DNA from: Methanobrevibacter sp.
Lineage (GTDB): Archaea; Methanobacteriota; Methanobacteria; Methanobacteriales; Methanobacteriaceae
Direction of reading: 5' to 3'
Assembly (NCBI GenBank): GCA_016838945.1
Contig: JADLKP010000002.1
Location: 1-50,436, forward strand
DNA: 50,436 nt
In this document: one piece after another, positions 1 through 50,436 of the stretch
Layout: each line of letters opens with the position of its first letter
Position numbering within the stretch: position 1 is the stretch's first letter
Position numbers and translations under genes: made by a program
Notes under the pieces: generated by a model
Told to the model about the DNA's origin: nothing
Databases searched by the model: none
What the model saw: only the letters and a program-made list of their open reading frames with translations

Positions 1-426
1 AAAAATTTATGAATAAATTATAATAGAATCATCTTATTTTTTTTTAATAAATTATTATGAATCTTATTAATGCCATCACTATTTTTAAAATTCTTTTAAG
101 AATATGGCAATAAATAAATAATAATGTTAATAAATATTAATTCATTAGATAATTTGTTATTATAATTTATCCACAATTCTATGAATTATGCCTGGAATAA
201 ATTATAGCATGTTATTTAATGCAGCTAAAGAATTAAATTAATAGCATTAACCCCAAAATTCACAAAAAAGATTAATGTCTATTAAATTTAATTTCTTTAG
301 TTTTGGTAGCTAAAATCATTCTCTAAGAGCAATTTCAACTATTATAACTTAATTAAGTTATAACACTTATTTTAATCTTTTTTTTAAGACCAAACTTTTT
401 TAAATCTTTTTTTAATACATAATTAC

Positions 427-1443
427 TTATTTAGATCTTTTTTCTAAAGATTCTAAGATAGTAGGTACAATTTCAGATAATGGGCCGAAGTTCATGGAGT
501 CAGCGGTACCTAATAATGCACCTGGGTTTAAAGCGTCATCCATTTTGTCAATACCTTCATCAGCCATTAATTTGGTTACGTTGGTTAATGCTTCGTTAGC
601 CATCATTTGAGCAAATCCTGCTGGTGCACCTAAGATTTGGGTTACAGTGTCTCTGTAGGATAAAAGACCAGCGTAGGTAATTGCGGTAACTGCGGAACAC
701 ATATCACATACAGGACCTACCATGTTTGCAGGCAAGGTGAATGCGGAACCTCTTGCTTTAGTACCTAAATCTTTTAAAGTTTCGATAGATGCTGCGTCAG
801 CAAATCCTTCTGCAATGTAAACTTGACCTTTCATTTCAGGTACTGCACCTGGGTGGTATGAAGCCACATTTACGTTTTTGCCTAAGTCTTCAAAGATTTT
901 GTTTAAGCTAGGAGTTGGAATGGTACATGCGTGGGTTACAATAGCACCATCTTTAATTACATCAGCGAATTTTTCGATGATAGCAGGTTGCATACCTCCT
1001 TCTGGTAACCAGGTCATGATCCAGTCAGCGTCAGCTACTGCTTCACGGTCATCAGTGGTACATTTCATACCTAAGTCTTCAGGGTGAGTGAAGTGAATAG
1101 CACCAGCAGCTGGTTTAGGTACAGTTTCAGCTAATTCTCCTACTTTAGCTCTGATTGCAGGCATTACATCTTCAGGGTTTCCAGCCTTGTGAGCTGCGAT
1201 TACTTCTGCATAATCAAAGTCATCCACTACAGTAAATTCACCATCGAATACAGGATCCGCTACAACAACTTCGTCTACACCTGCTAATTCTAAAAGTTCA
1301 GCACCCATTTCAATAGTAGAGTGAGTCATTGAAATATTTTCTTTACCAGTTGCTTCTGCAACTTCACAAGCTCTAGAAAAATTTGTAATTCCACTAGCTG
1401 CGTGAGTTCTGTAACAGCCAGCACCTAAAATTGCTACTTTCAT
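427..1443 (-). CDS. hmd: H2-forming 5,10-methenyltetrahydromethanopterin hydrogenase ([Fe]-hydrogenase, Hmd)
   Basis: 338 aa starting MKVAILGAGCYRTHAASGITNFSRACEVAE, the recognisable Hmd N-terminus, with downstream CTIPTP and YHPGAVPE segments. Confidence 0.95.
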   Translation of the reverse strand: MKVAILGAGCYRTHAASGITNFSRACEVAEATGKENISMTHSTIEMGAELLELAGVDEVVVADPVFDGEFTVVDDFDYAEVIAAHKAGNPEDVMPAIRAKVGELAETVPKPAAGAIHFTHPEDLGMKCTTDDREAVADADWIMTWLPEGGMQPAIIEKFADVIKDGAIVTHACTIPTPSLNKIFEDLGKNVNVASYHPGAVPEMKGQVYIAEGFADAASIETLKDLGTKARGSAFTLPANMVGPVCDMCSAVTAITYAGLLSYRDTVTQILGAPAGFAQMMANEALTNVTKLMADEGIDKMDDALNPGALLGTADSMNFGPLSEIVPTILESLEKRSK

Positions 1444-2000
1444 TTTTAAATATCTCCTTTATATTTTACCACTTTGTTAAAAATTTTAATCTAAAATTGT
1501 ATCACTAATCTAGTAATGGAATTAAACTTCGAGTAATTAGGGAAAATATATGAATCATATTGAAACATGATTACTGTTCTAAAAGTTTAAAAAACCCATT
1601 AAAAACTATTAATCACTAGTAAAAATTTAGCCAAATCACTAAAATTACAAAGCAAGTAATACTTATAGGAATTTTTTAAGATTTTAGTAATACTAATTTA
1701 CAAAGTAGTAATAATAAATATATTGTAATACATATTTAAAATTATTTATTACTCTTTGGACCATATGAAACTAAAAGTAATACTGCAAAAATTTTATCTA
1801 AAAAAAGCCCAAAAAGAGTTGAAAAATAACAAAATTTTTATATTATAGAAAAATTAAATAAAAAAATAGAATTTGTAATAAAATTATATAAAAAAGTATT
1901 ACTTATTGATGTTTTTTCAAAGCATAGTAATAACTTAAGGAATTTACAATTAGAATAATTTTTAGAAAATACTTGAAAAAGACTCAAATTGGGGTAAAAA

Positions 2001-3509
2001 ATGTACGAACTTATCAAAGAATCAATAAATAGTGACGAAAGTGCTTTAGAATTGGCAAAAGCCAAAAAAGATGTAGTGTCAGTTGTGGATGCAATATCCG
2101 ACTTAAGTTTTGAAGAAACCATGAAACTAGGAACCCGTTTTAAAAAGTTCCCGATAGGATGTGACCTGACTGAAGTTGTGGTTGGAACCTGTGCATCTGA
2201 CTTGGAAAAGATGGAACTGTTCGGCAACTGCATGTTAGCAAACATGATTGGTGCACCAATACACATTTGCGCATACGCATTTTCAGACATTGCAGAAAAA
2301 TACGGGCAAAGAGGTGTCGAGATAATGGAAGAGGTCTATAACATCACAGACGTTCCATTGGATCTTGACCATTTCGGAAAATACGGTGCAATGAGATTCC
2401 CTAAGCATATTGTAGGATGTGGAGGGGACTGCTACAACAAAGGCCCTAGCTTTACAGAATGTCCAAGAGGAAGGATTCATGAAAGATTGATCGATAAGGA
2501 AAAGGCTGAACTTGAAGATAAGGAAACATGGGTTCAATTATCATCTTCCGTTGCAATCAACTTAAGCAGCGAACAATGTAATGACGGACATGCTGCACCT
2601 CTTGAAGAGGCTGAAGATTTGGCAAACCTTGCAAAAAAATATGGAAAGGGACTTGAAGCGATCATGTTCGTTGGAGATGGATACGATGAATTGATCACCG
2701 GTTTTACAAAAGCCATTGAAATGGGAGTTGATGTTTTCGTCATAGAAGGAGGGCCATTCAACAGATGTGAAAACACCAATGAAAGTTTTGCAAAGGCAAT
2801 AGCCATGAGCAGAATATTATGTCCTGGAAAAGTGGTCGCAACCAATGGTGCATATGAAAGCGAATGTAGGGCAGGACTCAGATCAGGATTGAATGTAATC
2901 ATCACAGGTTTTCCTAAAAACCACCATGGTTACATGTGCGGTTTTGAACCAGGAACTGCAAGAAGAGGCAAATTTGGGCTTCCAAGAGTAATCAAAATTA
3001 TGAATGAGGAGATTCAAGGAGGGCCAACAAGAGTTCCTGTCCAAAGGGATGAATTATTGGCACTTACCCATGCAGTTAAACTTGCAGGACCTGAAAACAT
3101 CTATCCGAAAACAATCGGTTCATTTGCAATTGGAGACGCACACTGGGCAACAATACAAAACTCCAAAATGTATAAAGAGATGAATCTGCCAAAAACATTA
3201 GAGGAAATTGCAGATGGAGTCAATGGAAACACCGTTTCATTGCATGGTGGAAGATTCGTTTCATGGCTTGTTGCAAAAGAGCTAGACAAGAAAGGAATCG
3301 ATGAAATCATAATCACTGACAGCAATCCATGGATTGAAAGAGTCACTGTCAATAACTTACAGGAAGAACTTAATGCTTCAGTCCATATAGGTCATTGCAA
3401 TGATAGGGATTCCGGCTATATTGCAAAAGAATCCATTATCACTACAACAATTCCTAAAATACATAATGCGATTAAAGCTAAAATTCCACATGCCATAAAC
3501 ATAATTTAG
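2001..3509 (+). CDS. hmdC: Fe-guanylylpyridinol cofactor biosynthesis protein HmdC-like
   Basis: 502 aa; HmdC-like sequence, divergent from and next to hmd. Confidence 0.8.
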   Translation: MYELIKESINSDESALELAKAKKDVVSVVDAISDLSFEETMKLGTRFKKFPIGCDLTEVVVGTCASDLEKMELFGNCMLANMIGAPIHICAYAFSDIAEKYGQRGVEIMEEVYNITDVPLDLDHFGKYGAMRFPKHIVGCGGDCYNKGPSFTECPRGRIHERLIDKEKAELEDKETWVQLSSSVAINLSSEQCNDGHAAPLEEAEDLANLAKKYGKGLEAIMFVGDGYDELITGFTKAIEMGVDVFVIEGGPFNRCENTNESFAKAIAMSRILCPGKVVATNGAYESECRAGLRSGLNVIITGFPKNHHGYMCGFEPGTARRGKFGLPRVIKIMNEEIQGGPTRVPVQRDELLALTHAVKLAGPENIYPKTIGSFAIGDAHWATIQNSKMYKEMNLPKTLEEIADGVNGNTVSLHGGRFVSWLVAKELDKKGIDEIIITDSNPWIERVTVNNLQEELNASVHIGHCNDRDSGYIAKESIITTTIPKIHNAIKAKIPHAINII

Positions 3510-3910
3510 GATTGTTGACATGTAAACAATGGACAAAAAGTTAAAAAAAAGTTAAAAAAAATTCGAAAAAGACAAGAATAATACAAATTAGCAAAAAAAT
3601 ATTAAAAAAGTAATACTTTTTTAGAAAAAAGTAATAAAGTTTTTATATGAAAAATTATAAAATAAATATTTGTTTAAAGGGAACTATTTTTTAAACTATA
3701 TCGCTCAAATTAAAAATAAAAAAATAATGCTCTTTAAACAATAAGAACAATGTGTCACCTGAAATAAAACATTGTTCTTATCTTATGATTATAGAAATAT
3801 TTTAATTTATAAAACAAACAAACTACACCAAGCCAATTTCTTCCTCCTTATCACTTTATTTTAAAAATTAGCCACCAATACCATACACATTTCATTTTAA
3901 CTAAGTCCCA

Positions 3911-5056
3911 TTATATTTTAGGCTCTAATTTTTTAATTGCAAATCCTAAAAATATGATTATCATAGGGAAAAATACAGAATAAAGAACCAATATTAAATC
4001 ACCAGGAACCAAATCACCAATCACAACTGAAGCTGCAAGCAGGATTGTCAAAAGAATGACCGGTGCAAGAATAGCTAAAAAGGTATAAATCATAATGAAA
4101 GCATTCAGCTTTTCACTATACTCCTTTAATTTCATCCTAATGTCAAAGTTCACATCATCTGCAATTATAGTTAAAGAAGTGGAAAGATTTGCTCCAACTC
4201 TCAAACTCGTTAGAATTTCATATATGACCCTTGAAAAAGCCTTCGAATCAACTCTCTTTTCCAGATTCAAGAATGCCTGTTCCGTACTTTCCCCGTATTT
4301 TATCTCTTCAAGGACTCGTGAAAACTCCAAGGACAATATTCCATAATCTGAGCGTGAAATGGAATCCATAGAGTCAAATAGGCTTTTGCCGGATCTGAGT
4401 TCAGTTGCCAATTGCCTTAAAGCATAAGGAAGTTCCTTAGAAAATGAAGAGAAATCATTCTGCCTTTTTATTTTTGGATAATAAAATATAGCAAAGCCAA
4501 TTAAGAAAAATGCGATTAGAATGGCCAGACCTAATTCAATAGATATGAAATAGCTAATTAATGCCCCTACAAAGGTTAGGACAGATAAAATTATTATGGT
4601 TATTCTTAAAAATGAATCATGAAGATTGGATTCATCTATTGAAATAAATTTGTTATTCATTAAAATATCAAAAAATTTATCCTTGACACCTATCCGATTA
4701 TCATCACTTTCATCAAAATTTTGATAATCCTCATTCTTTTCAAGATTTAAACTGGTAAAAATGTTTTGAGATTGATTGGATGAATTGGAAAGATTTGAAG
4801 ATGAACTATTTGAATACCTATTTTCCAATTCCTCAAAAATGCTATCATTCTTTAAGAAATTATTTATCTTGAAGATTTCCTTATTTTCAAAATTCATTTC
4901 CTTGATTTTGGCTTCTGTTTCTTTTATTCTTTCATCAGAACCTCTTTTATCACCAAACTTATCCAGAACTGAAATAATGAAATCAATAACTTTTATGAAA
5001 AAATTGATCGATGAGTCAGTGAATCGAATGAAAAATTCCTCTAAAATAATAATCAC
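3911..5056 (-). CDS. Type II secretion system F / TadC-like membrane protein
   Basis: ELPYALRQLATELRSGKSLFDSMDSIS and hydrophobic C-terminal segments; directly downstream of a TadA-like ATPase. Confidence 0.8.
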   Translation of the reverse strand: MIIILEEFFIRFTDSSINFFIKVIDFIISVLDKFGDKRGSDERIKETEAKIKEMNFENKEIFKINNFLKNDSIFEELENRYSNSSSSNLSNSSNQSQNIFTSLNLEKNEDYQNFDESDDNRIGVKDKFFDILMNNKFISIDESNLHDSFLRITIIILSVLTFVGALISYFISIELGLAILIAFFLIGFAIFYYPKIKRQNDFSSFSKELPYALRQLATELRSGKSLFDSMDSISRSDYGILSLEFSRVLEEIKYGESTEQAFLNLEKRVDSKAFSRVIYEILTSLRVGANLSTSLTIIADDVNFDIRMKLKEYSEKLNAFIMIYTFLAILAPVILLTILLAASVVIGDLVPGDLILVLYSVFFPMIIIFLGFAIKKLEPKI

Positions 5057-5146
5057 CTTAGACTAAAAATGCCAATAGAATTTACCATCAAATAATTAAA
5101 AATACGATTAATTAAAATAAATTTCTTAAAAGAAATGTCAATTTAA

Positions 5147-6571
5147 TTAAACACCAATCTTATTTAATACATATTTCGGATTGAGATAATAAGTTTCAAG
5201 AATGTCAGATATATCTTTTTGGCTAGATATGTTATTTTTGACCAAATAGTTCAGGACATGTTGCCTGTTTTTCCACTCATGATTGAGAAAGGAAATGGAA
5301 ACCCCCTTTAGATTAGCTATCTCCTCCAAAGTCTTGCTCATGATTGTCAGATTTCTGAATTCGTCCTTTTCACTATCCCACTCGAACAGTTTGCTTAACT
5401 GGACAGTTCCCTCTTCCATGCCAACCACTTCAACGATTTCTGTAATTCTTCTGTAGGAAATTCCATCTGACCTGTAGATTCTCTTTTCCATGATGATGAA
5501 ATCGATTGAAGAAATCATGATTTTAGGAACATTCATAGGAGCGTTGGTAAGTCTTGTAATCGTTTCTCTGGAATTGTTTGCATGTAATGTTCCAAAGCCG
5601 GAATGTCCCGTATTGAGTGCCGTAAACAATGTAATTGCTTCCTTTCCTCTAACCTCCCCCACTATTATTCTGTCAGGCCTCTGCCTTAGGGAGTTCTTCA
5701 CCAAGTCTTCTATCGTTATTTCACCTTGATTTTCGATGTTTACGGTTCTCGCTTCCATTCTGATTATATGATTGTGTGGAATCTGAAGCTCCAATGTGTC
5801 TTCAATAGTTATGATTCGCTCCTTTGGATTGATGAATATGGACAATGCATTGAGGAGTGTTGTCTTTCCGGAACTTGTTCCTCCAGACACTATTATATTG
5901 GCTGGCTTAACTCCAAGCCCATCAACGCAGAGCCATAAAAATGATGCCATTTCCGTATTTAATGTGTTGAATCGAATCAAGTCAACAATTGTCAACGGGT
6001 CCTTTTTGAACTTTCTGATTGTTATAGTAGGACCATTGGCGGACAATGGAGGAATTGTTGCATTCACCCGAGATCCATTTTCCAGTCTTGCATCCAAAAT
6101 GGGAGATTGCTGATCTATTCTCCTATTGGTTTCACGAGCTATCGAATCGATGATGTTCGTTATCTTTTCTTCACCATCAAATATCAAATCCGTTTCCATC
6201 ATCCCATATTTTCTATGATAGACAAAAACCGGCTTGTCTATGCCAATGACCATTATCTCCTCCAAATCATCATCCTCTATTAGGGAACTGATTTCTCCAT
6301 AGCCTATCAATTCCTTCAGCATATTTTTAGCCAAATTTTCCTTATAATCATAATCAAACCTATTCTGTAACCTATTCTCTAAAAACCGTATGATGTCCCC
6401 CAATATCAAATCTTCATTAAATGAGGACATCTTCTCTGAAATAGCCAAATCTATTAGATTTTCTCTTAATTCCTCTAAAATAAGCTTTTCCTCATCTGAA
6501 AAGTTAAATTTCAACACATTGTACTTTGGAATTAAGCCATTATCATTTGAAATAAAATTGTTTTCCATCAA
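5147..6571 (-). CDS. TadA/CpaF-family secretion ATPase
   Basis: Walker A GGTSSGKTTLLNAL, RPDRIIVGEVRGKEA, TALNTGHSGFGTLHANN. Confidence 0.93.
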   Translation of the reverse strand: MMENNFISNDNGLIPKYNVLKFNFSDEEKLILEELRENLIDLAISEKMSSFNEDLILGDIIRFLENRLQNRFDYDYKENLAKNMLKELIGYGEISSLIEDDDLEEIMVIGIDKPVFVYHRKYGMMETDLIFDGEEKITNIIDSIARETNRRIDQQSPILDARLENGSRVNATIPPLSANGPTITIRKFKKDPLTIVDLIRFNTLNTEMASFLWLCVDGLGVKPANIIVSGGTSSGKTTLLNALSIFINPKERIITIEDTLELQIPHNHIIRMEARTVNIENQGEITIEDLVKNSLRQRPDRIIVGEVRGKEAITLFTALNTGHSGFGTLHANNSRETITRLTNAPMNVPKIMISSIDFIIMEKRIYRSDGISYRRITEIVEVVGMEEGTVQLSKLFEWDSEKDEFRNLTIMSKTLEEIANLKGVSISFLNHEWKNRQHVLNYLVKNNISSQKDISDILETYYLNPKYVLNKIGV

Positions 6572-6665
6572 ATCACCAAATCATGTTAAAGGAAGACCGT
6601 TTAAAATTAGGGAGGATAGTTCAAAAAAGACAAGCCAGAACACTCAAAAATAAATCAAACATGAT

Positions 6666-7332
6666 CTAAATGTACATCTGCATATAGATTATAATTGCAG
6701 GCAGAATCAAGACTCCCATCAAATGGGACTTGCTGACCCCCAAATAATGTGGAAGCAAACCCATTGCAGTGGTTGTAATCAAAGCAAGAGTGAGATACAA
6801 TATTGGCCCTTCGTAGATAATCGCAAAGGCATATAAAATCACTATCATTAGAATGATTACCGCAATCGAAAGCTTCCTATAGTCTATTCCCTGCATGAGA
6901 TTTGAAAATCCATCACCTAATTTCAAACAGATCATCAATGATATTGAAACTGCAATTAAAGAAGCAAAAGTGAATATCATCAAATGGGCTAAAGTGAATT
7001 CGGCAATCAGGTAAGACATATATACAGCAATTCCGCTCCTTGGATTACCAATCAAATAAATTGCTATGAGTGAGAAGAGAGTGTCTGAAGTATTCAATCC
7101 ACTGTTAGCCAAGAGAAAATTCTTGGTGTCATCACTATCATCACTTGTTCCGCATGCTCCCTGTGCTATGATGCTTCCTTGGGCAGGACCGAATCCGGGT
7201 AAAAATCCTAAGATAGCTCCTGCAGTTCCCCCTGCGAATATGCTTTTCACCGCATCCATATCAATGTCCAAATCATAGAACCTGTTTTGATGAGGAATTG
7301 AGGAGCTATCATTCAAACTAAATAAAATTGTA
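6666..7332 (-). pseudogene. C-terminal half of TctA/DUF112-family membrane protein, separated from its N-terminal half by the provirus
   Basis: GGTAGAILGFLPGFGPAQGS and multiple TM segments; joins in frame with the 46.2-46.8 kb fragment at the 11-bp core. Confidence 0.88.
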
Positions 7333-7343
7333 CTTATTCCAAA
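7333..7343. repeat. attL core CTTATTCCAAA
   Basis: Identical 11-mer at 46188-46198; gene halves rejoin in frame across it. Confidence 0.9.
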
Positions 7344-7486
7344 TAAGCAAGTGGATATTTTCTGGCTTGGTTATGTTTTTTTAATATTTAAAAAAGAGTG
7401 ATTATTATTTTGTAAAAACTAGTATATAAAATTAGAAACCTAAACAATCCTAAAGGTTACGAACAGTATAATTTTTTAATAAAAAA

Positions 7487-7521
7487 AGGAGGGAATCCAC
7501 AAAAAAATGGGACTCCCTCCT
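7487..7521 (-). terminator. Hairpin downstream of the late/lysis operon
   Basis: AGGAGGGAATCCA ... TGGGACTCCCTCCT; the single mismatch is a G-U wobble on the minus strand; 7-nt T run in the loop. Confidence 0.55.
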
Positions 7522-7799
7522 AATCCTTTGATACATACAAATATTTGTTGACTTAATAAGGTGATTGTTAATGCAGGAAAGGCAAATCAATAATCAATTA
7601 AATAATTTAAATAATAAAATAATACAAAATTATCAAGAAGAGTAAACAAAAATGAAATGATAAAAAAACCAAACCATACATCAAAAATTTAAATAAAATA
7701 AAATTTGCCTCTCCTATGTATTATTTCTAGTCTTAATCCCTTATTAAACTGCCGATTTGTAATACAAGCAATGTAATACAATTATTTAAAAAAAAATAA

Positions 7800-7833
7800 G
7801 AGACCATAAAACAATCAAGTCTTATGGCCTCTC
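7800..7833 (-). terminator. Hairpin immediately 3' of the holin-like gene
   Basis: GAGACCATAA ... TTATGGCCTCTC inverted repeat with a 2-nt bulge. Confidence 0.45.
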
Positions 7834-7876
7834 AAAAACTAACTTTTCCACAAAAAATAGGGTTACTTCTGGTCCT

Positions 7877-8203
7877 TTAACATCCATCATCAGAAACATC
7901 CTCAATTTCTGAATCATCTGGAGCTATATACTCATCATTCAACACCACTTCTTCTGAAGGGTAGCCTAATATTGTTCCCATGTCAACAAGGTTAGCATTT
8001 CCCAAGAAAGGAAAACTGTTAGGGAATTTTGCATCGATATAAGCCCCTATGAAACATACGATAACAAATAGTATCTCTGTTAATTGTGCAGCATCAATAG
8101 GGAGATTTAACCCATGTGAGGTAGCATAACCTAAAAACCAACCTGCAACCATCATCAAGATGGTTTTCACAATAGTACTGATATTTCCAATATAATTACT
8201 CAT
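7877..8203 (-). CDS. Holin-like small membrane protein
   Basis: Two hydrophobic segments, acidic tail, adjacent to the endoisopeptidase gene. Confidence 0.55.
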   Translation of the reverse strand: MSNYIGNISTIVKTILMMVAGWFLGYATSHGLNLPIDAAQLTEILFVIVCFIGAYIDAKFPNSFPFLGNANLVDMGTILGYPSEEVVLNDEYIAPDDSEIEDVSDDGC

Positions 8204-8225
8204 AATACAATCCTCCTAATTTTTA

Positions 8226-8387
8226 TTATTGTACATAGTCATCAATCAATTCATTCTCATCAGGAAGATCTAACATATGTCTCCTTCCATTGATGAAAAC
8301 CTGTAAATTTATAGTGATTGAATTTTCTCCAATGATCTTAAAAAACAAATCATTAACTTTTTGTAAAAAATCTAAATAATCCATCAT
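8226..8387 (-). CDS. Hypothetical 53-aa protein (below track cutoff)
   Basis: ORF read by eye: MMDYLDFLQKVNDLFFKIIGENSITINLQVFINGRRHMLDLPDENELIDDYVQ. Confidence 0.55.
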   Translation of the reverse strand: MMDYLDFLQKVNDLFFKIIGENSITINLQVFINGRRHMLDLPDENELIDDYVQ

Positions 8388-8392
8388 GAATA

Positions 8393-9505
8393 TCATCCTT
8401 TCTTAATTATTCCAAGTGCAGGCTGTCCTCCTGTAGTATGCTTTGCAAAATAGGACTGAACACTGAATTTTCTATCTTGCAAATGTCCAGGATAACTTCC
8501 ATCCTTTTTAATTTTACCTAAACTATTAAGGGCCCTTACATATTTGGTTTTAATATTGATGATGTCAATATACTCATAATGGCCTATAAAATCATCATCA
8601 ATTTCCTCACCTGCACCGCTATAAGCAATATGCCATATTACAGCAGTGTTAGGGTCTTCCAATAATTTTCCTATTTTTTCAAATCTTTCCTCATCAGTTT
8701 TACCCATGTCTGAAAAATTAACCCATTTGATGGTTAATTTAATCCCTGTAAGCTTGCTGATTTTTGCTATCGCAGTATTGATTCCCTGATGACTTGTTCC
8801 TTTACTTGTGCTGCCGGCAAATTTTGCTATTTCCTTTTCACTGAATTTGGTTATGCCAAATTTCTTTAGTGCCTGGCGTGTAGTATGTGGACCACAAAGA
8901 GATTTTGTGCATTGGCCTAATTTGTTACATCCTAAAGTGAGGTAATGTGGTTGTGAAACAAACCTAATTTTTTTAGATATTGCTGCTTTTTTACTGGTTG
9001 ATGTAGATTTCTTATTGTCTTTTTTTGAAGTTTCCTTACTGGTTTGTTTTACTGCAACATATCCCTTGTTAAAATTGCAATAGTTGGGCAACTTGCCATT
9101 TTTATTTAGGAACACTATAATTTTAGACAAGCAATATAGGAACAGCTCAAATGATACCTTAATCTGAAGGCTAGGCACAGTCACAAACCTTGGCACCCTA
9201 TGATATTTCCTGCAAAAATTTAGGAAATTGTCAATCATGATCATGTAATCCTTCTTGACAACATCAACATTCTTGATAGTGTCAGCATAAGCTTTATCAG
9301 GATGGTAGATTATGACATTCATCAAATCATAACTTGAATGTTTCATCTTATCCTGAATCATTGTTGAAAATAGGTATGCTATGCTATACGGTGAAATGGT
9401 TTCACCAGTGCTAAGTGTGCATGCTCGGGGTATTTTCTTGTTTTTTTCCATGTAGGTTTTGATTTGTTCTGCTTCGAGGATTAATGCTTTTTTATCGTAT
9501 TTCAT
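8393..9505 (-). CDS. Pseudomurein endoisopeptidase (peptidase C71, PeiP/PeiW/PeiR type) with N-terminal pseudomurein-binding repeats
   Basis: KSLCGPHTTRQALKKFG (Cys), GHYEYIDIINI (His), ALNSLG; PMBR-like segments IKTYMEKNKKIPRACTLSTGETISPYSIAYLFS. Confidence 0.85.
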   Translation of the reverse strand: MKYDKKALILEAEQIKTYMEKNKKIPRACTLSTGETISPYSIAYLFSTMIQDKMKHSSYDLMNVIIYHPDKAYADTIKNVDVVKKDYMIMIDNFLNFCRKYHRVPRFVTVPSLQIKVSFELFLYCLSKIIVFLNKNGKLPNYCNFNKGYVAVKQTSKETSKKDNKKSTSTSKKAAISKKIRFVSQPHYLTLGCNKLGQCTKSLCGPHTTRQALKKFGITKFSEKEIAKFAGSTSKGTSHQGINTAIAKISKLTGIKLTIKWVNFSDMGKTDEERFEKIGKLLEDPNTAVIWHIAYSGAGEEIDDDFIGHYEYIDIINIKTKYVRALNSLGKIKKDGSYPGHLQDRKFSVQSYFAKHTTGGQPALGIIKKG

Positions 9506-9644
9506 GTTTTACCTCTTGTTTTTCTTGTTTCATTTTTCGCATTTTGACGCTGCATATTACTGGTATGTCTGTTGTCATTTCGCAGTCATATTCTACATTA
9601 GGGTTGTAGAATACGCAGTTTAGGCAAGGGTTATTAGTTGTCAT
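9492..9644 (-). CDS. Small Cys-containing protein; the upstream part of the 84-aa track ORF overlaps the fibre cassette and is probably not coding
   Basis: ATG at 9644 gives MTTNNPCLNCVFYNPNVEYDCEMTTDIPVICSVKMRKMK. Confidence 0.5.
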   Translation of the reverse strand: MTTNNPCLNCVFYNPNVEYDCEMTTDIPVICSVKMRKMKQEKQEVKHEIR

Positions 9645-9668
9645 AATTTTTATCCTAATTTTTTTTGT

Positions 9669-9692
9669 TTCGGTATACACCGGTTTAACTGA
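9669..9692. repeat. Recombination site C of the invertible fibre locus
   Basis: TTCGGTATAC-ACCG-GTTTAACTGA; left arm 9/10 and right arm 7/10 identical to site A. Confidence 0.65.
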
Positions 9693-10392
9693 CAGTACGG
9701 GTAAGTGTAGTGTCCTTGTTAATGTTTCTGCCGACACCAGTTTCACAGCCTCATATTCTACTGTGACTGCTAGTTGTACTGTAACTGTCGGACCATCATA
9801 CCTATTCTACGATGCTTGTGATACTGATAACACTAACCTATACGATACAACTACTAACTGGACAAAATCCTCCTTCCTTTTTGACTCCACTAACAGTTGC
9901 TATGCGATGTCAAGAACATCAAGCCCAAGTGGAATGTGTACCTTATGGATAAAGGATTTAACAGTAACTGACCAAGTCAAAATAACTGTAGATATGAAAA
10001 TCGGTACAAGTGGCTCACAAAATACTCAAGCAGGCCCACTTGTAATGAACAGTGCCAAGAACAAGGGTTTCATCACTATGATAGAAGCTTGGAGTTCAAT
10101 TACAGGAGCATACAGTCTTGGAACAATCAATGCACCAACTGGTTCTCACGGAACAAAACTAATAAATGACCAAAGTCTTGGTGTGAATGCAAAAAATTAT
10201 TGGCTGACCTATGAATTAATAATTGATGGTTCAAGTGTTGAACTGAACATTTACAATGGTTCAACTCTTATCAAGACTGGTACAATTACAAGTAGCCAAT
10301 TAGACAGTACTGGCAACATTGTCGGTTTCTTGATGAGTTATGACGTTGGGGCTAAAAGTTTAGTTAAGAATATTAAGGTAGAAGCATTATAA
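9673..10392 (+). CDS. Silent tail-fibre C-terminal cassette 1 (no start codon/RBS of its own)
   Basis: Open frame continues upstream of the annotated start as VYTGLTDSTGKCSVLVNVSADTSFTASYS; homologous to the 11092-12090 C-terminus; ends IKVEAL. Confidence 0.75.
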   Translation, partial: VYTGLTDSTGKCSVLVNVSADTSFTASYSTVTASCTVTVGPSYLFYDACDTDNTNLYDTTTNWTKSSFLFDSTNSCYAMSRTSSPSGMCTLWIKDLTVTDQVKITVDMKIGTSGSQNTQAGPLVMNSAKNKGFITMIEAWSSITGAYSLGTINAPTGSHGTKLINDQSLGVNAKNYWLTYELIIDGSSVELNIYNGSTLIKTGTITSSQLDSTGNIVGFLMSYDVGAKSLVKNIKVEAL

Positions 10393-11097
10393 TTGGGTTC
10401 TTTAAGCACCTGTATAACGAATAATAACGGATTGGCTAGTGTAACAGTAAATAATGTTATTGCAGATACAACATTTACCGCCTCTTACCAATCTGCAAGT
10501 GCAACCTGTACAGTTACCGTTCAAACTGGTCCATTGTTCTTTGATGACTGTTCTACTGATAGAAGTAGTGAATACACAAAAGTGAACAATTACTGCACAT
10601 TCAGTTATAACAGCAATGGTTACTATGTCTTGACAAAATCAAGCAGTAATGGTACAAGTGGAATTAAAATCATTAATACTCAATTCCCAAAAAATGTGAA
10701 GATAACAGTAGACATACAAATGAAGTCAACTGGTAACTTGCAACCTAAACTGGTCTTTATGGATACAACCCAAACCTACGGATATGTAAGCAGATTAACC
10801 TGTATCAACGGTAAAGCCAGTATCATAAATGGTAGTTTCACAGGAGAAGGAAACAGTATCACTGGTGACATAACTATATCGCAAAGCACTAATACTTGGT
10901 ACACTTTTGAATTTATCAAGAACAATAATGATTTGACATTCAACATCTACAATACAGCTAATGGTACATTGATTAAATCCCTAACTGGTACTGGCAGTCA
11001 AACATTCTCTGATAATGCAAATACTGTAGGATTAGCAGTCAGTTATGACTCTTCAAAATACTTTTGGTTTAAAAACTTGAAAGTAGAAGCTTTATAA
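10393..11097 (+). CDS. Silent tail-fibre C-terminal cassette 2
   Basis: STCITNNNGLASVTV...LKVEAL, homologous to the C-terminus of the opposing gene; follows the stop of cassette 1 directly. Confidence 0.75.
   Translation: MGSLSTCITNNNGLASVTVNNVIADTTFTASYQSASATCTVTVQTGPLFFDDCSTDRSSEYTKVNNYCTFSYNSNGYYVLTKSSSNGTSGIKIINTQFPKNVKITVDIQMKSTGNLQPKLVFMDTTQTYGYVSRLTCINGKASIINGSFTGEGNSITGDITISQSTNTWYTFEFIKNNNDLTFNIYNTANGTLIKSLTGTGSQTFSDNANTVGLAVSYDSSKYFWFKNLKVEAL
10398..10421. repeat. Recombination site B of the invertible fibre locus
   Basis: TTCTTTAAGC-ACCT-GTATAACGAA; right arm identical to site A, spacer is the reverse complement of site A's + strand spacer. Confidence 0.75.
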
Positions 11098-12090
11098 TGC
11101 TTCTACTTTTATGTCTTTGACGTAATATTTGGATACATTCCACCATAATATAGTGATTCCTGGTTTTGTGTCGGATTGTATTGCTTTGGTTGGTGTGATT
11201 GCAGAACCGGAGTAAAGAGTGTTGTCATTTGCGTCTTTGATTGAATAGGTTACTTTCCCATTTGTGACTGTTGCTATATGTGTTAACCATTCGTTACGAT
11301 GATTGGTACCGATATTAGATTGAATACTGTCACTTCCGCCTTGGTTTATGGTAATGTTACCTCCATCGCTTCCACCAGTATAGTGCATATAGTAGATACT
11401 GTACATTCCGTTGCTTCCTTTGTAAGCATAACCTGTACCTCCACGGTCTGTAGTATTGTAATGCTTTGTCTTAAAACTCATAACATAACTGTTTTCACCT
11501 GCAAGACTGCCTATTGCCATCATACTCTGTCCACCACTTGCAGAACCATTGTTCGCGAGTATGTAGCAACTATTAGAGGAGTCAAAAGTGAGAGAGGGAT
11601 TTGTACTGCCCCTTAAAGTCAATACACTATAATTGCTTGTATTATCCACAGCACAGTCATCATAGAATAAGTAACTGCTTACTGTTACTATACAAGTATC
11701 AGATGCATTGGAGTAATTACAAGTGAATGTGGTTTCAGATGAAACAGAAACAGTCACAGTAACTATCCCTTCGTTGTTCGTTATACAGGTGTATAACGAA
11801 GAGTCAGACCCAGTCACAGTAACAGTTGCCCCACTCTTCGGAGCATAGTTTTCTTGTAATGTTATTTCTAGTGTTGCTGTTCCACCAACAGCAACATACG
11901 AATCCTCACTAAACTCGATATGGTAACAACTGCCACCACCAGTCTGAATATTACTTATTTCACCAATCAAACCCAGTAATCCAGTAGAAGAGTCATAACT
12001 TGCAGTAACTCCTTTCTGCCCCAACTCATAAATCAACTGGTCTTTCATCTCCAAAAGAGAACCATTAAGTGTACTTGTATCATTCGGCAT
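11092..12090 (-). CDS. Tail fibre/adhesin: N-terminal region plus Ig-like (Big-type) domain plus currently expressed exchangeable C-terminal domain
   Basis: ENYAPKSGATVTVTGSDSSLYTCITNNEGIVTVTV Ig-like; SYLFYDDC...IKVEAL C-terminus shared with two inverted cassettes. Confidence 0.75.
   Translation of the reverse strand: MPNDTSTLNGSLLEMKDQLIYELGQKGVTASYDSSTGLLGLIGEISNIQTGGGSCYHIEFSEDSYVAVGGTATLEITLQENYAPKSGATVTVTGSDSSLYTCITNNEGIVTVTVSVSSETTFTCNYSNASDTCIVTVSSYLFYDDCAVDNTSNYSVLTLRGSTNPSLTFDSSNSCYILANNGSASGGQSMMAIGSLAGENSYVMSFKTKHYNTTDRGGTGYAYKGSNGMYSIYYMHYTGGSDGGNITINQGGSDSIQSNIGTNHRNEWLTHIATVTNGKVTYSIKDANDNTLYSGSAITPTKAIQSDTKPGITILWWNVSKYYVKDIKVEAL
11777..11800. repeat. Recombination site A (expression-locus site)
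   Basis: TTCGTTATAC-AGGT-GTATAACGAA, perfect 10-bp arms and 4-bp spacer. Confidence 0.8.
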
Positions 12091-12591
12091 TTATGAACCA
12101 CTTCCATTAATATACAATATTGCATCACCAACCAAACCATCAACATACTCTTTCACAAGTTTCTCACTTGGCACTTTACTATCCGAAGTTGTAGCAGACC
12201 AACTTGAAACAATAGTAACAGTCGCATCACTACCATTAGTAACAGTAAAAGTAGTAGTGCTACCATTCGTAAAAGTAATAGTATAAGTATCAACCAAACC
12301 ACTTGATCCAGTCTTGGTAACAGAAGATATGCCATTACCAGTATCACCAGTATCACCTTTATCACCTTTCGCTCCATCAGACCCATCTTCACCATCAGTC
12401 ACTTGAAAATCAAAAGTGTCTCCATTGGTGAAAGTGATTCTATAGGTCTTAACCTTCCCAACAGTGCTTCTTAGTACAATGCTTTGAATACCGTTACCAG
12501 TTGCACCAGTATCCCCCTTGTCACCTTTTGGTCCAGCATCACCTACAACTTGTCCTAAATCAAAATCTTGGCCTCCATCAGCCATTATCAT
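12091..12591 (-). CDS. Collagen-like (Gly-X-Y) tail fibre protein
   Basis: GDAGPKGDKGDTGATG and GAKGDKGDTGDTG repeats alternating with TYTITFTNGSTTTFTVTNG units. Confidence 0.75.
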   Translation of the reverse strand: MIMADGGQDFDLGQVVGDAGPKGDKGDTGATGNGIQSIVLRSTVGKVKTYRITFTNGDTFDFQVTDGEDGSDGAKGDKGDTGDTGNGISSVTKTGSSGLVDTYTITFTNGSTTTFTVTNGSDATVTIVSSWSATTSDSKVPSEKLVKEYVDGLVGDAILYINGSGS

Positions 12592-13100
12592 TTACCTCCT
12601 ATTTGTGGATTTGTTGAATAAATCAAATGTCCTTGCTCGTTGATATGGTAAGGATTCAATGTTCCTGTCGGCAATGTTACAATCAAATGCCCCTCATCAT
12701 TTATCCTGAAGCTGCCTACCATCACCACACCAGAGCCTCCACTTCCCCCTCCTTCGATTGTTATGTTACCGCTTCCAAGCAGGGATTGGTGGTTTATTGT
12801 TTTCAAGTTAGTACCACTAACCAGTAAGTCCTGTTTTGTGTCATCATGGACTGTTCTTCCGACAGCACCATAGCATACTACATCATAGATGCTGTTGTTC
12901 ATGAACCCTATCACAACAGTATCTCCTACTTGAAGTTTTGCACCATCAAGGATTGGGACATTTGTATGTTCCGTTTCCTCATCCGCTTCTTTTACGGTGC
13001 AGTAATGTTCTTGCAGTTTCGTGACTGTTGCATATTTTTCAACTGTGACAGTCACATTATCGTCTATTAAGACTTGCAGGTTATTGTATAAATCGGACAT
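12588..13100 (-). CDS. Baseplate/fibre-associated protein
   Basis: Position between fibre genes; GAKLQVGDTVVIGFMNNS OB-like segment; Gly-rich linker. Confidence 0.45.
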   Translation of the reverse strand: MSDLYNNLQVLIDDNVTVTVEKYATVTKLQEHYCTVKEADEETEHTNVPILDGAKLQVGDTVVIGFMNNSIYDVVCYGAVGRTVHDDTKQDLLVSGTNLKTINHQSLLGSGNITIEGGGSGGSGVVMVGSFRINDEGHLIVTLPTGTLNPYHINEQGHLIYSTNPQIGGK

Positions 13101-13139
13101 ATTGATCTCTCTTTATAATTTCTTGCTGAATAATTTCAT

Positions 13140-14285
13140 TCATACGCCCCATTCGACTTGCCCATGAACAGTCACATTGCTTTGTGTAGCACCAGTATTT
13201 GATTTCAACCAGATTGTCCCATCAGCACCAATCTGAATAATGATATTCGCACTATTTACGAAGTAAAAAGTGGATTTGATTGGGGCTATGTCTGATAAAG
13301 GATTACTGCTACCATACTGTCCAAAGGTTGTCGAGACAACATTTCTTACGAGACCATCCAGTATCAATCTGCCATGATTCCCATCCGTATAAGCAACAAT
13401 CTTATTAGACTCGGCAGACCATACCTTTTTCCAACCCCTGACGAAAATCTGAGTGGAACTTGTATTTGCTGAAAAAGTGACCAAACCCCAGTCATTGCAA
13501 GTAACAGACCATGAAGCAATTCCTTCGTTGTTCGTTATACTGCTGCTTACCGAAGTCCCGTTACGATACAATGTCAAACTCTTACCCTCAACAGCATCAC
13601 CATGAATATCAGTACACCTGCAAGACACAGTAATATTCGTATCAATAGTAGGATTATAGTCACTAGCATACAATTCATAGAAGAAAACACCATCATCAGC
13701 ATTCTCCAAAATACTCAACCTGCCATCAATAACACTCAAGCTACTAGCCAAACCAGTAACATTAGATTGTGCTATGCTCCCACTAACATCAGCACTGCTG
13801 GACTGGAACACAAAACTCAAGCCAGAGACAACAGCATTACGTGGGATAGTTACAACAATATCATACTCCTTCAACACCTTCAACTCAGGAACATTGCTCA
13901 AATCATCATAATTCAAGTTACTAGCTATAGGACTGGTTCCCCCCTTATTAGCAATGTAGAAACTGACCTGTCCTGTAGCGGTCAACTTGATTGATTTGAA
14001 ACCGCCGAAACGGTTGAAGTTAGGGTAAACGGTCAACCTGTACACTTGTGCGCTGGTGGTACGGTTGGTAATTGTTGAACCGATGCTTAGGTTGCTGTTC
14101 GGTGTAATGCTCACATCCGCCACCTTAGCCATGACCACATCACTACTGTTAGGGAAAACACCATCAGTATCAGTTGGCAAGGACACATCCAATGTCCAAG
14201 CGAAAGCATTGCCAACCAGTATTCCATCATTCAAATTCTCACTATACGCTTTATTGCTGTCATTGAAAAAATTATTAGCCATCAA
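13140..14285 (-). CDS. Tail fibre protein with Ig-like domain
   Basis: VSCRCTDIHGDAVEGKSLTLYRNGTSVSSSITNNEGIASWSV; shares the ITNNEG-coding recombination-like sequence. Confidence 0.6.
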   Translation of the reverse strand: MMANNFFNDSNKAYSENLNDGILVGNAFAWTLDVSLPTDTDGVFPNSSDVVMAKVADVSITPNSNLSIGSTITNRTTSAQVYRLTVYPNFNRFGGFKSIKLTATGQVSFYIANKGGTSPIASNLNYDDLSNVPELKVLKEYDIVVTIPRNAVVSGLSFVFQSSSADVSGSIAQSNVTGLASSLSVIDGRLSILENADDGVFFYELYASDYNPTIDTNITVSCRCTDIHGDAVEGKSLTLYRNGTSVSSSITNNEGIASWSVTCNDWGLVTFSANTSSTQIFVRGWKKVWSAESNKIVAYTDGNHGRLILDGLVRNVVSTTFGQYGSSNPLSDIAPIKSTFYFVNSANIIIQIGADGTIWLKSNTGATQSNVTVHGQVEWGV

Positions 14286-14488
14286 TACTCACCTTCCTGT
14301 ATCTCAAAATTGATTAATTCCTGATCATGCTTGTCAAAGCATGCCTTGAAGTTACTGCCTCGTACGATTATGAAATCATCATCGACAACAGCATTCGCCA
14401 CTAGCTTGTCGAAATCGTACTTAGGCCATGTGCTGTCATCGAAACAATCCATCAAATCAAACTTCAGCTTTTCCTTATCAAAATTCAT
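14282..14488 (-). CDS. Hypothetical virion-region protein
   Basis: 68-aa ORF in the tail operon. Confidence 0.4.
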   Translation of the reverse strand: MNFDKEKLKFDLMDCFDDSTWPKYDFDKLVANAVVDDDFIIVRGSNFKACFDKHDQELINFEIQEGEY

Positions 14489-14494
14489 AATACC

Positions 14495-15313
14495 TTATCC
14501 TGTTGTGATTAAAATGTTTCCCTTAATGGATATGAATTCTTCAAGCAAACTTAGGAAGTTTTCATCCCAACCATCATCAGGTATAATGATACTGGTTGTA
14601 CCCTGCGCCAACCTATTATATACGAGATTAACTCCTTCCTTATCGACCAATAGGTCTGTTGTTATGTCCGTATCCTCATTATCATAAGCCTTCAAAGTGT
14701 CATTAGAGAATCGTGGAACATCATACTTCCTATGGTCTACTGTGTGGATAGTGTTCAATAGTGCAGTGCTTACCTCTGCACTTCCGAAAGCATTGCCGAA
14801 AGCCACTAGTAAATCCTTCATAGTTAATAACTGATGGTTCTTAAGGTAGAGGAAGATGCGGTATTCCTCATCAGTCAATACCCTAGTGTAAGTGTCGCCT
14901 CCATCAGCATAGGACAAGTGAGGCCTAACCAGATTATAGGACCTTCCCCAGAACACATCCAAACTGTTCAACACATCACATGCAACTGTCTCGGTGACCC
15001 ATTCCCCCTCCACATAGGAATACCTGGTGAAAGAAACATCGGATGTGGTGTATTGCGGAACATAATAAGTATGATTGGTGTCCGCTTCTTCAGGCAAACC
15101 CTTCACAATCTCCACTTCTCCAATGCTGCAGTCAAGTATAGAGTAGTCAATGCGGAACTGGGTCACAAGATCATTCAACCTGTCGAAAGCGCCACCGATT
15201 ATTTTATAAATGAAATAACCTATCGGAGATGGTGGGTTCATGAAGTTGTTCTCAATGTCATAATAGTAATCGCAGATTTCATCACCAATTAAACTGGTAT
15301 CATCATAAGCCAT
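14495..15313 (-). CDS. Baseplate/tail protein I-like
   Basis: Position after baseplate J; DRLNDLVTQFRIDYSILDCS. Confidence 0.5.
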   Translation of the reverse strand: MAYDDTSLIGDEICDYYYDIENNFMNPPSPIGYFIYKIIGGAFDRLNDLVTQFRIDYSILDCSIGEVEIVKGLPEEADTNHTYYVPQYTTSDVSFTRYSYVEGEWVTETVACDVLNSLDVFWGRSYNLVRPHLSYADGGDTYTRVLTDEEYRIFLYLKNHQLLTMKDLLVAFGNAFGSAEVSTALLNTIHTVDHRKYDVPRFSNDTLKAYDNEDTDITTDLLVDKEGVNLVYNRLAQGTTSIIIPDDGWDENFLSLLEEFISIKGNILITTG

Positions 15314-15329
15314 ACTAAATATTCCTCCT

Positions 15330-16688
15330 TTATGGGTTGTCTGATTTGCTTGGTGTAGTCACCAATCCACTTGCAGGGCCTGTATCTATCACATCAACAT
15401 CAGGGCTTACCTGGTAAACCTCATCTGTATCCATAGTGATAGGTTCAGTCACAATACCCCAAACTATGCTGCTGTCACTAGTCTTTGTTGCTTTTTGGTA
15501 GATTATTGCATCAGTCACTTCAGGTATCTCCTCGATAAGCACGCAAAGGTTAGCAGGATTGAAATCCTGATTGATGTTTGCATCAGCATTGAACTGACTA
15601 ATGACCTCCTCAACCTTAGGAGTAACAGTAGACAATGTGGCCTCAGGATACTCTGCAATGTCAATGTTAACATATACTTTGTACTCTATACTGTAACCAG
15701 TAATGCTAGTGTCCGCCAATACATATTGTGGTGTGGCCCTCTGATAACCAAGACTTATCCCTACGATGTTGTACTCATCCAATGCAAAGAATTGACGCAA
15801 TGCATACTCGCTAGGATAATATGTTCCAACGATACCGGCTTGACCTCCACTATATGATTCCTCAGTCTCATCCTTATCGATTGGATTGTAGATCAACAAC
15901 AAGTCTTCATCTGCACTTACACCTTCCTTGGAGGGGACTATGTCATGCACAAGGTTAACTACCCCTTCATCAACGAACGGAATGGTCTTGAACCAGTTTA
16001 TGCTTCCTGTAGGGGAATTGTTAGGATGGTCGATTATCCTTGCTCGGTAATCGTCATCTGATTCAATGTCTGTTCCGCCAGTGAAGGTGGTGTTGGTGAC
16101 CCTGACTCCAGCAGGCAATTCGTTCTCAATTATTATGATGGTGTCATCCAGGACATTGGTGTATTCTCCTTCGTACTCGCAAGTCGCTTCCAACCTGATG
16201 TACTTGTTACCGTTCAAGTTTGAATCCGCATCATCAACGATAAAGCTTATGCTGTCATCGGTCATCACTACAAGGTCCTCAAGTATGACCGGCTCTTCCA
16301 AGTCACAGATTGTACCTGCATCCTGATTCAATATCTCATCTGCAGTCAAAGCTGTGCTGTTGTAATATATGATGACATAACCCGTACTAGGGCTTGCAGG
16401 TTTACGGTAGATTCCAAGACTGTCCCCAGTATTATCCAAGAATTCTCCTTCCTGGGTGTGTATCATGCTCATCAAGTAATTGTCATTGATGTCCTCGCGC
16501 ACTTCAAGGAACAAACTTGCAATTGTATCCAATAGGTGGTAAGCCTCGCTCCCTTCGGTGAAATCTGTCACCTTAGTCAAACCATTATAATAAGCCTGGT
16601 CATACTTGCTCTTCAAGTAATCTATAACATCATCCTTCTCTAATGTTGTTCCGTCGAACAACTCCAAATATTCTGTTTCCTGCACCAT
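15330..16688 (-). CDS. Baseplate J-like protein
   Basis: GTDIESDDDYRARIIDHPNNSPTGSINWFKTI, typical gpJ/XkdT sequence. Confidence 0.85.
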   Translation of the reverse strand: MVQETEYLELFDGTTLEKDDVIDYLKSKYDQAYYNGLTKVTDFTEGSEAYHLLDTIASLFLEVREDINDNYLMSMIHTQEGEFLDNTGDSLGIYRKPASPSTGYVIIYYNSTALTADEILNQDAGTICDLEEPVILEDLVVMTDDSISFIVDDADSNLNGNKYIRLEATCEYEGEYTNVLDDTIIIIENELPAGVRVTNTTFTGGTDIESDDDYRARIIDHPNNSPTGSINWFKTIPFVDEGVVNLVHDIVPSKEGVSADEDLLLIYNPIDKDETEESYSGGQAGIVGTYYPSEYALRQFFALDEYNIVGISLGYQRATPQYVLADTSITGYSIEYKVYVNIDIAEYPEATLSTVTPKVEEVISQFNADANINQDFNPANLCVLIEEIPEVTDAIIYQKATKTSDSSIVWGIVTEPITMDTDEVYQVSPDVDVIDTGPASGLVTTPSKSDNP

Positions 16689-16695
16689 TTTATCA

Positions 16696-17082
16696 TTATC
16701 CTAAAGTGTTAATCCTTTCCTCGAATCCTATTTCGCTTCCATCCACAAGCTGCAAATGAAGAGCAATGACTAAAACATCATGCTCCACGGGGGTTATTTC
16801 AAGGTTAAGGATACTGTACACCCTTGGCTCCTCCAACATGCAATTCTCAACATAAACCCTTAACTCGCTAATCCGTGATTGGTTTCTCTTCTCCCCAAGT
16901 ACTTGATAGACTTCGCTCCCATAATCAGTATCAATGTTAGGGTATGTTCCAATCCTTGTCAGTAACCGGTTCCTTATGGCCTGCTCTGCATTCGCTAATT
17001 CAGTGACCAAGCCCAAGTCACCATTACTGGTAATGAAACCATCACTGCTGTAATCGGTTCCGTATATTTCAGTATCAGTCAT
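16696..17082 (-). CDS. gp25/XkdS-like baseplate wedge protein
   Basis: ANAEQAIRNRLLTRIGTYPNIDTDYGSEVYQVLG. Confidence 0.75.
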   Translation of the reverse strand: MTDTEIYGTDYSSDGFITSNGDLGLVTELANAEQAIRNRLLTRIGTYPNIDTDYGSEVYQVLGEKRNQSRISELRVYVENCMLEEPRVYSILNLEITPVEHDVLVIALHLQLVDGSEIGFEERINTLG

Positions 17083-18212
17083 TTTGTCACCGCCACAATT
17101 TTAGATCCATCAACCTCTTGCTTCATGTTCTGACTCACATCGTAAGTCTTGCCCTTATACTTGTTGTACATATGGTATCTTTTGACCCCATCAAGGCCTG
17201 TGTATTCCGCCTTGATTATGTCCACTTTCTTGTTTGCACCTTTGCACATTATGAAGAACAGCCATGAAGCATCTACACAATTGTATACTTTGTTTTTCCA
17301 GCATTTCTCCACACTCTTTTTCCCAAGGCTTGTTTCCTTTTCGGAGCTGACCTTATGGCCAATATAATACTTGTACTTGAAGCCACCGGTTCCTCCTGCA
17401 CTTTTGACCTTAAGGTATTTGTATATCTTAGCAACAGTACCTAATTCCTTGCCCTTGAGCATAATCTTTTTGATTGTTGCGGATTGCTCGTTGAATCCTC
17501 CAATGTTTGGATTTATGCTTGTTGGCTTCCCTTTTAATGGGTTCTTCTTGTTGCGGTTTGTTGCAACGATTGCCCCTTTCTTGTTGGTGATTATGTAATC
17601 CCCATCGTAAGGGTCTCCCAATACTTGAGAGCCTTTGACAAGGTCAAGGCTTAATGTTTGGCTGTCAATGTCAAGGTTCATTGACTCAACGGTTAGAGTC
17701 TTGTTGTTGATGTCCTTGAACCTTTTGCCATCATCATAACCCTTGAAATTCAAGCTTAAAAGGTCATCTACCTTAACCTGTAAGTATGCAGGTATCTCGA
17801 GTTTACCTGCATAAGTGGTTCCTGTATTGATTAGGCTTTTTGCCTTTGTCTTTGACTCTGCCTTTGACAAGTTACATTTCTGACTTTGGGTTTCTGTAGC
17901 TGCAGTAGTCTTAGAACCTGTAACTGTAGCTGGTTTCAATTTACCCCTTACCTTTGTGGCCTTGTCGAGTCCTGATGATCCGCAGTAGTCTGCGTCACAT
18001 TTTTTACAGGTTATTTCACCTTCAGGGGTTTTCTTGGGATTGAATGTCAATGTACCCTTTGACTTGCAAAGGGGGCAGTAATTCTTCCATGTGTGCTTTG
18101 TGAGTTTGTACTCATAACCTTTCTTGGATGGATATGTCTTTACGGTGATGGTGTTGTTGTCTTTGCTTACTTGTTTAACTCCTTTCAAAACCATATTATC
18201 ACCATTTAACAA
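17079..18212 (-). CDS. Tail hub protein (XkdQ/late-control-like) with zinc-ribbon pairs and C-terminal cysteine-protease/transglutaminase-like domain
   Basis: YCPLCKSKG...ITCKKCDADYCG; NCVDASWLFFIMC / KRYHMYNKYKGKTYDVS Cys-His-Asp order. Confidence 0.6.
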   Translation of the reverse strand: MLNGDNMVLKGVKQVSKDNNTITVKTYPSKKGYEYKLTKHTWKNYCPLCKSKGTLTFNPKKTPEGEITCKKCDADYCGSSGLDKATKVRGKLKPATVTGSKTTAATETQSQKCNLSKAESKTKAKSLINTGTTYAGKLEIPAYLQVKVDDLLSLNFKGYDDGKRFKDINNKTLTVESMNLDIDSQTLSLDLVKGSQVLGDPYDGDYIITNKKGAIVATNRNKKNPLKGKPTSINPNIGGFNEQSATIKKIMLKGKELGTVAKIYKYLKVKSAGGTGGFKYKYYIGHKVSSEKETSLGKKSVEKCWKNKVYNCVDASWLFFIMCKGANKKVDIIKAEYTGLDGVKRYHMYNKYKGKTYDVSQNMKQEVDGSKIVAVTK

Positions 18213-19402
18213 TTGAAAGTATTAGGGTTACTATAGTATGCTAGGTGTCCACCATTCATTGCATGATTACCCCATCCTTTGCTAGTTGTTGTATCGGTTG
18301 CAAACCATTTACTATTCAGTTTGGTTTCTGGATAGAAGTGTCCTTTTATATGGTTGCATCTTACTTGTAATCCTACACTTCCTGCAAGGCTCATATAAAG
18401 GTGGGTTTGGTCTGCACAATTGCCATTCCTCTTATTCAAGGTGCCTAATGCTCCCTTCTTCGTACAAGCATAATTGCTATACTTGATGTTATTTCGCATC
18501 CATTTCCATATAGCCTTAGCCTTAGCATTATCTGTCTTGGCAGAACCTATGATTGAATTGGCTTGCTTGACAATCTTAGTATTGATGTTGTACTTGTTGA
18601 TGAAAGCTTGACCATCACTATTAGTATCAGAAGATGAGGAATTATTGCTTCCGCCTTTGGTGACATTCTCAGTACAATCAAAAGCGTCTCCTTCAATGTA
18701 ACCCCAAGTGGCTATCATCTCCTTTGAAGCCTTAGCTGTTGCCTTTGTTGCACCATTATAGACCACTCTTCCTACAGTAACAACATCATCGGTTGTTAAT
18801 GTTTCCTCGTAATCTATGATCATGTTGGTTCCGTCGCCTTGTGTGCTGAACTTGTAGCCTTGTTCAGTGTTGATGCTCTTTCCGAAATGAAGTATCCCAT
18901 CTATATCGACATAACATTCAACTGGGTTTCCGGCTTTCCATTCAAGATACTGCAATTGCCTGGCAATTTCCCATATAGATTTCTTCTCCCATTTAAGATA
19001 AGTGTGTTTGTTTGTGGTTTTAGTGAGTCCTGCAAGGCTGAAGTTATTCGGGTCATTCTTCAACAACTTCTTCAGTAAGTTGTAACTGGTTATGTTGCTG
19101 TAGCTGACACTGCCAATCTTGCCCATATACAATCGGAGGTAGCTTACGCAATCATACTCGTACAAGCCATTTGTAGTTTCATGGACCTTGTAGATTTGCC
19201 CTCCGAAACCATACCTTTTTCCACGGGGGTCATTGTACCTTACCCTTGTTCCTTGAGGCAAGCGTTCGTTGGTTCTGAAGCTGAATGCATCTGCAGAATC
19301 GGATTTGTACTCTATCTTGGAATTGTTGAACGGTACAGCATGGAAGTTGGTCTGTGACAGTTTGGCGGTGTTGCTTACGTATAATGTTCCAACGCTCATC
19401 AT
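18206..19402 (-). CDS. Tail hub protein with C-terminal transglutaminase-like domain
   Basis: AKAIWKWMRNNIKYSNY, NGNCADQTHLYMSLAGSVGLQVRCNHIKGHFYPE, KWFATDTTTS (Cys-His-Asp). Confidence 0.75.
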   Translation of the reverse strand: MMSVGTLYVSNTAKLSQTNFHAVPFNNSKIEYKSDSADAFSFRTNERLPQGTRVRYNDPRGKRYGFGGQIYKVHETTNGLYEYDCVSYLRLYMGKIGSVSYSNITSYNLLKKLLKNDPNNFSLAGLTKTTNKHTYLKWEKKSIWEIARQLQYLEWKAGNPVECYVDIDGILHFGKSINTEQGYKFSTQGDGTNMIIDYEETLTTDDVVTVGRVVYNGATKATAKASKEMIATWGYIEGDAFDCTENVTKGGSNNSSSSDTNSDGQAFINKYNINTKIVKQANSIIGSAKTDNAKAKAIWKWMRNNIKYSNYACTKKGALGTLNKRNGNCADQTHLYMSLAGSVGLQVRCNHIKGHFYPETKLNSKWFATDTTTSKGWGNHAMNGGHLAYYSNPNTFNC

Positions 19403-19405
19403 TCA

Positions 19406-20134
19406 TCACTTCTTCTTTGAGGTTATATTGTACTTCTTGCGCCAATAATCACGAGTAACCTTATCCCATTGGCCTTGATTGGCTTTGGAGACTTTTATCT
19501 TGTAGACCTTCTGAAGCTTATTGACTTCCTGCTTGGTGTACTTCAAGTAATCCCCATCAATCTTATAGCCTTTGTAGTATCCTTTCTTCTGCAGGAACTT
19601 CTGCAGGTATTTGACGCATTTCTTATTTGTCATACCATACTTCATTGTACCGCAATCAGTCAAGAGTATTGTGATGTAACTGCTTGTCTTTTTAGCAGTG
19701 GTCTTTTTAGCCTTTGTGGTTGTGGTTTTCTTCGTTGCAGATTGACCTATACGCTTGAAAGTGACATTAACAATATTCGGCTTCACATACTCGGTAAACT
19801 CCCAATTGATAAGGTAAGAACCATTAAGCTTTTTCTCTTCCTTATAATCATTCAAGTAGTAATTGCCATTGACTTGAAGGTCTGAAGGCCCTACCAATAC
19901 ACCAGCCTTATTGGTGTAAGTCTTCGCAAGGTTACGATAAGCAGAGAGTATATCTAATTCATCCTTGCTTACAACACTACTGAAAGACAATACTGTACCA
20001 TTGGTGGAAAGGTACTCAACACTATTCCCACCAGTAGAGCCGATGAAAGTATTAACAGAATAATTCCTATCCTTAACCTTATTGATTGAGTCAAGAATAT
20101 ACTGTATCTTGACCCCTGCAAATTTCACTTCCAC
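19406..20134 (-). CDS. Tail protein with C-terminal peptidoglycan-binding-like domain
   Basis: KCVKYLQKFLQKKGYYKGYKIDGDYLKYTKQEVNKLQKVYKI; Lys/Thr-rich linker KKTTTTKAKKTTAKK. Confidence 0.6.
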   Translation of the reverse strand: MEVKFAGVKIQYILDSINKVKDRNYSVNTFIGSTGGNSVEYLSTNGTVLSFSSVVSKDELDILSAYRNLAKTYTNKAGVLVGPSDLQVNGNYYLNDYKEEKKLNGSYLINWEFTEYVKPNIVNVTFKRIGQSATKKTTTTKAKKTTAKKTSSYITILLTDCGTMKYGMTNKKCVKYLQKFLQKKGYYKGYKIDGDYLKYTKQEVNKLQKVYKIKVSKANQGQWDKVTRDYWRKKYNITSKKK

Positions 20135-20136
20135 TA

Positions 20137-21960
20137 TTATTCAACTCCTCGTAGCACATTTTGTTTATAGATCTCATCACTAAGTTTCCTTACAATGAAG
20201 TCACCAGCGGACTCTTCAATGATGCCGTTCATTATGATGTTAGGTCTTCCGCCAGTTGCATTGCTGATGTTGCTTATCAAGTTAGTGTTTGCGCTTCCTA
20301 TACCGTTGACGCTTCCCATGCTGATGCCTGCACTTCCAGTGGTTATTCCAGCACTTCCACCTATTCCCATCAGCATATCCCAAGCTGCCTTGATGTTGTC
20401 AATGATAGGTTTCAAAGTGTTATAGGCACTTTGGAACGGAGCGGTTATAGCATGAGTTACACCATTGAAAGCACCTTGTATAGTTCCTCTGACTCCTTGG
20501 AATGCTGCTCCTATCATATTGGCTATTGCTCTTGCCTTTGCTGTGGCCTGGTTCCAATTGTTCATAGCTGCGGATATGATGCTCCATATCGCTGAGAATG
20601 AAGCGGATATTCTACCGACAAGCCAAGCACCAACTGCCGCTATTGCATTCACTAATCCTGACAATGCCCCACTAATGAACGAGTACAGTTGCTGGCCGAA
20701 CGTTACTATGCTTGCCCAGGCGTTGTTTACCATAGCACGGAACCAGTCAACATTCTGGTAAGCCCATATGAGCGCAGCAGCCAAAGCTATTAATGCAATC
20801 ACAACAAGTATGATAGGGTTCATGGCGAGTACAGCATTCCACGCCATTGTTGCGGCTTCAGCTAAAGTTATCTCTCCAGTTAATACTCCAACTATAGTTC
20901 CATATGCAGCAGTAGCTGCACTTAGTACTGCTTCAGATGCAGCTGATAATTTAGACACTATATCCAATTCCCTAAGGTAGGATACTATACCTACATCTTT
21001 GATTGCTTTCATACCAGTTGCCATTTGGCCAAGCCCAGAGATAGTGTCTATGATAGGACCTCCTGCAACTGAACCTGCTACAATACCCATACCTACAAGG
21101 CCACCAGTAGCATCGTTTAATTGGAGGATGTAATCCATTGCTCCTTTCTCTGCACCCAACCACATTGAACTTAGTGCGTCTTGGGAATTATAGAGCATAC
21201 CTTCCCATTCAGCTTGCTTGTTAAGCATAGTGTCCTGGTTAGCAATACCACCATAACCTAAGTCATTGAGGACTTCTTGCATAGCCTTCTGCCTTTCCAT
21301 AAAGGTGTTCGCTTCTTTCAATTTGTCCACTTGACTGGATACGATAGAACCCCTTTCCAGTTCGGCAGTATTCCCATCCAAGAGATATTTCATGATGTCC
21401 TGTTGGGATTCGGTTGCCATCTTTCCCATGGTAGCGGAACCTGCCATATAGTCCGCCATTGTCTCTGTAGCGGCTCTCATCTCATTTGGCTTCAAGTCAT
21501 TCCCAAGTGCTTGAGCGGTAGAGAGTACTGACCTCATTGTGTTGTCATCACCAGGCATACTGGCCACAATATCAGATATGTCTTGGTAGGTTTGTTTGGC
21601 TTTGTCTGCTCCAAGGTTCATCTCAAGGAATGCTTTGTTCTGTTCTGATTGCATTCCTGCTTGTTCCACTTCTTGGATAGCATTCTTCAAGTCAAGCACA
21701 CCTTGCTTGGCTTTGCCTACCCCATCACTAAGGTTTTGCATTGCCTGTTGCACCGCAGATTCATCAACATCAATAACGAATTCCGCACTGCCATTAAGGC
21801 CTTCCTCCTTTTCACCGGCGGAGTCTAATTCATCATCATCAACAGCAACTTCAACCCCAACCACCTTATCGGCGAGACTGTCCAATAACTCTTCCAATGC
21901 CTTGGCCTGGTCATCATCAACATCAGCAGCCACTTTAAGTTTAACTTGTTTTTCAGCCAT
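20137..21960 (-). CDS. Tail tape measure protein
   Basis: 607 aa, alpha-helical with a long hydrophobic central region; sits between the chaperone and hub genes. Confidence 0.85.
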   Translation of the reverse strand: MAEKQVKLKVAADVDDDQAKALEELLDSLADKVVGVEVAVDDDELDSAGEKEEGLNGSAEFVIDVDESAVQQAMQNLSDGVGKAKQGVLDLKNAIQEVEQAGMQSEQNKAFLEMNLGADKAKQTYQDISDIVASMPGDDNTMRSVLSTAQALGNDLKPNEMRAATETMADYMAGSATMGKMATESQQDIMKYLLDGNTAELERGSIVSSQVDKLKEANTFMERQKAMQEVLNDLGYGGIANQDTMLNKQAEWEGMLYNSQDALSSMWLGAEKGAMDYILQLNDATGGLVGMGIVAGSVAGGPIIDTISGLGQMATGMKAIKDVGIVSYLRELDIVSKLSAASEAVLSAATAAYGTIVGVLTGEITLAEAATMAWNAVLAMNPIILVVIALIALAAALIWAYQNVDWFRAMVNNAWASIVTFGQQLYSFISGALSGLVNAIAAVGAWLVGRISASFSAIWSIISAAMNNWNQATAKARAIANMIGAAFQGVRGTIQGAFNGVTHAITAPFQSAYNTLKPIIDNIKAAWDMLMGIGGSAGITTGSAGISMGSVNGIGSANTNLISNISNATGGRPNIIMNGIIEESAGDFIVRKLSDEIYKQNVLRGVE

Positions 21961-21987
21961 TCGCCATAATCTCCTTTAATCCTTTTT

Positions 21988-22164
21988 CTAATATGTTAAG
22001 AATGTTTTCTTGTTAGACCTGAACTTTATGATCTCATCAGTGATTACTACAATTGCCATTTGCTGGAAATGTGTTAAATTATTATAATCCTCTAAACTTA
22101 ATGTGATGATTCCACGGTCAAACATTCTTGTAATATGGCAAAGTTTGCCAGTCTTATAATTCAA
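21988..22164 (-). CDS. Candidate tail-assembly chaperone C-terminal extension (GpT-like), in the +1/-2 frame relative to 22154-22543
   Basis: Open frame NYKTGKLCHITRMFDRGIITLSLEDYNNLTHFQQMAIVVITDEIIKFRSNKKTFLTY, directly before the tape measure gene. Confidence 0.55.
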   Translation of the reverse strand: MNYKTGKLCHITRMFDRGIITLSLEDYNNLTHFQQMAIVVITDEIIKFRSNKKTFLTY

Positions 22165-22543
22165 CTGTTCCTTTAAGAAATCGTTCTATCTGCTCCGAAG
22201 AAGCATTATCTGTTTGTATGCCACTAACCTCGTATATGCATTTTATTATATCAGTGGTGACACCTGCAGGGATATTATCCAATAGTATGTCAATCTTATC
22301 CTTAGGATAGGATGTTCCATCCTCTTTGACAAGACATTGGTATATGAGTTCATCGTTCATCTTCATAATGTCCTTCTGCCCATACTGTGCGTAAAGTTTC
22401 ATGAAGGTTCTTTGACTTATCGGTTTCACATAGAAACTATAATCAGTATCCTCATAACTGATTATGTATCTCTTATAAAATTCGTTGTTGAGGATTCTCT
22501 GTTCAGTCTCCACTAACAAATCCTCTAGGCTCTTCTCTGCCAT
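22154..22543 (-). CDS. Tail assembly chaperone (XkdN/GpG-like)
   Basis: Position between tube and tape measure; YIISYEDTDYSFYVKPISQRTFMKLYAQ. Confidence 0.65.
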   Translation of the reverse strand: MAEKSLEDLLVETEQRILNNEFYKRYIISYEDTDYSFYVKPISQRTFMKLYAQYGQKDIMKMNDELIYQCLVKEDGTSYPKDKIDILLDNIPAGVTTDIIKCIYEVSGIQTDNASSEQIERFLKGTVEL

Positions 22544-22581
22544 CCATTATCACCCTATAAAAAAAATTTAAAAAAAAATAA

Positions 22582-22610
22582 AGGAACCAAACCAAAGGGT
22601 TTTAGTTCCT
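22582..22610 (-). terminator. Hairpin overlapping the tail tube stop codon, followed by U-rich RNA
   Basis: AGGAAC-c-AAACC ... GGTTTT-a-GTTCCT; long A-tract on + (U-tract in transcript) at 22559-22580. Confidence 0.6.
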
Positions 22611-23006
22611 AGTGACTTCTTCATCTAGATCTTCTGCAGTAAACTCAATAGATTCAGTGGTCAAGGAGTCCACATTGATTTCTTTACTGTAACTGCTTAC
22701 TAAGCACCCAAGGAAAATCTCTTTAACAGTATAGGAGGTTCCTCCTTTCTCACGAACGATCTCTTTGATAGTTACTTCACCTTTGTTGGTTCTCATGTCT
22801 TTCAATACGTTACGCATTGCAAGGTAAGTTTCAACATCAGGTGCGATAAGTTTATCGACACTTACGGTGTACTCAGTTTTATCGATACCGAAGTTCACAG
22901 GACCATCAAAAGTTTTCTCAGTACTTACTTCTGCATTCTCATCTATCTTTACACCAGTACCACGGCCGAAAGTGACTCCATTAATAATAATTGTCTTATC
23001 TGCCAT
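22602..23006 (-). CDS. Tail tube protein
   Basis: XkdM-like size, sequence and position after the sheath. Confidence 0.75.
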   Translation of the reverse strand: MADKTIIINGVTFGRGTGVKIDENAEVSTEKTFDGPVNFGIDKTEYTVSVDKLIAPDVETYLAMRNVLKDMRTNKGEVTIKEIVREKGGTSYTVKEIFLGCLVSSYSKEINVDSLTTESIEFTAEDLDEEVTRN

Positions 23007-23023
23007 CCTATTTCACCTCACTT

Positions 23024-24103
23024 TTAGATTACATCGTAGGTTACGTTCGCATCGATTTCAGTTACTACACCATCGAATACGATTTCCTCAATGTTAGCTC
23101 TTACACAATCTCTGTTCACCTTTTCAACACTGTACTTGATGTCCTCTACAAGGCCGAGAGTGTCAATGCATTCATGTTTAACTCTTGCGAGTCTTTGCTC
23201 GATAGCATCCAAAGTTATAGCATTGTTCTTCTCACCAAGGAAATCTTCAAGGTTGAACAAGTTGATTATGTAATTGATAGTTCTTTCCATGTACAAGTCC
23301 AAGTGTACAGTAGCTCCATCGGTAGCAGTGACAACATGAGGTAACCTGCTGTTAACGATAACGAAAGTCTTTTCTGCACGGTTCAAACATTTAGCAACAG
23401 GAATACCTGCTTCAACAAGTTTGTAACCCATGTCAGAGGATTGTGCAAAGGTCATTTCAGCATTGACTGCTTCAACACCACCAAGGACTTTCATAGTGAA
23501 GCTTGCATCAACTCTACGTTCACATACAAGTCCGCAGTAGTATGCTGCAGATTGTGCTACAGACAATTCAGTATTGTTGACAGTGAATTGTTGACAGATT
23601 AAACCGAAACAACCTCCATCTGCAAAGATAGCAGCAGTGGTAACATAATCAGCTGCAGCAGACCTGGTGACTGGAGCGATTAATCCTACAGGATGGGATG
23701 ATTCAAACCTATCATCAATATAGGATTTAATGCTTGCAAGGTTAGTGTCAGTTAAAACGTAAGGTATCAATAAGATATCGTAATTCTCTTCAAGGCTGGT
23801 AGCAGCAGTAACAATCTCTGCACCAGTAGGGCTACCTGCGGTAGATGGGCTAATGTCTACAATAATCACATCAGTAGCACCACCACGGAATAAAGGTTCA
23901 AGGCATTGATCCCCAACTGGTGAACTGCTGGTGATTGTGCCAGTGGTTGCTTCAGCTACTGCATTAGCATAAGTGTTTACACTTATAGGAGCAGATAATG
24001 ATTTACTGAACTCTGCTACAATTGCAACTTTACCTGCAATTCCTGGTGAACCTTTTGGGACATTGTCCACTTGTGTAACTGTAATTTTTGGTATAATTGC
24101 CAT
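23024..24103 (-). CDS. Contractile tail sheath protein
   Basis: PKGSPGIAGKVAIVAEF N-terminus; ERTINYIINLFNLEDFLGEKNNAITLDAIEQRLARVK C-terminal domain. Confidence 0.8.
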   Translation of the reverse strand: MAIIPKITVTQVDNVPKGSPGIAGKVAIVAEFSKSLSAPISVNTYANAVAEATTGTITSSSPVGDQCLEPLFRGGATDVIIVDISPSTAGSPTGAEIVTAATSLEENYDILLIPYVLTDTNLASIKSYIDDRFESSHPVGLIAPVTRSAAADYVTTAAIFADGGCFGLICQQFTVNNTELSVAQSAAYYCGLVCERRVDASFTMKVLGGVEAVNAEMTFAQSSDMGYKLVEAGIPVAKCLNRAEKTFVIVNSRLPHVVTATDGATVHLDLYMERTINYIINLFNLEDFLGEKNNAITLDAIEQRLARVKHECIDTLGLVEDIKYSVEKVNRDCVRANIEEIVFDGVVTEIDANVTYDVI

Positions 24104-24105
24104 AG

Positions 24106-24258
24106 TTATTCTCCTAAATATTCTTTTAATAATTTTTCTGTTTCCTTTAATGTCTTTGGTTCTTTTTCAAGGCTACGGATGAAACCTTCCTTAACGTACT
24201 TGTTGATGTCAAGGTTGGTCATGTATTCCTTGAAGTTGAACCCTTCCTTCTTCGCCAT
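24106..24258 (-). CDS. Hypothetical 50-aa protein (below track cutoff)
   Basis: MAKKEGFNFKEYMTNLDINKYVKEGFIRSLEKEPKTLKETEKLLKEYLGE. Confidence 0.6.
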   Translation of the reverse strand: MAKKEGFNFKEYMTNLDINKYVKEGFIRSLEKEPKTLKETEKLLKEYLGE

Positions 24259-24279
24259 CTTTTACCCCCATAAATGATT

Positions 24280-24795
24280 TTAGATGTATAAGTAATGTGT
24301 CAGTTGGAATGCTCCCATACAACCCCATCGTTTGTTTCCTGGTTGGCTCATCAGTTGACTGTCTGTGATGACCGTATCTCTTACCACACCAGATAGTATC
24401 TTCCAATCCTCATCAGTTAGGAACTTCTGCATCAATAGGTCATGCAGTTCTGTAGTCTTGAGGTATGCCACATCATTGGCTCCTTTCATATAGAAGATGA
24501 TGATGGTATGCACACTTTCAGGTGCGGGGTTGTCAAGGGTTCCGCCGTACTCAACATGATCTATGTAGATGTCGGCTGTAGGTTTCTTTCCAAAGGTCTT
24601 GAGTTTTTCACTATCATAACCGTAACTTATCTTGTTGAAGATAGGCACATCGTTGTCATCGGTTAATGCTTCAAGATTATCATGTATCCATTCGCTAACA
24701 CTTGTAGCGAACCTGTAATCAGGATTGCTAGTTTCCTCGCTTATTTGGAAAAGGTACTCCTTGTCCAAGTCCACTTCAACAAATTCCTCAGTCAT
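24280..24795 (-). CDS. Neck/tail terminator protein
   Basis: Position and length within the head-tail connector cluster. Confidence 0.5.
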   Translation of the reverse strand: MTEEFVEVDLDKEYLFQISEETSNPDYRFATSVSEWIHDNLEALTDDNDVPIFNKISYGYDSEKLKTFGKKPTADIYIDHVEYGGTLDNPAPESVHTIIIFYMKGANDVAYLKTTELHDLLMQKFLTDEDWKILSGVVRDTVITDSQLMSQPGNKRWGCMGAFQLTHYLYI

Positions 24796-25112
24796 CTATA
24801 TGCCTCCAATGTTCTTTGTAATCCATCACCAAGGAAATCTATAGGGGCGACTTCCTTTTTACCACGGATACCTCGCAATACATATTCCCCATAATCAGCA
24901 TTTCCTTCATCATAGTAACCAGTGATTATACTGAAATTCTTGCTGACTCTTGAGTCTACACGAATGTTCCTTCTCAAGTTACCAGTGTCATAACCATGTC
25001 CTTCGTAAAGTTGAGCTTTGATGTTGTTTTCAAGGGATAATGCGACTTCATTTGTTTTCTCTTTCAATGCTTCTTCAACATAAAGGTTAAGGTAATCCAT
25101 TATCTCCGCCAT
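24792..25112 (-). CDS. HK97 gp10-like head-tail connector/neck protein
   Basis: YDTGNLRRNIRVDSRVSKNFSIITGYYDEGNADYGEYV. Confidence 0.65.
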   Translation of the reverse strand: MAEIMDYLNLYVEEALKEKTNEVALSLENNIKAQLYEGHGYDTGNLRRNIRVDSRVSKNFSIITGYYDEGNADYGEYVLRGIRGKKEVAPIDFLGDGLQRTLEAYR

Positions 25113-25522
25113 CTTCCCCTACCTCTTTTTTGGTTGTAGGTTCTGCCATGTGAATGTTTGACGTACTGATGTTTGACAAGTTCCGCTTCTTCAGCTTCGC
25201 TGTTCAAGTATGAGTCTATGTAGTCATCCAATAGGTCTTGAGCTTTCTTGAACCAGACATCATATTGCACCGGCAATTCATCGCCATGGTATAGGCTCAA
25301 TATAATATCTGATGCGCTATGGTAGATTGCCACGGTCTTCAATGCACTAGGCACAGTAGTTGGGATAGGAACATAATGTCTCTTAAGGTTCGCTTCTATC
25401 CAAGCGGTACTGTTCCCTATCGCTATTGTGAACATTTCATCAGGCACCTCATCAGATATGTCTCCGAAGAGACTGTTGACTTCCTCATTGGTACAATATG
25501 TTGGCATATAAAAATTCACCAT
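25100..25522 (-). CDS. Head-tail connector (DUF1320/gp6-like)
   Basis: YCTNEEVNSLFGDISDEVPDEMFTIAIGNSTAWIEANLKRHY. Confidence 0.65.
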   Translation of the reverse strand: MVNFYMPTYCTNEEVNSLFGDISDEVPDEMFTIAIGNSTAWIEANLKRHYVPIPTTVPSALKTVAIYHSASDIILSLYHGDELPVQYDVWFKKAQDLLDDYIDSYLNSEAEEAELVKHQYVKHSHGRTYNQKRGRGRWRR

Positions 25523-25531
25523 CCTTCAATT

Positions 25532-25738
25532 TTATGCAGCGTCTTCTAAATCTTTGATACGTTTCAAGATTGTATCTGCAGTGTCCTCATCACCGATTTC
25601 ATCTTCAACTGCTTTTATTCTTGCTTTGATTGCAGTGTCATCATAAGGTTCAGAAGCTTCAAGTGCATCGAGTCTTCTGAGTATTCTACGATTGATGTCG
25701 GTTTGACTGCCTTCAAGAGCATTGTATCCTTCTGCCAT
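25532..25738 (-). CDS. Small virion-region protein
   Basis: 68-aa ORF in the capsid operon. Confidence 0.45.
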   Translation of the reverse strand: MAEGYNALEGSQTDINRRILRRLDALEASEPYDDTAIKARIKAVEDEIGDEDTADTILKRIKDLEDAA

Positions 25739-25772
25739 TATGTAATTCCTCCTTTATAAAAAAAGATTAAAT

Positions 25773-25801
25773 GTAAAAGGAATTTTTTAGTTTCCTTTTA
25801 C
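25773..25801 (-). terminator. Perfect 10-bp hairpin spanning the major capsid stop codon
   Basis: GTAAAAGGAA-ttttttagt-TTCCTTTTAC; the stop codon lies in the loop; U-rich downstream in the transcript. Confidence 0.6.
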
Positions 25802-26668
25802 AATCAAGAAACCATTACTGTCTTTAATGTTTAAGTTGGATTCTGCCCAAACGTAATTGTCAACAGTTTGAGGTCTTCCAGTATCTTCAGATTTGATGTT
25901 GATGAAAGCTGCAGGGATAGGGGTTCCATCCTCAGTAGCGGTGATTCCATCATTAGCTAAAGATTGGATTATGCTGTAATTAGGGTCAGCATATTTCTCA
26001 ATGGTTGCACCAGGGTTAGCCCCATCAAAGAATGCCATGTCACCATCTGTAATCTTATGAGATGCTATGTAATTGAAGTTAGGAGTGTAATCCTCTTTCC
26101 TTAATGCTTTTTCGATTGCAATCTTATCAGCTCTTGAAACAAGTACAGTGTCAGGAGCATAACCTGTTGCATTGTCATTTGCATCGTATCTCATCTCATC
26201 ATCCAAGGTGATTTCGTTCTCAATGATGTTAGCTGCACTAGTCCATGCTTTCAAGGTAGCTGTGGAGACTCTTCCTCCGTTGATGATTGCTTTTGCATAC
26301 TTATCTTCAAAGAAGTCACTAATCTTTACAACACTTGCATTGTAGAAAGATTGTAAGTTACTGTCATATTTTCCTCTTTGTTGATCACGAGTGTTTGCTC
26401 TGTACATGAAACCGATTGGTAAGGTTTGACCACCTACAGTATCGCCGTTGCCGAATTTGATTTCGTTGAAGTCAATACCATTGTTGGTGTACATAGGTTC
26501 GGATACATCCACTTCACCGTTAAGGTAGTTGGTGAACAATCCAGTCTCGTTTTGTTCTACAGGTAATAAGGTTAAGAATTTAAGTGATTGGTAAATCCTT
26601 TTTTGTACGTATAATTCAGTATTCTGTACTTTGTCATCGAATACTGCTGGTAATCCGTTAAATGCCAT
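25787..26668 (-). CDS. Major capsid protein
   Basis: 293 aa between scaffold/decoration and connector genes; RADKIAIEKALRKEDYTPNFN...WAESNLNIKDSNGFLIVKGN. Confidence 0.75.
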   Translation of the reverse strand: MAFNGLPAVFDDKVQNTELYVQKRIYQSLKFLTLLPVEQNETGLFTNYLNGEVDVSEPMYTNNGIDFNEIKFGNGDTVGGQTLPIGFMYRANTRDQQRGKYDSNLQSFYNASVVKISDFFEDKYAKAIINGGRVSTATLKAWTSAANIIENEITLDDEMRYDANDNATGYAPDTVLVSRADKIAIEKALRKEDYTPNFNYIASHKITDGDMAFFDGANPGATIEKYADPNYSIIQSLANDGITATEDGTPIPAAFINIKSEDTGRPQTVDNYVWAESNLNIKDSNGFLIVKGN

Positions 26669-26695
26669 AAGTATTAATCCTCCATTATAATGATT

Positions 26696-27187
26696 CTATT
26701 TTAATCCGATTACGATTTCATCATCGGAAGTTTGACCGATAAGGCAAATTGCATCAGACTTGGTAGTGCCGGATGATGCTGTTTTCTTCCAACCATCTGC
26801 AGACCATTCCACATATAATCCTGCAGTGATTGCTTCAGATGCCTTTGCAGGCACGGTTCTTACATCAGTGAATGGAGTGTCCACTCCACATTTACGGAGC
26901 ATGTCCGCAGCTTTGGCTTGGTTTTCAGTGTAGGTTGTAGTTGGATCTACATCATACTCTGGGTGGTCATGGCAGAAGCCTATGACTACTCCATTATTGC
27001 CAGTTGCCTTAGCGATGTAAGGGTATTTTCCATCGTCTCCGATGATTGCTACTGCATCACCTTGTTTTACTGGTGCAGCGACTGAAGGTTTTTTGCCGTC
27101 ACCAGTTACACTTACAGTTTGTGAGATGCTTATTGCACCTTCAACTGCTTTTGCAGGGATAGTAATCCCTTTATGGATATTTAACAT
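26696..27187 (-). CDS. Capsid decoration/DUF2190-like protein
   Basis: Position before the MCP; KQGDAVAIIGDDGKYPYIAKATG. Confidence 0.5.
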   Translation of the reverse strand: MLNIHKGITIPAKAVEGAISISQTVSVTGDGKKPSVAAPVKQGDAVAIIGDDGKYPYIAKATGNNGVVIGFCHDHPEYDVDPTTTYTENQAKAADMLRKCGVDTPFTDVRTVPAKASEAITAGLYVEWSADGWKKTASSGTTKSDAICLIGQTSDDEIVIGLK

Positions 27188-27216
27188 AGTATCTTATTCC
27201 TCCAATTATGTTTTTT

Positions 27217-27744
27217 TCAGTTTTTGAAATAATTTGCTATACGTTCCGCTGTACCTGTAGGAACACTTTTTCTTTGTTTATGTGTTTCCACGATTGGTTT
27301 AGCATCACGGTATAAATCTAAGAATGTGTCATTATCGGTTAAGCATAATTTCTTTGCAGCTTCTTTCTGTGAAGGCAATATGATTCCTTTTTGGATATAT
27401 GCATCCACAGTTGCTTCTGCCCTTTCCTCAACCAATTCGTTGACTGTCGCTTGCAGGTCCTGTATCTTTTGGGCCTGTTCAAGCTTGCCATTGACTTCAT
27501 CGTTCAAGTCATTTATTGCATCATTGACTTCATTGTCTTTCTCGGATAGTTTATCCTGCAGTTCTTGGATTTTCTTATCCTTGTCTGACAATTCCTTTTC
27601 GTATCTTTCCTTGATTTCTTTGAATTTGTCTAAAGGATCATCCCTTGGTTTTGGGTTTGGGTTCCCTTCACCATTCCCTGGTTGTGGTTGGGGGTTTGGG
27701 TCTTGTAAGTTATTTTTATTTGACATGAAAAAATTTCCTCCCAT
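27217..27744 (-). CDS. Scaffold-like capsid assembly protein
   Basis: Long coiled coil KERYEKELSDKDKKIQELQDKLSEKDNEVNDAIND. Confidence 0.7.
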   Translation of the reverse strand: MGGNFFMSNKNNLQDPNPQPQPGNGEGNPNPKPRDDPLDKFKEIKERYEKELSDKDKKIQELQDKLSEKDNEVNDAINDLNDEVNGKLEQAQKIQDLQATVNELVEERAEATVDAYIQKGIILPSQKEAAKKLCLTDNDTFLDLYRDAKPIVETHKQRKSVPTGTAERIANYFKN

Positions 27745-27805
27745 AATGTTATCATATTATCTTATTTTTTTTAGCCTCATATCATCGGCAAAAAAAGCAT
27801 GAATG

Positions 27806-28471
27806 TTATTTCTTGTAGAAGTTTGCGCTGCATCTGCATTGTGGATGTAACGGTGGTAGGTTGTCAGTATCCTCTATCTCGTATTCCACATCTCCACCAG
27901 TTCGGCTATTATTACAATACTTCTTCTTGCATTCAGTACACCTGGTGCTTCTGCAGTTTACTGTGTAATGTGTAGCTCCTCTTTCTTTTGCTATGATATA
28001 ATCTGATACTGTAGCGGTACGTGCTATCTCGGTACGTGCTATTGTTCTAGCACGTTTGTTCTTGATACCTTCCACTTCATCACTTATACGTTTGGCCATC
28101 CGCTGTGGATTGCTCCCTTCAGGGTTATTGTATTCCTCTGTGACTATGTCTCGGACAGTTTGCTTGATGTCTTCACCGACATTAGCGATAAGGTTTCCCA
28201 CATAGTTTTCAATGGTTACCCTTGTGAGTTCCCTTTGTGATGGTCTTGAGAATTTGTGATTGTTGGTTTCGGCCAGTATCAAGGCTATCATTGTATCTGT
28301 GTAACCAGTAGATTGGAGAGGGTTATTGGTAGTGTATTCCTTTGTTGCTTCCAGGAATGATTCCAATGTATCATTATCCAATACTCCCTTCTGTAGTCTT
28401 CGGATTAATTCCTCAAACAATCGGTCAGTGTATTTTATCCCTTGCTTGATTAGCTTATCTTCAGATACCAT
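27806..28471 (-). CDS. Head morphogenesis (SPP1 gp7/Mu F-like) protein
   Basis: RARTIARTEIARTATVSDYIIAKERGATHY; CRSTRCTECKKKYC; LPPLHPQCRCSANF. Confidence 0.85.
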   Translation of the reverse strand: MVSEDKLIKQGIKYTDRLFEELIRRLQKGVLDNDTLESFLEATKEYTTNNPLQSTGYTDTMIALILAETNNHKFSRPSQRELTRVTIENYVGNLIANVGEDIKQTVRDIVTEEYNNPEGSNPQRMAKRISDEVEGIKNKRARTIARTEIARTATVSDYIIAKERGATHYTVNCRSTRCTECKKKYCNNSRTGGDVEYEIEDTDNLPPLHPQCRCSANFYKK

Positions 28472-29750
28472 CTAGATCACTAAGAATGTTATTGGTTAAG
28501 TCTGCCCCATCTGCTGGTTCCTGGTAACCGAAATTTTCATCAGGCATTTCTGGTTCTTCATTCACATATTCCACTCCAGCCTCTGACTTGAAGAGCAATG
28601 CTAGGCTTTCTTGCACTGCAGTGTTCTCACTATCCACCACACCATTCTGCATCAATGGAGTTAGTATGCTGAAGAGCTTCTGCATATCACCACTACTGAA
28701 CTTGTCAAAGCTTATGATTGGAGCTTTACGTTCAGAACTGAAATTTAATTGAGTAATGAGATTTATTTTTGTTTGAATGCAATTCGCTATTTCTTCAAGT
28801 ATTCCATCAAACACGAATTGGCCGAATTCTAATTGGGTTTGTGCTTGTGCATAAGTACCGGTTTGACTATTATCCCCCATCAGTAAGTTTCCGATAAACA
28901 TACGACGGAATATTTGATTGTCCTTGTAAGCTAAAGCATTGAAGAATATTTCTCCATTATGGCTTGACTCTAAGATTCCCACATCTTCATTAGGCCCTAC
29001 AGTCATTCCCATTGTACCGTCAGCTATGTTTTCAAATGCTGTTAACATTTCATCACGGCTGATTTCATTGTCTGCTTTACCGTACATGGTAGGTGAACCG
29101 TTTCGTTCTGCGAAAGTCATTAGCCAGTCCATAAGGTTTTCCTTATCCTCTACGACTGGTAGGAAATCATATAATAATCCTCTTCCTTCCATTTCATCAT
29201 ATGGTGAACCGAAACTGTAAACGAGGCATTTGTATTCAGGAATGTCTAAGGAGTACTTGCCGGCTTCCTGGTGTACGCTAACTAATTCTCCAGTATCTTC
29301 ATCATAATTGAATGGACTGTTTTGCAATGTTTTGATATGTATCGGCACAATATCCTTGATGATTATTCTGCCTTCAGGGTTCACATCAAACAGTAATTCA
29401 TGAACGTTAAAACCCCATGGTACTGCAGAGGTCATTTGTTTAACCACGGTGTTGAGTTCTGTGTCCATGTTAGTTAGCATGTCATAGATGAAATCGTAAA
29501 CTTCCCTGTCTTCTTCAGCATTGGTTAGGATCCATTTTTTGCTTGACAGTAAGTATTTCAGTATGTCCAGGCCGGTGGCTACTTGTGTGTCTCTGAGAAT
29601 GCTTAAACCGGTTTGGTAATCAATGTGTTCTTCATTGTCTCTATCGAATAGGCTTAAGTATCCTTTTAGTTTTTTGGATGATGTTCCGACCGTGGACCTT
29701 ATGCTTTCCCGGTTGAATAATTGGTTGTTTATACGTGTTATTAAGCTCAT
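28461..29750 (-). CDS. Portal protein (Mu-like/DUF935 family)
   Basis: DTQVATGLDILKYLLSSKKW; TAVPWGFNVHELLF; position between terminase and head protein. Confidence 0.8.
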   Translation of the reverse strand: MSLITRINNQLFNRESIRSTVGTSSKKLKGYLSLFDRDNEEHIDYQTGLSILRDTQVATGLDILKYLLSSKKWILTNAEEDREVYDFIYDMLTNMDTELNTVVKQMTSAVPWGFNVHELLFDVNPEGRIIIKDIVPIHIKTLQNSPFNYDEDTGELVSVHQEAGKYSLDIPEYKCLVYSFGSPYDEMEGRGLLYDFLPVVEDKENLMDWLMTFAERNGSPTMYGKADNEISRDEMLTAFENIADGTMGMTVGPNEDVGILESSHNGEIFFNALAYKDNQIFRRMFIGNLLMGDNSQTGTYAQAQTQLEFGQFVFDGILEEIANCIQTKINLITQLNFSSERKAPIISFDKFSSGDMQKLFSILTPLMQNGVVDSENTAVQESLALLFKSEAGVEYVNEEPEMPDENFGYQEPADGADLTNNILSDLDGI

Positions 29751-29752
29751 GA

Positions 29753-31150
29753 TTATCGAATCCTTTTACGTCTTCTTTTTCCTGCTGTTTTAGCTCCGCT
29801 GATTGTGTTTGTGGATAACTCCGAATATGCATAAGATAAAGCGTCGATGAGGTCATCATGCTTTGCGAGGGGGAATCCTTTCAATTGGGTTAGTAATAAT
29901 TCGCGCTGGTTATCGGTTAATACGAAACGGATTTTGCCTTGCATTAATGCTTGCTTGAATCCTTGTGCACGGTCAACCTTACTTCCTACTGGTTCTGATT
30001 GTTTTGTTATGTAACCTGTGAAATGTTTTTTGTATTGGTTGTACAACTCTTTAGCTGCACCGCCTTTGGTTCCGGTTTCTAGTAGCACCTTGACATTGGG
30101 AGTGTCTATTTTTGCAGTTCTTTTCAATACATTCAACAAACCATCCCCATATCTTTTCATTGTCACTTCGGTCACATAGTAAGTGTCATCGCTTAAGCGG
30201 TACATCTTGCATGATGCTGTGTAATCGTTATCCTTGCCAGGCTCTTCCCCACTATAGGCTAAATCCCATGAGCGGACTTTCCCTGTGATTAATGGGTTGT
30301 TGAAGTTGAAGTCCTCTTCAAATATTACCCAATCCAGGTTAAAGAAGTCACCTGTCTCGTCTAATGGTTGGCCTTGATATTCGGCCTCGAATATCCGGTC
30401 TCCGACTTCATCTCTGCGGTCTTCAAAATATTCTGGTGTATACTTGTTAGGCCATATGCAAGTGCCATCTTCATTCAATGCTTTCAAGTGTATGAACTTG
30501 TATTTTTCAGGATGGTTTTTCTCTAATCTGCCGATGATGTCTTGTGTATGCCATCTGGTCCCAAGGACAAATAATTTGCTGTGCGGTTCCAAACGAGGTA
30601 TGAGGATTTCCTTAAACCATTCGTAGAGATCATCCAATAATTTTTGTGAAGTGTCTTTGAAACCTTTGATTAAATCGTCACATATGCATATGTCTACATC
30701 AGTACCGGTGATTGTTCCTCCAGTCCCTACTAGGTCTATGCTTCCTAACATACGGCCTTCACCATTCTCGAAACTGAATGATGCCTTGGCATGTTCTGCT
30801 TTGGATAAGTAAATGTCACGTGAAGCTAATAAGTCTTCATTGTCTATGAATAATTGTCTTAGGCGTGTACCGAATCGGTTAGCTAATTTCTGATTATAAT
30901 TGACGATTAGGATGTTGTATTCTGGATTCATCAATATTAGCCAGAATGGAAATGATAATGTGATAAGGCTTGTCTTTGCGGTTCTTGGTGGTTGTGTTAC
31001 ACATAAGCGGTCTTTCTGTTCATCATCAAGTATTATGTTCATCAGTTCTTCAGATAGTTCCGCCACGTGCTGTGCAGGTGTGCTGTTCCTTACTGTCAAG
31101 GTGGAATATATATCGTAAGGGGTTAAATCCTCAATCGCTTCTAAGGTCAT
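29753..31150 (-). CDS. terL: Terminase large subunit
   Basis: QPPRTAKTSLI Walker A, DVDICICDD Walker B-like, LETGTKGGAAKELY / KHDDLIDALSYAY nuclease motifs. Confidence 0.92.
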   Translation of the reverse strand: MTLEAIEDLTPYDIYSTLTVRNSTPAQHVAELSEELMNIILDDEQKDRLCVTQPPRTAKTSLITLSFPFWLILMNPEYNILIVNYNQKLANRFGTRLRQLFIDNEDLLASRDIYLSKAEHAKASFSFENGEGRMLGSIDLVGTGGTITGTDVDICICDDLIKGFKDTSQKLLDDLYEWFKEILIPRLEPHSKLFVLGTRWHTQDIIGRLEKNHPEKYKFIHLKALNEDGTCIWPNKYTPEYFEDRRDEVGDRIFEAEYQGQPLDETGDFFNLDWVIFEEDFNFNNPLITGKVRSWDLAYSGEEPGKDNDYTASCKMYRLSDDTYYVTEVTMKRYGDGLLNVLKRTAKIDTPNVKVLLETGTKGGAAKELYNQYKKHFTGYITKQSEPVGSKVDRAQGFKQALMQGKIRFVLTDNQRELLLTQLKGFPLAKHDDLIDALSYAYSELSTNTISGAKTAGKRRRKRIR

Positions 31151-31553
31151 TTAACTCTTTCCTTTTTTCTTTCACTCTCTCCAATAGGTTGACAGTAACA
31201 TCAGTTTTCACATCTGCTTCCAATTTGGTTTCATTGAATGTTCTGTCACCGTAAATGTCAGGACGATGTTTAGTGAGCCACCATTTCGCATCCCCAGTAT
31301 TATCAGGGATTGCATCCAGTATGACTGTTTCAACAGATTCTAATGCTTTACTCTTTGCTTTTTCAACTGCAAATACAAATTTAGGATATTTTCCAGACTT
31401 TGCTTTCAATCCTCTGTTATACCAGTTATAGTAAGTTTGTTCAGTTATGTCTGCCTTTCCGCATGCTGCAGCTACACTATGTCCTTTTTCTAAAGCTTTG
31501 CATATTGTATCCTGGACCTCTTGAGTAAGTTTAGCATTGTATTTGTTAGCCAT
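31131..31553 (-). CDS. terS: Terminase small subunit-like (HTH)
   Basis: HSVAAACGKADITEQTYYNWYNRGLKA; overlaps the terL start. Confidence 0.75.
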   Translation of the reverse strand: MANKYNAKLTQEVQDTICKALEKGHSVAAACGKADITEQTYYNWYNRGLKAKSGKYPKFVFAVEKAKSKALESVETVILDAIPDNTGDAKWWLTKHRPDIYGDRTFNETKLEADVKTDVTVNLLERVKEKRKELNDLRSD

Positions 31554-31594
31554 AAAATCATCTCTAAAAACTACTAAAAACTAAAAATAATTCT

Positions 31595-31960
31595 TTACGC
31601 TAGGAAGTGCAGCACCACTCCCACTATAATACTGATAATAGGGATCATGGCTAGCATAGTATTGCGGAAACTGGAAAGGCTGCTTGACTGTTGAGTCACT
31701 TCATCCTGTAACTTGTCAATCTTATCTTCTAAAGCCTTAATCTTATCGTTATTGTCTTGCCTCTGCTTTTGACTTTCTTCAAGTAACACAGTACCCTTTG
31801 TGACCTTTTCCAATAATTCCTGCTGATTGTCCCTATCATATAATAATTCTTTGTTGATGGTATGGAGAGTATCTTTCTTTGTATCCATTTTGACATTAAG
31901 TTCCACTATGTCCTTTTCTATAGTGGCCAAACGTTCCTCGTAGATACAATTACATGACAC
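31595..31960 (-). CDS. Coiled-coil membrane protein (XhlA-like topology)
   Basis: Coiled coil followed by a single C-terminal TM AMIPIISIIVGVVLHFLA. Confidence 0.5.
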   Translation of the reverse strand: MSCNCIYEERLATIEKDIVELNVKMDTKKDTLHTINKELLYDRDNQQELLEKVTKGTVLLEESQKQRQDNNDKIKALEDKIDKLQDEVTQQSSSLSSFRNTMLAMIPIISIIVGVVLHFLA

Positions 31961-31984
31961 GCATCATCACCCATTAAAAAATTT

Positions 31985-32035
31985 TTTTATTAAAAAAGGG
32001 AGAACCCAATTCTTTGGATTCCCCCAAATTGTTTT
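31985..32035 (-). terminator. Candidate terminator of the early operon
   Basis: GGGAGAACCCA ... TGGATTCCC inverted repeat; minus-strand T run beyond the stem. Confidence 0.45.
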
Positions 32036-32414
32036 TTGCTGTAGCTATTTATTTAAAAGGCAAACTGTAGAAGCTATTTTTATAAATTTTAATAGAAAGG
32101 AAGATACAATAAACCACCACACAAAAAAAAAAGATGAGGGGATTTAGTGATTTTATGAAATATAGGAATTAATCTATGAGATTTACGATGATTTATCATA
32201 AGCGATAGTAAAATTGTTATATGTAAGATAATTTAAAGAGTTTCATATTATTTGAAAACAAAAGAAATACTTTTTTAGAATAGATCTAAAGAATGATTTA
32301 AAGAAAATATGCCCATTTGTCCTTATAGAATTAATCCACACCCATAAATAAAAATACTAGAAATAGTGAATTATTTTTCAACCCCTTTATTTTTTTTTTG
32401 CATGATGGTTTATT

Positions 32415-32669
32415 CTATCCTCCTTTATCCGTGTACATTTGCCTTTTGCCTCCGATGATGTAACCATAAATGTAGTGATTTACTGAAGGCACTCCTTGGA
32501 GTACCAGTCCGCATTCTCTGCAATATGTTTCGTGTTCCAGGAGGCATAGGTTTGTACTGCCACAGCAAGGGCAACTTATTCTGCGTTTCTTCATGCTTGT
32601 GGAAGTCATGTTCTTATGCCAACCATGGAAATCGAATTTTTTATTAAATGGTACTTTTTTAATTTGCAA
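32415..32669 (-). CDS. Small protein with TFIIB-type zinc ribbon
   Basis: CPCCGSTNLCLLEHETYCRECGLVLQG. Confidence 0.65.
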   Translation of the reverse strand: MQIKKVPFNKKFDFHGWHKNMTSTSMKKRRISCPCCGSTNLCLLEHETYCRECGLVLQGVPSVNHYIYGYIIGGKRQMYTDKGG

Positions 32670-32790
32670 AAAATGGTAAATTAATCACCGAAGTATGTGT
32701 TTTCACGGACGTAAAAAATGAGAGAAAAAACTGGTAAGATGTACTTCCTCTCACTATATTGTTCTGACAATATAGAAACATTTTTTTATA

Positions 32791-33111
32791 TTATTTTGCT
32801 GCTAAAGGACCATTAAACTTTTTTATATTGAACCCTATTCTTTTTGCTTCATTTACCGCCCATTCATGTTCATCTTCAGGTGTTTCCTTGGGTTTCGTTG
32901 AACTTGATGTGCCTTTGCTGCCAAGGCTTGTGACTGCTTTTTTGCTAGTGTTCCCTATTTTGTGTTTGTAGTAATGTCGCATGCTACTTTTTGCACTGTT
33001 TTCTGCAGTCAGCTTGTCCTGGCATTCTTTACTGCAGCATGCTTGATTGTTGTATTTTTTCTCGTATTCTTTTCCACACCATTTACATTTGCTCATCATT
33101 TTCCTTGTCAT
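32791..33111 (-). CDS. Small zinc-finger protein
   Basis: CKWCGKEYEKKYNNQACCSKECQDK. Confidence 0.6.
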   Translation of the reverse strand: MTRKMMSKCKWCGKEYEKKYNNQACCSKECQDKLTAENSAKSSMRHYYKHKIGNTSKKAVTSLGSKGTSSSTKPKETPEDEHEWAVNEAKRIGFNIKKFNGPLAAK

Positions 33112-33268
33112 GTTCCAATTCCCAAATCTTGAATATCAATTCTAATTTCTGCATCTGATTCTCTGTTTCTCTTTCCATCTGCTTATCTGCCATGTGTATG
33201 TACATGAACACAAGCCCACCTACTAATCCATATAGGAAGATTATTATTTCATAAGTTGCTTCAAGCAT
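33083..33268 (-). CDS. Small membrane protein
   Basis: Single TM IIIFLYGLVGGLVFMYIHM. Confidence 0.45.
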   Translation of the reverse strand: MLEATYEIIIFLYGLVGGLVFMYIHMADKQMERETENQMQKLELIFKIWELEHDKENDEQM

Positions 33269-33381
33269 GATCTTTCCACCTTCCTTAATGATTTGAGTTT
33301 TTCAATGTCTGGTTTTGGCTGCATTTCTTCAGCTTGAATCTGTATCCTTATTATTCTTAACTTTTCATTCAATTGGTTCAT
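33244..33381 (-). CDS. Hypothetical 45-aa protein (below track cutoff)
   Basis: MNQLNEKLRIIRIQIQAEEMQPKPDIEKLKSLRKVERSCLKQLMK. Confidence 0.5.
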   Translation of the reverse strand: MNQLNEKLRIIRIQIQAEEMQPKPDIEKLKSLRKVERSCLKQLMK

Positions 33382-33742
33382 TATCCTCATCCTCTAAAGA
33401 TATGAATTCAAATTGTATATAGTACAGTAATGTTGAAGGTTTGATTTCATCATAGATTTCATATAATACCTCCTTCAATAGGTCTTCATGCAAGTAACCT
33501 TCTGTCCTTGCGATTTCCTTATTTATCTCATCAAACCGTATGTATTCTATGCATGTGATTTTGAGATAACCGAAGGGTTTGCATCTTAGGTTTTCAAAGA
33601 TGACTTTGTCAACATTGTAAGCTTGAATCTTATATCCTATTTTTGCATTGAAATGTCTACGTATTGTGCTGGTTTTGATTCCTTCCTTTATTGGGTTTAT
33701 ATATTCTTCATTGAATCCTAAATCATTTATCATTGTTATCAT
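33365..33742 (-). CDS. ASCH-domain-like protein
   Basis: YINPIKEGIKTSTIRRHFNAKIGYKIQAY...PFGYLKITCIEYI. Confidence 0.6.
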   Translation of the reverse strand: MITMINDLGFNEEYINPIKEGIKTSTIRRHFNAKIGYKIQAYNVDKVIFENLRCKPFGYLKITCIEYIRFDEINKEIARTEGYLHEDLLKEVLYEIYDEIKPSTLLYYIQFEFISLEDEDNEPIE

Positions 33743-33747
33743 AACCT

Positions 33748-33966
33748 TTACTCTAATACTTTTCCAACAATGTAGATTCCCTCTGTAGGGTCAAACTCAT
33801 ATTCATCTTCATCTTTAACTAGCACATCAGTTTCGTAACCGAACAAAGTGGTGTACACTTCAATATCCTCATCATCAAGGAATTTCGGCAAGTCCTGTAT
33901 TTGCAATATTACTTCCACATTGTCCGGCACATCCTTTATCTTTTCCTTTAGCTCTCCAATATTCAT
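33748..33966 (-). CDS. Hypothetical protein
   Basis: 72-aa ORF in the early operon. Confidence 0.5.
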   Translation of the reverse strand: MNIGELKEKIKDVPDNVEVILQIQDLPKFLDDEDIEVYTTLFGYETDVLVKDEDEYEFDPTEGIYIVGKVLE

Positions 33967-33969
33967 GAT

Positions 33970-34299
33970 TCATTCCTCCCAGTATGTTTTGAACTTTTTT
34001 ATCTGTTTCAATGTTTCCTTATAGTCTCCATTGAATTGGATTCCTCTATCGTCAACATAACATGTGGCTGGTGGCTTGAAGCTTGTGACATCCGCCACAT
34101 ATTGCCATAGATCATACTCGTTCAGCCATCTTATGATATGTGAATACCTTCTAGCTGACAATATTATTACAGTGTATTTTTTATTCAGTTCCTGTAGGAA
34201 TTCCTTTGCACCATCCCTTGGTGTGCCTAGGTTGTCCCCATCGTATCCATGGTAGTTGTTGAGTACTCCGTCGAAGTCTATGCATATTGTCGGTTTCAT
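33970..34299 (-). CDS. HAD-like hydrolase
   Basis: ICIDFDGVLNNY, VIILSARR, CYVDDRGIQF. Confidence 0.8.
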   Translation of the reverse strand: MKPTICIDFDGVLNNYHGYDGDNLGTPRDGAKEFLQELNKKYTVIILSARRYSHIIRWLNEYDLWQYVADVTSFKPPATCYVDDRGIQFNGDYKETLKQIKKFKTYWEE

Positions 34300-34478
34300 T
34301 TTTTAGCCTCCCAGTATTCGCATTTGGTCATATGGCCGTTCCTTTCTCCGAGGGAATGTTCTTTGTAACGGCCTAATTCGCAATCGGTTACATCCTCTCC
34401 CTCAAATGTGTATCCGTATTCAATGAAGTTTTTGCATTCGAGACATGATACAAAGCTGATGATTTTCTCTTCAGTCAT
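34296..34478 (-). CDS. Small Cys-rich protein
   Basis: CLECKNF...DCELGRY...TKCEYW. Confidence 0.55.
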   Translation of the reverse strand: MTEEKIISFVSCLECKNFIEYGYTFEGEDVTDCELGRYKEHSLGERNGHMTKCEYWEAKK

Positions 34479-34873
34479 TATACCTCACCATCAATTACTC
34501 TTTCTAAAAAATCTATTTTATCAATTAATTTATTATTTTCCTTTCGCAACTGCTCATTTTCCTCAACAAGTCTATTCAACAAGTTAATAACCAATACAAC
34601 ATCATTCCCATCTTGAAGATAATAAGTCATATTATCAACATTATTATTGATTATATGATAATCATCACCTAATACACAAGTAAATTTTTTCTCACTCATT
34701 CCTAACTTATCTTGCAAATCAATAATCTGATAATGCAACTGCTCATTCTTTTCTTGCAATTCATTCAAACATTCTACTACTTCAAGGAAAGTCATCGGTT
34801 CTCCCTTATCAAAATAGATTACTCTGTTCACATTTTCATCATAATCAACACTAAATCGTTTACTCATCATCAC
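34478..34873 (-). CDS. Coiled-coil NEQL-family protein with two repeated modules
   Basis: EVVECLNELQEKNEQLH and LVINLLNRLVEENEQLR in one ORF. Confidence 0.6.
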   Translation of the reverse strand: MMMSKRFSVDYDENVNRVIYFDKGEPMTFLEVVECLNELQEKNEQLHYQIIDLQDKLGMSEKKFTCVLGDDYHIINNNVDNMTYYLQDGNDVVLVINLLNRLVEENEQLRKENNKLIDKIDFLERVIDGEV

Positions 34874-35174
34874 AACCCCTTACAAATCGCTCTATTTCTT
34901 TAATGTCTTTTTCCTTGAATATTTTATCCAATTTATCCATATCTTCACCAATATGACTTGAATATTCATTAATAACAGTTTCTTCAGATTGATATAGTAA
35001 ATCTAATAAAATATTGATAGTGTCTTGTTGCTCATTCAACTTATCAACAATCTCATCCAAATCTTCATAACTGTAAGTTTCTTTTGTATCAGTTATCACT
35101 TTTGCAATCCTACTTACATCTGTATCACAATCAGTTATTTCAACTGTTTCAAAAATATATCGTTTCTCATCCAT
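34860..35174 (-). CDS. Coiled-coil early protein, possibly related to the NEQL family
   Basis: YSYEDLDEIVDKLNEQQDTINILL. Confidence 0.5.
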   Translation of the reverse strand: MDEKRYIFETVEITDCDTDVSRIAKVITDTKETYSYEDLDEIVDKLNEQQDTINILLDLLYQSEETVINEYSSHIGEDMDKLDKIFKEKDIKEIERFVRGCDDE

Positions 35175-35175
35175 A

Positions 35176-35601
35176 CTAATCCCCTTCCTCTTTAAGATAC
35201 ATATTAATCAATTTCACAATATCCTCTTCACTCCCATAGTATAAAGTTTCATATGCTAACCCTTGTCCGCCTAACCAGTCGCAAAAATCAAAGATTATCT
35301 TAAACTTACTCTTATTGAGATTCCTTAATTGTCCTTTCTGCCTAATCACTTTGCTTTCCAAATTGCTTATCAATTCCTTCTTATTCTTCATATCTTTCTT
35401 TAAGCTTTTATTTTCAAGCATTGTTTCCAAATATTTTCTTTCAAACTTGTCTTTATGGATTTTGAGATAATTGTTCTCAATATCCAATTCGTTTAATTTG
35501 CTTTCTACATCTGTCCAAGACATATGATTTCCTTCAGGATCATTAATATAAATAGACCCAAATTCAGAAATAGTGTCAATATGATATCTTCCCTTACTCA
35601 T
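35176..35601 (-). CDS. Coiled-coil early protein, related N-terminal module
   Basis: SIYINDPEGNHMSWTDVESKLNELDIENNYLK. Confidence 0.5.
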   Translation of the reverse strand: MSKGRYHIDTISEFGSIYINDPEGNHMSWTDVESKLNELDIENNYLKIHKDKFERKYLETMLENKSLKKDMKNKKELISNLESKVIRQKGQLRNLNKSKFKIIFDFCDWLGGQGLAYETLYYGSEEDIVKLINMYLKEEGD

Positions 35602-36124
35602 CTATATCACCATTATGCTCGCATTTCAATTCATTAAAACCATTATCCCTATTCAAAACATAAATAAGACTACGAATATCAGAGGGCTTATGCAAATCAA
35701 ACAACTGACTTTCATCTCCGTATTGGATATAAAAATCATTAACAATCTTCAAAAAAGGTTTTTCACTCATATCATCTCTTATTTTGAAGTCAGCACATTC
35801 GCCAACTTCTTCAAATTCATAAATTCCTCCCTTGCTTTTATGTCCTTTCAAGCAGCACATATCATATTCATAAACACCTTCCGTATAACAAAAATGAGAA
35901 GTGTAATTAGCATGTTCGCAGAGTTCACATAATTCCACATGATAAAAATTACTCAAGATCATTATCAGATTTTCATTTTTAACATATAACTCATTCAACA
36001 AATTAACAGCAGTTTCAAATATTCCCTCATCCTCAATAGGGTATGCGTCCCCAGTCTCTGCATCAACTATTGAATAAGGCACTATTTCAGTATCAAGATA
36101 AAACTTAACAAATGATTCACTCAT
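35594..36124 (-). CDS. Early protein: NEQL-like N-terminal module plus Cys-rich domain
   Basis: SIVDAETGDAYPIEDEGIFETAVNLLNELYVKNENL; CELCEHANYTSHFC...CCLKGH...ECADF. Confidence 0.55.
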   Translation of the reverse strand: MSESFVKFYLDTEIVPYSIVDAETGDAYPIEDEGIFETAVNLLNELYVKNENLIMILSNFYHVELCELCEHANYTSHFCYTEGVYEYDMCCLKGHKSKGGIYEFEEVGECADFKIRDDMSEKPFLKIVNDFYIQYGDESQLFDLHKPSDIRSLIYVLNRDNGFNELKCEHNGDIDE

Positions 36125-36390
36125 ACTTTCACATTCCCTATATATTTGAACAGTCTCCCATCCTTGAGCAATATGTACCCTTCAACATCATTGCCATGTC
36201 CGCAACAGGCAGAATGTATCATTTCACAATCCTTCAATCCTTGAAGGCAGTGATCGACATCATCAACTGGATATTCCTTGCATTTCACACAAGGCTTAGC
36301 CAAGTCATCAGACCCATCAGACCATTTCCATTTTTTATCTTTCGTATCATAATATACTTCATTTCCACGAATGGACATTTTAGCAGTCAT
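36121..36390 (-). CDS. Hypothetical early protein
   Basis: 89-aa ORF with Cys pairs. Confidence 0.45.
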   Translation of the reverse strand: MTAKMSIRGNEVYYDTKDKKWKWSDGSDDLAKPCVKCKEYPVDDVDHCLQGLKDCEMIHSACCGHGNDVEGYILLKDGRLFKYIGNVKV

Positions 36391-36391
36391 T

Positions 36392-36685
36392 CTATATCAC
36401 ACCCATACGCTTAGCAAACTTCCTCAAATCCTCATGCCCACCAACAACATCCTTCAAACCAACCTCAAACTTTAAGCATCTTCTGCGGAAATGATGAAGA
36501 GAAATCTTCATATTATCATTCCTGCTCTTTTCAATCCTCAAATCCTCACGTACAAAATCAGCTTCATTCAACAACAAGACGATCCGTTCATTGCTAATCA
36601 CTAAACCATTTTCACAGATTCTGCCATCATCATTAATGGCAAATACCTTATCTCTCATATTATCATCAATCCTCTTCATAATCAC
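36392..36685 (-). CDS. Early protein with short related N-terminal module
   Basis: FAINDDGRICENGLVISNERIVLLLNEADFVREDLR. Confidence 0.45.
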   Translation of the reverse strand: MIMKRIDDNMRDKVFAINDDGRICENGLVISNERIVLLLNEADFVREDLRIEKSRNDNMKISLHHFRRRCLKFEVGLKDVVGGHEDLRKFAKRMGVI

Positions 36686-37136
36686 ATTCCAGTATTTGAG
36701 CGGTTTCCAATTCCTTAATTATCCAATCTGGAACTTGGCCTTTAAGGGAATCGACAATACGATTAAAAGCATTGACCCTGGCCTGTATTTCCCTCGCATT
36801 CTTAAACCTTAACATCTTATGCCTTTGGCATTCATTGTAAAGTTCCTGGTATTCCTTTTCTCGCTTTTCATTTATTTCAGCTTGAGCATCAATAACACGG
36901 TCTTGTCTGTTTAAAGCTTCCACAACTTCTGTCCCATCCATGCTGTTTTCAAGCAAGTATTCTCTCCAGTCATCCTTTGCGTGTTCCTCTTGGAATTCCT
37001 CTCCTTCATAATCCTTGAGGAAATCCTCATAGGTTTTGTTGAGTTTTTGTGTGTCTGTTATGTAGTAGATCTCATCCATATCTACACTTTGGTATCTTTC
37101 GTTTTCCATTAACCTAATCCTCCTCTGGTATTTCAT
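36666..37136 (-). CDS. Hypothetical early protein
   Basis: 156-aa ORF, operon context. Confidence 0.5.
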   Translation of the reverse strand: MKYQRRIRLMENERYQSVDMDEIYYITDTQKLNKTYEDFLKDYEGEEFQEEHAKDDWREYLLENSMDGTEVVEALNRQDRVIDAQAEINEKREKEYQELYNECQRHKMLRFKNAREIQARVNAFNRIVDSLKGQVPDWIIKELETAQILECDYEED

Positions 37137-37344
37137 TATTGATTTCTAAACGATTTAGAATACGAACTTTCATATCATCCTGAACAATTTCCATGCCTAA
37201 AGGGTAAACTCCAACATCTTCATAGTCTTCTTGAATCAGATTCCCTAGACTTTTACTGTGATCGTGAATGTGTTCATAAATGTCACACCCATTTTCTGAA
37301 GGAATCCTTAAGATTACAGCAAACAAAACATCATAACAATTCAT
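37114..37344 (-). CDS. Hypothetical early protein
   Basis: 76-aa ORF, operon context. Confidence 0.45.
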   Translation of the reverse strand: MNCYDVLFAVILRIPSENGCDIYEHIHDHSKSLGNLIQEDYEDVGVYPLGMEIVQDDMKVRILNRLEINNEIPEED

Positions 37345-37364
37345 TTAAATTTCACCTCTTCAAT

Positions 37365-37658
37365 TTATAATCTCATTTGCTTCTTTTCATCAGACACTCG
37401 ACTTTGCAGAGTGTCAATATCATCACTTAAACGCCTTATATCTCTTCTGAAATCAGACAAACGGAAATCAAGAACATCATCCACATAATCCTCCATGATC
37501 TTTTTCAACCTTTTATTAGTGCCCTTATCTATACTTCTGCTCAGCTCTTTCAAATCTTTCACATCATCGATTAGCTCATCAAGCTTAGCATTCATATTAT
37601 CTATCTTTTCCTCTAATTTTTCAACATCATTAATACAGTAACAACCATCATCACACAT
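37365..37658 (-). CDS. Coiled-coil early protein
   Basis: CINDVEKLEEKIDNMNAKLDELIDDVKDLKELSRSIDK. Confidence 0.5.
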   Translation of the reverse strand: MCDDGCYCINDVEKLEEKIDNMNAKLDELIDDVKDLKELSRSIDKGTNKRLKKIMEDYVDDVLDFRLSDFRRDIRRLSDDIDTLQSRVSDEKKQMRL

Positions 37659-37679
37659 AGTACCATATCCTCCTTTTTT

Positions 37680-37895
37680 CTACCATTCTAATAAACTAGT
37701 CTGTCTTTCATTACTAACATGCAAATCAGTTTCTTCAACACGTATAACATTATGCGAAGCATTATCAACAATCTCCACATAACCCATCTCACAATTATAG
37801 CAAATATAACCCCTACGTGATACAGGTTCTTCAGGAGAGCAATGGGCAAACATTTGCCTAATATGCTTTTTACACTTTGGACAAACCTTCATCAT
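37680..37895 (-). CDS. Zinc-binding early protein
   Basis: CPKCKKHIRQMFAHC...YICYNCEMGYVEI. Confidence 0.55.
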   Translation of the reverse strand: MMKVCPKCKKHIRQMFAHCSPEEPVSRRGYICYNCEMGYVEIVDNASHNVIRVEETDLHVSNERQTSLLEW

Positions 37896-37955
37896 TAAGC
37901 CTTCCTTAAATAATAATGACTATATGAATACTTTTCTTTGATTATGAAATCATTT

Positions 37956-38159
37956 TCAATCAAGGCTTTTAGTGACGATTTCCCTCACTTCAGGGTCCAA
38001 ATCCTTTAGTCCGGACTGAATCCTTTCGTCAAATGTCTTGTTGTCATCAGGATTGTTCTCATCCCAGCAGCTGACAATGAAATCAGTTGCTTTATTTACA
38101 TTTTCCTTGAATTTTTCACTACCCATCTCAATTCCTCCATTTAATACAATCCAAATCAT
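37956..38159 (-). CDS. Hypothetical early protein
   Basis: 67-aa ORF. Confidence 0.4.
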   Translation of the reverse strand: MIWIVLNGGIEMGSEKFKENVNKATDFIVSCWDENNPDDNKTFDERIQSGLKDLDPEVREIVTKSLD

Positions 38160-38383
38160 TAAATATACACATTCAATATTTTCTTCCTGAACTCCCTAGC
38201 AAAAATTTTACAATGCCAATGTTTCCTACCATGAAAATCATAGATCTTACCATTTATCATAGTAACCCTAACAAGAGAATTGCCTTCTTCTGTCCTATAT
38301 ATTCCACAGCTAAGGACTTTGCTCCTTATCCTAAAGAACCTATCATATAGGTATTCTCGGCCTTTCTTGGTAGTGATACTCAT
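38159..38383 (-). CDS. Hypothetical early protein
   Basis: 74-aa basic ORF. Confidence 0.45.
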   Translation of the reverse strand: MSITTKKGREYLYDRFFRIRSKVLSCGIYRTEEGNSLVRVTMINGKIYDFHGRKHWHCKIFAREFRKKILNVYI

Positions 38384-38484
38384 TCCTCATCACTCCTGAA
38401 GATACAGTTTTCATAACTTAGAATATCATCAAACAAGTCACAATAATCATCAGTTTTATGTTTGCAATCCTCGAAAAAACTCAT
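38380..38484 (-). CDS. Hypothetical 34-aa Cys-containing peptide (below track cutoff)
   Basis: MSFFEDCKHKTDDYCDLFDDILSYENCIFRSDEE, overlaps neighbours by a few nt. Confidence 0.4.
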   Translation of the reverse strand: MSFFEDCKHKTDDYCDLFDDILSYENCIFRSDEE

Positions 38485-38639
38485 ATGTACTCACCTATCC
38501 TTTTGAACCTGACTTCATAATCATATGGCAGAATATCTAACCCTATGAGAACATCCTCCAGTTCCTCGGATATGGCCTTATGGTCATCACCAGGAACACA
38601 TTTAACATGTATCATAACATTAAAGCAATTGGTTTTCAT
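38481..38639 (-). CDS. Hypothetical 52-aa protein (below track cutoff)
   Basis: MKTNCFNVMIHVKCVPGDDHKAISEELEDVLIGLDILPYDYEVRFKRIGEYI. Confidence 0.5.
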   Translation of the reverse strand: MKTNCFNVMIHVKCVPGDDHKAISEELEDVLIGLDILPYDYEVRFKRIGEYI

Positions 38640-39043
38640 AATTCATTCCACCTTAAACCTCTTCTGTCAATGTAATGAAAAACACTACTGACATTGCTGT
38701 AGCCTAATTCATCTGCAATTGCTTGCATAGTCATTCCCTTATTCTTTTCAGCTGAAAGGAATGTTACTCCTCCTGCCTTGTCGATGCGGCCATTACCCCA
38801 ATTGGGATTATTGATCATGTTGAAATGCAATTTATGATGGTTGCTCTTTGAGAGCAATATCATATTGCTTGGGTCATTATTGGTTTTGTCATTGTCCAAA
38901 TGGTGAATGTGGAATCCTTCTGGTATTGGTCCAAAATGTTCCTCATACACTAACCTATGCAATAATTTGCCCTGGTGGATTCCAGAGCTTACTTGATAGT
39001 ACCCATCCTTTCTTTTGTATGCATTACCGAATTTAGTTTCCAT
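38636..39043 (-). CDS. Free-standing HNH (homing-type) endonuclease
   Basis: LVYEEHFGPIPEGFHIHHLDNDKTNNDPSNMILLSKSNHHKLH; C-terminal HTH-like module MTMQAIADELGYSNVSSVFHYI. Confidence 0.85.
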   Translation of the reverse strand: METKFGNAYKRKDGYYQVSSGIHQGKLLHRLVYEEHFGPIPEGFHIHHLDNDKTNNDPSNMILLSKSNHHKLHFNMINNPNWGNGRIDKAGGVTFLSAEKNKGMTMQAIADELGYSNVSSVFHYIDRRGLRWNEL

Positions 39044-39060
39044 CTTTAAACAACCCCTGA

Positions 39061-40086
39061 TTATCTATTCCCAAATCGTTTAATAAACTTTGCAAATTTA
39101 GCAGCATTAATCTCCCTAATCCCATATACGCTATGATACTTATCATGACAAAATTGACATAATACTATACCATTGCCAACATCATAAGCTAGTTCAGGAT
39201 ACTGTTCATAACCAAATATATGGTGTGCATGCAGCCTCTTATCCAATCCACAGCATTGGCAAACCTTATCTCTCCTTAACACTTGATTTCTCCAATTAGT
39301 GTATTCTGCAGACTTTCTTGAAACCAAATCCTCAACAGACTCAATGTCAAGATCATCATCAAGGTATTCAATATGATTAACCAACAAATATTTATCAAAT
39401 TCCCCTTTACTGTCATTGGTTACCTTTAGGATTCCTGTTAACCTGACATTATCATTAACTAATAATTTGTTCACAATATCATCCCCAAGGATTACAGGAA
39501 GATAGACCCTCACGTCTCTCTCACTCAAATCCTTTTTAAAATTAGTTAAAACACATTTTTGGAAATCCACATAAGAAGATTCATCTCTCAAGAATCTGAA
39601 AGCTCGGCCTCCACATTCATTACAGATAGAAGGTTCTTGAATATGTTCTCCTGGAGTCTGTGCCATTTTATGCAATCTCATACAACTTGCGCACTCAAAA
39701 ACCGCTTCCTTTACCTTTGGATGGGTTTTAGCTACAGATTTGATAACTCCTTCAACTGAAATTAAATTATTTATATGTCTGCTGCTTGTATCAAGCAATG
39801 AAATGTTATTGTCAATATCCTTAAACCTGATGTTCAATTCAACTTCTTCCATTGAAGGATTGATATTTTTAATGGCTCTTTGTGCAGCTGCAATAACCTC
39901 TTCTGGTTTCCATATTAGTAATTCAACCAAATCAGGGTCAAACTTCTCCAGGTCTTCATAATTGACTGTAAGTGATCTTTCATCAGGATATTTTTTTAAA
40001 ATTTCAAATACATCATCCTTGTAAATTATAGAGAAGAATTCTTCAAATTTGGCAAGTGTTGTTTTTGTTTTGAAATCATCATCCAT
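39061..40086 (-). CDS. MCM N-terminal domain (helical A domain, zinc ribbon, OB fold) fused to a C-terminal HNH nuclease; no AAA+ motor
   Basis: NNLISVEGVIKSVAKTHPKVKEAVFECASC...CNECGGRAFRF...DNVRLTGILKV...LLVNHIEYLDDD (MCM N-domain), then VLRRDKVCQCCGLDKRLHAHHIFGYEQYPELAYDVGNGIVLCQFCHDKYHSVYG (HNH). Start moved to ATG at 40086. Confidence 0.8.
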   Translation of the reverse strand: MDDDFKTKTTLAKFEEFFSIIYKDDVFEILKKYPDERSLTVNYEDLEKFDPDLVELLIWKPEEVIAAAQRAIKNINPSMEEVELNIRFKDIDNNISLLDTSSRHINNLISVEGVIKSVAKTHPKVKEAVFECASCMRLHKMAQTPGEHIQEPSICNECGGRAFRFLRDESSYVDFQKCVLTNFKKDLSERDVRVYLPVILGDDIVNKLLVNDNVRLTGILKVTNDSKGEFDKYLLVNHIEYLDDDLDIESVEDLVSRKSAEYTNWRNQVLRRDKVCQCCGLDKRLHAHHIFGYEQYPELAYDVGNGIVLCQFCHDKYHSVYGIREINAAKFAKFIKRFGNR

Positions 40087-40161
40087 TTTAAATCCTCCAT
40101 AATATAATAATAATAAAAAAATATTTTTTAATAATAATATAATATAATAAAATTTTTTTAA

Positions 40162-40236
40162 CGAAGATATATAGTAAGGAATACACACTAGTGTGTATAG
40201 TGTGTATAAATACACACTCCTATTCCTATGTCTTCG
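40162..40236. promoter_or_regulatory. Nested palindrome cluster (candidate origin or operator) upstream of the MCM-HNH gene
   Basis: Perfect 18-bp palindrome ATACACACTAGTGTGTAT (40181-40198) plus AGTGTGTA-taaa-TACACACT (40199-40218), flanked by CGAAGA...TCTTCG; AT-rich tract next to it. Confidence 0.65.
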
Positions 40237-40260
40237 CAGAAATTTTTTACACTTGAAACA

Positions 40261-40710
40261 CTACCTCAATGAACTTCCATTACTTAATCTACCTTCCTTA
40301 GCAGATTCAAAAGCTTTAACGATAGTGAAATCAGAATCAATACATTTTTTCTTTAGGTCTGCGAATGTCACATCATCATAATTTCCTACAACATTACGAA
40401 TCTGATTCTCTCCAACTTTACCATGTATATCCTGAATTCTAGTTAATGTGGAGAATGCTAGTTCTAAAGATTTATGATGATCAATACTTGCAGCTTTATC
40501 TTTCTCAAGCCTGCAAAGCTTACTATGCAAGAATGTTAAGTGAGATTCAACATCAGCAATTTCTTTTTTCACTTCTCCAATCTCATCACTTGCATTTAAT
40601 TCTTCAGATAAGGCCATGTTTAAAAAAGTAGATAAGGGCATTCCAAGTTTTGCTTCTGCCATTCTTACAAGATCTTCATCTAAGGTTACATTTTTTCTAA
40701 TCTTACTCAT
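40261..40710 (-). CDS. Ribbon-helix-helix-like protein with coiled coil
   Basis: SKIRKNVTLDEDLVRMAEAKLGMPLSTFLNMALSEEL then coiled coil. Confidence 0.6.
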   Translation of the reverse strand: MSKIRKNVTLDEDLVRMAEAKLGMPLSTFLNMALSEELNASDEIGEVKKEIADVESHLTFLHSKLCRLEKDKAASIDHHKSLELAFSTLTRIQDIHGKVGENQIRNVVGNYDDVTFADLKKKCIDSDFTIVKAFESAKEGRLSNGSSLR

Positions 40711-40719
40711 GAGAACCCC

Positions 40720-40953
40720 CTAATCTGTCATTAGTACTTCTTCCAAAATTTTAATCTCGTGTTTGAGATTGTTTTCATTGTTTCTCAGGCTTTCTAACTT
40801 GATTCTCATCATGTCCCTTTCGATAGATTCCCTATCATTAGAGAACATAAAAACGAACCATTCTATCGCTTGTGCTGGATTATAGCCAGTTGCTAAAAGT
40901 TTTTCTTTGGTCTCTTTGTGTAACCTTGCAGAGACTATTTCTGTTTTACCCAT
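40720..40953 (-). CDS. Small DNA-binding-like protein with C-terminal coiled coil
   Basis: TEIVSARLHKETKEKLLATGYNPAQAIEWFVFMF. Confidence 0.5.
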   Translation of the reverse strand: MGKTEIVSARLHKETKEKLLATGYNPAQAIEWFVFMFSNDRESIERDMMRIKLESLRNNENNLKHEIKILEEVLMTD

Positions 40954-41185
40954 CTACAGCACCCCCTAAAGCTGCTTTGATGTGCTTGCAGTGATGTTCA
41001 GTATCCCAAAGCTTTACACATCCATAAGGCCCTGATTGTTTCCTGAACTTGAAGTCAGGACAATCACATTTAACTGTCCCTTCCTCATGATCTACAGTCA
41101 CTAAGTATTCAGTGTGTTTCTCGTCATTGTAGACGAGCCAATCTGAGAATATTTCGCTTTGAAAAATTAGTGCAGAGGCGATTAT
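40946..41185 (-). CDS. SWIM-type zinc finger protein (missing from ORF track; likely non-AUG start)
   Basis: Open frame ...FQSEIFSDWLVYNDEKHTEYLVTVDHEEGTVKCDCPDFKFRKQSGPYGCVKLWDTEHHCKHIKAALGGAVDG; CxC...CxH; RBS-like GGAGGTGAT upstream of an ATA codon. Confidence 0.65.
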   Translation of the reverse strand: MIASALIFQSEIFSDWLVYNDEKHTEYLVTVDHEEGTVKCDCPDFKFRKQSGPYGCVKLWDTEHHCKHIKAALGGAVDG

Positions 41186-41406
41186 AGAATCACCTCCTCA
41201 TAGCATTCTCTTTCCCCATCATAGACAAGGATTAGTTTTTCTGCACCTGATAGGTGCTTGTAATCCTTGAGTATTCTTTCCCTTTCCTTTCGGTTATTGG
41301 TGTCTAGGAGCAAGGAGCCTGCGAGGAGAGTTCCGTCCTCTTTGACTCCTTTGTACTGCTTTCTCATGATAACAACCTCTCTATTTCTTGCTTGATTGCT
41401 GGGCAT
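41182..41406 (-). CDS. Hypothetical early protein
   Basis: 74-aa ORF. Confidence 0.45.
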   Translation of the reverse strand: MPSNQARNREVVIMRKQYKGVKEDGTLLAGSLLLDTNNRKERERILKDYKHLSGAEKLILVYDGERECYEEVIL

Positions 41407-42167
41407 TCTTCATCAGTGACAAACCCGTTCTTGTTAAGACGGATTAACTCTTCATATGCTTTTACTAATGATTTTTTAGGCAGTTCTGCAATGATTGAAG
41501 AGGCTATTTCTGCAGCATTATCGAGCGGATTTAATTTTTCCACCATTTCCTGAAGTTTTGGAGCTTCAACCTTTTGTGGTTTGGCTTCCGCTTCAATCTG
41601 TTCAAGGGTACGGAACTTTTTCACATCATGCAAGTATTGGCCTTTGTCATCAATGTAAGTGTAGTATTTTTCATTAACCATTGAATTGACTTTGATGACT
41701 GCTTTGGATGATTGGCTGTCATCATTAAAAACGAGTCTCATGTCAATCTGTCCTATGAAGATTAGGTTTTTCTTGCTTGAGACCAGATTCCTTAAGATGT
41801 CATTCCATCTTTTGGATCTATCGGAATATGCTGCCATGCCTTTGGCTTTGCTTGTTAGCATTTCCAATAAGCTTGTGACTCCATCAAGGATGATAGTATC
41901 ATATTCGGATTTGGTTATTTCCTTAATGGTTTCCTTGATTGAATTGTATGTAGTTAGGTCAGTTGTCAGATTGATTTCCACTATAGGGACATTGGTATAA
42001 TTGGTATCGTCAATGTCTATGCAGATTGGATTCAATCCATGTTCATTGCAGTATTGCTCTGCAAATGTACTTTTACCTGAACCATCCATACCGTATATGA
42101 GAACCTTTTTGAGGTTTGGTTCCTTTGCTCTGTTTTTTAATCTTAAAGCCATGAATAAAACCTCCAT
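41364..42167 (-). CDS. RecA-fold ATPase (Sak4/AAA_24-like)
   Basis: KVLIYGMDGSGKSTFAEQY Walker A; YDTIILDGVTSLLEML Walker B; NLIFIGQIDMRL. Confidence 0.75.
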   Translation of the reverse strand: MEVLFMALRLKNRAKEPNLKKVLIYGMDGSGKSTFAEQYCNEHGLNPICIDIDDTNYTNVPIVEINLTTDLTTYNSIKETIKEITKSEYDTIILDGVTSLLEMLTSKAKGMAAYSDRSKRWNDILRNLVSSKKNLIFIGQIDMRLVFNDDSQSSKAVIKVNSMVNEKYYTYIDDKGQYLHDVKKFRTLEQIEAEAKPQKVEAPKLQEMVEKLNPLDNAAEIASSIIAELPKKSLVKAYEELIRLNKNGFVTDEECPAIKQEIERLLS

Positions 42168-42323
42168 TTATAAGAATCCCCATGTTTGTGGTATTACTAA
42201 AAATGCGATTAGGAAGAATATGAACACCAGGAATGTAATGAATACTAATTGCATTACGCTGATGGTTAATTGTTCTTCCATTACTTCATGTGCATTGCAT
42301 TTGTGTAAGGTTTTAGGTTTCAT
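42168..42323 (-). CDS. Small membrane protein, 51 aa (below track cutoff)
   Basis: MKPKTLHKCNAHEVMEEQLTISVMQLVFITFLVFIFFLIAFLVIPQTWGFL. Confidence 0.5.
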   Translation of the reverse strand: MKPKTLHKCNAHEVMEEQLTISVMQLVFITFLVFIFFLIAFLVIPQTWGFL

Positions 42324-42565
42324 TAGTAACCCCCCACATAGCAATTTTCACATTGTGGTGAACCTTTTCCAAAGCTGCATTTTTGACAGTTGCTGTTCAT
42401 GTAGTCTTCTATAGTTGAGATGGTTTTCTGTTCCTCTGCAATAACTTCTTTGCATTGTCCGCAGTCTACACAGAGGACATCCTCATCACCATCCTGGTAG
42501 AGACACATTTCGTTGAGGTATTCCTCGAAGTCATGGTCTGGTTCTAATCTTGGTCCGAAGATCAT
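42323..42565 (-). CDS. Cys-rich early protein
   Basis: CVDCGQCKEVI...NCQKCSFGKGSPQCENCYVGGY. Confidence 0.55.
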   Translation of the reverse strand: MIFGPRLEPDHDFEEYLNEMCLYQDGDEDVLCVDCGQCKEVIAEEQKTISTIEDYMNSNCQKCSFGKGSPQCENCYVGGY

Positions 42566-42825
42566 GCTTCCACCTCTTGAGAGGAGTTGTTCTGAAAACT
42601 AGTTACAGGCCTTAATGCAGCGAGTGCTGCTAAGGCGTTTATGTAGTCGGCGTATTCCTCGAAGTTGAGGAGTACTCCTTCGTCTAAAAATTTCATTTTT
42701 GTTACACCTTCCTTGAGAATAGTTTTATCTGCAGTTGCCGCTGCAAGTAAAACTTTCTGTAATACTATTTTTGTTTTACTAGTATATAAAGTTTGTGTTT
42801 TTAATCTATTTGTGTATTTACTCAA
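42562..42825 (-). CDS. First gene of the leftward early operon, hypothetical
   Basis: 87-aa ORF divergent from the 42.9 kb regulator. Confidence 0.5.
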   Translation of the reverse strand: MSKYTNRLKTQTLYTSKTKIVLQKVLLAAATADKTILKEGVTKMKFLDEGVLLNFEEYADYINALAALAALRPVTSFQNNSSQEVEA

Positions 42826-42901
42826 AAATTATAAAAAGATATATATGTTTATAAAAACAAAATATAAAATACTCATAAAATAACATTTGGGAGGTTTTAG
42901 C

Positions 42902-43081
42902 ATTACTGAGAATGATTTCTTAAGAACATCCGCAACAGTAAATAAAAAGGATTTTAGAAAATTCAAAGCTCTTGCCAATCTCAAGTATGATAATGATCCA
43001 TTAAACAATGCATGGCAAGAAGCAGTAAGGCTATTTTTGGAAAAGTATAAAAACGAATTTATTGAAGCTGTTGAAGATTGA
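42902..43081 (+). CDS. Small regulator-like protein (RHH-like), divergent from the early operon; candidate repressor/Cro analogue
   Basis: ITENDFLRTSATVNKKDFRKFKALANLKYDNDPLNNAWQEAVRLFLEKY; SD GGGAGGT lies after the track TTG start, so start is probably ATT at 42902. Confidence 0.5.
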   Translation: MTENDFLRTSATVNKKDFRKFKALANLKYDNDPLNNAWQEAVRLFLEKYKNEFIEAVED

Positions 43082-43324
43082 TTAATTTTTTTTAAAAATA
43101 GTTTTTGTTTTATATTATACGAATGTTTTAAAAAATTGTCGAAAGCATTCGCTAAACCTTTAAAATTACGAATGCGAAACTCTTTAAACTCTATTTTATA
43201 TTTAAACCACTTTAAATAAGTTATTAAAGTAAAGTATAAATATACATAACAATCATATATATTATTGTCGCAGATATTAATAATATTCACCTTCCTTGGG
43301 GCATACTATTTTTATGCTGTCGAC

Positions 43325-43384
43325 ACTGGTTGATGGTTAAGTTATGTCTGTTGCCGCAGCATAATTTAACCGCTCGAAACCAGT
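43325..43384 (+). ncRNA. Candidate structured RNA in the regulatory intergenic region
   Basis: ACTGGTT...GGTTAAGTTATG tctgttgccgcag CATAATTTAACC...AACCAGT; 12-bp stem with one G-U on +, nested in a 7-bp outer stem. Confidence 0.4.
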
Positions 43385-43562
43385 ATTAAACTATTTCTTA
43401 AACTAATTTTTATCATTCTTAATATATAACACTTTATTTTATGATCCAATCCTTAACCGATTGAATAATATTCAACTGCTAATCTTGGTAAAATTATTTT
43501 TAACATCTGCATTATATTTATTTTACGATAAAGAGAGCATTTGAAAAGTAATAAAGAGCTAA

Positions 43563-43685
43563 TGTTCAAGTGTGGACTGTTCAGAAAAATAGTAAAATGT
43601 TTGAACAATTTAAAGTTTGAAAAATAGAAATGCATGGGATTTAAAATTTAGTGTTCAACTCCCACGCCTAAAAAATTGAACAGTC
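43563..43685. repeat. Cluster of five TGTTCAA/TTGAACA-type motifs with outer IR GACTGTTCA...TGAACAGTC
   Basis: Motifs at 43563, 43578, 43601, 43652, 43676; 9-bp perfect inverted repeat 43575-43583/43677-43685. Confidence 0.55.
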
Positions 43686-43775
43686 AAATAAAATTAAATA
43701 AAAAATAGTAGAATTATTCCTGATGCAAATAATAAAAAAAAGAAGAAAATTAAAAAAAATATAAAATAAATTTTA

Positions 43776-44189
43776 TTATGCTTTAACTAAATCTCCACCT
43801 TGTATTTTCAAGTATTCCCCATTCTTCACAGAAACATAAACAGTAGACCCTTTATCAGTAGTTGCCTCATTACTAATTATACTATCCAGTTCCATAGAAG
43901 AATCTGAAGACCTTTCAACATACCCTCCAAACTCAGAAGTTTGTGTAAATTTATATTCTCCTGCTGGCAAATCAGAACCAACCTTATAAGTACCATCATG
44001 GTAAACTTTATCCACACTAGCATTATTTGACTCTGAATCTGAATCACTTGCCACTGAAGAAGTGTTTTGATCAGGAGAAAAACTTCCAACAATCATACCA
44101 ACAATAAACAGCCCAATACAACAAACAACAATTATTGAAATTACTTTCTTTGTTGTGCTCCATTCCTTGAAATCATCTATAATGCTCAT
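43776..44189 (-). CDS. Membrane-anchored exported protein (possible moron)
   Basis: N-terminal TM VISIIVVCCIGLFIVGMIVG, Ser/Asp linker, YKVGSDLPAGEYKFTQTSEFGGYVERSSDS domain. Confidence 0.6.
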   Translation of the reverse strand: MSIIDDFKEWSTTKKVISIIVVCCIGLFIVGMIVGSFSPDQNTSSVASDSDSESNNASVDKVYHDGTYKVGSDLPAGEYKFTQTSEFGGYVERSSDSSMELDSIISNEATTDKGSTVYVSVKNGEYLKIQGGDLVKA

Positions 44190-44191
44190 TT

Positions 44192-44545
44192 TTAAATTCC
44201 TCCACCTAGGTTAAGGTAAATGAAGTATTTCAAAGCTTTTATCAATATTCCTAATCCTAAACCCCCGAGCAAACCAGTACAGAATCTTAATTTATTGTTG
44301 CTTTCACGGCCCATATATAACTGTGTAAATCCATCAATAAATGCAGGAATCAATAATGTTATTGCAAATATTAATACTCCTGAATTATAATCTACAAAGA
44401 AATAATATGCATATATGAAATAACATATTAAAGATATATAAAATCCAGTGCATCTAGCACAAACTGGGAATTGATGCCCATTAATGAAAAAACTTCGGTC
44501 TGGTTTTCTATGACATATCAAGTTTAGCATATTCATATTTAACAA
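44192..44545 (-). CDS. DUF2085-family membrane protein (possible moron)
   Basis: ICHRKPDRSFFINGHQFPVCARCTGFYISL. Confidence 0.75.
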   Translation of the reverse strand: MLNMNMLNLICHRKPDRSFFINGHQFPVCARCTGFYISLICYFIYAYYFFVDYNSGVLIFAITLLIPAFIDGFTQLYMGRESNNKLRFCTGLLGGLGLGILIKALKYFIYLNLGGGI

Positions 44546-44641
44546 CTTTTAATACTTCTGCTTAATATTTATATACAATTAATGTTAATATAATTTATCT
44601 TTTAATTGTGAGAGGATTACCTATTGTAGTTAATTGTTTAT

Positions 44642-46018
44642 TTATAATCCGTGTTTCCTTAGTATTTCCTCAATGCCGTACTCATTAAACACTTCACTTA
44701 TCTTCTTGTTCACTGCAGAATCAATATCCTTTTTGATTCTTTCATTCTCTTTCTGAAGTTCTAAAGCCCTTTGTCTTTCCTGCTCCAAATCATACTGCTC
44801 ACGATAGATTGTGTTGAAAGGTACAAGAGCAGTATACACTTGTCTCAATTCACTGTCAAAGCTATCCTCCTCAACAGCATCATAAACTTCACTGTTGCTC
44901 ATGTTTGGAGGAGTATGTCCTGTGAACAATGAGACTATGTCTAATTCCCTGAACTTATCGTTACGATTTTCAACATTTATTTTAACCATATTTACCCTGC
45001 ATGTTGTACTGAATAGCTTACGAAGGTTATGTGCTCTGAAACGGCCGTAATTGTTATCCTCATTCTTATAATTATAATCAGGCCCTAATTCATACATTAA
45101 TTTCTCATTCATGTCATAGAACAATCTTCCCATGCTCCCTTTTGTCAAGCCTGTTGTCCTGGATAAATTGCTAATCCATAATGGTGATTCGTTAGTGATC
45201 CTTAATTTTTCTATACGTTTCTCCAACCTTTTTTTTCGGTGCTTGTTCTTTGCCCTCACATCATGCTTCAATCTTTCAAGCTCATCTACAGCTTCCTCAT
45301 ATTTCCTTTGTCTCCACTTGGTGTATCTGAAGAAATAATATGTCCATTCTGGAGTGGCAAATGTTATGCATAGGTTACCTTGCTTTTCAGTTTTCACAGG
45401 GTCCAATTCAAAACGTGGTATGATCTCATAAGGGTTCTTGCTCAATAGGTCTTCAAGTGTTCCGTCATGATAAAGTTTTGTTGCTTCCAATACTGTGTTA
45501 TAGGTGAATGTTTCCATATCACTTAAACGAAGGCCTGTAACACGTGGAGTCAAAAATAGTAATGGCTGCAATGGTTCTGTTGACAATTCAATAGCTAGTT
45601 TCAATTCACTGTCTAAAGGCAGTTCCTTTAATCTTGTACGTGGCTTTTTGATGTGGAATATTGGCATGTCTGGAAGTTCTATCCTATGCTTATTGAATAA
45701 GCTTCTGAAGTATAGCAATCTTCCTTTGATGGTTGATTCCTTTATGTTGCTATTTTTTCGCAGGTATTCCTCATATTCCTCATGGATACTGGTTATGGTC
45801 CTGAAGGGTAAGTATTCGTATGTTTTCTCTCCCTTTTCATTGGTTGCGTATGGATCTTGTTCCTGAAGTCCAATCTTTACAAGTTCTGTAGGTGTTCTTC
45901 CTGTCAGGTGGTATATGTCATCGAAGACATAATTGTATTCCTTTTGGCTTGACTTTGATAAGTCTTTTACCCTTTGGTGTAGTAGCTTGTCGGTTTGGCA
46001 AAAATTGTTTCTCTTCAT
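44642..46018 (-). CDS. int: Tyrosine recombinase/integrase
   Basis: RVTGLRLSDMETF, FRAHNLRKLFSTTCR, LFTGHTPPNMSNSEVY; next to attR. Confidence 0.85.
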   Translation of the reverse strand: MKRNNFCQTDKLLHQRVKDLSKSSQKEYNYVFDDIYHLTGRTPTELVKIGLQEQDPYATNEKGEKTYEYLPFRTITSIHEEYEEYLRKNSNIKESTIKGRLLYFRSLFNKHRIELPDMPIFHIKKPRTRLKELPLDSELKLAIELSTEPLQPLLFLTPRVTGLRLSDMETFTYNTVLEATKLYHDGTLEDLLSKNPYEIIPRFELDPVKTEKQGNLCITFATPEWTYYFFRYTKWRQRKYEEAVDELERLKHDVRAKNKHRKKRLEKRIEKLRITNESPLWISNLSRTTGLTKGSMGRLFYDMNEKLMYELGPDYNYKNEDNNYGRFRAHNLRKLFSTTCRVNMVKINVENRNDKFRELDIVSLFTGHTPPNMSNSEVYDAVEEDSFDSELRQVYTALVPFNTIYREQYDLEQERQRALELQKENERIKKDIDSAVNKKISEVFNEYGIEEILRKHGL

Positions 46019-46187
46019 TTTTAATCACTTCATATTTTTTTTATCTTTTTTAAATATTTTTGCCTTTGTTGTATAGAGCATGTGAAAACTAATAAGCTTG
46101 ATTTTGTTTACCTAGTTTTCAATGTTTAGCCTATGAATGTTTGGTTTGTTTTTGTTCTGATTTACAAAGCCTACTATTGTTTACTTG

Positions 46188-46198
46188 CTTATTCCAAA
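46188..46198. repeat. attR core CTTATTCCAAA
   Basis: Identical to 7333-7343. Confidence 0.9.
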
Positions 46199-46771
46199 CA
46201 AACCGCTGAAGGTGCACATAAGAGAGATTCCAGAAGATATAGGGGTTTGAAGCATTATCCAACCTAATATGCCTGATAAAACAAAAAGGAGGAGTGACCA
46301 TAGAAATGCAATATTGCCATTGCTCAACCTATGGATCATATATAAAGATACAAGAGTCAGAATTATCCAGGTATACGGTTTGGATATTCCCTGCAGAAAT
46401 GGCAATGCAACCGCAAAAACAGGAAGCATTAGAATAACTACAAGAATGGCTCCAAAACCTCCAACGGAAACTATTCGAATAGCTTCCTTTGATCTTCCTT
46501 CCAATACCATCCTATGCCCAGGAAGAACAGATGTAGCTGTTCCCTCTTCAGGAACTCCAAGAAGCATTGAAGGAACAAATTCAATCAGGGCATGAGCTAT
46601 TGACATGGAAACAAAAACTATGCAAAAGAATTCTGCAGATATGTAATTCATGAGTAATGCGGAGGATGCAAACATAATGGCACCTGCAGTATTCACATGT
46701 ATTCCTGGAACCATTCCAGTACAGGTTCCAATCCCTATGCCAATAAAACATGCCATGACCAAATCTAACAT
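46188..46771 (-). pseudogene. N-terminal half of TctA/DUF112-family membrane protein interrupted by the provirus
   Basis: GIGIGTCTGMVPGIHVNTAGAIMFA...SMLLGVPEEGTATSVLPGHRM; reads into the virus and stops 2 codons past the core. Confidence 0.88.
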
Positions 46772-47232
46772 TTCACCACCAAATTAAATAAAAGATATCA
46801 ATATGAACCAATTTTATTTGCTAATTTAAGCAGTTTCAATACAATAGATTATTTATAGGAACTTATATTTAAATTAGATGGTTTATAGTGCTTTAAATCT
46901 TAAAATAATATTGTAAAATTAAAATTAGAATGAAAAAATTATTTTAAAATGAAAAATTATAATAAGAATAAAGATTATGATTAATTAGTAAAATTGAAGC
47001 AATATTAAAACAATTTGAAATGAAAATGTAGATTTAAATTTTATTTTAATATTATGAAAACATTGAAAAAATAGATCAAGGAATAAAAAATATAAAACAA
47101 CCAAATTTGATAAAAGATTCGCCAGTTAAAAAAAAAAAAGATTTTGGTTAAAATCATTAATAATTAAAAAATAAAAATAGTAAGAAATACTAGTCAGGAT
47201 AACTACTCCCAACTAGTGATAAAAGTTTTGAT

Positions 47233-47265
47233 CAAACTTTTGCAGCCGAAGGCTGGAAAAGTTTG
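47233..47265 (-). terminator. Hairpin with cUUCGg tetraloop immediately 3' of adh
   Basis: CAAACTTTTgCAGCCgaaGGCTGgAAAAGTTTG. Confidence 0.6.
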
Positions 47266-47267
47266 GG

Positions 47268-48332
47268 TTATTCATCCAAAATAACAGCAGGCTTAATCAA
47301 GTCACGTGGTTTGTCTCTCATTAAGATCATAGCTTCTTCGATGTCATCAAATTTATCGAATTTGTGGGTGATCAATTTGGATGAGTCGAAACGGCCGTAT
47401 TCAATAAGATTAGCTAATTTTTCCATCCTAGCACGTCCACCAGGACATACTCCACCACGGATTGTCTTGTCAGCAAGTCCTTGACCCCAAGAAAGACCGT
47501 CGATAGGGATGGTTTCAATACCGTCATAGTGCAATACGTTACCGATAATACCACCGACTTTAAGTACAGATAAAGCTTCAGAGAGGGTGTCTTTTCCTCC
47601 TCCACCGATTACAACCTTGTCTACACCTTTTCCATCAGTCAAGTCCATGATTTGATCTACAGTGTTGCCGTTGTGGTAATCTACAATATCATGTGCACCG
47701 TATTCTTTAGCTACTTTGATAGCTGCTGGACGACTTCCTACAGCAATAAGGTGGGAAGCACCCATAATTTGTGCACCAGCTAATGACATAAGACCTACAG
47801 GACCTATACCGAAACAAGCTACTGTGTCCCCAGGTTTGATTTCTGCAAGTTCTGCAGCATAGAAACCAGTAGTCATCATGTCTGAAATCATTACAGCTTG
47901 TTCTAAGCTTACATGTTCAGGCAAGTGTGCTAAGTTTGCGTCAGCTTGGTTTACATGGAATTGTTCTGCAAATACACCATGCTTGAAGGTTACAAAACTC
48001 ATACCTGTTCCCATACCGTAACAGTGTTGGGAGAATCCTTGTTCTGCTGGCACAGTTAACCAGTCAGGAGTGATAGCAGGCACAATTACACGGTCTCCAG
48101 GTTTGAAGTCTTTGACTTTGTCCCCTACTTTAACTACTTCAGCAGTAGCTTCGTGTCCTACTACACGGTTTGGTGCATCACTCATATATGCATGACCCCA
48201 TACGATGTGTACGTCTGAAGTACATGGTGCCATTGCTAATGGTTTACAGATTGCGTCGTAAGGTCCACATTCATCGAGTTCAATGTCAACCCAGCCGAGT
48301 ACGTCTTGTTCGATTCTTGCCAATCCTCTCAT
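47268..48332 (-). CDS. adh: Zinc-dependent (NADP-type secondary) alcohol dehydrogenase
   Basis: APCTSDVHIVWGHAYMSDAPNRVVGHEATAEVV; ACFGIGPVGLMSLAGA. Confidence 0.92.
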   Translation of the reverse strand: MRGLARIEQDVLGWVDIELDECGPYDAICKPLAMAPCTSDVHIVWGHAYMSDAPNRVVGHEATAEVVKVGDKVKDFKPGDRVIVPAITPDWLTVPAEQGFSQHCYGMGTGMSFVTFKHGVFAEQFHVNQADANLAHLPEHVSLEQAVMISDMMTTGFYAAELAEIKPGDTVACFGIGPVGLMSLAGAQIMGASHLIAVGSRPAAIKVAKEYGAHDIVDYHNGNTVDQIMDLTDGKGVDKVVIGGGGKDTLSEALSVLKVGGIIGNVLHYDGIETIPIDGLSWGQGLADKTIRGGVCPGGRARMEKLANLIEYGRFDSSKLITHKFDKFDDIEEAMILMRDKPRDLIKPAVILDE

Positions 48333-48820
48333 TTTTATATCTCCTAAATAATATTAAGATTTGATCAATTTCTGGAATGAGCTGGAAATAATCACATCTA
48401 ATAATTAGTTTAGTTAACTAATTATTTAAATCTTTATACTTTGATTGAATAATTTTCACTAAAATTATATTAAACCTAGTTAAATAAAGAATAAAAAGTA
48501 ATACTAATGAATAATTTTTAAAATTTTTTGAAAATAATATAAAAAATTCAATTAAAATAATTAAAATAACACAATACTATAAAATAAAAATCCAGATTAG
48601 ACAAAGTAACAAATCAAAGAATTTGTAAAGAAAATACAAATTGGTGAAATTTTAATGAAAATCTAGAAAAAATACAATTAAAATTAGAAAAAATGAATTT
48701 CGTTAATTTAATTCTAAATAATAAAAAAATCACAAGAATATTGAAAAAAAGGTAATAATTAAATTAAATGATAAATTAAAATAAAAAAAGAAAATTATCA
48801 CAAGGAAGTGATAATATTTT

Positions 48821-48857
48821 GGTCCAGCTTTTGCTGGCCGAAGGCCAGTAAAAGGTG
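48821..48857 (-). terminator. Hairpin with cUUCGg tetraloop immediately 3' of aEF-1beta
   Basis: CCAGCTTTTGCTGGCCgaaGGCCAGtAAAAGGTGG; CTGGCC-TTCG-GGCCAG-type core on the transcript strand. Confidence 0.6.
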
Positions 48858-48859
48858 GG

Positions 48860-49129
48860 TTACATTAATCTTCTAGAATCAGTAATTTCTGCACTAGCAA
48901 CATCAGCCAAAGCAGTTACAACATCTTCAGTAGGTCCAGTTCCACCTTCACCGTCTTCTACGATGAATACAACATTTAAAGCTACTAAACCGAATGCAAT
49001 AGGTTCTTCAGTAATTTCGTGTAATTCTGCATCCGCAGGCATTGCATCAGTGATTGCTGCTTTTAATGCTTCTAAATCTACTTCAGGGCTTTCAGGCATT
49101 ACTTTTAAAGTGTTTACAACTTCTCCCAT
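48860..49129 (-). CDS. ef1b: Archaeal elongation factor 1-beta
   Basis: MGEVVNTLKVMPESPEVDLEALKAAI...EEPIAFGLVALNVVFIVEDGEGGTGPTEDVV. Confidence 0.93.
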   Translation of the reverse strand: MGEVVNTLKVMPESPEVDLEALKAAITDAMPADAELHEITEEPIAFGLVALNVVFIVEDGEGGTGPTEDVVTALADVASAEITDSRRLM

Positions 49130-49219
49130 AATCATTCCTCCAATAATTCTGGATAATTAATTAATACAAATTAATTTAAATTAATCTAAAATACAATTTG
49201 ATCTTTTACCAAATTAAAC

Positions 49220-49381
49220 TTATGGTCCTTCAAATCCGCATTCGCATTTGTAAGAGTGACCGAAAGTACGGCAACTTTCACATCTTGCGATAGGTTTACC
49301 ACATTCTGGACAGTTGAATTGAACATAAGGTTCAATTAATGGTATTTCTTGTTTACAAGATTGACAGTATACTTTTTCCAT
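49220..49381 (-). CDS. Small zinc-finger protein (HVO_2753-like), below track cutoff
   Basis: [53 protein letters not shown], directly upstream of aEF-1beta. Confidence 0.8.
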
Positions 49382-49435
49382 ATATATCACCAAATATATT
49401 ATAAATATTTTAATTTATTAATTTATAAACTTAAT

Positions 49436-49489
49436 GATTAACCTATGATTAACCTATGATTAACCTATGATTAACCTATGATTAACCTA
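49436..49489. repeat. 11-bp tandem repeat GATTAACCTAT x ~5
   Basis: Direct reading of five consecutive units. Confidence 0.95.
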
Positions 49490-49561
49490 ATTTTCATTTA
49501 AGCAATCTAAAACTTAAATTTTTCTTAAGCTCATCTATGAATTAATAAAAAAGACGGTTAA

Positions 49562-50230
49562 TTATTCATTATGTATAAATGTATATTCAAAAGAATCTTC
49601 AAAAGAATCTTCTGCAATTACCCCATTACTTTGGATTATTGCCAAAACTCTTTCAGGATACTCTCCATTTACAACATAACAATCCAATCCATACTCAATC
49701 AACAAAGTAGGCAACATCAAATCAATTGATGATTCGTCAAAAGTCAGTAGTTCATTTACATCAATTTCCTTGATCAGTTCTGCACCACTTAAGGATGGAT
49801 CTTTTGTATATATACCATTTACATTTGTTGCTATTAAAAGCTTTGCATCCAAGAGGCTTGCAATATATGCTGCAATTGAATCGCTTGTGACATCCCAGGA
49901 ATGTGCAAATGGATCGTTTTCCTTTAGAATGTGAGAACAAATCATAATTGGCATCTTATTTGAATTAGAAATACCGATTGCTTCTTCTACAGTATAGCTA
50001 ATTTCTGTAAATGCTAATTTATCATTCAGCAATTTAGCCAAGATATCCATTGAATCAATAGCTGTTTCATGGGTTACATCCTCTGAGAATCCTATTAAAT
50101 CATCATATTTTCTAACGAGATTAGCAAATTCTCCTCCACCAACAACAAACAAGCAGTTTTGGTCTTTCAATGCATTTGCCAGTTCAATAGCTTTTTGCGG
50201 GAATAAACTTCCACCAATCTTGATAACCCA
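49562..50230 (-). CDS. Amino-acid-kinase family protein, MfnE-like; 5' end uncertain
   Basis: FVVGGGEFANLVRKYDDLIG, WDVTSDSIAAYIASLL; KIGGSLFPQKAIELANA lies upstream of the track start (TTG at 50170). Confidence 0.7.
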   Translation of the reverse strand, partial: WVIKIGGSLFPQKAIELANALKDQNCLFVVGGGEFANLVRKYDDLIGFSEDVTHETAIDSMDILAKLLNDKLAFTEISYTVEEAIGISNSNKMPIMICSHILKENDPFAHSWDVTSDSIAAYIASLLDAKLLIATNVNGIYTKDPSLSGAELIKEIDVNELLTFDESSIDLMLPTLLIEYGLDCYVVNGEYPERVLAIIQSNGVIAEDSFEDSFEYTFIHNE

Positions 50231-50293
50231 TTCAATAATAATATCACAACTGAATGATGAATAGTAAATAATCTTAAATTCTTATAAAATATT

Positions 50294-50368
50294 AAATATT
50301 TCTAAAATAAATATTTCTAAAATAAATATTTCTAAAATAAATATTTCTAAAATAAATATTTCTAAAAT
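50294..50368. repeat. 15-bp tandem repeat AAATATTTCTAAAAT x 5 (plus one degenerate unit)
   Basis: Direct reading. Confidence 0.95.
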
Positions 50369-50436
50369 GATATTTCCAAAATATAAAATACTTATAAAAA
50401 TAGCATTTATTAACTATTTATTTTTTACATTATATA

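Follow-up and report, generated by a model that had tools for sequence, protein, structure and literature searches.

Among the closest described counterparts of the proteins reported here are PeiW and PeiP, soluble lysins with pseudomurein-binding repeats (PMBRs) (PMC2989375, PMC6189367). On the cellular side, host surface proteins that combine PMBRs with a transglutaminase domain have been described as Group III adhesin-like proteins (PMC11532034). In our literature search, which left out a 2023 methanogen-virus compendium where an earlier mention is possible, we found only the soluble Pei enzymes (PeiW, PeiP and PeiR) and autolysis, and no account of the passage of tailed viruses through the pseudomurein wall; one paper (PMC12596118) set virion-associated lysins aside.

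The window, the whole stretch of 50,436 nt that we analysed, comes from a Methanobrevibacter of the olleyae/ruminantium clade and is a provirus with a contractile tail; an FeGP-cofactor protein flanking the provirus shares 98% identity with its M. olleyae SIG14 counterpart. Its tail hub is probably a virion-associated pseudomurein lysin, with a cysteine peptidase of the transglutaminase-superfamily (TG) fold on part 1, and a zinc-ribbon plus a divergent TG/C71-fold cysteine peptidase on part 2. The relevant features are the following.

8393–9505, minus strand: soluble lysin, PMBR plus C39-type peptidase (PMBR; PDB 22oc; L058 relative)
15330–16688, minus strand: baseplate J (PF04865, 2e-18; PHROG 6)
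16696–17082, minus strand: gp25-like sheath initiator (PF10934, 1.2e-10)
17079–18194, minus strand: hub part 2, zinc-ribbon, hub C-part and second Cys-His-Asp (TG/C71-superfamily) domain
17115–17504, minus strand: second peptidase-like domain of hub part 2, residues 231–360 (Foldseek PeiP 8z4f; hhalign)
17139–17141, 17172–17174 and 17277–17279, minus strand: checked codons of D352, H341 and C306, the hub part 2 triad
17511–17903, minus strand: middle of hub part 2, hub C-terminal part as in single-chain YqbQ hubs (hhalign 97.3%, E 1.7e-11)
17925–18089, minus strand: four-Cys zinc-ribbon of hub part 2, residues ~36–90 (invariant C40, C43, C63 and C66)
18206–19399, minus strand: hub part 1, YqbQ/gp27-type hub N-part plus TG domain (PF01841, Foldseek, invariant triad)
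18209–18616, minus strand: TG domain of hub part 1, residues 262–397
18293–18295, 18338–18340 and 18416–18418, minus strand: checked codons of D369, H354 and C328, the hub part 1 triad
18665–19399, minus strand: YqbQ/gp27-type N-part of hub part 1, residues 1–245
19406–20134, minus strand: XkdP-position ring/baseplate protein, C-terminal PG_binding_1 at residues 174–216 (19487–19615; PF01471)
20137–21960, minus strand: tape-measure protein (PHROG 58 tail length tape measure, E 5e-22)

After the tape measure, the minus-strand genes ran in the order PG_binding_1 protein, hub part 1, hub part 2, gp25-like sheath initiator and baseplate J, which we take to be the PBSX-like contractile order xkdO-P-Q-R-S-T. 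Tail contraction is predicted from the presence of the sheath initiator and baseplate J, as the sheath candidate (23024–24103) had no family or PDB match. When both hub parts were compared with 50,697 phage records, Methanobacteriales viruses were the only matches. The initial annotation had described three consecutive tail-hub proteins at the tail tip. All three minus-strand ORFs were present as described, and the tail-tip position agrees with the hub fold and the place between tape measure and baseplate. The second and third genes are indeed hub genes, two pieces of one hub; the first, however, is a ring protein between the tape measure and the hub. This gene is kept between tape measure and hub in relatives, and a LysM ring protein fills the same slot in known contractile tails. 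The PG-binding-like domain that had been read at its end was recovered as PF01471 PG_binding_1 (24.9 bits; cut-off 23), and a relative in L186 scored 54.9 bits. By analogy with LysM in other contractile tails, the domain may be structural, serving ring or hub contact. The presumed tail-fibre genes downstream of baseplate J (11092–14285) gave matches to Ig-like, collagen-repeat-like and FctA-like sequences, all of them weak. An ORF at 6666–7316, towards the left side of the provirus, matched only the C-terminal half of TctA and may represent a host gene that has been broken or interrupted.

Hub part 1 probably starts at ATG 19399 (the ORF had been given as 18206–19402). The transglutaminase-like Cys-His-Asp domain attributed to its end matched PF01841 Transglut_core at 46.9 bits (E 3.7e-12), above the curated Pfam cut-off, and C328, H354 and D369 were invariant in a 15-row alignment reaching down to 40% identity. 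An AlphaFold2 model built from 15 sequences (mean pLDDT 70) had contractile-tail hubs among its top PDB hits in Foldseek searches, namely those of diffocin (8v3w), phiCD508, a Streptomyces injection system, Mu (gp44) and VgrG; the TG-type proteases 3isr, CPR-C4 and TglA were also hit, with 3isr among the top ones.

For hub part 2, we place the start at ATG 18194 and not at TTG 18212 because relatives start there. Since its middle matches the C-part of YqbQ hubs, hub parts 1 and 2 are two pieces of one hub, of YqbQ/gp27 type by its fold and by its position between the tape measure and gp25/baseplate J; homologues matched PF24032 above cut-off. The same two ORFs occurred in 9–15 other contigs, which ruled out a frameshift or assembly error as the source of the split. 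The window's hub part 2 itself matched no Pfam family above cut-off, and a scan of the genome contigs with it as query returned no match. Two homologues (L099:802-1791 and L116:1250-2296) matched PF01841 above cut-off, at 33.4 and 26.7 bits. The second Cys-His-Asp domain and zinc-ribbon that the annotation had seen here were both backed by conservation: C306, H341 and D352, the four ribbon cysteines and residue Cys71 were all invariant in the 15-row alignment, and relatives with invariant triads and ribbon cysteines extended down to 40–49% identity. The triad keeps the Cys-His-Asp order of the superfamily, and in the model the cysteine lies at the start of a helix (306–319), with the histidine and aspartate on or after strands (338–346 and 349–351).

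We searched the hub part 2 model against 350,542 PDB chains with Foldseek. PeiP (8z4f, two chains) ranked first with probability 0.99, and PeiW ranked sixth; the E-value of the PeiP match (0.018, with a TM-score by query of 0.22) was weak because two fifths of the model were poorly predicted (mean pLDDT 60.5, TG region ~60–87). Against a viral structure library, the best matches of hub part 2 included a ribbon protein of Drs3 and psiM2 PeiP; Foldseek also tied a 1403-aa Drs3 protein to hub part 2. A broadened hub part 2 TG profile compared by hhalign gave 97.8% to the host PMBR-linked TG domain, 94.4% to C71 and 94.9% to the hub part 1 TG domain, with unrelated controls below 1%; overall, TG profile comparisons reached 94–99.9% to PMBR-linked host TG and C71, with unrelated controls at or below 3%. 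We assign the C-terminal domain of hub part 2 as a second, very divergent TG-superfamily domain. Both TG domains are under strong purifying selection, with dN/dS of 0.07–0.09 in relative pairs where it was estimable.

A tree of 47 domains kept three clades apart: C71 (100/100), the hub part 2 type (100/99), and one that united the Drs3 lysin with the host PMBR-linked type (98/96). The two hub TG domains fell in separate clades and therefore neither is C71 nor did they arise by recent duplication, an origin that this separation ruled out. This supports the earlier suggestion of peptidase families not yet assigned to pseudomurein. The nearest neighbour of the window's hub part 1 group was the TG domain of the L103 siphovirus hub (97/88), and this grouping suggests that TG domains have been exchanged between tail types. 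L103 is a long siphovirus-type hub from the same genus.

We searched 120 Methanobacteriaceae genomes for YqbQ hubs and found 16 separate hub regions, spread over 14 genomes. One was interrupted by a contig end, and the 15 complete proviral modules from 13 other genomes were counted. In all of them (15/15), a TG domain could be recognised within the hub module, between tape measure and baseplate J. Layout A joins hub, ribbon and TG in a single chain (L178, L186 and L192); layout B divides the hub and places both ribbon and TG on part 2 (L177, L179, L181, L188 and L191); layout C divides the hub at another point and has its TG on part 1 (L180, L182–L185, L187 and L190, and also human-gut vir080). 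The window family, with TG on both hub parts, represents a fourth layout. Only one of the window's two domains, probably that of hub part 1, could be an active pseudomurein peptidase, with the hub part 2 domain and ribbon binding or structural. We regard this as possible though doubtful. The far greater divergence of the hub part 2 domain (no Pfam hit, a long branch) and the single TG domain of some relatives (L181, L186 and L192) speak for it, but the hub part 2 triad is invariant over 15 sequences under the low dN/dS given above, and in every layout B module the hub part 2 type is the only recognised TG domain.

Several modules held further domains. Another small Cys-His-Asp-like domain (CDCF...GTHRTV...D) lay in hub part 1 of L177:3466-4521, L179:4334-5365, L188:3787-4812 and L191:3793-4842 and in the vir249 hub DBA35475; profile comparison gave only 6–17%, which does not support assigning it to TG. 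Hub part 2 of the vir080 type (L025:9434-10741, L180:3366-4505 and L182:4221-5312) opens with an unassigned domain of ~170 residues, placed ahead of the YqbQ part, that may be a further wall-active domain. Very long ORFs at the tape-measure position gave weak TG-like matches (Drs3 MH674343.1 27599-27763, PhiF3 MN737622.1 22102-22356 and vir249 BK063678.1 18645-18884), which suggests that tape measures carry TG domains too.

Among TG-fold proteins are true transglutaminases as well as other proteases, and some may be inactive. The superfamily includes cross-linking enzymes, and one reading would make the hub domains either true transglutaminases or factors in virion assembly, with tail proteins being cross-linked or matured by them. 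This is very improbable: bacterial tails carry wall hydrolases at the same position, such as the NF5 tail-associated lysin 9m7n, which was itself among the structure matches of the hub part 1 model; the domain type varies between viruses, as expected of host-facing enzymes; and there was no sign of cross-linking. We consider it unlikely, though less so, that the domains are receptor-processing proteases acting on adhesin-like proteins of the host surface instead of on pseudomurein. Such large proteins are abundant on Methanobrevibacter surfaces (PMC2812497, PMC11532034), and ordinary proteases exist among TG-fold enzymes, as in the 3isr and CPR-C4 matches. By contrast, the closest host TG relatives are fused to pseudomurein-binding repeats (the adjoining PMBRs are also reported in PMC11532034), and the fold search with hub part 2 led to PeiP and PeiW.

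The zinc-ribbon is widespread in Methanobacteriales and is covered by no Pfam model. At E≤1e-5, a profile of it matched 100 of 152 Methanobacteriota genomes, which belong to three families within a single order, against 0 of 80 genomes in a control order (that of a Methanospirillum); weaker matches in 14 of those 80 were short, at E 3.6e-5 or worse and ~25 bits or less, and we read them as generic ribbons. The ribbon was present in the MSTV1 hub and in small Drs3 and PhiF3 proteins with signal-like N-termini. In host protein L115 (L115:3402-7898) it lay between PMBR repeats and TG, and in L108 (L108:856-2694) it followed four PMBR repeats. These associations suggest a wall-binding role. Large host surface proteins with the ribbon also included L105:1806-3254 and L106:955-2586; across the four, it adjoined PMBR, Ig-like or TG domains.

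The soluble lysin had been taken for a C71 endoisopeptidase, which did not hold: PF12386 (C71) had no match in the window's genome, and an L058 relative of the lysin matched PF03412 above cut-off, ruling out C71 in favour of PMBR plus a C39-type peptidase. The lysin matched PDB 22oc, 'P210 WT', at E 2.5e-51, apparently a recently solved relative. BLAST showed no real similarity to PeiR, so a close relationship to that enzyme was ruled out as well. The PMBR-bearing lysin candidate of Drs3 itself carries a TG domain; no C39 was found in the Drs3 virus.

Pseudomurein cross-links contain gamma-glutamyl and epsilon-lysyl linkages, the kind of bond on which TG-fold enzymes act. What the analysis shows is the order of the genes, the hub fold, membership of the superfamily, conservation of the triads, purifying selection and recurrence in related viruses; we infer catalysis by the hub, its substrate, its timing and the role of the ribbon. 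Most likely, the hub cleaves pseudomurein peptides locally during DNA entry. Judged by its fold, it would be located in the virion, and tail contraction would drive it onto the wall, where the zinc-ribbon may serve as the wall-recognition module. The two cysteine-peptidase domains would then open peptide or isopeptide bonds of pseudomurein locally, allowing the tube to reach the membrane and DNA to enter, and the separate C39-type lysin would free progeny later. We are evenly divided on a broader reading, in which viruses of pseudomurein-walled methanogens generally use a dedicated class of TG-fold peptidases, borne by the virion in an interchangeable hub slot, plus an undescribed pseudomurein-recognising ribbon that host surface proteins also carry. 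If this reading is true, each of the two hub domains represents a new family of pseudomurein peptidases, and the ribbon is a second pseudomurein-binding module besides PMBR. The ribbon points to an unrecognised, putatively wall-associated metal-binding domain in Methanobacteriales. A candidate wall-cutting hub in 15/15 complete modules and in phi-mru makes entry directly testable, and the hub domains offer candidate new enzymes for opening methanogen cells, for DNA extraction, transformation and rumen methane research.

Compared with known systems, the window hub resembles bacterial tail-associated lysins (gp27/gpD/YqbQ-type hub fusions) in hub fold, in its position between tape measure and baseplate and in its fused hydrolase-like domains. 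Unlike them, it has two different TG/C71-superfamily domains, a two-gene split and a zinc-ribbon, and it faces an archaeal pseudomurein wall. With PeiW and PeiP (MEROPS C71), the hub domains share the superfamily fold and Cys-His-Asp order, but they form separate clades and lack a PF12386 match, and PeiW and PeiP are soluble. Host PMBR-TG surface proteins are cellular relatives of the hub part 1 TG domain, some of them with the same zinc-ribbon, although they are cell-surface proteins and not virion parts. The remaining comparison is with phi-mru in M. ruminantium M1, which offers a cultivable test system. A published PeiR primer (PMC6189367) coincides exactly with the beginning of ORF L199:17038-17724. 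This ORF has a Peptidase_C39 match, and because of the primer's fit we identify genome G026 as M. ruminantium M1 or a near twin. Two genes before PeiR, the phi-mru hub (L199:12050-15355) carries a zinc-ribbon and a TG domain (PF01841, 24.2 bits). Like the window, phi-mru thus combines a hub with ribbon and TG with a C39-type lysin downstream; unlike the window, its hub is a long single chain of siphovirus type with one TG domain, and the two lysins are not close by BLAST.

Follow-up and report, generated by a model that had tools for sequence, protein, structure and literature searches.

The question raised by this locus is why a methanogen provirus encodes the N-terminal part of an MCM helicase joined to an HNH nuclease, without an AAA+ motor, and what such a protein may do for the virus.

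Architecture and setting of the fusion gene

The window (the whole stretch of 50,436 nucleotides that was analysed) holds a tailed provirus with a terminase, a Mu-type portal and a pseudomurein-binding-repeat protein, and its host is Methanobrevibacter-like. The two halves of a TctA-family transporter gene (6666–7316 and 46181–46771) flank the provirus, which therefore appears to be inserted into that gene; no exact repeat of at least 14 bases was found between the two provirus ends searched. The integrase-like gene was called by reading the sequence, and Pfam gave no match to it. The pseudomurein-binding-repeat protein (8393–9505) is likely the provirus lysin, in a PeiR-like role. The fusion gene starts with an ATG at 40086 and its stop codon is at 39061–39063, as read in the sequence. 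Its features are:

40094–40098, minus strand: Shine–Dalgarno sequence GGAGG, 7 nt 5' of the fusion ATG
39061–40086, minus strand: MCM-N/HNH fusion gene (341 aa), for which six homologous fusions were found
39841–40065, minus strand: MCM A domain (residues 8–82), host-like in its DNA
39352–39840, minus strand: MCM OB fold (residues 83–245) with the Zn ribbon inserted, diverged
39583–39699, minus strand: MCM Zn ribbon (residues 130–168) with C132, C135, C155 and C158
39319–39351, minus strand: linker in place of the MCM N–C linker, low pLDDT
39064–39318, minus strand: HNH nuclease domain (residues 257–341), with profile matches

Based on Pfam, residues 14–85 match MCM_N (2e-9), residues 101–223 match MCM_OB (7e-18) and residues 276–319 match HNH (PF01844; 2e-5). 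Pfam found no MCM motor (PF00493) in the protein, and the gene stops after the HNH domain. In a sequence search of the PDB, residues 7–251 match 1LTL, the N-domain of the Methanothermobacter MCM (1e-61, 46% identity). The AlphaFold2 model, compared by Foldseek, matches the same entry (E=2.9e-30, TM-score on the target 0.93, rmsd 1.6, 235 columns). The first-pass annotation had described an MCM A domain, Zn ribbon and OB fold fused to an HNH nuclease without the AAA+ part, and had proposed a structural comparison with MCM N-domains; Pfam, the PDB and the model all agree with its description, and the N-terminal part has the MCM fold. As it had also stated, no MCM motor is found elsewhere in the window. 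The only strong MCM motor of the host genome is that of the intact cellular MCM, which lies on another contig (G000:C244, 681 aa).

Concerning the HNH domain, its Zn cysteines are C276, C279, C310 and C313, and the residues H288/H289, N305, H314 and H318 are present. These cysteines, the MCM-type Zn cysteines and the H/N residues are invariant in five aligned members, and the HNH motif and zinc knuckle residues are invariant in all seven fusions that were found. The catalytic residues are thus intact in seven viruses and the domain is a predicted nuclease. It is poorly modelled in the window member (pLDDT about 40). In the member from prophage phi-mru of M. ruminantium (mean pLDDT 87, 1LTL match with a TM-score of 0.86) the HNH domain is folded, mostly at 80–94, and a flexible linker separates it from the MCM part. 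In a profile search no solved structure matches the HNH subfamily of the fusion.

Members, neighbourhoods and relatives

Of 141 Methanobacteriaceae genomes searched, five encode this fusion (G000, G020, G045, G047 and G063), and two more viral contigs carry it (L039 and L179), which gives seven distinct fusion proteins of 330–345 aa, strongly diverged from one another. In the scan of viral contigs the single window protein as query gave no matches; alignment queries gave them. The G020 copy is that of phi-mru, and the same copy is found in IMGVR_UViG_646311943. The MCM part alone, without the HNH domain, is present in G031, in the same gene neighbourhood as the fusions. The search for the fusion in other archaeal viruses, which had been suggested at first pass, thus yielded six more members; as the motorless architecture recurs at 330–345 aa in six other distinct proviruses and viral contigs, it is beyond chance, and the window copy is not a unique frame-broken artefact. 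Other candidates were rejected: a match in MFTV1 is an MCM with its motor, the short MCM-N frames of L028–L031 belong to cellular mcm loci that lie at contig ends or have broken frames and are no viral fusions, and an intein or homing element in mcm does not fit, with a stop codon and no motor half after the HNH domain and the same junction region in seven members.

The genes and sites around the fusion in the window are:

38636–39043, minus strand: separate HNH_3 endonuclease gene (Pfam), directly downstream of the fusion
40182–40218, no strand assigned: palindrome TACACACTAGTGTGTA and two further half-sites (sequence reading)
40261–40710, minus strand: RHH-like protein (phrog_12892, PHROGs)
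40720–40953, minus strand: second small RHH-like gene (sequence reading)
40946–41101, minus strand: SWIM-type zinc finger, homologous to the SWIM gene upstream of the phi-mru fusion
41364–42167, minus strand: Sak4-like ATPase (recombinase/annealing), 61% identical to the L039 copy, in the same operon

The order in L039, L022 and L179 is one or more SSAP or ATPase genes, SWIM, fusion and RHH-like gene, and neighbouring genes overlap by a few bases; the gene preceding SWIM in L179 is assigned by position only. The SSAP is of the Sak4 type in L039 and the window, and Erf-like in L022. In phi-mru the order is SWIM, fusion, RHH, and an SSAP-like gene there is suggested by a weak match only. In the window, Sak4 and SWIM are followed by two RHH-like genes, a 174-bp gap with TACACACTAGTGTGTA, and the fusion. 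Homologues of the RHH-like protein (phrog_12892) are encoded next to the fusions of phi-mru and L020, and in L023 next to the copy that consists of the N-terminal part only. Recombination genes are absent beside the fusion in L019 and L020. The palindromes at 40.16–40.24 kb had been offered as a target of the nuclease; they lie between the RHH-type gene and the fusion and look operator-like, and that role is unsupported. The TACACACTAGTGTGTA palindrome and half-sites are likely the RHH operator/promoter region of the fusion gene, and the TACACACT sites are candidate binding sites for the RHH protein. An LlaMI-type restriction enzyme, two C5 methylases and a Vsr-like gene are found directly upstream of the L019 fusion (L019:3816–9156).

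Other pieces of the replication machinery are found in related viruses. In L020 (1922–3061) the place of the recombination genes, directly beside the fusion, is taken by a stand-alone MCM motor that lacks the Walker B segment and keeps the lid and winged helix; a second motor of this kind lies directly beside an HNH fusion gene in L024 (10003–11082). Cdc6 AAA+lid proteins without the winged helix are present in phi-mru (L021:5289–6116) and the G031 provirus (L023:12895–13719); no Cdc6-like AAA+lid gene was found in the window. A truncated cdc6 is on record for the M. ruminantium prophage (PMC2812497), and the Orc1/Cdc6 of the M. smithii virus MSTV1 is thought to control whether lysis or lysogeny follows (PMC12134362).

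The fusion shares features with several known systems. Like the archaeal MCM N-domain (PF14551 and PF17207; 1LTL, 4POF), it has the three subdomains, the Zn cysteines and the fold, and it is derived from the Methanobrevibacter MCM; unlike the archaeal MCM, it lacks the AAA+ motor, has lost the residues of the motor-coupling loop (ACL) and of the MSSB, and carries an HNH domain at its C-terminus. With HNH endonucleases (PF01844; phage phrog_119 and phrog_144) it has in common the HNH motif, two CxxC pairs and the invariant H-N-H, whereas its own HNH domain is joined to an MCM fragment. The domain appears to be modular: proteins of L024 (9389–10000), L025 (9314–10759), L026 (8685–9578) and L170 (5359–6297) carry an HNH of the same subfamily (46–56% identity to that of the window) behind other, apparently OB-like N-terminal parts, which differ from those of the fusions and have no MCM A domain or Zn ribbon. 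With regard to the known junction nuclease families (NinG/Rap, RusA), only one relative, that of L024, gave a match, a weak one to NinG (0.0019). HATV-2 gp93 was rejected as an OB-HNH protein; its N-terminal part reads as helix-turn-helix repeats. Viral and plasmid MCM helicases (phrog_10371; haloviral MCMs, MFTV1) also bring the MCM N-domain into archaeal mobile elements, but theirs carry the AAA+ motor. A parallel in layout, an MCM N-domain with a nuclease and no motor, is the MCM-N/HsdR_N protein of Haloglomus (WP_254824912; L035:3974–5467) and Haloplanus (WP_114606886; L037:3980–5275), the only two full-length fusions of this kind found in plasmid searches. These differ in having a PD-(D/E)XK nuclease (HsdR_N), in being plasmid-borne and in showing no conservation specific to the A domain and Zn ribbon. 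The Haloplanus gene, with a DUF1156/HmaB methylase on one side and an SNF2-type helicase on the other, is part of a defence cluster of the Hma/DUF499 type.

No single family searched in Pfam, PHROGs and PADLOC spans both the MCM part and the HNH domain, and the window protein has no match in PADLOC. Although MCM fragments, HNH domains and viral MCMs are each familiar, our search of open-access papers gave no description of the MCM-N/HNH architecture, or of an MCM N-domain with a nuclease or HNH in archaeal viruses; the first-pass annotation likewise knew of no described family.

Conservation and origin of the MCM part

Host-conserved columns were those with a conservation of 90% or more among 28 cellular MCMs of Methanobacteriaceae. 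Of these columns, the A domain of the seven fusions retains 88%, the Zn ribbon 84%, the OB fold 45% and the ACL 4%. The difference between A plus Zn and OB has p=6e-11 in six fusions and p=9e-12 without the window member, values to be taken as a guide only because columns are treated as independent and members share ancestry; as a control, five intact divergent MCMs keep 40% and 40% (p=0.89). Concerning DNA binding, the MSSB residues of PfMCM are R124 and R186 (PMC3970758). The fusions have lost the equivalent of R124 in five of six and that of R186 in six of six (S117 and V in the window member), whereas all 12 cellular MCMs compared have K or R at the MSSB positions. As these positions for binding single-stranded DNA are mostly lost, a role of the N-domain as mainly a DNA-binding module, which the first-pass idea of an origin-binding nuclease would imply, is unsupported. 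From the column retention and the MSSB losses, we conclude that the fusions lost the DNA grip and the motor coupling and kept the A and Zn surfaces. The position of F179, a hexamer-core aromatic residue (PMC4627082), is F or Y in six of six fusions; several members have a shorter version of the beta-turn on which hexamers depend.

The three parts of the protein have different histories. In the A-domain tree, every fusion with a known host groups with the lineage of that host: the window member with the host it resides in (100/84), phi-mru within that same genus, and L041, L046 and L019 with the other genus. A single clade of the seven fusions is rejected (AU p=1.4e-6). In the OB plus Zn tree the fusions stand apart from the cellular MCMs, one clade is not rejected (p=0.13), and grouping of the window member with its own host is rejected (p=0.029). 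The window gene is a mosaic, with a nucleotide identity to the host mcm of 82–97% over codons 1–80 and mostly 30–70% beyond. In most other members the third positions of the A domain are near saturation and the residues are kept, which points to selection rather than recent exchange. Passive gene conversion could account for part of the host matching, because the best conserved stretch recombines most easily. In the HNH tree, the window domain sits with OB-HNH proteins that have no MCM part (89/91), and the fusions are intermixed with such proteins, so that several changes are needed; no bootstrap HNH tree gives one origin, and a single origin of the whole fusion is unsupported. This separate history suggests that the MCM part and the HNH domain were joined, or the HNH domain swapped, probably more than once.

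Possible functions and their meaning

The account that we favour, with modest confidence, is that an HNH nuclease reaches the replication machinery of the host by way of a host-matched docking module captured from MCM. A Methanobrevibacter virus would have captured the N-terminal half of the host MCM, and the HNH nuclease would have replaced the AAA+ motor. The A domain and Zn ribbon may dock on a host replication factor, either the host MCM ring, head-on, or a partner of MCM such as Orc1/Cdc6. In Methanothermobacter MCM the head-to-head contact of the double hexamer is made via the Zn subdomain (PMC4619765), and domain A regulates the helicase activity (PMC2997501). The HNH domain would thereby be delivered to DNA at the sites of host MCM loading or activity, and could cleave it there. 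A nick or cut at such a site might start recombination-dependent viral replication on the host machinery; this is the likeliest use, because the fusion usually adjoins Sak4/Erf-type genes and the stretches read of these viruses contain no viral MCM. Shut-off of host replication is a close alternative, over which the recombination operon favours a viral replication start. Of the roles proposed at first pass, recruitment or poisoning of host MCM fits the kept A domain and Zn ribbon and the host-matched A domain, with the partner itself a supposition, and a viral initiator nickase is possible. The other licensing fragments of neighbouring proviruses, the MCM motor of L020 and the Cdc6 of phi-mru, also count for docking. 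Several observations count against it: OB-HNH relatives without A or Zn occur in similar viruses (L024–L026, L170), so the HNH can work without the module; the L023 relative keeps the N-terminal part and has no HNH; the L019 copy adjoins a restriction–modification cluster and tail genes; and in Sulfolobus the part of MCM to which Cdc6 binds is the C-terminal winged helix (PMC5333045). We put forward only tentatively the broader proposal that the virus wears the A domain of the host MCM to steer the nuclease to origins or forks and repeatedly re-acquires it with each new host; the MCM-N/HNH fusion would then belong to a larger set of host licensing-factor fragments in viral use, together with motor-dead MCM and a Cdc6 that lacks its DNA-binding domain.

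Instead of docking, the MCM part could be an OB/Zn handle on DNA, with the HNH domain trimming flaps or junctions together with Sak4/Erf in general recombination, without contact to host MCM. The operon shared with Sak4/Erf-like annealing proteins, the existence in related viruses of OB-HNH proteins that lack A and Zn (one of them encoded next to a DinG-like helicase and a viral MCM) and the mixing of both kinds in the HNH tree agree with this, but the single-stranded-DNA-binding arginines and the basic turn of MCM are mostly lost, and the part that is best kept and matched to the host is the A domain, for which no DNA binding is known; we therefore find it unlikely. At least as unlikely, in our judgement, is that the fusion enters the host MCM ring as a poison subunit, forming mixed hexamers without a full motor tier which block or break host forks. 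The intact MCM N-fold without a motor, the hexamer-core aromatic kept in all six fusions compared and the degenerate MCM motor that co-occurs in L020 would suit such a role; the ring contacts, however, are mainly in the OB fold, the most diverged part, and the hexamer beta-turn is the element shortened in several members. Very improbable is a relic, either of an mcm gene into which a mobile HNH element inserted or of a host fragment in decay: mobile HNH genes abound here, with a second HNH gene directly downstream, and the HNH domains of the window and of other fusions apparently have separate sources, but the seven fusions are open and strongly diverged, with invariant zinc and catalytic residues, mostly one conserved operon slot and no motor half after. 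Thus, of the first-pass alternative of an MCM captured and truncated by an HNH element, the viral capture of an MCM fragment stands, with the A domain nested in Methanobrevibacter MCM, and the truncated relic is unsupported, given a conserved fusion that occupies one operon slot in most members and has intact catalytic residues in seven viruses.

If the docking account is true, a viral nuclease would be addressed by a captured, host-matched piece of a helicase, and its A domain would record host specificity. Two points would become testable: the partner of the archaeal MCM A domain, and how tailed viruses of methanogens without their own MCM take over or stop host replication. As the hosts are rumen and gut Methanobrevibacter, this would have relevance to methane control.
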